A program made the translations under genes and the position numbers. A stretch of DNA of 35,027 bases from Pseudomonadota bacterium (lineage in GTDB: Bacteria; Desulfobacterota; WTBG01; CAIYCZ01; CAIRTM01), in NCBI GenBank assembly GCA_024640785.1, contig JAHEEI010000007.1:1-35027 (forward strand). The letters are read 5' to 3'. How positions within the stretch are numbered: the first letter of the stretch is position 1; every line of letters begins with the position of its first letter. The notes below the pieces were generated by a model. It saw only the letters and a list, made by a program, of their open reading frames with translations, did not search any database and had not been told where the DNA came from. This document shows, one piece after another, positions 1 through 35,027 of the stretch.

Positions 1-49
1 TGAAGAAGGATTTAAACTTGGAGCTAAATATTTAAAAGATGAAGGCTAA
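1..49 (+). CDS. C-terminal end of an unidentified protein (partial)
   Basis: An open frame starting at base 2 encodes fifteen residues (EEGFKLGAKYLKDEG) and ends in a TAA at 47-49. The composition is protein-like, but the fragment is too short to assign to a family. The rest of the gene lies left of the window. A short inverted repeat overlaps its stop codon. Confidence 0.45.
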   Translation, partial: EEGFKLGAKYLKDEG

Positions 50-67
50 CGAGGCTTCATAATTTTT
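39..67 (+). terminator. Weak hairpin with T-tract after the first gene
   Basis: ATGAAG (39-44) pairs with CTTCAT (55-60), and AATTTTT follows. The stem is only six base pairs with a ten-base loop and overlaps the end of the upstream gene, so termination is possible but not strong. Confidence 0.3.
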
Positions 68-297
68 AAAAACCTGAACTTGACCTTACAATAAACATAT
101 TCTAGTTTTAACATCATCTAAGAAAATCCTGTATTAAAAGTACCCAGTAGTCAAAAACTTTTCATTTCATATTACTAAAGCTAATATATGTTTTTTTTAA
201 CCAGTTAAAAGTAAAAGCTATTATCGCAACTTTTGACTTTTGGTGAACGCTGAATTGTTAAGTTTATTTAAATAAACCTCATTTTTAATCAGTTTTT

Positions 298-327
298 TTG
301 ACTTAAGTCAAGGAATTCGGATAAAAT
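298..327 (+). promoter_or_regulatory. Candidate promoter with palindromic operator ahead of the cytochrome gene
   Basis: TTGACT (298-303) and TAAAAT (322-327) are 18 bases apart, a reasonable sigma-70-type promoter. The -35 lies inside a perfect 14-bp palindrome, TTGACTTAAGTCAA (298-311), which looks like a dimeric regulator site. If used, the cytochrome mRNA would carry a leader of about 195 bases. The rest of 50-529 is very AT-rich and I see no gene in it. Confidence 0.45.
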
Positions 328-529
328 TCATGCTAAATTAAAAAAAAAGACATATTTTTTTAATATACTTATAATTTATACCACAATGTAGTATAATAAA
401 CAGGTTAATCTATAAAATATAAATAATACGATATTTATAGACTTTTTGAATCAATTATATTTTAATATAAAAGCTATAAAATATATGTTTTTCAATTTAT
501 TTTAATGGTACCTATTAGGAGGAGTTATT

Positions 530-3250
530 ATGAAAAAAAATATTTTAGCTGTTTTACTTTCCTTAAGCCTTCTCTTATTCTTCACCTCGGTCACTTATTC
601 CTATACACCGGGCAGTGTAGAGGTAACCGTTAAAGACTATTACAGCGGTGCACTCCTTGAAGGCGCCGAGGTAGAAATGGAACCGGGCGGATATTCTGGA
701 ACAACTGCTCCGGACGGTACCATAACCTTTACCGGCATTACTCCATACAGAAATTATACTGTTACGGTTTCACTGGAAGGTTATATTGAGGGCCTTTACG
801 GCGAGGGCAAAACCGGTTTCATATGGGTTCAAACCGGTCAAACAACCCCGGTAACCCTCCCCGTTAAGAAAAAAGCATCAATTACGGGTCAGGTAACTTC
901 CGGCGGTGCACCGATTGACGGCGCATGGGTTATTTTGGTACACGATGCGATAATGGCTGGTGAAGGTGGTGGGGATGACCTGCACGTAGCAAGGGCCAAA
1001 ACCAATGCAAGCGGCGCTTATGAGCTTGCATCGATACCCGAGGGAGATTACAGCATCCGGGCAGTTGCCGAGGCATACTACCAGGCAAGCGACAATCTCA
1101 CTATCGGAGCAGATGAGTCAATAGCCAAGAATTTCTCGCTGACCCCGGGATCATCCTCATTGACTTATTCTATATTTGCTAGCAATAATATCTATGGAAA
1201 AACCATTTTGCTTTATGCTAATGGGAAACATCCGGGCACAGACTATTTAGATCTGTATATTGATGTAATCGATACCCCTCCTGGAGAGGATTTCCAATGG
1301 GGGGAATTATTCAATGGTTTTGTTTCTACGGGTCCAGGTAACTATAACGTTGCCATGATGCTTGTTGATCTTAATGGTGTCGGCGTAGAAGAATCATTGC
1401 CCCTAGAAATGCTCAACCATGCAACAGAGGCATATCCCACAATTATCCCGGGACCCTCTGAACTCCCTCTGCTCTATAACAGCACAGTTAATGCGATTAC
1501 TGCCGGAACAAGCAATGTCACTGCAGGTTCCGATGTCTATCTCAGGGGCTGGGGAAGGGACCAAAACCTTGATTCCCCTGAAACGTTCAATCCAGCTGCA
1601 CCCATGTTTGACATCTACGGAAATAAAAACGGAGACTGGAGCCAGTCGGCCTTTTCATTTGAATGGAGCCTGAGAGACGGATACGGAGTGGATCAGACTG
1701 CGCTATTAAACTCAACAAGTTCTGAGAATGTTCATTTTACCGTTCCAGCCGGTGCGCAAAATGGTGACACCTACATTGCCACACTTACGGTAACCGGCGA
1801 CAATGGACTGGCCGGCGACCCGGCAGAAGTTTCAGTAGTTGTAGCCGAAACGATTGGCAACTCCTCCTGCGGCCTCGTCATGTGTCATTCACCCATTGTT
1901 TCAACCTATCTAAGCACGACTCATTCAGCAAATAGTGTGAACTGCGAATCATGCCACGGCCCCGCCAGCCAGCACAATGGTACTTCAGATACTATTTCCA
2001 AAACCCACTGGCCGGGCAACTGCGGCCAGTGTCACGATCAGTTTGCACAGTGGCAGAAATCGCGCCACTCTGATCCGCTTGCTTTCGGCCATGCAGAGAT
2101 AGCTGGTGCACTACTCGGAACATGCTACAAATGTCATTATACCGAGGGGTTCATCGGTGCCGTGGAATCCGCAGAGGGTTTTCATGATTTCAAATACCCA
2201 TTATTCCCTGCTCCTGATGTTCCTAAGGACACCCCCAATGTCAGCTGTGATGTCTGCCATGATCCGCATGTACAAAGCGTTTCCAATCCGGTAGGGATCC
2301 GGACCGGGTCTGAGGAAAGTCTCTGCGGCACCTGTCATGAACAAAAATGGCAAAATGCCACCTATACGGCTACGGGCGATGAGATCGGAAATGCCTACCA
2401 CTGGACTGATTATACACAGTATCAGGGAACCGGGAACCCTCACCAGATGCCCAAGGGCTGCGTTACCTGCCACATGGCAAAAGACATAACAGACACGGAC
2501 GCCTACGGTGTACGCAAAGTCGGCGCACATAGCCTGAGGATGCGCGATGTTGGTCCTGACGGCGACCCCGGCACTGCTGATGATCTTCTGAACATCGCTA
2601 TCTGTCAGACGTGTCATTCAGGACTAACGACATTTGACCGCAACAGTACCAGGACAAGGATAAAAAACAAACTTGACACACTCGGCAATCTTCTAAAAGT
2701 AAACAATCACGATTACCTGCCACCGTTTCAGCCCGGAAAATGCGCCACTTGCCACCGGGGCGGTACTCTGCCGTTTATAAACGATACTGAGACAAAAACA
2801 CTCGAAAATGCATATCTGAACTATAAGTTGATACTGCATGACAGAAGCTTTGGGGTTCACAATCCCGGATACATCGAAAGACTCTTAGATGACAGTATTT
2901 CTGCGATATTAGATTCTGACAACGACGGCATCTTTGACCTTGAGGATAACTGCCCGGACATATGCAACCCAGAACAGCTTGATGCTGATAATGATGGCGA
3001 GGGCGATCTATGTGATACTACTCCGAAATGCGGTGGTGTTAGCTGCGGTATTCCTCAGCCTGCTTGCGAGACGGAGTGTATAGTAGATACTGACGGTGAT
3101 GGAATCCCAGACCTTGAAGATAATTGCCCGTTAAACTGTAATACTGAGCAGTCAGATTATGACGGTGACGGAGCAGGCGATGTGTGCGATACAGATGGAA
3201 AAGGCTGCAGCGACGGCTGCGGTTCACCCTCCTGTGAGCAGGAGTGCTAA
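530..3250 (+). CDS. Secreted multiheme c-type cytochrome with thrombospondin type 3 repeats
   Basis: A 906-residue exported protein, probably an extracytoplasmic or cell-surface electron carrier. Residues 1-24 form a signal peptide. Two carboxypeptidase-regulatory-like beta domains follow (about 28-110 and 115-205), then a large region with no recognised domain. The heme region spans about 447-742. It has eight CXXCH motifs (C472 to C738) preceded by one CX4CH (C447), a spacing known in cytochrome c3 hemes, so eight or nine hemes are likely. Residues 795-906 are two tandem units, each with DxDxDG-type calcium motifs followed by a Cys-rich tail. The start is fixed by AGGAGG at 517-522. The gene stands alone, with its own candidate promoter and a strong terminator. 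It carries 13 N-X-S/T sequons. The electron donor and acceptor are unknown. Confidence 0.9.
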   Translation: MKKNILAVLLSLSLLLFFTSVTYSYTPGSVEVTVKDYYSGALLEGAEVEMEPGGYSGTTAPDGTITFTGITPYRNYTVTVSLEGYIEGLYGEGKTGFIWVQTGQTTPVTLPVKKKASITGQVTSGGAPIDGAWVILVHDAIMAGEGGGDDLHVARAKTNASGAYELASIPEGDYSIRAVAEAYYQASDNLTIGADESIAKNFSLTPGSSSLTYSIFASNNIYGKTILLYANGKHPGTDYLDLYIDVIDTPPGEDFQWGELFNGFVSTGPGNYNVAMMLVDLNGVGVEESLPLEMLNHATEAYPTIIPGPSELPLLYNSTVNAITAGTSNVTAGSDVYLRGWGRDQNLDSPETFNPAAPMFDIYGNKNGDWSQSAFSFEWSLRDGYGVDQTALLNSTSSENVHFTVPAGAQNGDTYIATLTVTGDNGLAGDPAEVSVVVAETIGNSSCGLVMCHSPIVSTYLSTTHSANSVNCESCHGPASQHNGTSDTISKTHWPGNCGQCHDQFAQWQKSRHSDPLAFGHAEIAGALLGTCYKCHYTEGFIGAVESAEGFHDFKYPLFPAPDVPKDTPNVSCDVCHDPHVQSVSNPVGIRTGSEESLCGTCHEQKWQNATYTATGDEIGNAYHWTDYTQYQGTGNPHQMPKGCVTCHMAKDITDTDAYGVRKVGAHSLRMRDVGPDGDPGTADDLLNIAICQTCHSGLTTFDRNSTRTRIKNKLDTLGNLLKVNNHDYLPPFQPGKCATCHRGGTLPFINDTETKTLENAYLNYKLILHDRSFGVHNPGYIERLLDDSISAILDSDNDGIFDLEDNCPDICNPEQLDADNDGEGDLCDTTPKCGGVSCGIPQPACETECIVDTDGDGIPDLEDNCPLNCNTEQSDYDGDGAGDVCDTDGKGCSDGCGSPSCEQEC

Positions 3251-3276
3251 TTTAATATTGTAAAAATTTACATAAG

Positions 3277-3306
3277 GCGGGGATATTTAAGTCCCCGCTT
3301 TTTTTA
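3277..3306 (+). terminator. Rho-independent terminator of the cytochrome gene
   Basis: GCGGGGA (3277-3283) pairs with TCCCCGC (3292-3298) around an eight-base loop and is followed by eight T residues. It lies 26 bases after the cytochrome stop codon. Confidence 0.9.
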
Positions 3307-3545
3307 TTTAACATAACCATGAGTAGATTAACAAAACCTAAAGTCAACATCGTAGCATACCTTTAATTCTTGCAAGACTTCATATTACTTCTAATAATAT
3401 ATATTTTTTAATTTATTAATTTCAAAATTGCTTCACATCAAATGAACTGATGTCAGGTGAGAACTGAACTATACTGAAAGGTTTGTCGCATAAAGCCCAA
3501 GCTTTTATAAATAAAGATAAATTTTGCATTCACTATAATTCACCC

Positions 3546-3580
3546 AATAAAACGACCGATATTCAAAAAGATTATCGGCC
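3546..3580 (-). terminator. Probable terminator of the SDR gene
   Basis: Read on the minus strand, GGCCGATA (3580-3573) pairs with TATCGGTC (3561-3554), including one G-U pair, and GTTTTATT follows. It lies about 60 bases past the SDR stop. The rest of the gap between 3307 and 3638 is AT-rich with no gene visible. Confidence 0.5.
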
Positions 3581-3638
3581 TTTCGAACATTTTTAGCACT
3601 TAGAAAAATCCATAATAAATCATATTCAATTTAACAGA

Positions 3639-4442
3639 TTATATCCCAAACTCTGACAAAAGATCCCTTTCAAGGTAATTATCATCGGCAAACCTTTGCT
3701 GGGCTTTCTCATCAGTCAGCCAGTCAATCTTAGCGCCCTGTTTGGTATTCTTGAGGATCTGCTCCACCAGATACGGCGTGACAGTCTCTACTTTATCCCC
3801 CATTATGTTAAATATAATCTTTGCCTGATCCCTATCCTCCTCAGTCATATTATTCAAATCATTTTTTATTAGATCAGTTATAACCATACCCGGTCCGATC
3901 GTGCCTACAATAACCGGTTTATTATCAAGTTCATTAACAAGCGATTCAGTCAAATATCGTACTGCTCTTTTCGTTGTACCGTAGGGCGTAAGTCCGGCAA
4001 GCACCATATCATTGCTTCCGTGTCCCTCAAAGTTGTATACCTGCCCTTCTCCCTGCTCAAGCATCCCTTTTATTGCAGCCTTGCAGCCATAGAGTAATCC
4101 GATAAGGTTTGTATTAATTACAGAACTTATCTCATTAGGCTCAAGCTCCCAAAGCATCCTTTTCCTGTTTGAGATTCCAGCATTATTAATCCAGATATCA
4201 ATTTTTCCATATTTTTGCTTGGCTTCATCCCAAAGTGATTCAACCTGGTCATAATTATTCATATCACATTTTTTACCCATTACCCTGTCAGTGCCATACT
4301 CATTTCCAAGATTTTTAACTTCCTGGTCCAGTTTATCTTTACTGCGTGCACTGATTACAACTGAACAGTCTCTTTTTAAGAATTCCTTTGCTAGACCAAG
4401 GCCGATTCCCCTTGAACTTCCAGTTATCACTACCGTTTTCAT
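3639..4442 (-). CDS. Short-chain dehydrogenase/reductase, NYC1/NOL-like
   Basis: A 267-residue classical SDR fold enzyme, presumably NAD(P)H-dependent and cytosolic. Visible motifs are the cofactor loop TGSSRGIG (7-14), NNAG (86-89), N110, and the catalytic pair Y154/K158 in YGTTK. The serine side is unusual: instead of the common SS about 13 residues before Tyr there is FEGHGSN with S143 11 residues before Tyr. That pattern recalls the chlorophyll b reductase (NYC1/NOL)-like branch. No chlorophyll genes are nearby, so the substrate is unknown. The start is supported by GAGGT at 4449-4453, six bases from the ATG. The gene is monocistronic and diverges from the lysine-rich protein gene. Confidence 0.85.
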   Translation of the reverse strand: MKTVVITGSSRGIGLGLAKEFLKRDCSVVISARSKDKLDQEVKNLGNEYGTDRVMGKKCDMNNYDQVESLWDEAKQKYGKIDIWINNAGISNRKRMLWELEPNEISSVINTNLIGLLYGCKAAIKGMLEQGEGQVYNFEGHGSNDMVLAGLTPYGTTKRAVRYLTESLVNELDNKPVIVGTIGPGMVITDLIKNDLNNMTEEDRDQAKIIFNIMGDKVETVTPYLVEQILKNTKQGAKIDWLTDEKAQQRFADDNYLERDLLSEFGI

Positions 4443-4493
4443 CCTATTACCTCATTTATTAAACGTAGTTTACAATCACAGCGGTTTCAGAAC

Positions 4494-4522
4494 AATAAAC
4501 ATTAGTCATGATTTTTTGTCAA
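4494..4522 (-). promoter_or_regulatory. Candidate promoter of the SDR gene
   Basis: On the minus strand TTGACA (4522-4517) and TTTATT (4499-4494) are 17 bases apart. The -35 is perfect and the -10 matches four of six positions. It lies about 50 bases upstream of the SDR start. Confidence 0.45.
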
Positions 4523-4604
4523 GGGTAATTAATAATTTCTTATAGTAAAAAATTAAAAAAGTTTTAAAATAAAGTCCAATTCAAAAAATGGATATTTTTT
4601 TTAT

Positions 4605-4657
4605 TTGACACATATCAAAGTTCAATTTATACTTGTTCATCACAAGTTGAACTTTGA
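4605..4657 (+). promoter_or_regulatory. Near-consensus promoter with an 11-bp inverted repeat operator
   Basis: TTGACA (4605-4610), a 17-base spacer and TATACT (4628-4633) form an almost ideal sigma-70-type promoter. The -10 is flanked by perfect 11-bp inverted arms, TCAAAGTTCAA (4615-4625) and TTGAACTTTGA (4647-4657). An inner pair, ACTTGT (4631-4636) and ACAAGT (4642-4647), is nested between them. The left arm lies upstream of the expected transcription start, so the repeat is more likely a DNA operator than an RNA hairpin. Confidence 0.75.
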
Positions 4658-4676
4658 CCAATATTAAGGATTAGAA

Positions 4677-5009
4677 ATGGCCTCAAAAAATAAAGACATC
4701 AGAACTTCACAAATAGAAAAATATCAGCACCAACTGGAAAAGAAAAAAGAAGAGTTGGAAAAAGAGGGATTTAAAGTCGAAGAAATTAACAAAGATAAAA
4801 CAATTAAACACCTGAAAGCAGAAATCAGAAGAACCAAAAACGCAATTTCTTTTATTGAGAAAAGAGAAAAAACCGTGCTGGAAGCAAAGAAGTCAAAAGG
4901 AGATAAATCCGCCAAATCTGCAAAGGATAAAAAAGATAAAAAGTCTAAGAAAGAAGAGTCCAAAGAAGAAAAAAACAAGAGAAATCAGAAACAAGAAAAA
5001 TCAGAATAA
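4677..5009 (+). CDS. Small lysine-rich coiled-coil protein of unknown function
   Basis: A 110-residue, highly charged protein. Residues 1-65 look like a long alpha-helical coiled coil (repeated QLEKKKEELEKE-like heptads). Residues about 66-110 are almost entirely K, E, S, D, N and Q, with repeated KKDKKSKK-like stretches. There is no signal peptide or membrane segment. The basic tail would suit nucleic-acid binding, but that is inference and I recognise no family. AAGGA at 4666-4670 is the ribosome binding site, six bases from the ATG. The gene has its own very strong promoter with operator and its own terminator, so it is probably an abundant, regulated, single-gene transcript. Confidence 0.75.
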   Translation: MASKNKDIRTSQIEKYQHQLEKKKEELEKEGFKVEEINKDKTIKHLKAEIRRTKNAISFIEKREKTVLEAKKSKGDKSAKSAKDKKDKKSKKEESKEEKNKRNQKQEKSE

Positions 5010-5010
5010 T

Positions 5011-5040
5011 AAAAAAACCGGTTCTTATGCCGGTTTTTTT
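5011..5040. terminator. Bidirectional terminator
   Basis: AAAAAAACCGG (5011-5021) and CCGGTTTTTTT (5030-5040) form a perfect 11-bp stem with an eight-base loop. It gives a T-tract on both strands and separates the convergent lysine-rich and otsB genes. Confidence 0.9.
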
Positions 5041-5041
5041 A

Positions 5042-5824
5042 TTACAAGCACAATTCTCTCCATTTTCCCAGGAACCAGACCAGCTCATCGGGCGGCACGA
5101 GACGGATATCAGCCAAAGTCAAACGAGGCTTATCTCTTACTAAAACTTTTAGACCGATATCGCCCATTTGCCGGAAGGCATCCTCATCCGTAAGATCATC
5201 ACCAAGATATGCGGGAACTGATCCAACCGTAGCCGTAGACATAATCTTATTAACGGCTGAGCCTTTATCAATATCCTTAATCCGTATTTCTTTACCCCCG
5301 TCGAAATCAGAAACATGAACTGAATGATTTTTAATTTTAGAAGCGATCTGATTCACCTGTGTTTTAATCTGATTTATCATATCCATACTGCAACCTCTCC
5401 AATGAACAGCAATCCCAAGAGATTTTTTCTCACAGTATTTATCAAGACCTGCAAATCTAAGCGCCTCCTCATAGCAGCGTATTGTGTCTTTATTCACATC
5501 ACTGACAGTTTCAGTAAAACGGCTTCCATCCGGCAATTGTTTTTCATATCCATGACAACCCCAGATCTCAGGCATTGGTTCAAACTTGATTAACTTTAAC
5601 AAATCATCAATTGTGCGGCCAGAAATGATAATTACTCTACAACGGTTATCCAAAAGTATTCGGTTAACAATCCCGGCTGCTTTTGAATAAGGATATGCTT
5701 TGTTTCTATCCGGATTAAACGGAGCAAGTGTTCCATCATAATCAAGCATTAAGATCCGATCATCAGCCTTTGTTAGTAAAGAAAAGAATTGCTTAAGATC
5801 TTTTTTTTTATTAAGAATTTCCAT
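5042..5824 (-). CDS. otsB: Trehalose-6-phosphate phosphatase (HAD superfamily, OtsB-like)
   Basis: A 260-residue cytosolic HAD phosphatase expected to dephosphorylate trehalose 6-phosphate to trehalose. Motif I is DYDGT (28-32), with Asp28 as nucleophile and Asp30 as acid/base. Motif II lies in VIIISGRT. The C-terminal YLGDDLTDEDAF carries the Mg-binding aspartates. The length is typical of single-domain bacterial OtsB. No trehalose-6-phosphate synthase (OtsA) is in the window, so another sugar phosphate substrate is possible. It follows the histidine phosphatase gene by 33 bases on the same strand, which suggests one transcript. No clear Shine-Dalgarno precedes the ATG. Confidence 0.85.
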   Translation of the reverse strand: MEILNKKKDLKQFFSLLTKADDRILMLDYDGTLAPFNPDRNKAYPYSKAAGIVNRILLDNRCRVIIISGRTIDDLLKLIKFEPMPEIWGCHGYEKQLPDGSRFTETVSDVNKDTIRCYEEALRFAGLDKYCEKKSLGIAVHWRGCSMDMINQIKTQVNQIASKIKNHSVHVSDFDGGKEIRIKDIDKGSAVNKIMSTATVGSVPAYLGDDLTDEDAFRQMGDIGLKVLVRDKPRLTLADIRLVPPDELVWFLGKWRELCL

Positions 5825-5857
5825 ATAAAATAATTAGCGCCCAAGGTTAATAATTAA

Positions 5858-6511
5858 CTAAAGCGATATGGTTTCATTAATCAACCTGACCACAGGACCG
5901 GACTTATGATAGTCAATAATATTAAGGCAGGCATAATTCTGTTCAAGTCTTGAAATATTATTAATATCTAAGCCTAATGCATCAGCAATTATTATCCGGT
6001 TTACCCCTCCATGAGAAACAACAAGTATCCGCTTACCTATATTTTTCTTTACAATGTCCATTATTTTAGGTATCACACGCTTTTTTACATCAGAAAAACT
6101 TTCACCATTACTAACCCTAAAATCCTTAATATCCTCTGATCTTTTAAGTAAATCCGCCGGATATTTATCTTCGATTTCCTCCAGCGTAAGTCCCTCCCAA
6201 ACACCCAGATCTATTTCCTTAAGCTCAGATATGGGTTCATTTATAAGTTCTAGTTTGTTTCCAATAATTTTTGCAGATTCAATAGTCCGCTTAAGATTGC
6301 TTGAAAAAATCATGTCAATCTGTTCAGAAGACAACCTGTTGGAAAGATTTCTAATCTGTTTTTTACCGGTTTCATTAAGTTCGACATCACTGTGACCGAC
6401 ATAACGCCATTCCTTTGAGGTAACAAGTTCCCCATGTCTGACAAGATACAGCCGTGTTGGCAGATCTGAATTTTTTTCATGTTCTTTTAAAAAAACTTTT
6501 TTTACTTCCAA
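5858..6511 (-). CDS. Histidine phosphatase family protein (phosphoglycerate mutase-like)
   Basis: A 217-residue member of the histidine phosphatase superfamily. It has the phospho-accepting RHG (25-27), an SSNLKRTIESA segment, EIDLGVWEG and a second histidine in SHGG. Relatives include alpha-ribazole phosphatase (CobC), GpmB-like enzymes and glucosyl-3-phosphoglycerate phosphatase, and the sequence alone does not decide among them. Pairing with otsB makes a sugar-phosphate or compatible-solute role plausible. The start is a TTG (6511-6509) supported by a GGAG eight bases upstream, and there is no in-frame ATG before the RHG motif. The 218-base gap to 6729 holds the terminator of the upstream gene and nothing else clear. 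Confidence 0.85.
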   Translation of the reverse strand: MEVKKVFLKEHEKNSDLPTRLYLVRHGELVTSKEWRYVGHSDVELNETGKKQIRNLSNRLSSEQIDMIFSSNLKRTIESAKIIGNKLELINEPISELKEIDLGVWEGLTLEEIEDKYPADLLKRSEDIKDFRVSNGESFSDVKKRVIPKIMDIVKKNIGKRILVVSHGGVNRIIIADALGLDINNISRLEQNYACLNIIDYHKSGPVVRLINETISL

Positions 6512-6697
6512 AATTAAATCTCCATTACTGATAAAACTGATATTATATCTTATTATTGCTTATCGACTATAAATACTATCTGGACGTAGATACTATTACA
6601 GATTTAAAATCACCTGAATTTGATTAAATAATTACAATATCGTTTTATGGGTGAGTAAGGGAGATGTAATCGCGAATAGTTATTCAATCTTCTGCAA

Positions 6698-6741
6698 AAT
6701 AAAAAACGGAATAGTTATGATATTTAGTTTTAAATTTCCGT
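6698..6741 (-). terminator. Possible terminator after the ntrX-lpxC fusion gene
   Basis: On the minus strand ACGGAA (6741-6736, inside the last codons) pairs with TTCCGT (6711-6706) and runs into TTTTTATTTT. The 24-base loop contains a second small hairpin (ATTTA/TAAAT). It is a moderate candidate. Confidence 0.4.
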
Positions 6742-8916
6742 CAGGTCATGCATCATTCTTACAAAGGCAATATTGTCTGAGTGCCCGGTCATATTTGCAG
6801 TAATCTTACCTTTTAGGGGCTGACCCAACAGATAAAGATCTCCAATCATATCGAGTATTTTATGTCTAACAAACTCATTGGGAAATCTCAACTCAGTATT
6901 AACAATTTTTTCATCGTCAATTAATATAAAATTATTAAGCCGCCCTCCACTCGCTAGACCTACCTTATTTAATGCTTCAATATCCTTTAAAAACCCGAAA
7001 GTACGGGCAGGAGCTATCTCATTTTTAAATGTTTCAGGATCATCCATTACAAAAGTATATTCCTGTTTACCAACAGGTTTTGGATAATTGAGCTTATAAT
7101 GAATAGAAAACTTATCCGAAGGTTCAATGACAATATATTTTTGATTGCTCTTTACCTCACCAAGCACATGTTTTTTTGTAACAATTGCTTGTTCCACAGG
7201 TTCATCCTGAATCTCAATACAGGCTTCCTCAATGATATTACAGAAATCTGAGGCTGATCCGTCCATAATAGGCACTTCATTGTTTATTTTGATCATCAGA
7301 TTAGTGATTCCATATGCATGCAGAACAGCAAGCAGATGTTCGATCGTTTTTGCAGCAGAATTTGTATTTTCAAGGCTAGTTGCGTAATCAGTTGAATTCA
7401 CAAAGTCAATATGTGCAGGTATCGTCTCACTGTTTGCAATATTTCCAAATACTATACCGCTGCCGACTGGTAAAGGATTTAATATGAGTCCGGTTTTATC
7501 CCCAGAGTGAAGTCCCCTGCCGCTGAGTACCATGCTTTTCTTAATTGTCTTCTGAAAAATCTCTTCAGACCTGAAATCAGAAGCAAGAAGTATTCCGTAT
7601 TCCTTAATATGATTTATTAAGTTTTTTTCTTTAACATTTAATTTTTCAGCAGTTTTTTTGATATTTTTATCATTTTTACGCAGAAAAAATAACAAATAGT
7701 TTTTCCTCCAGGCAGCTTCAGCTTCTTGCATACTTTTGTATCCTTCATAATAACGGCCAAGATTAAACTGCCGCTCATCTCTTGCAGAAAAAGGGATATC
7801 ATGAGCAGATATATTCGTTGTGGGCACAGAAACTACCAGTTTTTCAATAAGGTTCTTCAGCTCTTTGACATTCCCCAACCAGTCATAATTAACCAATGTT
7901 TCAAGTGCATCATCATCAAAGATCTTTTCTCTAAATCCATATTCTTTGCAGAAAAACTCTAGGAAAAATTGCGAAAGCTCAGGAATATCAGCACGGCGCA
8001 TTCTAAGAGGTGGAACATTTATTGTGCGCGGGATTATCTTAAGCAATTTATCAGTTATTTTTCTGTCGCCTGAATTACGGTCTCTTTCAAGATCAATAAT
8101 TGTGGCAGCAATTATCTTTACCGAAGAGTTACTTTTTTTCATATTCACAAGCTCTTCAGCCAATTTATTCTGGGTTTCATGAGAAAGAAAATCGATTGAA
8201 TCCAGAAAAACGGTTGAATTGGAAGGATCCTTAAGAACTCCATATTTGCGATTCGAATATTTTTTTACTTTTTTTGAGCCGAAAAGTTCTAGATCAAGAT
8301 CCTCTGGTGAGTAAACTGCGCAGTTCAATTTTCTAAAATTTCCTGAATCATTCTTTTTATAATTATGGATGAGACGTGCTATTAGCTCCTTTCCTGTACC
8401 AATCTCACCTTGAAGAAAAATATTTTCAGAGGAAGATGAGACGTTAGGTATTAATTCCTTAATATGTAAAAGTGAGGGCGTTTCACCGAATAGTATCAGT
8501 TCAGCTTCAACAGGAGGAGAAGCATCTACAATCTGTCCGTTTGTGATTCTATGTTTTTCCTTGATTCTTTTAATAACCCCAATAACGCTTTCTATATCAA
8601 ACGGCTTCTCAAGAAAATCAAATGCGCCAAGCTTTACCGCCTGTACAGCAGTTTTAACTGTGCCATGACCGGTCATCATCACTACATTAATACTGGAATC
8701 ATAATCTTTTATCAGTTTTAAAGTTTCTATCCCATCCATTTCTGGCAGCCAGATATCTAGGAATATTGAATCAACATGCTGAGATTTAATTATTTCCAAA
8801 GCTTTTATTCCGTCAGAAGCTGTCAGAACAATATAGCCTTCATCCTCAAGACTGCCTTTTAAAGAATCTAAAATAGCCTTTTCATCATCTACTAGAAGTA
8901 TTACTTTAGTCTTCAT
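6730..8916 (-). CDS. lpxC: NtrX-like response regulator fused to LpxC (UDP-3-O-acyl-GlcNAc deacetylase)
   Basis: One 728-residue frame joins a regulator to the committed enzyme of lipid A synthesis. Residues 1-125 are a receiver domain with D10/D11, phospho-acceptor D54, T82 and K104. Residues about 140-375 resemble a sigma-54 AAA+ domain. Walker A (170-177, GEIGTGKE) is kept, but the GAFTGA loop is replaced by KKVKKYSNR and Walker B reads FLDS instead of FLDE. Residues about 395-445 hold a Fis-type helix-turn-helix. Residues 453-728 are a full-length LpxC with E526/H527, H685/K686/D689 and H712, so the zinc site and catalytic residues are intact. The gene lies 55 bases after the ntrY-like kinase on the same strand. 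AAAGG precedes the ATG. The fusion is seen directly; regulation of the enzyme by phosphorylation is inference. Confidence 0.93.
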   Translation of the reverse strand: MKTKVILLVDDEKAILDSLKGSLEDEGYIVLTASDGIKALEIIKSQHVDSIFLDIWLPEMDGIETLKLIKDYDSSINVVMMTGHGTVKTAVQAVKLGAFDFLEKPFDIESVIGVIKRIKEKHRITNGQIVDASPPVEAELILFGETPSLLHIKELIPNVSSSSENIFLQGEIGTGKELIARLIHNYKKNDSGNFRKLNCAVYSPEDLDLELFGSKKVKKYSNRKYGVLKDPSNSTVFLDSIDFLSHETQNKLAEELVNMKKSNSSVKIIAATIIDLERDRNSGDRKITDKLLKIIPRTINVPPLRMRRADIPELSQFFLEFFCKEYGFREKIFDDDALETLVNYDWLGNVKELKNLIEKLVVSVPTTNISAHDIPFSARDERQFNLGRYYEGYKSMQEAEAAWRKNYLLFFLRKNDKNIKKTAEKLNVKEKNLINHIKEYGILLASDFRSEEIFQKTIKKSMVLSGRGLHSGDKTGLILNPLPVGSGIVFGNIANSETIPAHIDFVNSTDYATSLENTNSAAKTIEHLLAVLHAYGITNLMIKINNEVPIMDGSASDFCNIIEEACIEIQDEPVEQAIVTKKHVLGEVKSNQKYIVIEPSDKFSIHYKLNYPKPVGKQEYTFVMDDPETFKNEIAPARTFGFLKDIEALNKVGLASGGRLNNFILIDDEKIVNTELRFPNEFVRHKILDMIGDLYLLGQPLKGKITANMTGHSDNIAFVRMMHDLTEI

Positions 8917-8971
8917 CTATCCTTTACCTTTCATTAAGAGAATCTGCTTTATTAGATACCCTCAAAAGTAT

Positions 8972-11233
8972 TTATATTGCTGCACCTTCTTTAATCGATG
9001 ACAAGTCTCCGACTGGAAGCTCTATCACAAAGCAGGTACCCTTGCCTTCATTATCACGCACTCTAATATAACCGTTATGATCAGCAATAATATTATTCAC
9101 AATAGCCAGACCAAGTCCTGTGCCGCCTTTTTTCGTAGAAAAATAAGGCTCAAATATCTTTTGTCTGATTTCTTTAGATATTCCAAGCCCGGTATCAGAC
9201 ACTTCAATTGTCACTAACTCTAAATTTTTATCATACTTGGTCTTGACAGTTATGTTCCTATCATTTTCTATAGAGCTTACCGCGTTGTCAAGAAGATTAA
9301 TAATCACTCTCTTAATCTGATCACGGTCAAAATTGAAACTTATATTTTCCTGTTCAATTACCAGGTCAATATTAATATCCTTATGCGCTTCCCGATACAG
9401 AGAAAGGGTCTCGGTAAGAAGCAAATTCAAGTCATTTAAAACAGGGTTAGTAGCAGGCATTCTCGCAAAAGTTGAGAATTCATTGATTAAAATTTTTAAT
9501 TCATCCACTTGGGTAATTATGGTTTTAGTACATTCATCAAATATCTGCTGATCTTCCACAATCTGATTTTTAAACTTCTTTCTCAGCCGCTGGGCAGAAA
9601 GCTTAATTGGAGTTAGAGGGTTTTTGACCTCATGAGCAACGCGTCGCGCAACTTCTTTCCAGGCATATGCTCTTTGGGCCTGCTGAATCTGGGTCAGATC
9701 CTCCGCAACAATAACCAGACCCATATAATTTTCATCTCTATCAAAAAGCATTCTTGACCGGGTAAAAAGAAAGATTGTTTTATGCGAGAAAGAAAGGGTC
9801 AGCTGCTTTTCCATAGCAGTAAAACTGAACTTATTTATTTCATCAATATAATCACTTAAAATATTTAAAGGTTCCTTGTCAAAAACATCCTTATAAGGGC
9901 GTAACAAAACATCATCAATACGGATTTTGAACATTTTCTCAGCATATTTATTAAAAGTGGTGATCAACCCATTATTATCTACTGATACAACTACAGCCGC
10001 AACATTATCAAGGAGTATCTCCATATTTAATCTTCTGTGGTCAAGCTCAGTGATTGTATCTTTAAGGTCATTAGTAGTGGATTCAACTTTTCCCTGACTA
10101 ACTCTAAGATCACTGGTCATCTTGTTAAAAGAATCAATTAAACTTCCGATTTCATCATCTGACGCGGGATCAATTTTAAAATCAAGATTACCCTGGGCAA
10201 CCTGCTGAGTCGCATTTGCAAGTGAACTGATGGGAACAGATATAACCTTAGAAAGATGAAAACCAAACCAGGTCGCAGAAAATATGATAAGCAGGGTTAC
10301 AACAGAAAGGAGTATCACATACATAAATTTAATATCAAATTTACTCAACTTAAGATCCTTGTACTCCATAAACGCCCTTTTTATTGTATCCATCTTGGAG
10401 ACAAGGCTCTGATTTACATAATAATTTACAACAACAGCTCCCACGACATCCTTTTTATTCCAGGTTGACCGAACAGGCACAACGCCTCTGATAATATCAC
10501 TTTTACCAAATGAGTTAACATAGGTGTTTTCCTCACCGTCAAAAGCCAGTTGAACAATATGGGAATCAGGGCTTATGAAACTCTTATCAGGAATCAAGGG
10601 GTTCATTACTTTAAGCAGTTCCTCTCGCTGAGAGGAGAAAACTTCTACCACACCAAGGTTATATTCAACCTGTTTTTCATTCACAAATTTACGTAGTTCA
10701 ACAAGGTTCTCTTCATTTAATAATTTATTATCTGTTATCTTATTACTAATCTGCCGCGCATAATGTAAAGCATTTGATTCAGAGTTTTTATAATAGACCC
10801 TCGAAACTTTTAAAGCTTCTTCCAGAGAAGACTCCACCTTAAAACTGAACCAGTTCTCTATCGTATTAGTTATGAAACCAATTGAAACCCAGAAAAGAAT
10901 CAGAGTTGGAACAAGAGAAAGACCCACAAAAGCAACTACAAGTTTTGTTCTTAATTTTGAACCAAGAACACCCCTTCTTCTTTCAAAAAATAGTTTAACA
11001 ATATTTCTTACTACCAAAAAAACCAAAAGAAGAAGCAAAATAGCATTTGTATTTACCAGTACCAGCACAAGCCAGTTTTGAGGGATAAACTGAGTACTTC
11101 CCTGATTACCGATTAAATATACAAGTAAAGACGTCAGCATAAACGCAAAAAGTATAGCAAATAAAATAACTATGCCTTCCCGCTTACGTCTTATCCTTTC
11201 ATCCACAGGCAATAAAAAAGTTTTTTTCTTCAT
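8972..11233 (-). CDS. ntrY: NtrY-like transmembrane sensor histidine kinase
   Basis: A 753-residue inner-membrane kinase with the NtrY architecture. It has three N-terminal membrane segments (about 20-42, 54-80 and 98-125), a periplasmic sensor region (about 126-300) and a fourth membrane segment (303-330). HAMP (330-382), PAS (about 400-515), the HisKA segment with phospho-acceptor H534 in AHEVKNP, and the HATPase follow. The HATPase has N650 in LLDNA, then DTGLG and GGTGLGLA (679-710). Its partner is almost certainly the receiver-LpxC fusion 55 bases downstream. In other bacteria NtrYX pairs govern nitrogen, redox or envelope responses; the signal here is unknown. The gene diverges from rpmH. 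Confidence 0.92.
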   Translation of the reverse strand: MKKKTFLLPVDERIRRKREGIVILFAILFAFMLTSLLVYLIGNQGSTQFIPQNWLVLVLVNTNAILLLLLVFLVVRNIVKLFFERRRGVLGSKLRTKLVVAFVGLSLVPTLILFWVSIGFITNTIENWFSFKVESSLEEALKVSRVYYKNSESNALHYARQISNKITDNKLLNEENLVELRKFVNEKQVEYNLGVVEVFSSQREELLKVMNPLIPDKSFISPDSHIVQLAFDGEENTYVNSFGKSDIIRGVVPVRSTWNKKDVVGAVVVNYYVNQSLVSKMDTIKRAFMEYKDLKLSKFDIKFMYVILLSVVTLLIIFSATWFGFHLSKVISVPISSLANATQQVAQGNLDFKIDPASDDEIGSLIDSFNKMTSDLRVSQGKVESTTNDLKDTITELDHRRLNMEILLDNVAAVVVSVDNNGLITTFNKYAEKMFKIRIDDVLLRPYKDVFDKEPLNILSDYIDEINKFSFTAMEKQLTLSFSHKTIFLFTRSRMLFDRDENYMGLVIVAEDLTQIQQAQRAYAWKEVARRVAHEVKNPLTPIKLSAQRLRKKFKNQIVEDQQIFDECTKTIITQVDELKILINEFSTFARMPATNPVLNDLNLLLTETLSLYREAHKDINIDLVIEQENISFNFDRDQIKRVIINLLDNAVSSIENDRNITVKTKYDKNLELVTIEVSDTGLGISKEIRQKIFEPYFSTKKGGTGLGLAIVNNIIADHNGYIRVRDNEGKGTCFVIELPVGDLSSIKEGAAI

Positions 11234-11423
11234 AATCTAACTTTTATTTTAAGTTAAGTATTGACCAGTAATAATTGCTTTAAATTATATATAATAACAA
11301 GGATATTTCAATAAACTTTATCAAAATCTATATCTGTTGCGATTAAGCAGTTTAAAAAAATAAAAGTTCAACAAAGTAGATAATAACTAGCATTGGTAAT
11401 TAAATTACATTATTCTAAACATC

Positions 11424-11459
11424 TTGACAATTAAAAGAAATTATGTTCTTCTATACAAT
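11424..11459 (+). promoter_or_regulatory. Possible rpmH promoter region
   Basis: A perfect -35-like TTGACA (11424-11429) is followed by TATACAAT (11452-11459). The 22-base spacing is too long for a standard promoter, so only one element may be used. The 282-base divergent region 11234-11515 is otherwise AT-rich with no gene and no cluster of DnaA boxes. Confidence 0.3.
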
Positions 11460-11515
11460 TAAACAAAACATATTTAAATTGTTCACACATAAATAAGTTA
11501 CATAGGGAGGGAACA

Positions 11516-11653
11516 TTGAGTAAACGAACATTCCAGCCAAGCGTCATTAAAAGAAAACGCACACACGGTTTTTTGCAACGCATGAGCACAAAAGCAGGAC
11601 AAAACGTAATTAAACGAAGAAGAAAAAAAGGCCGTAAAAGTCTAAGTGCATAA
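11516..11653 (+). CDS. rpmH: Large ribosomal subunit protein bL34
   Basis: A 45-residue basic protein beginning (M)[18 protein letters not shown], with the typical L34 core and the [10 protein letters not shown] end. It is a structural protein of the 50S subunit that contacts 23S rRNA. The start is TTG at 11516, preceded by AGGGAGGG (11504-11511) at ideal spacing, and there is no upstream in-frame ATG that fits. It is the first gene of the rpmH-rnpA-yidD-yidC-jag-mnmE run. In many bacteria dnaA lies upstream of rpmH; here the ntrY-like gene does. Confidence 0.95.
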
Positions 11654-11685
11654 ACTATACAGTTAATCCATTCAAATTCTATGAC

Positions 11686-12021
11686 ATGTCTAAATTTTCT
11701 TTCAAGAGGAAAGAAAGGATTAAAAAACGAGCTGATTTTTTATCAATTTATAAAAATGGCCAAAACTTTGAAACCAGACATTTTAGAATAACAGTCATGG
11801 CGTGCGAAAGAGAATTTAGACGCTTAGGACTATCCGTTAGTAAAAAAACAGGGGGAGCAGTACAGAGAAACTATGTGAAAAGGCGGTTAAGAGAGTATTT
11901 CAGGCTGAACAAGGAGTTATTTCCAGTCAATAGTGACATAATTATAACAGTAAAACACGGGGCAGCAGATAAATGCTATATTGATATTAAATCGGAACTA
12001 GATAACTTACTCCCTATATAA
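11686..12021 (+). CDS. rnpA: Ribonuclease P protein component
   Basis: A 111-residue basic protein that assists the RNase P RNA in removing tRNA 5' leaders. It shows the N-terminal FKRKERIKKRADF segment, GLSVSKKTGGAV and the RNA-binding signature RNYVKRRLREYFR. The length is normal for the family. It starts 32 bases after rpmH, the standard bacterial neighbour. Confidence 0.95.
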   Translation: MSKFSFKRKERIKKRADFLSIYKNGQNFETRHFRITVMACEREFRRLGLSVSKKTGGAVQRNYVKRRLREYFRLNKELFPVNSDIIITVKHGAADKCYIDIKSELDNLLPI

Positions 12022-12132
12022 TAAGTCCAGCACCTAGCCATATTCCATTACCACTGATACTCACATAAACCTTACTGTCTGAAATCACAAAATATAAGTT
12101 GGCTGGATGATAAAAAAGAGGTCATAAATTTC

Positions 12133-12339
12133 TTGACTAAAAAATTAATTGTCTTAATTAAATACTACAAGAAATTTATCTCACCAATGCTTGGAAGAAA
12201 CTGCCGATTTACACCATCATGTTCAACATACGCAATAGAAGCATATGAAAAATACGGTTTTCTTAAAGCCTCAGCCCTTATAATCTGGCGACTCCTTAGA
12301 TGTCATCCTTTGCACCCTGGCGGATATGATCCAACATAA
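12133..12339 (+). CDS. yidD: Membrane protein insertion efficiency factor YidD
   Basis: A 68-residue YidD family protein that assists YidC in membrane protein insertion at the inner membrane. The family signature is present: YYKKFISPMLGRNCRFTPSCS, then YAIEAYEKYG and a C-terminal LLRCHPLHPGGYDP with the conserved cysteines. It starts with TTG at 12133, and AAGAGG (12116-12121) is the likely ribosome binding site. The 111 bases between rnpA and yidD hold nothing I recognise. In many genomes the two genes overlap. Confidence 0.93.
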   Translation: MTKKLIVLIKYYKKFISPMLGRNCRFTPSCSTYAIEAYEKYGFLKASALIIWRLLRCHPLHPGGYDPT

Positions 12340-12397
12340 ACATACTGATTATTTGATTCTTAAATTTTATAAATAAGCATAGAACTTGGATAAATGA

Positions 12398-14140
12398 ATG
12401 GATAATGAAAAAAGAACGCTCCTTGCAATAACACTATCAATGGTAATCCTTCTGATTTATCAGATTTTCTTTACACCAGAAACCAAAAAACAGGAACTCC
12501 AGAAACCTGTAACGTTAGAAGAAAACATTAAATTATCCACACCTGAGCCAATCATTCCTCCTGAACTGAACACGCAGAAAATAGCCGCAGAGACATCCGA
12601 TAATTACATCCCAACTGACAGGGATACAGACAATATTGTTGTGAACACTAATATGTTAACGGCTGTGATGACTAAATATGGCGCACGGCTTAAAAGTATA
12701 AAACTAAAAAACTACAAGGAAAGGATCAAACCACCCGCAATTATAAAGTTTTTTTCTTCAAAAAATAAAAAACTTGCTTCAGAGGATCTGTCTGAATCAA
12801 AAGAAGTCCTTTATCCCGGGAAAAAAGCTTTTGACATGCCTTTACGCGCTTCATTTATTACTCAGGACGGAACAATTTATCCTGACTCTACCTGGTCAGT
12901 CATCTCCGACGCATCAAATCAGAACCTTAACTTTACTCAGAATAACCCTGGGAAACTTACTATTCAAAAGGTTTTACAGTTCAAAAATGATGATTACAGG
13001 GTCAATTTTACGCTTAAATTCAAAAATGATAGCCAACGGGCTCAAAATGGCAGCGGTTTCGTAGAGTGGGCTGCTCCATTACCCAATGGAAAAAGTGGGG
13101 GCCTATTCAGCGGAGCAGCGATCTCTGATGTTCCCCGTTTTTCATACTTTATTAACAATGAAATTGAAAAGAAGAATCTAACAGACATAGAAGAAGAAAT
13201 CATAATAGAAGGCAAAGTTGCCTGGACAGCTGTGGAAGAGAAATACTTTACTTCCACCTTAGTGCCGCTCAGCGAAAACCCCGCACAGGTACGGGCTTCT
13301 AAAAAAAATGAGGGCACCGTAACCTATAAACTGATATATCCCTCTATTACATTAAACCCCGGAGAAGAAAAAACCTATTCCTTCTTTCTTTATATCGGAC
13401 CGAAGGATATTGACATATTAAGTTCACAAAACGCTTTTCTCGAAAAAACAATTGATTTTGGCTGGTTTGACATAATCGCAAAACCGCTTCTTTTAAGCCT
13501 AAAGTTCTTTTATAAGTATATCGGGAATTATGGTCTTGCGATAATCCTGATAACCATTATCATTAAAATACTTTTCTGGCCACTAGCTAATAAGAGCTTC
13601 AAATCAATGAAAGGCATGCAGAACATACAGCCGGAAATTGCAAAACTTAAAGAGCAGTATGCTGACAACAAGGAAGAGTTTGCAAAACAGCAGATGGCCC
13701 TCTATAAACAGTATAATGTCAACCCCCTTGGCGGCTGTCTCCCGATGCTGCTCCAGATCCCGGTATTTATAGCTCTGTACAGAGTTCTTGCGGATTCAAT
13801 TGAATTAAGGCACGCAGACTTTATATCCTTCTGGATAAATGACCTGTCTGCTAAAGACCCGACATATGTCGCTCCGCTTCTAATGGGAGCTTCCATGTTT
13901 TTGCAGCAGAAAATGACGCCTTCAGCAGCTGATCCTGCCCAAGCAAAAATGATGATGTTCATGCCCTTGATTTTTACCGTAATGTTTTTAAGTTTTCCAT
14001 CCGGACTGGTAATTTACTGGCTATTAAATAACGTACTATCAATTGCTCAGCAACTATATATTAATAAGAAATCAAATGTTCCTGGAGGAAATGAATGCAG
14101 TCCATCGAAACCGAAGCTAAAACAGTCCAAGAAGCAGTAA
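12398..14140 (+). CDS. yidC: Membrane protein insertase YidC
   Basis: A 580-residue insertase and chaperone for inner-membrane proteins. It has an N-terminal anchor (about residues 8-25), a large periplasmic beta-domain typical of Gram-negative YidC (to about 350) and the conserved membrane core. The core begins near ILSLKFFYKYIGNYGLAII and includes NPLGGCLPMLLQIPVFIALY and the final LPSGLVIYW-like LSFPSGLVIYWLLNN. A basic C-terminal tail follows. An ATG four bases upstream runs straight into a stop, so 12398 is the start. The end overlaps jag by 46 bases. Confidence 0.96.
   Translation: MDNEKRTLLAITLSMVILLIYQIFFTPETKKQELQKPVTLEENIKLSTPEPIIPPELNTQKIAAETSDNYIPTDRDTDNIVVNTNMLTAVMTKYGARLKSIKLKNYKERIKPPAIIKFFSSKNKKLASEDLSESKEVLYPGKKAFDMPLRASFITQDGTIYPDSTWSVISDASNQNLNFTQNNPGKLTIQKVLQFKNDDYRVNFTLKFKNDSQRAQNGSGFVEWAAPLPNGKSGGLFSGAAISDVPRFSYFINNEIEKKNLTDIEEEIIIEGKVAWTAVEEKYFTSTLVPLSENPAQVRASKKNEGTVTYKLIYPSITLNPGEEKTYSFFLYIGPKDIDILSSQNAFLEKTIDFGWFDIIAKPLLLSLKFFYKYIGNYGLAIILITIIIKILFWPLANKSFKSMKGMQNIQPEIAKLKEQYADNKEEFAKQQMALYKQYNVNPLGGCLPMLLQIPVFIALYRVLADSIELRHADFISFWINDLSAKDPTYVAPLLMGASMFLQQKMTPSAADPAQAKMMMFMPLIFTVMFLSFPSGLVIYWLLNNVLSIAQQLYINKKSNVPGGNECSPSKPKLKQSKKQ
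12533..12541 (+). other. Single perfect DnaA-box match inside yidC
   Basis: TTATCCACA matches the E. coli DnaA box consensus exactly but lies alone within coding sequence. It is recorded because this gene neighbourhood is often near oriC. By itself it does not indicate an origin. Confidence 0.2.
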
Positions 14141-14745
14141 TAATAGCATGCGATAAGCTTAAGACAACAGAAGAAAACCTTAACATTGAGATTATCGAAA
14201 ACCCATCAAGTAAACTATTCTCAATATTTTCCAATAAAAAAGCGAGGATCAAAGCAACGCTGTTAAATACAGATACCAAATTAAACTTGAATGGCTCTTT
14301 GGAAAAATTAAAGGATATTCTTGAAAATATCGTAAAGGGAATCGACTCCAATGCCTACGTTAAAGTCAATACGGATGAAGAAGAACCTGTTCTTAATATT
14401 ATTGCTGACGGAAGTGGTCTTTTTATAGGCAAAAAAGGTATGACTTTAACAGCCCTTCAGTTTATTTTAAACAAAATCAGATTAAATAAGTTAAAGGATT
14501 TACCGCATATTTCAGTTGACTCTGAGTCATACCGTTCCCGGCATAAAAATTTAATAATCGCTCTTGCAAAACGATTAAGTGAAAAATCAAGGAAACGCAA
14601 TGGTCCGGTATCAACAAATCCGCTTAATTCTTCTGATAGAAGGATTGTTCATATGGAGCTGAAAAATGATTCTGCGCTTACCACCTGGAGCAAAGGTGAA
14701 GGTAATTTAAAAAGAGTTATTATCGCACCTAAAAAACAGCCTTAA
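14095..14745 (+). CDS. jag: Jag/KhpB (SpoIIIJ-associated) RNA-binding protein
   Basis: A 216-residue cytosolic RNA-binding protein with three domains in order. A Jag-N domain (about 1-55, QSIETEAKTVQEAV...) comes first. A KH domain follows with the GLFIGKKGMTLTALQ loop (about 108-125). Last is an R3H domain (about 145-213) including DRRIVHMEL and the K-rich end. The family links RNA binding with cell-envelope and division control and is usually encoded after yidC. GGAGG (14084-14088) fixes the start inside the end of yidC. mnmE begins six bases after its stop. Confidence 0.94.
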   Translation: MQSIETEAKTVQEAVIIACDKLKTTEENLNIEIIENPSSKLFSIFSNKKARIKATLLNTDTKLNLNGSLEKLKDILENIVKGIDSNAYVKVNTDEEEPVLNIIADGSGLFIGKKGMTLTALQFILNKIRLNKLKDLPHISVDSESYRSRHKNLIIALAKRLSEKSRKRNGPVSTNPLNSSDRRIVHMELKNDSALTTWSKGEGNLKRVIIAPKKQP

Positions 14746-14751
14746 CTGAAA

Positions 14752-16134
14752 ATGTACCACAAAGACACCATATCTGCCATATCAACTCCTGTAGCAACAG
14801 GCGCAATTGGAATAATCAGAATAAGCGGCACTGAGACTTTAAAAATCATATCACGTATCTTTGTTTCAAATAAGTTTAACTTCAATTCACCTGTATCACA
14901 CCACCTTTACTACGGAACCATAATAGATTTAGATGACAAGTCAGATATTGATTCAGTACTCGTTGCCTACATGAAAAGCCCTCACTCATATACGGGTGAA
15001 GATATTATTGAAATTAACTGCCATAGCGGAATGGTTGTCTTAAATAAAATATTAAGTAATATTCTAAAGTGCGGAGCACGTCTTGCAGAACCCGGTGAGT
15101 TTACTAAGAGAGCCTTTTTAAACGGCCGAATTGACCTCACTCAGGCTGAATCAATAATTGATATAGTCAATTCAAAAACTGAAGCCAGCCTTAAAATTGC
15201 AGCAAAACATTATCAGGGATTACTTGCCGATAAACTGCGTGCTGTAAAAAGTGATATGATTGATATTCGGTCATTACTTGAAGCAACAATTGATTTTTCT
15301 GAAGATGAAAATGAGATAATGTCACAGGACAACCTATTGATTAAAAATAAAAAAATCTCTGATTCCATAAAGGCATTAATATCAACCTATAATGAAGCAA
15401 ATATTTACAGATCAGGAATAAAAGCAGCAATTATAGGAAAACCAAACGTGGGGAAATCAAGCCTTTTAAACTCAATTCTGGCTGATAACAGAGCAATTGT
15501 AACATCCCTCCCTGGAACAACGCGTGATACGATCAATGAAACTATAAATATAAAAGGAATTCCTGTTAATATCATAGATACCGCTGGCATAGGACACACC
15601 AGTGATGAAATTGAAAAAATAGGAATTGATAAAACCTTAACCATGATTAAAGATGCGGATATCCTCTTACTCGTTTTTGACGGAAGCAGTGAACTTGACA
15701 TTTTGGATCAAAACATAATAGACAGCCTCCCGGATAAAAAAGCAATTGCCGTAATTAATAAATCTGATTTGCACCACATCTTAAATAATGACGTTATCAA
15801 ATCAATTCACAATTTTACAAGTGTTATTTCAGTATCAGCACTTTATAATCAAGGCATTGAAAAACTAAAATCAGAGATCCATAATAATATTATTGTTACA
15901 GACTTTGACATATCAAATAACATCTTAATATCAAACATGCGTCACAAGACCTTGCTGGAGAAAACATTAAAATCTATTGAACTCGTACAGAAAGCATTAA
16001 ATGAATCGGTCTCTCCGGAATTAATCGCTGTTGACCTACAGGCAGCACTAAACTCCTTAGGCGAAATAACAGGAGAAACAACTACTGAAGACATTCTGAA
16101 TAATATTTTTTTAAGGTTCTGTATCGGTAAATAA
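14752..16134 (+). CDS. mnmE: tRNA uridine-5-carboxymethylaminomethyl modification GTPase MnmE
   Basis: A 460-residue GTPase that, with MnmG, modifies the wobble uridine of several tRNAs. It has an N-terminal folate-binding domain, a helical domain and an inserted G domain. The G domain carries GKPNVGKSS (from about 229), DTAG, and NKSD. The protein ends in the family's conserved FCIGK with the functional cysteine. Length is normal. MnmG, usually next in order, is not in the window. Confidence 0.96.
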   Translation: MYHKDTISAISTPVATGAIGIIRISGTETLKIISRIFVSNKFNFNSPVSHHLYYGTIIDLDDKSDIDSVLVAYMKSPHSYTGEDIIEINCHSGMVVLNKILSNILKCGARLAEPGEFTKRAFLNGRIDLTQAESIIDIVNSKTEASLKIAAKHYQGLLADKLRAVKSDMIDIRSLLEATIDFSEDENEIMSQDNLLIKNKKISDSIKALISTYNEANIYRSGIKAAIIGKPNVGKSSLLNSILADNRAIVTSLPGTTRDTINETINIKGIPVNIIDTAGIGHTSDEIEKIGIDKTLTMIKDADILLLVFDGSSELDILDQNIIDSLPDKKAIAVINKSDLHHILNNDVIKSIHNFTSVISVSALYNQGIEKLKSEIHNNIIVTDFDISNNILISNMRHKTLLEKTLKSIELVQKALNESVSPELIAVDLQAALNSLGEITGETTTEDILNNIFLRFCIGK

Positions 16135-16147
16135 TAAGCCTCTCAAC

Positions 16148-16176
16148 TTGACTTAAATATGACTTTCAAATATACT
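16148..16176 (+). promoter_or_regulatory. Strong promoter of the GT2-STT3 pair
   Basis: TTGACT (16148-16153), a 17-base spacer and TATACT (16171-16176) form a near-consensus promoter between mnmE and the GT2 gene. The glycosylation pair is therefore likely to be transcribed independently of mnmE. Confidence 0.65.
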
Positions 16177-16224
16177 TTCACATCACAAACAAGAAATAAG
16201 AAAAATACCATACTTAAATAGATT

Positions 16225-17082
16225 ATGAAAATATCTGTTATAATTCCGGTCTATAACGAAGCTCAAATAGTCGGATCTTTTATAAAAGCGGTTCTTAAAA
16301 AAATCCCCGACGCTGAAATCATAGTAGTAAATGATGGTTCTGATGACAATACAGCAGATGTTGCTTCACAATCTGGAGCAAAAGTTATATCACATCCGTA
16401 TAATATTGGTAATGGTGCCGCAGTTAAAACTGGAATAAGAAATGCTGTTGGCGAAAAATTACTGCTGATGGACGGCGATGGACAGCACAACCCTGACGAC
16501 ATTCCAGCACTCCTTGATGCTTCAAATAATTATGATATGGCAGTTGGCGCAAGGTCCCCTAAATCACATGCTAACCTGTTAAGGAGATTTGCAAATTTTA
16601 TCTATAATATTCTAGCAACCTATATCACCGGAATCAGAGTAAAAGACCTGACCTCAGGTTTCCGGGTATTAAATCGGGAGACAGCATCAAAATATCTTTA
16701 TCTTATCCCTAACACTTTTTCATACCCAACAACAATAACACTTGCATATTTAAGAAGCGGAAGGTCTGTAAAATATGTACCAATAAATGCTGCTAAAAGG
16801 ACCGGCAAAAGTAAGATAAAGCCGATAAAAGACGGAACAAGATTCCTGATAATAATGATAAAAATTGCGACACTCTATTCTCCTTTAAGTATATTTATGC
16901 CCACCAGCATTTTCTTTTTTATGCTTGGCATGATAAATTATGCATATACTTATTTATCTGTCCACAGGTTCACAAACATGTCCGCCCTATTTCTTATAGC
17001 CTCTGTCATAATCTTTATGATGGGACTCATAAGCGAGCAGATCACACAGGCTAGATATGACCGCATTGAAAACGGTGGTTAG
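16225..17082 (+). CDS. Family 2 glycosyltransferase, dolichol/polyprenyl-phosphate-sugar synthase-like
   Basis: A 285-residue GT-A enzyme resembling DPM1-type polyprenyl-phosphate mannosyl or glucosyl transferases. The N-terminal MKISVIIPVYNEA, the VVNDGSDDNT nucleotide-sugar site, MDGDGQH (82-88, the DxD metal site) and the DLTSGFRVLNR acceptor-side segment are all present. Two C-terminal membrane helices (about 222-245 and 252-275) anchor it. It would load a sugar onto a lipid phosphate at the cytosolic face. The STT3-like gene starts 14 bases after its stop, so the two are probably co-translated and work in one pathway. The sugar cannot be told from sequence. Confidence 0.9.
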   Translation: MKISVIIPVYNEAQIVGSFIKAVLKKIPDAEIIVVNDGSDDNTADVASQSGAKVISHPYNIGNGAAVKTGIRNAVGEKLLLMDGDGQHNPDDIPALLDASNNYDMAVGARSPKSHANLLRRFANFIYNILATYITGIRVKDLTSGFRVLNRETASKYLYLIPNTFSYPTTITLAYLRSGRSVKYVPINAAKRTGKSKIKPIKDGTRFLIIMIKIATLYSPLSIFMPTSIFFFMLGMINYAYTYLSVHRFTNMSALFLIASVIIFMMGLISEQITQARYDRIENGG

Positions 17083-17096
17083 AAAGACTTTTTAAA

Positions 17097-19328
17097 GTGA
17101 GAAATAAAAAGAAACATCGTTTAAAAAATTCCTCCATAAAGAAAGCACCAAATTTAAGTGAATATAATCCAAGCATAAAGACCTCTGCATTTATAAATTT
17201 TGCAAATCAGCTCCATACAAAACTTTCTCCTTGGAAAAAATATCTTGAAATTATTTTTCTTGTACTAATTATTGTGTCTGGAATAATGTTTCGACTGGAG
17301 GATCTCAACACTTGGGAACAGAACAGACAACTCGCTTTTTTTAATAACGAACCCATACACACTACTTTTGATGCATGGTATTATTTAAGTCTTTCAAAAG
17401 ATATTCTGGAAAACAGCTACCATAAAATTGATGAAAAACGCGGCATACCAAACAGCCCTGAAAGGCCATCCCCTCCTCCGCTGATTTCTGTTGTAGCCGC
17501 TTTGATAGCTAAATACACAAAAACCTCTCTCAGCTGGGTTGGTGCTCTACTGCCGGCAATTCTCGGGCCACTGCTTGCAATACCAATATTTTATATCGGT
17601 CGTTTTTTCGGTGGTTCCATAGCAGGATTAACAGCTGCTTTGGTCAGCCTCCTATATCCCTATTATATTTACAGAAGCAATATCGGTCGCTTTGATACGG
17701 ACTGCATGAATGTTGTCTTTGCAACATCAGCTGTATACCTTTTTCTCCGTTTTGCAGTTTGTCAGAATATAAAAAGGTACATATATTTTCTTTTTGGTTT
17801 AATTGTTTTCTTTTTGTTTTTGTGGTGGTGGGACCAGACTCCAGCAGTTGTTGGCGCGATTACTTTTCCACCGCTTGTGATAGCTCTATTATTCTATTAC
17901 CGAGTCCCTAAAAAAGAACTTATAACCTTCTACAGCGTACTCGCAATTGTTACTATTCTTTTCCTTGCTTTTTACGGAACAGATATACCGATAAAGGCTT
18001 TCAAGTCCATCGTTTCTCAATTTAGATATATTTCAAAACAGACCTTTAATGAATTTCCAAATATCGGTATTACCATAAGCGAGCAGACAAAACCTTCACT
18101 TGATATGATAGTTTCTTACACTTCATTAAATATCCCATCCTTCATCTTTTCAATATCTGGCATCATCCTTCTTTTTATTAAAAAAACAAAAGAAAGCCTC
18201 TTTTTAATATCACTGATAATTCTTTCAGTACTGGCATTTACATATGCAAATCGTTTTATAATTTTTTTTATACCTGTGCTAGCAATTGGAACAGGTTATT
18301 CCATTATGACCCTATGGTCATTTAGAAAGAAGTTTATCGCTTTATACTTGATTTGTCCTATCATCTTAACGCTATTGCTTTTACCCCTTTACAATTCTAA
18401 TACATCATATACTCAATGGCCAAAAGAAAATGGTATAACCGTAGAAGCAATGGATTATGTCAAAAATAATACCCCTGATAATTCGATCTTATGGGCATGG
18501 TGGGATCATGGATATGCAATAACATACTGGGCTAGACGCGCCACCATTAATGACGGTTCAATACACGGCGGTGAACGTACTGTCTATAATGCTATACCAT
18601 ATTCAACAGACAGCTACAGGCTCTCAGCAAATTTCATGCATTTTTATGTAACACATGGAATAGATGGGATAAGAAAGTTTTATAATGCTGTCGGCAATTC
18701 TTCAAAAGGACTTAAAAACTTAAAAGAAATTCTTAATGCTGGGCCGGCTAATTCAAAAGAAATAATAGCCAAACTGAATCTTACTGAATCGTCTGAACTT
18801 GAAAGTACTGAAGACTGGCTTGAATTTTTCTTTCCTGAGAACAAAAGACCTGTTTACATCCTGATTGACAGTCTAATGACCAAAATAGCGTACTGGTGGT
18901 TTTGGTTTGGCACCTGGGACATAGACAAACAGGAAGGAATCCATCCTTCATTTAACCTTTATTATAATATAAACAGATCAAACAACACTATTTCCAATAA
19001 TTCAGGTTTAAAAATTAATGCAAAAAACGGAAATTTATACAGCAGCGATCTTGGAAAATACCAGTTATCATACATTTCTCAAATGACAAACAGAAAACTT
19101 ATTAAAAAAGAGTTTGATACAAACAGCAGTCTCGGCTTTGAATATAACGAGTCATACAGATTTGGAGCACTGTGCGACAACAACATATCTAAATCAGTAT
19201 TTAACAAACTATTTATCAGACATAGCTACCAGGAAAAATATTTCAAGCCAATTCGTGTGCGGGCTCCGTACTACCAGATCTGGGAAATAAAAGGAGATAC
19301 TTATAGAAGTTCAAAAATATCAAATTAA
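17097..19328 (+). CDS. STT3/PglB-like oligosaccharyltransferase
   Basis: A 743-residue polytopic membrane protein with the marks of the catalytic subunit of N-glycosylation. D92 lies in the first external-loop motif (TTFDAWYYL). A second acidic motif is GRFDTD (D200, D202). The sequon-binding motif is WWDHG (468-472), a variant of WWDYG. A DSLMTKI segment (M594, I597) resembles the MI motif of bacterial PglB. About a dozen membrane helices precede the soluble C-terminal domain. It would transfer lipid-linked glycan to asparagine on the periplasmic face. The start is a GTG; the ribosome site is weak, consistent with coupling to the GT2 gene. Archaeal-type AglB is an alternative label. Confidence 0.9.
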   Translation: MRNKKKHRLKNSSIKKAPNLSEYNPSIKTSAFINFANQLHTKLSPWKKYLEIIFLVLIIVSGIMFRLEDLNTWEQNRQLAFFNNEPIHTTFDAWYYLSLSKDILENSYHKIDEKRGIPNSPERPSPPPLISVVAALIAKYTKTSLSWVGALLPAILGPLLAIPIFYIGRFFGGSIAGLTAALVSLLYPYYIYRSNIGRFDTDCMNVVFATSAVYLFLRFAVCQNIKRYIYFLFGLIVFFLFLWWWDQTPAVVGAITFPPLVIALLFYYRVPKKELITFYSVLAIVTILFLAFYGTDIPIKAFKSIVSQFRYISKQTFNEFPNIGITISEQTKPSLDMIVSYTSLNIPSFIFSISGIILLFIKKTKESLFLISLIILSVLAFTYANRFIIFFIPVLAIGTGYSIMTLWSFRKKFIALYLICPIILTLLLLPLYNSNTSYTQWPKENGITVEAMDYVKNNTPDNSILWAWWDHGYAITYWARRATINDGSIHGGERTVYNAIPYSTDSYRLSANFMHFYVTHGIDGIRKFYNAVGNSSKGLKNLKEILNAGPANSKEIIAKLNLTESSELESTEDWLEFFFPENKRPVYILIDSLMTKIAYWWFWFGTWDIDKQEGIHPSFNLYYNINRSNNTISNNSGLKINAKNGNLYSSDLGKYQLSYISQMTNRKLIKKEFDTNSSLGFEYNESYRFGALCDNNISKSVFNKLFIRHSYQEKYFKPIRVRAPYYQIWEIKGDTYRSSKISN

Positions 19329-19329
19329 A

Positions 19330-19360
19330 ACTTTAGGAACTGCTACTGCGTTTCTAAAGT
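19330..19360. terminator. Hairpin between convergent STT3 and GT4 genes
   Basis: ACTTTAGGAAC (19330-19340) pairs with GTTTCTAAAGT (19350-19360) over 11 bp with one G-U pair and a nine-base loop. On the minus strand TTTTAATTTG follows, so it should end the GT4 transcript. On the plus strand the T-tract is poorer. Confidence 0.6.
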
Positions 19361-20572
19361 ATCATTATATTTAATAATACGGTTAAAAAGATCAGAGTAC
19401 TTCTTCTCAGTAACGGACCAGTCAAACCTGTCTTCAACATAACTTCTGCCCTGCAGTGAGAGCTTGTTACGAATTTCATTATTATCAAACAGAAAAGAGA
19501 CTTTCTTAACAATGTCTGAAGGGTTTTTCTGTTCCACTAACAGCCCGGTTTCATTATCAATAATAATATCATTAACCGCAGGAAGGTCTGAAGCAACAAC
19601 AGCACATCCGCATCCCATTGCTTCAACCATCACAAGCCCAAAACCTTCCATATCACCTGTACTGTCTTCAATAAAAGGAAAAACTGCTAATTCGTGTGAC
19701 TGATAAAGTTTATGAAGGTCATCATGTGCAACTGCGCCCATAAGTTTAACTGATGATTCAATTTGATATTTAGAAATCAGATTTTTGATGTTTTTTTCTT
19801 CAGGGCCTTTGCCAACAATAACAAGAGAAGCATCTGAATATTTTTTCAGAATCTCACTAAAAGCGTAGATTAAAAATTTTAAACCTTTTTTTTCAACCAG
19901 ACGGCCTACAAAAAGAATAGCTCTCTTTTTAATAGCTATAGCACCTAAAACAAACTTATTTTTTAAATCAACACCCATTGGAATAACATGTACATTTTTC
20001 TTTTCAGCGCCAAGAGACAATACCTTTTCTTTCATAGCCTGACTAACAACCACAACGGACCTGAGCCTTTTAATTGTAAATTTTTTAATATAATTTAAAA
20101 ACAAACCATTTAATGAAAAGATATCCCCACCGTGGACAGTGCAAACAATCATGTTACTTTTTCCAGTTACAATCCCTGCAATTACTGATGCAAAACCCTG
20201 TGGAATAAGCCAGTGGGGGTTAACAAGGGCAAAATCTTCTTTTGAAAGCAGCCTGATAATTACAAGTACCTCACTCAGAACAAAAAAAGGGATAAAAAGG
20301 TAATACAGCTTATTTTTTTTAAGCTTGCTTAATATCCCGGTGTCATATGCAAGCAGTTCAAAGTTATTAATAAAATATCTAAATCTTTTAATCCGTACAC
20401 CATTTATTGATTCATTAACTTTAGATTTTGGAAAACTTGGACACAACACGTGAATAAGAAAATTATTTACAAGCCGATTGCAAAGATCGAGAACAAACGG
20501 CGGATCAGTATCATTTTCCCATCTTGGAAAAGTAGAAGTAATAATTAGTATTTTATTTTTTTCTTTATCCAT
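19343..20572 (-). CDS. Family 4 glycosyltransferase
   Basis: A 409-residue GT-B fold retaining glycosyltransferase. The N-terminal half has ITSTFPRWENDTDPPFV, typical of GT4 enzymes. The C-terminal half has FVGRLVEKKGLKFLI, VIVGKGPE and EGFGLVMVEAMGCG, the nucleotide-sugar EX7E region. It is probably membrane-associated and builds cell-surface polysaccharide, lipid-linked oligosaccharide or LPS; the sugar and acceptor are unknown. It is convergent with the STT3-like gene, so it could serve that pathway but is separately transcribed. Confidence 0.9.
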   Translation of the reverse strand: MDKEKNKILIITSTFPRWENDTDPPFVLDLCNRLVNNFLIHVLCPSFPKSKVNESINGVRIKRFRYFINNFELLAYDTGILSKLKKNKLYYLFIPFFVLSEVLVIIRLLSKEDFALVNPHWLIPQGFASVIAGIVTGKSNMIVCTVHGGDIFSLNGLFLNYIKKFTIKRLRSVVVVSQAMKEKVLSLGAEKKNVHVIPMGVDLKNKFVLGAIAIKKRAILFVGRLVEKKGLKFLIYAFSEILKKYSDASLVIVGKGPEEKNIKNLISKYQIESSVKLMGAVAHDDLHKLYQSHELAVFPFIEDSTGDMEGFGLVMVEAMGCGCAVVASDLPAVNDIIIDNETGLLVEQKNPSDIVKKVSFLFDNNEIRNKLSLQGRSYVEDRFDWSVTEKKYSDLFNRIIKYNDTLETQ

Positions 20573-20700
20573 TTCAACCCAGGATTAAAATCAAAACATA
20601 TTTCTTAAAATTATCACGAAAAACTGAAATGCAATTCTGTTGACAAAAATTCAATCATATGCGATTTCTATAACAGTCAAAATTATTCTAAATCATACCT

Positions 20701-20730
20701 TTGAGAATTTATGTAAGAATACTTTATATT
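20701..20730 (+). promoter_or_regulatory. Candidate promoter of the SMR-UbiA pair
   Basis: TTGAGA (20701-20706) and TATATT (20725-20730) are 18 bases apart, each matching five of six consensus positions. It lies about 130 bases upstream of the transporter's preferred start. I see no riboswitch-like structure in the leader. Confidence 0.45.
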
Positions 20731-20857
20731 TAAATCAAAAAAAAGCCATTATTCATTTTTATATTATTATTTATAATTAATGGCTCTGCTGCCCGGATTA
20801 CGTTGTGGCTGGAGAAGTTACTTTAATCAGCAAATCAACCTTTTAACAGGATCTCCC

Positions 20858-21211
20858 ATGACCTCTATTATTTTTATTATTGCAATAACTCTAAATGCAG
20901 TTGCAAACATACTAATGAAAGTTGGAGCTGAAAGAACCAAAGAAAGCAGTAATATATTCGGACTGCTTTTTGGAATGGCAACAAACCCAATAACCCTTCT
21001 GGCTATTCTCTGTTTTGCTGCGGGCCTTGCCGCATACAATTATGTTTTAATGAAAACAAACCTCAGTGTTGCTTATCCCCTAATGACAAGCGTAGGTTAT
21101 ATAATCGTTCTACTAGCCTCGTGGCTGTTTTTAAAGGAAACGCTTACAATACTTCAAATTAGCGGAATACTCCTGATTGTTGCAGGGGTATGGATGGTAG
21201 CTGTAAATTAG
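20858..21211 (+). CDS. Small DMT/SMR-type membrane transporter (EmrE/ArnE-like)
   Basis: A 117-residue protein with four membrane helices (about 2-20, 36-54, 64-84 and 92-116). It is the size of small multidrug resistance and ArnE-type flippase subunits. The end, TLTILQISGILLIVAGVWMV, is typical of the DMT superfamily. The frame is open back to 20780, but AGGA (20848-20851), six bases before the ATG at 20858, and the helix beginning right there make this the better start. The UbiA-like gene follows after 10 bases. That pairing favours flipping of a polyprenyl-phosphate sugar over drug efflux, though this is inference. Confidence 0.85.
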   Translation: MTSIIFIIAITLNAVANILMKVGAERTKESSNIFGLLFGMATNPITLLAILCFAAGLAAYNYVLMKTNLSVAYPLMTSVGYIIVLLASWLFLKETLTILQISGILLIVAGVWMVAVN

Positions 21212-21221
21212 AAATTATAAT

Positions 21222-22109
21222 ATGAAAAATACCCTGCCGATCCTAATACTAAGAAGCATGCGTCCAAAACAATGGACAAAGAATATTATTCTTTTTGCAC
21301 CGCTTATTTTTTCACAGAACATAACCAATAAACAGCTGGCCATATACTCTTTTATTTCCTTTATTGTCTTCTGCATCCTCTCAGGCAGTGTCTATATCCT
21401 AAACGACCTTATTGATATCAAGCAGGACAAGGTTCATCCTTTAAAATCAAAAAGACCGCTTGCCTCAGGCCGTTTAAGACCGATATATGCCGTTATAACA
21501 TTTCTGGTACTGCTGGCCCTTTCCGTATATATTTCTTTAACCTATCTAAACAATTTGTTTATCTTAGTTGCCGGATCGTATCTTATCCTTCAGATTGCGT
21601 ATTCTACCATACTAAAACATATTGTAATCATTGATGTTTTCTCAATCGCAGCAGGCTTTCTGCTAAGAGTTATCGCTGGTGCAGAAGCAATAGAGGTAAC
21701 ATTTTCAACCTGGCTTTTCTTCTGCACAATTCTTCTGGCACTTTTTCTGGCGTTAAGTAAAAGACGTCATGAAATCATACTACTTGATGAAAGGGCAATA
21801 AATCACAGAAAAATTCTTTTTGAATACAGTGCAGATCTTCTTGACCAGATGATCTCAATAGTTACAACTACCACGCTTATTGCATATATTCTCTACACTA
21901 TCTCTCCTGAAACAGTTGCCAGGTTTGGAACAGACAATCTTAAATATACGGTTCCGTTTGTATTATATGGCATATTTCGTTATCTTTACCTACTGCACCA
22001 GAAAAATGAAGGCGGCAGCCCCGAAAGAGTACTCTTGAATGACATGCCTATACTCACAACAGTCATACTTTACTGTTTGACTGTCTGCTATATCCTTTAC
22101 AGAGCTTAA
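21222..22109 (+). CDS. UbiA-family prenyltransferase, decaprenyl-phosphate phosphoribosyltransferase-like
   Basis: A 295-residue membrane enzyme with about eight to nine helices. The first Asp-rich motif is NDLIDIKQDKVHP, followed by KSKRPLASG. The second region is DVFSIAAGFLLRVIAGA. N-terminal MRPKQWTKN and this motif set match the branch containing decaprenyl-phosphate 5-phosphoribosyltransferase (Rv3806c-like) rather than quinone or heme branches. Such an enzyme would join PRPP to a polyprenyl phosphate, the first step towards polyprenyl-phospho-arabinose. No epimerase genes (DprE1/DprE2) are in the window. The gap 22110-22326 is AT-rich and holds nothing I recognise. Confidence 0.85.
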   Translation: MKNTLPILILRSMRPKQWTKNIILFAPLIFSQNITNKQLAIYSFISFIVFCILSGSVYILNDLIDIKQDKVHPLKSKRPLASGRLRPIYAVITFLVLLALSVYISLTYLNNLFILVAGSYLILQIAYSTILKHIVIIDVFSIAAGFLLRVIAGAEAIEVTFSTWLFFCTILLALFLALSKRRHEIILLDERAINHRKILFEYSADLLDQMISIVTTTTLIAYILYTISPETVARFGTDNLKYTVPFVLYGIFRYLYLLHQKNEGGSPERVLLNDMPILTTVILYCLTVCYILYRA

Positions 22110-22326
22110 ACTAACCTATCAAAACAAAAAAAAATAAATCCATTTTTAATTTATAATGTACGCCTTATTATATTTGAAAGCATGATCCAGACTAATGTGC
22201 AGATATTTTTATTAAATTATTTTCAATCATATCATTTAAAGAGATTATCGAACATGTCATAGGAGAGAATATTATAGAAAGTAAATATAACAGTTAGAGA
22301 ATATTACTTTATAATCTAAATTTTTT

Positions 22327-23637
22327 TTATTTGTTTCTGATTATGCGTGTCTGAGCTTTCACCTTCTCAAGTAAATCTTTTTCAGCCGCAACAGCTTCTG
22401 CCTTGGTATTATACAAACCAATTTTCACACGGTACCATACTCCTTTATCACCCAAGTTGACCCGTTCAATATAAGCGTTAAACCCACCTTTATTAAAACG
22501 ATCCACATCTTTTTGAGCAAGTTCAGTTTTTCTAAATGAACCGGCATGAATTGAATATGTTACTGAAGGCTTAGCAAATACTACGATTTCTTCTTTCACA
22601 GGTTTTGGCGGTAGCATAACTTTCTTTTCTTCAACTATTTCCTCGATTTTTTCAGCCGCAGGTTTTTCTACTGATTTTTCCAATATTTTCTCAACAGCTG
22701 CTTCAACCGGTTTCTCAGCCAATTCTTCACCCGGATCTTTCTCTTCGGCTAAATCCTCTTTAACAACTAATTGTTCAATCTGTTTATCTGCTTTTGGTTG
22801 AATTTTATACTTTAATTTTTCATCTTCTGCAATTTTAGCAGCATCAGGTTTTATAATACTTTCACTTTCAGGTTTAAACTTCATGTATGCTATTCCGCAA
22901 ACTACAACCAGTATTAAAAGCAAAGCAATTATAACGAAACTTGAAGATTTCTTCTGAGATTGGCTCAGATCTTTAAGTGGATCGAGTTCCTCCAGTGTCT
23001 TTTCAAGCACTTCTTTTGAATCCGCGGCAGCTGCATCCGCGGATTCCCCCTCTTCAACTTCATCATCAAGGGCAAAACTCTTTTCCTCTTCAGTAAGAAC
23101 GAATTTATCAAAATCAATAGTAGGCGGTTCCTCTTCAACCTCTGACATTTTCTCATCAACAAGACCTAATTCTTTTTCAAGGTCATAAAAATTATTCTCC
23201 ATTTGATCCGAAGAAAACTCACTATCAATCATCTCATCGTCAAGTGAAAACTCCTTCTCCAGATCAAGTGAAAGATCATCACTGTTTTCAGAAGCGGAAC
23301 CTGACTCTTTTCCAGGTAAAGTAAGCGAAATTACACCAAAATCAGGATCTGATTCTGGCTCAGGTTCAGGCAACTTATCATCCATTTCGAGTTTAAAATC
23401 AGGTTCAGACGCGCTAGCCTCTTCTGATTTAGTTTCCGGTGACTCTTGAGAAGAAATTTGGTCTGATGCCTCGGTCACACTTAAATCTATATCAGCAATC
23501 AGTTCCTGTAACTTCAGATCCTCGTCAGAAATAAATTCTGTTTTTTCCTCGGGTGTTTCGATTAGAGGCTCACTACAGATTGGACAAGTTTCCTGAGCCT
23601 CACCTTTTATTTCTAATGTACATTTTGGACAATACAT
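22327..23637 (-). CDS. Zinc-ribbon, single-pass membrane protein with C-terminal SPOR domain
   Basis: A 436-residue protein. An N-terminal zinc ribbon (C3, C6, C18, C21) is followed by a long acidic, low-complexity cytoplasmic stretch (about 30-225). A membrane helix (233-252), a second Glu/Lys/Pro/Ala-rich linker and a SPOR domain (about 359-435) complete it. SPOR domains bind denuded peptidoglycan glycan strands, so the C-terminus is probably periplasmic and the protein may act at the division site. The cytoplasmic zinc ribbon may bind a partner. A G-rich site (23643-23648) precedes the ATG. It is a single gene, and its exact role is unknown. Confidence 0.85.
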   Translation of the reverse strand: MYCPKCTLEIKGEAQETCPICSEPLIETPEEKTEFISDEDLKLQELIADIDLSVTEASDQISSQESPETKSEEASASEPDFKLEMDDKLPEPEPESDPDFGVISLTLPGKESGSASENSDDLSLDLEKEFSLDDEMIDSEFSSDQMENNFYDLEKELGLVDEKMSEVEEEPPTIDFDKFVLTEEEKSFALDDEVEEGESADAAAADSKEVLEKTLEELDPLKDLSQSQKKSSSFVIIALLLILVVVCGIAYMKFKPESESIIKPDAAKIAEDEKLKYKIQPKADKQIEQLVVKEDLAEEKDPGEELAEKPVEAAVEKILEKSVEKPAAEKIEEIVEEKKVMLPPKPVKEEIVVFAKPSVTYSIHAGSFRKTELAQKDVDRFNKGGFNAYIERVNLGDKGVWYRVKIGLYNTKAEAVAAEKDLLEKVKAQTRIIRNK

Positions 23638-23658
23638 ATTTAACCCCCTAAAAAAGCT

Positions 23659-23688
23659 TTAATTATTAGCATAATAGTTTTGTGTCAA
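23659..23688 (-). promoter_or_regulatory. Possible promoter of the SPOR protein gene
   Basis: On the minus strand TTGACA (23688-23683) lies upstream of an AT-rich TGCTAATAATTA segment that could serve as an extended -10. The spacing is 14-17 bases depending on the -10 chosen, so the call is tentative. Confidence 0.35.
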
Positions 23689-23832
23689 TAATTATCTGTA
23701 TATATATCTTTCGGCATTATATCCAAAATAATAATTTTTTATTTATAGATTGTTAAAACATTTTTAAAGAATATACATGAAGGATTTATGTGAGGATGGA
23801 TAAAAATAAAAAATATTTCTGAAGATTATTAA

Positions 23833-24804
23833 CTAAATCCCGGTTATGGATTCATTCTCCAAATCATAGAGAACTTCATCTTCATCATTAAATAAAAGCA
23901 GAAACTCCCGTTTTTCTTTGATCTCCCCAATTACTGCTGCTTTAATACGCTTTTTTGTAAACTCAGCAATAATTTGCTCTGTATTGGCTTTATCAGAGGT
24001 TAGAATAAAACCATAACTTAAAAATGCTTTGAGCCAGTCCATAAAAATAAAACCGTCCGGTTTGGGTATCCTGTTTAAATTTATGATTGCACCTTTTTTA
24101 GAGAACTCAAGAAGTAAAGCGAGAGTACCAAGAAGACCGCCGTTACTAACATCTTTTGCAGTTTCACACAAACCTTTCTCAGCAATGATCGGCAAAATTT
24201 CAAGTCTTTCAAGAACCTGATCCGTAGTTTTGCCGGAATTTGAATCCCAGCTTATAACAGGTTTGCACTGATAGCCCTGCCCTTCCAGATCAACAGTAAA
24301 AATAATGTCCTGCCCAACCCGTGCGTTATCACTCAATAAAAGTTTTTTTGCCTTACCCAGTATTGAGACAGAAAGCGATGCTTCCTTTGTATTAGGATGT
24401 AAATGCCCGCCAACCATTGGAACCCTGAATTTTTCACAACCTTTTTTTATTCCGCGTACAAGTTCAGGATAATAACTGTTATCAGGAACACCAATAACAT
24501 TGATAAGAGCAATAGGTCTGCCGCCCATTGCATAAATATCATTTACATTTACCATGATTGAAGCCTTACCCGCATTGTATGGATTTGCCTCAATTAAGTC
24601 TGACCATATACCATCAACAGCTAAAAGCAAATACTCATCACCAGACTTTATTACCGCGGCATCTTCACCGAAATCCGCAATAACATCACCAAAGTTTTTA
24701 ACAGACTGGAGTTCATCGGTTATCAGATGAATATTTCTTTTCCGTGTTATCCCCGGATAACTCTTTATCTCATTAATAATATCTTTTAAGCTGTTTGCTT
24801 TCAT
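23833..24804 (-). CDS. AIR-synthase-related protein (Sll0787/Nit1C type)
   Basis: A 323-residue PurM-like ATP-binding protein. It has FGEDAAVI, LLLAVDGIWSDL, the long MVNVNDIYAMGGRPIALINV segment and VGGHLHPN, all typical of the AIR synthase/ThiL/SelD fold and closest in my recollection to the Sll0787 and MSMEG_0567 C-terminal family. It lacks the N-terminal Sec/Cys loop of SelD. A phosphorylated intermediate from ATP is expected, but the substrate is unknown. It follows the GNAT gene by 16 bases. In MSMEG_0567 the GNAT and AIR-synthase parts are one protein; here they are separate genes. It is the last gene of the ABC-radical SAM set. Confidence 0.85.
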   Translation of the reverse strand: MKANSLKDIINEIKSYPGITRKRNIHLITDELQSVKNFGDVIADFGEDAAVIKSGDEYLLLAVDGIWSDLIEANPYNAGKASIMVNVNDIYAMGGRPIALINVIGVPDNSYYPELVRGIKKGCEKFRVPMVGGHLHPNTKEASLSVSILGKAKKLLLSDNARVGQDIIFTVDLEGQGYQCKPVISWDSNSGKTTDQVLERLEILPIIAEKGLCETAKDVSNGGLLGTLALLLEFSKKGAIINLNRIPKPDGFIFMDWLKAFLSYGFILTSDKANTEQIIAEFTKKRIKAAVIGEIKEKREFLLLFNDEDEVLYDLENESITGI

Positions 24805-24820
24805 GCTCTATCCTGTAAAA

Positions 24821-25252
24821 TTAGAGTTGCGCCTGCATTAATTGATGCATCTTTCCATGGTGCAAATAAATTTCTCCGACTGGTTTCCATTTCAAGTTTA
24901 TAAAAAACGGGACATTGTCAGCCTGAATTATTGCTTTGAATACTCTTGCATTACTATTTTTTACAATTTCAACCGCCTTTAACACCAAACATTTACCAGC
25001 GTTACCACGATATCTTTTTTTTACAGCCAGTCTTCCTCCGACCCAGACATCTTCCGTTTCTCTGTAAACTCTAACTGTTCCGATAATCTTATCATTAATA
25101 AATGCAGCAATATGAACAGCATCTTTATCATGGTCGTCAAGATCTGAATCACAAAAAAGTTTCTGTTCATCAACAAAAACCTGTTTTCTAATTCTAAAAC
25201 AGGCCGCTTGCTCTTCATCATTTATGATCTTTCTGCAAGTTATCCCGGACAT
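24821..25252 (-). CDS. GNAT N-acetyltransferase, MSMEG_0567/Sll0786 type
   Basis: A 143-residue GNAT-fold acyltransferase. FRIRKQVFVDEQKLF, DKDAVHIAAF, GTVRVYRE, WVGGRLAVKKRYRGN (the acetyl-CoA pyrophosphate loop) and FKAIIQADNVPFF match the small 'nitrogen starvation' GNAT family of Nit1C clusters. It is cytosolic with unknown acceptor. It lies between the radical SAM gene (157 bases upstream, with a palindrome in the gap) and the AIR-synthase-like gene (16 bases downstream), the same partners as in cyanobacterial sll0786-0787 and mycobacterial MSMEG_0567-0568. Confidence 0.85.
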   Translation of the reverse strand: MSGITCRKIINDEEQAACFRIRKQVFVDEQKLFCDSDLDDHDKDAVHIAAFINDKIIGTVRVYRETEDVWVGGRLAVKKRYRGNAGKCLVLKAVEIVKNSNARVFKAIIQADNVPFFINLKWKPVGEIYLHHGKMHQLMQAQL

Positions 25253-25361
25253 TATATTTAATAGGTAAATTTAAAAGTTCACAAAAAATCTGCCACTAAA
25301 AGAGATCTTAAAATTATACAATATCTTTAAATCATAAACGGTACTTTTATATTTCAAATTA

Positions 25362-25384
25362 TTAAAACACTTTAAGTGTTTTAA
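25362..25384. repeat. 23-bp palindrome between radical SAM and GNAT genes
   Basis: TTAAAACACTT (25362-25372) and AAGTGTTTTAA (25374-25384) are perfect 11-bp inverted arms around one base. The element follows the radical SAM stop by 25 bases. It could be an operator, an mRNA processing hairpin or a weak terminator, since no good T-tract follows on the minus strand. Confidence 0.6.
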
Positions 25385-25408
25385 ATATATTACCCATTTC
25401 TCTCTGCC

Positions 25409-26476
25409 CTATTCAAACTCAGTAATTGACGAACAGACTCCGCAGCGAACACATCCGGCCTTTGACTTTTTTGAAGAAAGACCATTTTGTTTAATAACTG
25501 CGGCTACTTTTCGGTAAACTATATTCATCTCCTCTGCAGAAGGAGGTCTTAAACTTTCCAGACGTGTGCCGGGAACAGGTCGTAATGGGAGCACATATGG
25601 ATATACACCTAGTTCAGACATCAGTTTCGCACTTTCTATTATTTCATCTAAGCTATCACCGATGCCGACTATTAAAAAACTGCTGACCTGGTTTCTGCCA
25701 AAAACAGAAACTGATTTTTTCCAGGCATTAATATAAAAATCAATACCAAGGCTTGCTTTAGCCGGTGCAATCTTTTTCAACACGGTTTCCGAACAGGACT
25801 CAACATGTATACCGATAGTATCGGCGCCCGCGGTTTTAATCCTTTCATATACATTTTCATCCTCTTCAGGGCAAATTTGAGCATGAACAGCCAGAGATGA
25901 TAATTCTTTAATTGACTTCACACAATCAACAAGATGTCTTGTTCCGTCATGAAAATTTATCCTTTTACCGGTAGTCAGAGTCACATGACAAACTTGATCA
26001 AGTTCTTTTGCCTTTAAAGCGGCATAACCAAGATCCTCTGGGGTTTTTTCTTTTACGGTGCTATTATTTTTAAGTGATAATTCTACCCCACAAAAAACAC
26101 ACTCACAGCCCTGGTCAAAATATAAACAGCTCTGATAAATTGTTGAAGCAAAACAATCTTTGCCATGGATAAGCGCAATTTTTTCAAGTTTTATACCTTT
26201 ACTTGTTTCCAGGTCATAGCAATCAGGTCTTTTCGGAAATGAAACTTCACAAAGCTCACGACTGTCCTTTGTTAAAAAAAAAGTTTTTCCATCCTCTATG
26301 ATGGTGTAGGGAGATTCATCAACAAACCAGCTGTTAGTAGGTACACTTATATACTGTCCGTTAATTATAATCACCTGACCTTCTGAAGGGCCAGCTCCGC
26401 CTTTCCTGCCAGAGAATTTTAAAGGTACTTTCACCCCAAGGCTCTGGAGCTTTATTCTTAATTCTTTGAAATTCAT
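25409..26476 (-). CDS. Radical SAM enzyme, MSMEG_0568 (Nit1C NitD) type
   Basis: A 355-residue TIM-barrel radical SAM protein of the biotin-synthase-like group. N-terminal residues 21-90 form a family-specific domain including FSGRKGGAGPSEG. The cluster region is C117-x6-C124-x-C126-x2-C129, so the usual CX3CX2C is absent and a CX8CX2C (C117/C126/C129) spacing is likely. TTGKRI, HAQICPEE, GIHVES and PLRPVPGT are further radical SAM/biotin-synthase-like segments. The C-terminus has CVRCGVC (342-348), possibly binding an auxiliary cluster. The order ABC transporter, radical SAM, GNAT, AIR synthase suggests a small-molecule modification pathway. The reaction is unknown. Confidence 0.87.
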   Translation of the reverse strand: MNFKELRIKLQSLGVKVPLKFSGRKGGAGPSEGQVIIINGQYISVPTNSWFVDESPYTIIEDGKTFFLTKDSRELCEVSFPKRPDCYDLETSKGIKLEKIALIHGKDCFASTIYQSCLYFDQGCECVFCGVELSLKNNSTVKEKTPEDLGYAALKAKELDQVCHVTLTTGKRINFHDGTRHLVDCVKSIKELSSLAVHAQICPEEDENVYERIKTAGADTIGIHVESCSETVLKKIAPAKASLGIDFYINAWKKSVSVFGRNQVSSFLIVGIGDSLDEIIESAKLMSELGVYPYVLPLRPVPGTRLESLRPPSAEEMNIVYRKVAAVIKQNGLSSKKSKAGCVRCGVCSSITEFE

Positions 26477-26505
26477 TTTTATTAGTTTTGACCCTGTGAG
26501 TGTTT

Positions 26506-27243
26506 TTACTGGTTTTCCCTGTTCAGGAAGGTAATTATTTCAGTACGGTAACGGTTAAACTCATCCTCCGTTACATTTCTAGGAAAAGGCATTTCAACTT
26601 GAAGAGACAGTAATATCTTACCGGGTCTTTTTGATAGCCCGACTATACTGTCGCTTAAATATATGGCTTCATCAATATTATGGGTAACAAAAAGAATGGT
26701 TTTTTTTGATTCAGACCAGATCTCATATAAAAACTTCTGCATCATGGATCGGGTCTGGGAATCCAGCGCACCGAAAGGTTCATCCATTAAGATAATAGAA
26801 GGATTATTTATAAGGGTGCGCGCTATAGCCACACGTTGTTTCATGCCTCCTGAAAGTTCTTTTGGGTACTTATTCTCAAACCCCTTAAGCTCGAAACGTT
26901 CAATATAGCTTAAAGCTTTATCCACTCTTTTACTTACAGCTACACCCTGTATCTCAGGGCCTAGACTTATATTGTCAAGAACCGTCATCCAGGGAAAAAG
27001 CGCATATTCCTGGAAAACAAAACCGGCATTCAGGCTCCCATTTTTTACAACTCTGACACTTCCTTTGGTGGCGTTATCAAGGCCTGAAATTATTCTTAGC
27101 AGAGTGGACTTCCCGCAGCCGCTGGGACCGATAACAGACACAAACTGACCGGCTTCAATCTTAAGCGACACATCAGAAAGCGCACATATCTCACCACCTT
27201 TATTGTCAGTAAATGTTTTTGTCAGATTATCAATCTCAAGCAT
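26506..27243 (-). CDS. ABC transporter ATPase (SsuB/TauB/NrtD-like)
   Basis: A 245-residue nucleotide-binding subunit. Walker A is GPSGCGKST (39-47), the signature LSGGMKQR, Walker B SIILMDEPFGALD and the switch histidine VTHN. The sequence is of the nitrate/sulfonate/taurine importer class. It follows the permease by 14 bases and precedes the radical SAM gene by 29 bases, placing all of them in one likely transcript. Confidence 0.93.
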   Translation of the reverse strand: MLEIDNLTKTFTDNKGGEICALSDVSLKIEAGQFVSVIGPSGCGKSTLLRIISGLDNATKGSVRVVKNGSLNAGFVFQEYALFPWMTVLDNISLGPEIQGVAVSKRVDKALSYIERFELKGFENKYPKELSGGMKQRVAIARTLINNPSIILMDEPFGALDSQTRSMMQKFLYEIWSESKKTILFVTHNIDEAIYLSDSIVGLSKRPGKILLSLQVEMPFPRNVTEDEFNRYRTEIITFLNRENQ

Positions 27244-27257
27244 ATTTCTTCTCTACG

Positions 27258-28028
27258 CTACTCTCTCCATTTAAGCGCACGATTTTCAAGCAACCTCAGC
27301 AAAAGGTCAAGCGCAAAACCAATTAACCCAATTGTTATCATGCCAGCAAGAATCATATCCGGACGCTGAATATCACGTGCAGTCATAATCATATAACCGA
27401 CCCCGTATCCGCTTTTCACACCTGTAAATTCCGCGGCTACAAGAGTCATCCATCCGATTCCCATTCCAATACGAAGCCCGGTGTAAACAGAGGGAAAAGA
27501 GCCTGGAAGGAGTACTTTATAAAATATATCACGTTCACCTGCCCCAAGTGTCTTGGCAGCATCAATTAGAACCTTATCCACGGAAAGAACCCCGGAAATG
27601 GTACTTATAACAATGGGAAAAAAACAGCCCAGAAAAATAATAAATACTGCTGATTTTAATCCAATACCAAACCAAAGGATCGCAAGAGGTATCCATGCAA
27701 GCGGCGGAATCGGGCGGATCATTTCAATGAATGGGGTGCATATTTCTCTTAAACGTTTTGACCGACCAAGTATTATCCCAAGGGGAATGGCTGAAATAGA
27801 AGCAATTAGAAAACCGAAAAGCACCCGAACTAGACTATAGACACAGTGATAGAAAAGGATCTTCTGTTGAGGAAGTCCCGTAATAATCAACTCTTTTAAA
27901 GCAATAATGATAAGAAACGGTGAGGAAATTTTATTTGCCGGTAATATTTCAAATGAAGATAGAAGCTGCCACACAATAAGTGCGCATAAAGGGATAAGTA
28001 TCTTCTCTCTATTTTGATATAAGCTCAT
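27258..28028 (-). CDS. ABC transporter permease (SsuC/TauC-like)
   Basis: A 256-residue inner-membrane permease with about six helices. The EAA loop region is DAAKTLGAGERDIFYKVLLP, typical of the nitrate/sulfonate/taurine family. GWMTLVAAEFTGVKSGYGVGYMI is another family hallmark. It lies between the binding protein (13 bases) and ATPase genes, so it forms the channel of that importer. Confidence 0.92.
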   Translation of the reverse strand: MSLYQNREKILIPLCALIVWQLLSSFEILPANKISSPFLIIIALKELIITGLPQQKILFYHCVYSLVRVLFGFLIASISAIPLGIILGRSKRLREICTPFIEMIRPIPPLAWIPLAILWFGIGLKSAVFIIFLGCFFPIVISTISGVLSVDKVLIDAAKTLGAGERDIFYKVLLPGSFPSVYTGLRIGMGIGWMTLVAAEFTGVKSGYGVGYMIMTARDIQRPDMILAGMITIGLIGFALDLLLRLLENRALKWRE

Positions 28029-28041
28029 TTAATATTAAAGA

Positions 28042-28983
28042 CTAATAATTAAAAACATCTTGTATAAATCTGGGACTCTCCTGTGGTCTTATATATCTTA
28101 ATTCATCCAAAAAATCAACGAACTGAACTGCTTTATCATGATCAATTATAGAATCATATTTGATTCTGGAAACGGCTTTCCCAACAATATCCGCATCCAT
28201 TCCTGTATATTTTATACCGATTGCAATTGCGTCTTTATGGTTATTTTTAATATAGACGCAAGCCCTGTTATGAACTTCTTTAATTTTTGAAAGTTTATCC
28301 GGATTTTTTCTCAAAAATTGTTCACCCGCGACAGCTACACAACAGGGATGATTCTTCCAGATATCCGATGAAGAAATTAGAACTCTGCTGGCACCCTCCA
28401 CCTCAGCTTGTGATGGATACGGTTCCCAAGCAATAAAAGCGTCTATGCTTTTCTGTTTTAATGCCTGAATCATCTCTGGCGGCTTTAAAACTATAATCCT
28501 GATGTAATCAAAAGACACTCCTGCTTTCATTAGGGCCTTTCTCAACAGAAAATCCTGCATAGTGGCATGGCCGGGGATAGCAATTGTCCTGCCAGTCAGG
28601 TCTGAAACTGATTTAATCTTAGAATCTGTTTTGACAACAATGGAAGAGCCCTCAAGATTAGACTGTGATATAAATTTAATATCAGCAACTCTGTTTAAAT
28701 AAGCCGCCGTAGCAGGCGCCTGCCCCACATAACCAAGGTCAAGTGCACCCGCAGCAAAAGCGCTCATTTCTTCCGGCCCGGCTTTAAATATCCCGGAAAC
28801 CTCTATTTTAAGCCCAGCTTCTTCAAAGAAACCTTTTTCAAGCGAGACAAACAAAGGAAGATGATGAAGATCATTCTGCAGATATCCAACGCGAATTGCA
28901 CTGTCTTCATTTGGATATTTACAGGAAAATAATAATAAGACAGCCAGACAGCTGAGGATTAAACGCTTAAAAAACATAATCAA
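28042..28983 (-). CDS. ABC transporter substrate-binding lipoprotein (SsuA/NMT1-like)
   Basis: A 313-residue binding protein. An N-terminal signal with lipobox LLFSC (cysteine at about residue 21) indicates a lipid-anchored periplasmic protein. RVGYLQNDLHHLPLFVSLEKGFFEEAGL, GALDLGYVGQAPATAAYL and IDAFIAWEPYPSQAE are typical of the nitrate/sulfonate/thiamine-precursor binding family. The ligand cannot be read from sequence. It is the first gene of the set ending in the AIR-synthase-like gene. AAGG lies seven bases before the ATG; a second ATG two codons in is possible. Confidence 0.9.
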   Translation of the reverse strand: MIMFFKRLILSCLAVLLLFSCKYPNEDSAIRVGYLQNDLHHLPLFVSLEKGFFEEAGLKIEVSGIFKAGPEEMSAFAAGALDLGYVGQAPATAAYLNRVADIKFISQSNLEGSSIVVKTDSKIKSVSDLTGRTIAIPGHATMQDFLLRKALMKAGVSFDYIRIIVLKPPEMIQALKQKSIDAFIAWEPYPSQAEVEGASRVLISSSDIWKNHPCCVAVAGEQFLRKNPDKLSKIKEVHNRACVYIKNNHKDAIAIGIKYTGMDADIVGKAVSRIKYDSIIDHDKAVQFVDFLDELRYIRPQESPRFIQDVFNY

Positions 28984-28984
28984 A

Positions 28985-29024
28985 CCTTAAATGAAAATTC
29001 CCTGCTTGGTACAGCAGGGAATTT
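28985..29024 (-). terminator. Terminator between the Hdr-like genes and the ABC set
   Basis: AAATTCCCTGCT (28995-29006) and AGCAGGGAATTT (29013-29024) form a perfect 12-bp stem with a six-base loop. On the minus strand it runs on into TCATTT after the TTT of the stem. It should separate the HdrD-like transcript from the binding-protein gene 12 bases beyond. Confidence 0.8.
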
Positions 29025-29048
29025 AAAATATATAATATTATTTAAAAG

Positions 29049-30452
29049 CTATTCAACATCTAAATCAGTCTCTTCCTCAGGGTTATTTTCTTCATTGTCA
29101 TCACCCAGTGCCATGCAAACCAATTCTGTAATATCACGCATTTTTATAGGGGCGTTCTTGGCCTGAATTCCGACCTGAAGCCCCTGATAACAGAATGGAC
29201 AGGCTGATACCAATTCTGAAGCACCGGTTGCCAGCGCATCCTCAATTCGTTTCTGAGAAATTGAATTCTGCATATCCGGAAAACCGGATTTTAAACCGCC
29301 GCCGGCACCGCAGCAGCGTGAGTTTTCCCTGTTTCTCTCCATTTCAACGAATTCAAGACCAGGGATCAGACTAATTAGATCACGGGGTGCATCAAAAATT
29401 CCTGCATGCCGGCCAAGATGACAGGGATCATGATAGGTAATTTTAAGATTAACCGGTTTTTTAAGCTCCAGTTTACCGGACTTAATCAGGTCAACAATAA
29501 ACTCAAGAGTATGCTTTACTTCAAAATCAAGCTTACCCACCCTCTTATAATCCTCTTTAATGGTTTTCAAACAGCCTGCACAGGACGTTACCAGAGTTTT
29601 AATACCCAGCCCATTAAACTGTTCTATATTCTCGCTACTGATCCTTATAAAACTTTTCTTATCTCCCATTCGCAAGAGAACACTGCCGCAGCATTTCTCC
29701 TTATTGCCCAGGATTCCAAAATCCAACCCTGCATGCTCAAATATATTGGTTGTATTAATCGCAACCTCTTCAACATTATTATCATACGATGCCGTACAAC
29801 CGACATAATAGAGAACCTCTGAACTCATTTTGCTGATATCTTTTGGCACATCCTTAATTCTTTTCTTTTTCTTGGCCATCTTTGCCCAACGCCCTCTTGA
29901 ACTTCTGGGCTGAGCCCAAGGATTGTCATAGTTCTTAGTGTTTTTAACCAACGCTTTCTGATTCTCAAGAGGTCCATGGCCTGAATCAACAATAGTTTCT
30001 CGAATACGTTCCCAGAGTTCAACCGTATCAATAGCTACCGGACATACAAAGTGACACTGCATACAGGTACTGCAGGCATACAGATCTTTTGCAAAAGCTT
30101 CCATCTCAGCATTTGTCACCGTTTTTTTACCGGAAAGTTTACCAAGGATACTGTCCGCACTAAATAAGCCGTACTGGCGTGTGATAATCTCCTTAAACAG
30201 ACTGGCTCTTCCGCGAGGATTTAATGGCTCTCGATCGTCCTCATCATAGGCCGGGCACCAGTTTGAACATTCACCGCAACGTGTACACGCATCAAGCTCC
30301 ATCAGCTGACGTGGACTGAATTTGTCAATATTTAGTTTTGGAGCCGGAGCATTTTTATCAGCATTAGGCTCTGCAGTTTCTACAGGAACTGATACTTCAT
30401 TATTTTCAGGAATCTCAACTTTATCCATTTCTTGTTTTATTTCATTTTCCAT
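29049..30452 (-). CDS. HdrD/DsrK-like iron-sulfur protein with two CCG domains
   Basis: A 467-residue redox protein of the heterodisulfide-reductase D/DsrK/TmcB type. Two ferredoxin-type [4Fe-4S] motifs come first (C56/C59/C62/C66 and C127/C130/C133/C137). Two complete CCG motifs follow (C219, C254-C255, C291, C294 and C344, C380-C381, C418, C421), which bind noncubane [4Fe-4S] clusters in characterised relatives. There is no signal peptide, so it is probably cytosolic and membrane-attached through the HdrE-like partner encoded 13 bases upstream. AGAAGGAGG precedes the ATG. It probably exchanges electrons between the quinone pool and a disulfide or protein thiol; the substrate is unknown. Confidence 0.92.
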   Translation of the reverse strand: MENEIKQEMDKVEIPENNEVSVPVETAEPNADKNAPAPKLNIDKFSPRQLMELDACTRCGECSNWCPAYDEDDREPLNPRGRASLFKEIITRQYGLFSADSILGKLSGKKTVTNAEMEAFAKDLYACSTCMQCHFVCPVAIDTVELWERIRETIVDSGHGPLENQKALVKNTKNYDNPWAQPRSSRGRWAKMAKKKKRIKDVPKDISKMSSEVLYYVGCTASYDNNVEEVAINTTNIFEHAGLDFGILGNKEKCCGSVLLRMGDKKSFIRISSENIEQFNGLGIKTLVTSCAGCLKTIKEDYKRVGKLDFEVKHTLEFIVDLIKSGKLELKKPVNLKITYHDPCHLGRHAGIFDAPRDLISLIPGLEFVEMERNRENSRCCGAGGGLKSGFPDMQNSISQKRIEDALATGASELVSACPFCYQGLQVGIQAKNAPIKMRDITELVCMALGDDNEENNPEEETDLDVE

Positions 30453-30465
30453 AATAAACCTCCTT

Positions 30466-31233
30466 CTATGCCCGCTCTGACGCGTCGATTACGATTTCAA
30501 GTGGACTAACAAAAATATGCCACGCTTTACTGAACGGAATATAAGCTAAAAATATCATAGAGATTATCGCGTGAATCCAGACCCATAGCTTGTAATCAAT
30601 CAGCCCGAGCCCTATTGTTTCAAGGATTTTCGCAAGAATATTTCCGGCGAAAGAATATGATGCAACAGACGCATATTCAGGATACATCAGCCTTACGCCT
30701 TCACAGAAAAAACCAGTTAAGGCAATTATTAACAACAGAAACAAGGACATCGTATCTTTAGATAATGTCTCAAGCTGTTTTGCGGGAATAATGAACCTCC
30801 TCATTATAGCTATCGTAAGGCCGATTAAAAGCATCAGTCCGAAAATATCCCCCCAAACATCGAGAATATGAGCGCCTACGCCATCCTGATAATCAAAGAA
30901 TGTTTTTGAAAGAAAATTATCCGGAGGCAGGAAATGGCTCATGTATGCGATCAAAGATGTTTCTGCCAAAAGTCCCATGAAACCGATAAATATACAAAAA
31001 TGCATAAGCCATCTAATGAAACTTATCTTCAAGATCTGAAGCTGCAGCAAAACATCACAGAAAAATGATTTTATTATTGCGGGAAAATTAAGAGAATGAT
31101 GCAAACTAGGTGCTTTTCCTTTCGTCCACAGCGTTATACTCGCTAGAATTCCGGCAATCAGAATCAAAACCGTAATTACAGTGAGGGTGTAGAGCAGTGC
31201 CGTTGCTTCGAAATAGAGTTTATTAGAGTACAT
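30466..31233 (-). CDS. HdrE/DsrM/NarI-like membrane subunit
   Basis: A 255-residue protein with five to six membrane helices resembling the cytochrome b subunits NarI, DsrM and HdrE. Histidines in RWLMHFCIFIGF and in the HA segment of KLWVWIHAIISM are candidate heme b ligands. It is expected to oxidise or reduce quinone and pass electrons to the HdrD-like protein. The start is supported by AGGAGG (31238-31243). It overlaps the end of the BPL_N gene by 58 bases, so translation of the two is probably coupled. Confidence 0.88.
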   Translation of the reverse strand: MYSNKLYFEATALLYTLTVITVLILIAGILASITLWTKGKAPSLHHSLNFPAIIKSFFCDVLLQLQILKISFIRWLMHFCIFIGFMGLLAETSLIAYMSHFLPPDNFLSKTFFDYQDGVGAHILDVWGDIFGLMLLIGLTIAIMRRFIIPAKQLETLSKDTMSLFLLLIIALTGFFCEGVRLMYPEYASVASYSFAGNILAKILETIGLGLIDYKLWVWIHAIISMIFLAYIPFSKAWHIFVSPLEIVIDASERA

Positions 31234-32435
31234 TGTTTCCTCCTTTGTTTATCTGTAATACTGTTATTTTTATAACTAAAATATATTTTTAAGAATTTCG
31301 CAGTTGCTTTTCTTAAATTAAAAAATAACTGGGTTGCCTCTTCAACTGAATTTTCTGGCAACTTCTGAGTGTTTTGCAGAAATCGAAGTGTTTCCTTAAT
31401 TAATTCAAGATATCCAACCAGCTCCTTTGTCTCGTCTACATTAATATATAAGTATGCATCTTTATTATCAAGCAGCCTAGCCCGGTTCCAGATCGTCTCA
31501 AGAAAGACCCTTATTTTTTCCGGGTCATATACTTTCCGGCCTATCAGCCACTTATACGAAGAACGCTCAAGTGATAATGCAATAATTCTGGAATTGCTTA
31601 CCTCACTCAAAAACTTTTTATAAAGCTTCTCTATTCTGCCAGAATCCGTATGATCAGACGTAGAGTGTTTTGGAATGCTCTGACTTGACCTTGAAGCGAA
31701 ATTAAATATTATATCAAAGAGTATCTTATTAGCATCCACATAATCAGGATGCTCAAAGTGGGGTCCAAAAAGAAAAAAGGTGCCCTGTCCAAGATTTTTT
31801 TTTGCTGCTGCCACGCTGCCTATAATTGTTTCCCGTGCAATCTTCTCATCAACTAGAAATTCGGTCTTTTCTGTAAAATCATGGTATACAGCCAGAGCAT
31901 CTATATCTTCAGAAGCCTGTAAACCTGGACCGCCGTATAAAGGCGCATTTACCACCTTGTCTGAGTAACAATCCTTAAACTTTATTTTAACCTCTTCCCG
32001 TACCGGATGAAACACATACTGACACCCATATTCTGTACAGAACTTATCAGCTTTTCTAACGGGTAAAGGCAGATTTTTTGTCAGGTTTGTAATGGGTGCA
32101 TGAACAAAATTAAAATTATTTAAAGGGGTTAAAGAGGACCTTAGCGGTAGATAGGCGCCCGCACATGAACCGATGTAAACACCTCCATTTCTAACAAACC
32201 TTTCAATTTCTTCTCCCCCGAACTTTCCAAGCCCCCCTGCAATAGTAAAAGTATCCCCGCCTGAGATAAAGAATATATTACAAGAGCTTATTAAACCTTT
32301 CTCAACATCTGCTTCATCTAAAAAACTAACGTTATAGCAGCCAAATTTCTCGAATATATCTGCAAACCAGGTCCATGAGTGAGATGTGCCATGTCCTACA
32401 TAAATACCGATTAAAGGGTAATTTTGTTTATACAT
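31176..32435 (-). CDS. BPL_N-domain (class I glutamine amidotransferase-like) protein
   Basis: A 419-residue protein. Residues 5-245 form a class I glutamine amidotransferase-like fold of the biotin-protein-ligase N-terminal (BPL_N) type. The nucleophile elbow is GSCAGAY with C91, and a candidate H226/E228 lies in FGPHFEHPDY. The ligase catalytic part is absent. Residues 270-395 are a helical region of unknown function. The C-terminal 19 codons overlap the HdrE-like gene. It heads the three-gene set with the Hdr-like pair. A hydrolase or amidase activity is possible but unproven. Confidence 0.85.
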   Translation of the reverse strand: MYKQNYPLIGIYVGHGTSHSWTWFADIFEKFGCYNVSFLDEADVEKGLISSCNIFFISGGDTFTIAGGLGKFGGEEIERFVRNGGVYIGSCAGAYLPLRSSLTPLNNFNFVHAPITNLTKNLPLPVRKADKFCTEYGCQYVFHPVREEVKIKFKDCYSDKVVNAPLYGGPGLQASEDIDALAVYHDFTEKTEFLVDEKIARETIIGSVAAAKKNLGQGTFFLFGPHFEHPDYVDANKILFDIIFNFASRSSQSIPKHSTSDHTDSGRIEKLYKKFLSEVSNSRIIALSLERSSYKWLIGRKVYDPEKIRVFLETIWNRARLLDNKDAYLYINVDETKELVGYLELIKETLRFLQNTQKLPENSVEEATQLFFNLRKATAKFLKIYFSYKNNSITDKQRRKQCTLINSISKQRHCSTPSL

Positions 32436-32441
32436 CTAATT

Positions 32442-32450
32442 ATTATATCA
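32442..32450 (-). promoter_or_regulatory. Extended -10 promoter almost touching the BPL_N start codon
   Basis: On the minus strand TGATATAAT (32450-32442) is a perfect extended -10. Only six bases separate it from the ATG at 32435-32433, and there is no Shine-Dalgarno. Transcription from it would give a leaderless or nearly leaderless mRNA. I see no good -35. Confidence 0.45.
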
Positions 32451-33086
32451 TAAATAATAAAAATTAGTGTGCTAATAATATAGCTTGAAAATATAACAGA
32501 TATATTTTTTATACTCAATTAAATTTAAATTTTACTAATTACAAATTTAATCAAACAAGGATAATGATATATATGCATTATCAGACATTCCTATTTAAAA
32601 AGAGTTAACTTAAAATCTGTCCAAATATATAAATAAATCAGAAAATATTTAATTAACAAAACCTAATACTTATATCCATAATCAATGATGAAATAATTGC
32701 TTAGGAATATAAATGTAAACCCAAAAAATCATATCATGCAAATCCAAGTCAACATATCAATAATCTTAATTAGTCACCCCGAAACTCCATGTTAGATTTA
32801 TGGAATAATGTGACCCGAATTTTGGAAGTCTGTAGGATTTAATAAATGGTGTAAGCCGTTCGCAATAATCACAGATTAACAGGCAAATATATAGAATCAT
32901 TAGCTATAAGCAAGCCGTACAGATACATTTTTAATGCAAACTTCATGGCAGTATAGTATAAAAAACATGTGCTTAGGTGAATAGAAATATAATTATCTTT
33001 GATAAATAAATTAAATATTTCAGAAAAAATCATGCACAAAGATCCATATAGGAGATATCGCAACAAAAAAAGCTCTCAACGCAAAA

Positions 33087-33185
33087 ATGGAGTCTGCACA
33101 TTATCAGGAAGCTGTTAGCCGCCTGGACGAGCTAATCGCATCAGAACCCGAAATTAAACAATATTATTCAATGGAAATCGGATAA
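33087..33185 (+). CDS. Short ORF or gene remnant upstream of the DUF1456 gene
   Basis: A 32-residue frame (MESAHYQEAVSRLDELIASE...) with protein-like, helical composition, higher GC than its surroundings and a stop at 33183. The frame is open upstream to 33015 without a standard start, adding residues such as GDIATKKALNAK. It may be the tail of a decayed gene or a small gene. I do not recognise it. The rest of 32436-33086 is AT-rich with no convincing gene. Confidence 0.35.
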   Translation: MESAHYQEAVSRLDELIASEPEIKQYYSMEIG

Positions 33186-33192
33186 TATCTTT

Positions 33193-33465
33193 ATGAACAA
33201 TAACGATATCCTCAAAAAACTTAGAATTGCACTAGACCTTAAAGATACAGACATTATGGAGATACTTAAACTTGCGGATTTTGAGATATCAAAAACTGAA
33301 CTCAATGCTATCTTCAGAAAAGAAGGACATCGAAACTATAAAGTTTGCGGAGATCAACTCCTAAGGCGATTTCTTAATGGCCTGATATTAAAAAAACGCG
33401 GTGCAAGAGAGGCAACCCCTGTTAAGAAAGAAAAAATAAACCTTTTAAGAAAGAAAAAACAGTAA
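33193..33465 (+). CDS. DUF1456 (YehS-like) protein, half-length
   Basis: A 90-residue protein. Residues 1-70 (MNNNDILKKLRIALDL, DIMEILKLADFEIS, LLRRFLNGLILKKRG) match one DUF1456 repeat as I know it from YehS. Family members usually carry two such repeats in about 150 residues. Here a lysine/arginine-rich tail replaces the second. Function is unknown. GreB-like begins five bases after its stop, so the genes are probably co-transcribed. Confidence 0.8.
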   Translation: MNNNDILKKLRIALDLKDTDIMEILKLADFEISKTELNAIFRKEGHRNYKVCGDQLLRRFLNGLILKKRGAREATPVKKEKINLLRKKKQ

Positions 33466-33470
33466 ATCAA

Positions 33471-33995
33471 ATGGGAACAAGGGAAAAAACAAAACCGGAC
33501 ACATCAGGAAAACCTGGATACATAACACCTGAAGGTTATCTGAGGCTTGAAAAAGAGGCAAACTATCTCTGGAATGAAAAACGTCCTGCAGTGACACAGG
33601 CGCTTACAGATGCTGCAGCTGAAGGTGACAGATCTGAAAATGCTGAATATATTTATCGGAAAAGACAGCTTGCAGAAATAGATAGAAGACTTAGATTTCT
33701 TAGAAAAAGACTGGACGTCCTTAACGTGGTTCATGAAAAACCTAAGGCAGACGGTCGGATATATTTTGGATGTTATGTTACCCTTGAAGATGAAACCGGA
33801 GAACGGGTTAAATATAGAATTGTCGGCCCTGACGAATGGGAAATTGAAAAAAATGAAATAAGTATGGACTCACCCATGGGAAGAGTTTTGCTTGGCAAAG
33901 AAGAAAACGATGAGGTACTTGTCCGACGTCCAAAAGGAGATACCAACTTTACAATTATAGAAGTTTCAGTTGAAAACAATTTTATGCAGCCCTAA
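33471..33995 (+). CDS. greB: GreB-like transcription elongation factor
   Basis: A 174-residue Gre factor that enters the RNA polymerase secondary channel and stimulates cleavage of backtracked RNA. The N-terminal coiled coil carries DRSENAEYIYRKRQLAEIDRR, with the acidic tip residues D and E in the ERSENA-like segment. The C-terminal FKBP-like domain has YVTLEDETGE, YRIVGPDEWE and SPMGRVLLGK. The YRKRQLxEIDRR wording fits GreB rather than GreA. No clear Shine-Dalgarno is visible; coupling to the preceding gene is likely. Confidence 0.9.
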   Translation: MGTREKTKPDTSGKPGYITPEGYLRLEKEANYLWNEKRPAVTQALTDAAAEGDRSENAEYIYRKRQLAEIDRRLRFLRKRLDVLNVVHEKPKADGRIYFGCYVTLEDETGERVKYRIVGPDEWEIEKNEISMDSPMGRVLLGKEENDEVLVRRPKGDTNFTIIEVSVENNFMQP

Positions 33996-34017
33996 TTTAT
34001 ACGAAGAGAAGATCAGC

Positions 34018-34827
34018 ATGTGTGAATTCTGCTCCCAACATGGCGATGGTAAAATATGGTACAAAAATGCAACCAACTATTCAAAAGACCTTGTTTCGGA
34101 TTTAAACCGCAGAAAATATATTGAAGATTTCTTTGAAAAAACAATAGAGGATGGGTTTAAAACTCTTGGAAGACTCGAATCCATTTTTCAAAAAAAAGGA
34201 AAACTCCCCTCAAAAGTGACAAAAGCAATGATTGAAAAAGCTAAAGTTGAGCACTTCGGCCAGGTACTTCCTATGGAAGAAATAAGTGAAATAGTCTTGC
34301 AGGCAGCAACCATCGTAAGAATGCCCTGCCCCTGCAGGTGGACCTCCCTTAAAAAAGAAATAAGGTGCTGTTATGCCATAAGCTATACACCCGATGCCTG
34401 GTATAAAGGTGTAGACATGAGCTATTTTGGAACTACGTCTGATGAACATCTAGAATCAGTATCTGCTGATGAAGCAATTGAACAAATGAAAGATCTTGAA
34501 AAAACCGGGGCTATTCATACCATATGGACGATGCTTACACCATTTATTGGATCCGTATGTAACTGTCAGCTTCACGACTGTATTGCCATGCAGACTTATT
34601 CCGGTATCAATGTTGAGCTGATGGCAAAAGCAGAACATGTCGCGTATGTTGACACAAATTCATGTATAGGCTGCGGCGCATGTGTTAAGGTCTGCCAGTT
34701 TAATGCAATCACCTCAATTCATGTTAATGGAGAACATCGCGCTTGCATCAATCCTTACAAATGTTTCGGCTGTGGACTTTGCCGAAATGCGTGTGAATTA
34801 GAATCAATCAAATTAAAACTTAGATAA
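34018..34827 (+). CDS. Cysteine-rich protein with C-terminal 2[4Fe-4S] ferredoxin domain
   Basis: A 269-residue cytosolic protein. The N-terminus begins MCEFCSQHG, and a central region has more cysteines (MPCPCRW, RCCYA, CNCQLHDC) that could bind a further metal site. The C-terminal 55 residues are a classic bacterial ferredoxin domain with CIGCGACVKVC and CFGCGLCRNAC. The frame is open back to an ATG at 33970, inside greB. The ATG at 34018 is preferred because it avoids the overlap and has a purine-rich GAAGAGAAG upstream. Partner and reaction are unknown. Confidence 0.8.
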   Translation: MCEFCSQHGDGKIWYKNATNYSKDLVSDLNRRKYIEDFFEKTIEDGFKTLGRLESIFQKKGKLPSKVTKAMIEKAKVEHFGQVLPMEEISEIVLQAATIVRMPCPCRWTSLKKEIRCCYAISYTPDAWYKGVDMSYFGTTSDEHLESVSADEAIEQMKDLEKTGAIHTIWTMLTPFIGSVCNCQLHDCIAMQTYSGINVELMAKAEHVAYVDTNSCIGCGACVKVCQFNAITSIHVNGEHRACINPYKCFGCGLCRNACELESIKLKLR

Positions 34828-34845
34828 TTCCCCAATTCCTGCCTC

Positions 34846-35027
34846 TGACCCTGCCCCCAAAAGTTGATCCAGTTTTTGTGATAGGATAGAGCAAAAACAG
34901 AAAGGGGTTAACATGGGGAAAAGATACCGGGCAGAAGAAATTGTCATGAAGTTAAGGGAAATCGAGCTTTCAATAAATAAGGGCATGGATGTGGTTCAGG
35001 CCTGTCGTCAGGCAGGGGTTTCAGACC
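34846..35027 (+). mobile_element. Left end of an IS3-family insertion sequence (cut by window edge)
   Basis: The sequence from 34846 (TGACCCTGCCCCCAAAAG) resembles IS3-type left terminal repeats and is followed after about 65 bases by an OrfA-type reading frame. It begins 18 bases after the stop of the Fe-S protein gene. The right end, and so any target duplication, is outside the window. Confidence 0.7.
34913..35027 (+). CDS. IS3-family transposase OrfA (partial)
   Basis: Thirty-eight codons are present: MGKRYRAEEIVMKLREIE, then GMDVVQACRQAGVSD. This is the start of the helix-turn-helix of IS3 OrfA proteins, which bind the terminal repeats. AGGGG lies just before the ATG. The frame continues beyond the window and OrfB would be expected after it. 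Confidence 0.8.
   Translation, partial: MGKRYRAEEIVMKLREIELSINKGMDVVQACRQAGVSD

Follow-up and report, generated by a model that had tools for sequence, protein, structure and literature searches.

The window (the whole stretch of DNA that was analysed, 35,027 nucleotides) contains a gene whose product consists, from the N- to the C-terminus, of a receiver, a degenerate NtrX-type AAA+ domain, the remnant of a helix-turn-helix (HTH) and the deacetylase LpxC (Table 1). A Pfam scan of the protein recovered Response_reg (residues 6-113, 108 bits), Sigma54_activat (143-281, 76 bits), AAA_lid_14 (305-382, 69 bits) and LpxC (455-722, 282 bits against a cut-off of 27), all of them over the cut-off. 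The initial annotation of this DNA had reported one frame joining a response regulator and LpxC; its coordinates were right and its domains are confirmed by Pfam, and the minus strand, which it had left unstated, can be added. The gene ntrY lies immediately upstream on the same strand, and the sequence AAAGGATAG before the ATG of the fusion gene is a plausible ribosome-binding sequence. A plasmid search with the fusion protein returned partial matches only, with no record covering 80% of the protein. Elsewhere in the window, a likely multihaem cytochrome is encoded at 530-3250 on the plus strand; it is secreted, contains numerous CxxCH haem motifs and has acidic repeats of the calcium-binding type towards its C-terminus. 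An STT3-like multi-spanning protein (17097-19328, plus strand) has a glycosyltransferase (16225-17082) and a UbiA-like prenyltransferase (21222-22109) nearby, and the substrate-binding protein, permease and ATPase of an ABC importer are found together with radical-SAM-like, GNAT and AIR-synthase-like proteins at 23833-28983 on the minus strand.

Table 1. Features of the fusion locus with their positions in the window.
Feature	Position	Strand	Basis or remark
NtrX-LpxC fusion gene	6730..8916	-	single open frame, 728 aa, ATG start; Pfam domains
LpxC deacetylase domain, residues 455-722	6751..7554	-	PF03331 282 bits, TIGR00325 256 bits
LpxC catalytic His712	6781..6783	-	Aquifex LpxC alignment; invariant
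LpxC His685-Lys686-x-x-Asp689, zinc ligands and Lys	6850..6864	-	Aquifex LpxC alignment; invariant
LpxC catalytic Glu526 and zinc ligand His527	7336..7341	-	Aquifex LpxC alignment; invariant
Fis-like helix-turn-helix remnant, about residues 399-444	7585..7722	-	alignment with HTH of canonical activators; NtrX model spans 6-442
AAA+ lid, residues 305-382	7771..8004	-	PF25601
Degenerate sigma54-type AAA+ core, residues 143-304	8005..8490	-	PF00158 76 bits and motif comparison
Receiver domain, residues 6-113	8578..8901	-	PF00072 108 bits
Asp54 codon, predicted phosphoacceptor	8755..8757	-	position from translation
ntrY-fusion junction, 55 bp	8917..8971	-	no terminator-like site; AAAGGATAG ahead of ATG
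NtrY-type sensor histidine kinase, 753 aa, predicted partner kinase	8972..11233	-	Pfam NtrY_N, HAMP, PAS, HisKA, HATPase
Promoter-like TTGAAA-16-TATAAT upstream of ntrY	11284..11311	-	consensus match only; such matches in the region not above shuffles

The LpxC domain of the window protein was used to search 395 genomes of the phylum, many of which are fragmented; matches of at least 230 bits were taken as fused-type LpxC, families were counted from group codes, and genomes and families were hand-counted from the table. Fused-type LpxC was found in 90 of the 395 genomes, about a quarter, representing ~25 families, in frames of 382-1423 amino acids. It is separated by a clean score split from other LpxC, which reach at most 203 bits among the matches listed and are mostly encoded by frames of about 290-370 amino acids. 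A receiver is located ahead of LpxC in all 82 fused loci inspected. Short forms make up 61 of these and consist of the receiver, a linker of 25-71 residues and LpxC, without AAA+ and HTH; the other form, long and built like the window protein, is present in 21 loci, and four long forms have no recognisable HTH. The nearest relatives of the window protein come from records titled mostly Thermodesulfobacteriota or Deltaproteobacteria metagenome-assembled genomes. Among 247 genomes of the phylum to which a Holophagales record (L060, Acidobacteria) belongs, six also have a close LpxC form, in frames of 439-492 amino acids; the receiver was confirmed in L060, the only one checked of the six. The search for further receiver-LpxC proteins that had been suggested at the outset thus yielded 82 loci, and a sequencing or assembly error joining two genes, which had been named as a possible objection, is excluded by the conservation of the join across ~25 families. 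The same recurrence in 82 loci rules out a chance origin of the frame. The fusion is a widespread clade and not a curiosity of one genome.

Some loci of this set deviate in detail. In one genome (G006), the fusion frame (L093, 8814-10703) starts inside the receiver, unlike that of its close relative L091, which could reflect a frameshift, an assembly error or a real loss. Two very long fusions (G106, 1354 amino acids; G071, 934 amino acids) were rejected as over-extended frames that ntrY overlaps in another frame; Pfam shows a receiver and LpxC only. No Pfam domain and no kinase were seen in the extra N-terminus of a third long frame (G190, 1067 amino acids).

D10, D11, D54, T82 and K104 are all located in the receiver of the window protein, which thus possesses every phosphorylation residue that the initial annotation had ascribed to it, and D10, D11, D54 and K104 are invariant in 81 of 81 fusions. 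Within the clade of the window protein (11 sequences), mean pairwise identity amounts to 73% for the receiver and 74% for LpxC, as opposed to 36% for the AAA+ core, indicating that receiver and enzyme are under similar constraint; the lid (65%) and the HTH (60%) lie in between. The receiver is kept even in the fusions that lack AAA+ and HTH.

The best full-length model for the part ahead of LpxC is that of NtrX (NF051870), which covers residues 6-442 with 267.6 bits. This score is below the curated equivalog cut-off of 600 bits, and the protein is therefore filed as NtrX-derived and not as NtrX. The NtrX order of receiver, AAA+ and Fis-type HTH is present at full length, and the closest solved structure from receiver to HTH is 5m7n, a 454-amino acid "nitrogen assimilation regulatory protein", which we take to be Brucella NtrX. 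The earlier description as the remnant of an NtrC-type core is therefore correct with respect to the remnant, and the type has to be changed to NtrX. A motif comparison revealed that the GAFTGA loop and the Walker-B Glu are gone in all 21 long fusions, including the window protein, and that the GK of Walker A is kept in all 21. Seven canonical activators encoded in the window's genome possess Walker A, the Walker-B Glu and GAFTGA. An intact sigma54 activator was considered and ruled out by the loss of GAFTGA and the Walker-B Glu; judged by these motifs, the sigma54 function of the fusion is lost.

The C-terminal LpxC domain scores 256 bits with TIGR00325 against a cut-off of 187, and its residues E526/H527, H685/K686/D689 and H712 align with the equivalent residues of the Aquifex LpxC of known structure. 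The enzyme thus possesses all the catalytic residues proposed for it (E526, H527, H685, D689, H712), and its catalytic residues are invariant in 82 of 82 fusions. No FabZ hotdog domain was detected after LpxC in the Pfam scan; the protein stops six residues past the LpxC match. Six LpxC positions (V463, G476, K543, C559, Y695 and T710) are fixed in the fusions but not in stand-alone LpxC, and the position of K543 is occupied by Glu in 27 of 30 other LpxC. These six residues are a candidate contact surface for the receiver, which is a lead only.

LpxA and LpxB are present in the window's genome on another contig. The second, stand-alone lpxC that would have weakened the initial proposal was not found in this genome (2.84 Mb, 305 contigs, 92% complete, 5.7% contaminated), where the fusion is the only LpxC detected; at these values the absence is not absolute. 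Exactly one LpxC match was obtained in 85 of the 90 fusion genomes. In three genomes (G062, G218 and G261), the fused lpxC is accompanied by a stand-alone copy, and the fusion is therefore not always the sole LpxC. Another genome (G312) has two LpxC matches, one of them truncated at the end of a contig. G394 contains two distinct genes for a fused receiver-LpxC (L124, L125) and has no stand-alone LpxC match.

In 31 of 82 loci, ntrY immediately precedes the fusion gene, and 26 of 29 fusion genomes without an adjacent ntrY encode one near-full-length NtrY elsewhere. The HE[VI][KR]NP phospho-acceptor H-box is kept in all 60 NtrY homologs examined. No NtrX-like regulator was found beside the orphan ntrY in 19 loci examined, some of them in short stretches. 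Three fusion genomes (G394, G248 and G254) have no clear NtrY, so that another kinase may serve there. The initial annotation had spoken of a two-component system as input in general terms; this can be made more specific, since the regulator is NtrX-derived and NtrY is likely its kinase.

Phylogenetic analyses and gene order point to the origin of the fusion. The LpxC domains of the fusions fall into a single clade that excludes 17 stand-alone LpxC from the phylum (100% SH-aLRT). A single clade is likewise formed by the N-terminal parts of 20 long fusions; it groups with NtrX and NtrX-like regulators, and this group is split from seven further activators encoded in the window's genome (100% SH-aLRT). 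ntrY follows lpxC on the same strand in nine of 18 stand-alone lpxC loci examined, mostly with ntrX as the next gene and often with a DUF4390 gene in between. The NtrX proteins at the stand-alone lpxC loci mostly have GAFTGA, with the variants GSFTGA and GAFAGA in two and L199 without assignment in this tally. The presence of NtrX was assessed with an ortholog query; the NCBI model alone matches all NtrC-family paralogs. An NtrX ortholog of 53-57% identity (503-563 bits) is encoded in the tested genomes with stand-alone LpxC, with the exception of G016, which is 76% complete. No NtrX ortholog was found in 15 tested fusion genomes, in which the best match has at most 47% identity (at most 413 bits), near the paralog background. 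In two genomes with a common genus code (G062 and G025), the neighbours at the ntrY locus are alike (a DUF4390-type gene, ntrY, NAD kinase), and a stand-alone lpxC is present there in G062 and missing in G025.

Further observations concern the neighbourhood of ntrY. The order lpxC-(DUF4390)-ntrY-ntrX, which occurs in half of the examined loci with stand-alone lpxC (L185-L202), may give a general hint of what NtrYX senses or regulates. In some loci, ntrY adjoins waaA or lpxK. Three genomes (G261, G062 and G218) have a stand-alone lpxC that adjoins an ntrY without ntrX (L203, L204 and L224) and a short receiver-LpxC elsewhere (L126, L128 and L127); they might be replacement intermediates or mixed bins.

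The former arrangement would have consisted of lpxC, ntrY and ntrX as neighbouring genes and would have been replaced by the fusion, whose N-terminal 450 residues would be a former NtrX with decaying transcriptional machinery. On the LpxC tree, long and short forms switch with three to four changes, which is compatible with either order of appearance; collinearity with NtrX favours the long form as the first one, with repeated loss afterwards. It seems likely that the lpxC-ntrY-ntrX set collapsed, that the separate transcription factor was lost and, in most lineages, its AAA+ and DNA-binding parts as well, and that NtrY now switches the activity of the sole LpxC by phosphorylating the fused receiver.

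The reading that we regard as best, and as probable, is that the lpxC/ntrYX regulatory circuit has collapsed into one polypeptide, in which phosphorylation by NtrY would set LpxC output directly and not by way of lpxC expression. Jointly with this explanation, the fusion is probably the working LpxC of the organism and would be regulated like a response regulator with enzymatic output. NtrY would sense an envelope signal and autophosphorylate, and the phosphate would pass to Asp54 of the fusion; the phosphorylated receiver would then change the dimer or the contact to LpxC, thereby altering lipid A synthesis at the committed step. We infer the phosphotransfer from NtrY to the fusion, the effect on LpxC and the sign of this effect. 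Direct control by a covalent receiver had already been suggested in the initial annotation, and the sequences support it, because the phosphorylation residues are invariant, the receiver is as conserved as the enzyme, NtrY is retained and no stand-alone NtrX ortholog was found. Structure predictions for the window fusion and for one short form yielded good receivers and, in the long form, a good AAA+ domain. In the same predictions, LpxC was modelled with low confidence, since the alignments were shallow with only 9-10 sequences, and no usable receiver-LpxC interface was obtained. In R. sphaeroides, lpxC mRNA rises about nine-fold and LPS increases when NtrYX is lost, and in C. crescentus, too, lpxC transcription is lowered by NtrYX (PMC7240162, PMC12444477). 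An NtrX site has not been found ahead of the R. sphaeroides lpxC gene, so that the link appears to be indirect there. Since NtrYX lowers lpxC expression in alphaproteobacteria, the NtrY signal would, by analogy, most likely restrain LpxC. In vitro, LapB reduces the activity of E. coli LpxC by about 80%, and the P. aeruginosa enzyme is activated by MurA (PMC12444477), showing that direct binding can set LpxC activity.

Other roles of the receiver have to be weighed against direct control. It could be the passive leftover of an accidental fusion, kept for folding, with a constitutive LpxC; fused parts do drift in these proteins, as the clearly decaying AAA+ domain demonstrates. However, the receiver is not drifting (73% versus 36% identity for AAA+), its four phosphorylation residues are invariant in 81 proteins and it is retained in fusions devoid of AAA+ and HTH, which makes this explanation very improbable. 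The receiver might instead position the enzyme: docking on NtrY would bring LpxC to the inner membrane and phosphorylation would release it. NtrY-type kinases are membrane-bound, which fits this idea, but contacts between receivers and kinases are usually transient. There is a precedent in N. meningitidis, where LpxC is recruited to the inner membrane by Ght, which raises LPS synthesis (PMC12444477); on balance, such docking appears improbable.

The long forms could also still be DNA-binding regulators and act as trigger enzymes, with substrate or lipid A status feeding back via the HTH. The conservation of the lid and HTH far above that of the AAA+ core in the window's clade (65% and 60% versus 36%) and the Walker A kept in 21 of 21 long forms are consistent with this, but the same 21 proteins have lost GAFTGA and the Walker-B Glu. 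Moreover, since 61 of 82 fusions have no AAA+ and four long forms no recognisable HTH, DNA binding is not a shared function, and we consider a trigger enzyme improbable. Finally, the receiver might set the amount of LpxC, in that phosphorylation exposes the protein to FtsH, Lon or Clp or hides it from them, similar to a covalent LapB. The level of E. coli LpxC is indeed set by proteolysis via the adaptor LapB (PMC12444477), and the C-termini of the sampled fusions are short, so that an internal signal would have to replace the C-terminal degron. However, no degron or adaptor was identified and nothing specific was seen in the sequences; control of the amount is rather unlikely.

LpxC commits the cell to lipid A synthesis and is an antibacterial target, and the sequence of the protein described here suggests a likely answer to the question of how LpxC may be regulated in bacteria other than the best-studied ones. 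Only two genes, those of the kinase and of the receiver-enzyme, have to be expressed for a direct test. The repeated occurrence of the lpxC-ntrY-ntrX order might explain the effects of NtrYX on the envelope of distant bacteria, and separate genes, full fusion and bare receiver-enzyme form a series in which a transcription factor would become the control domain of an enzyme. No description of a receiver-LpxC fusion was found in the open-access literature; the architecture may well be listed in domain-architecture databases without study. In a 2025 review on lipid A regulation, the terms "fusion" and "response regulator" are absent, and a receiver-LpxC fusion is likewise not mentioned where it deals with the LpxC of other organisms.

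Several known systems resemble the fusion in part. Response regulators with enzymatic output exist, such as CheB, PleD-type GGDEF and HD-GYP regulators, which likewise combine a phosphorylatable receiver with an enzyme; their outputs, however, are signalling enzymes, whereas the enzyme here is a committed one of an envelope pathway and usually the only copy of the cell. LpxC is also part of a larger polypeptide in the LpxC-FabZ fusion of Bacteroidetes, Chlorobi and Verrucomicrobia, but there the partner is a C-terminal metabolic enzyme and not an N-terminal signalling domain (PMC3087551). Post-translational control of LpxC is known from LapB/FtsH in E. coli and MurA in P. aeruginosa, of which LapB and MurA bind directly; in contrast to the fusion, these systems use a separate regulator protein and have no kinase-receiver input (PMC12444477). 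The alphaproteobacterial NtrYX system has the kinase family and the order of receiver, AAA+ and Fis HTH in common with the fusion system, but its NtrX is a transcription factor in its own right, whose regulon comprises dozens of genes, whereas NtrX and LpxC are one polypeptide here. In Desulfovibrio vulgaris, another sulfate reducer, lpxC is the single mapped target of the response regulator DVU2934, which is encoded with the histidine kinase DVU2931 and the HD-GYP regulator DVU2933; there, control is transcriptional and exerted through separate genes (PMC3333781).
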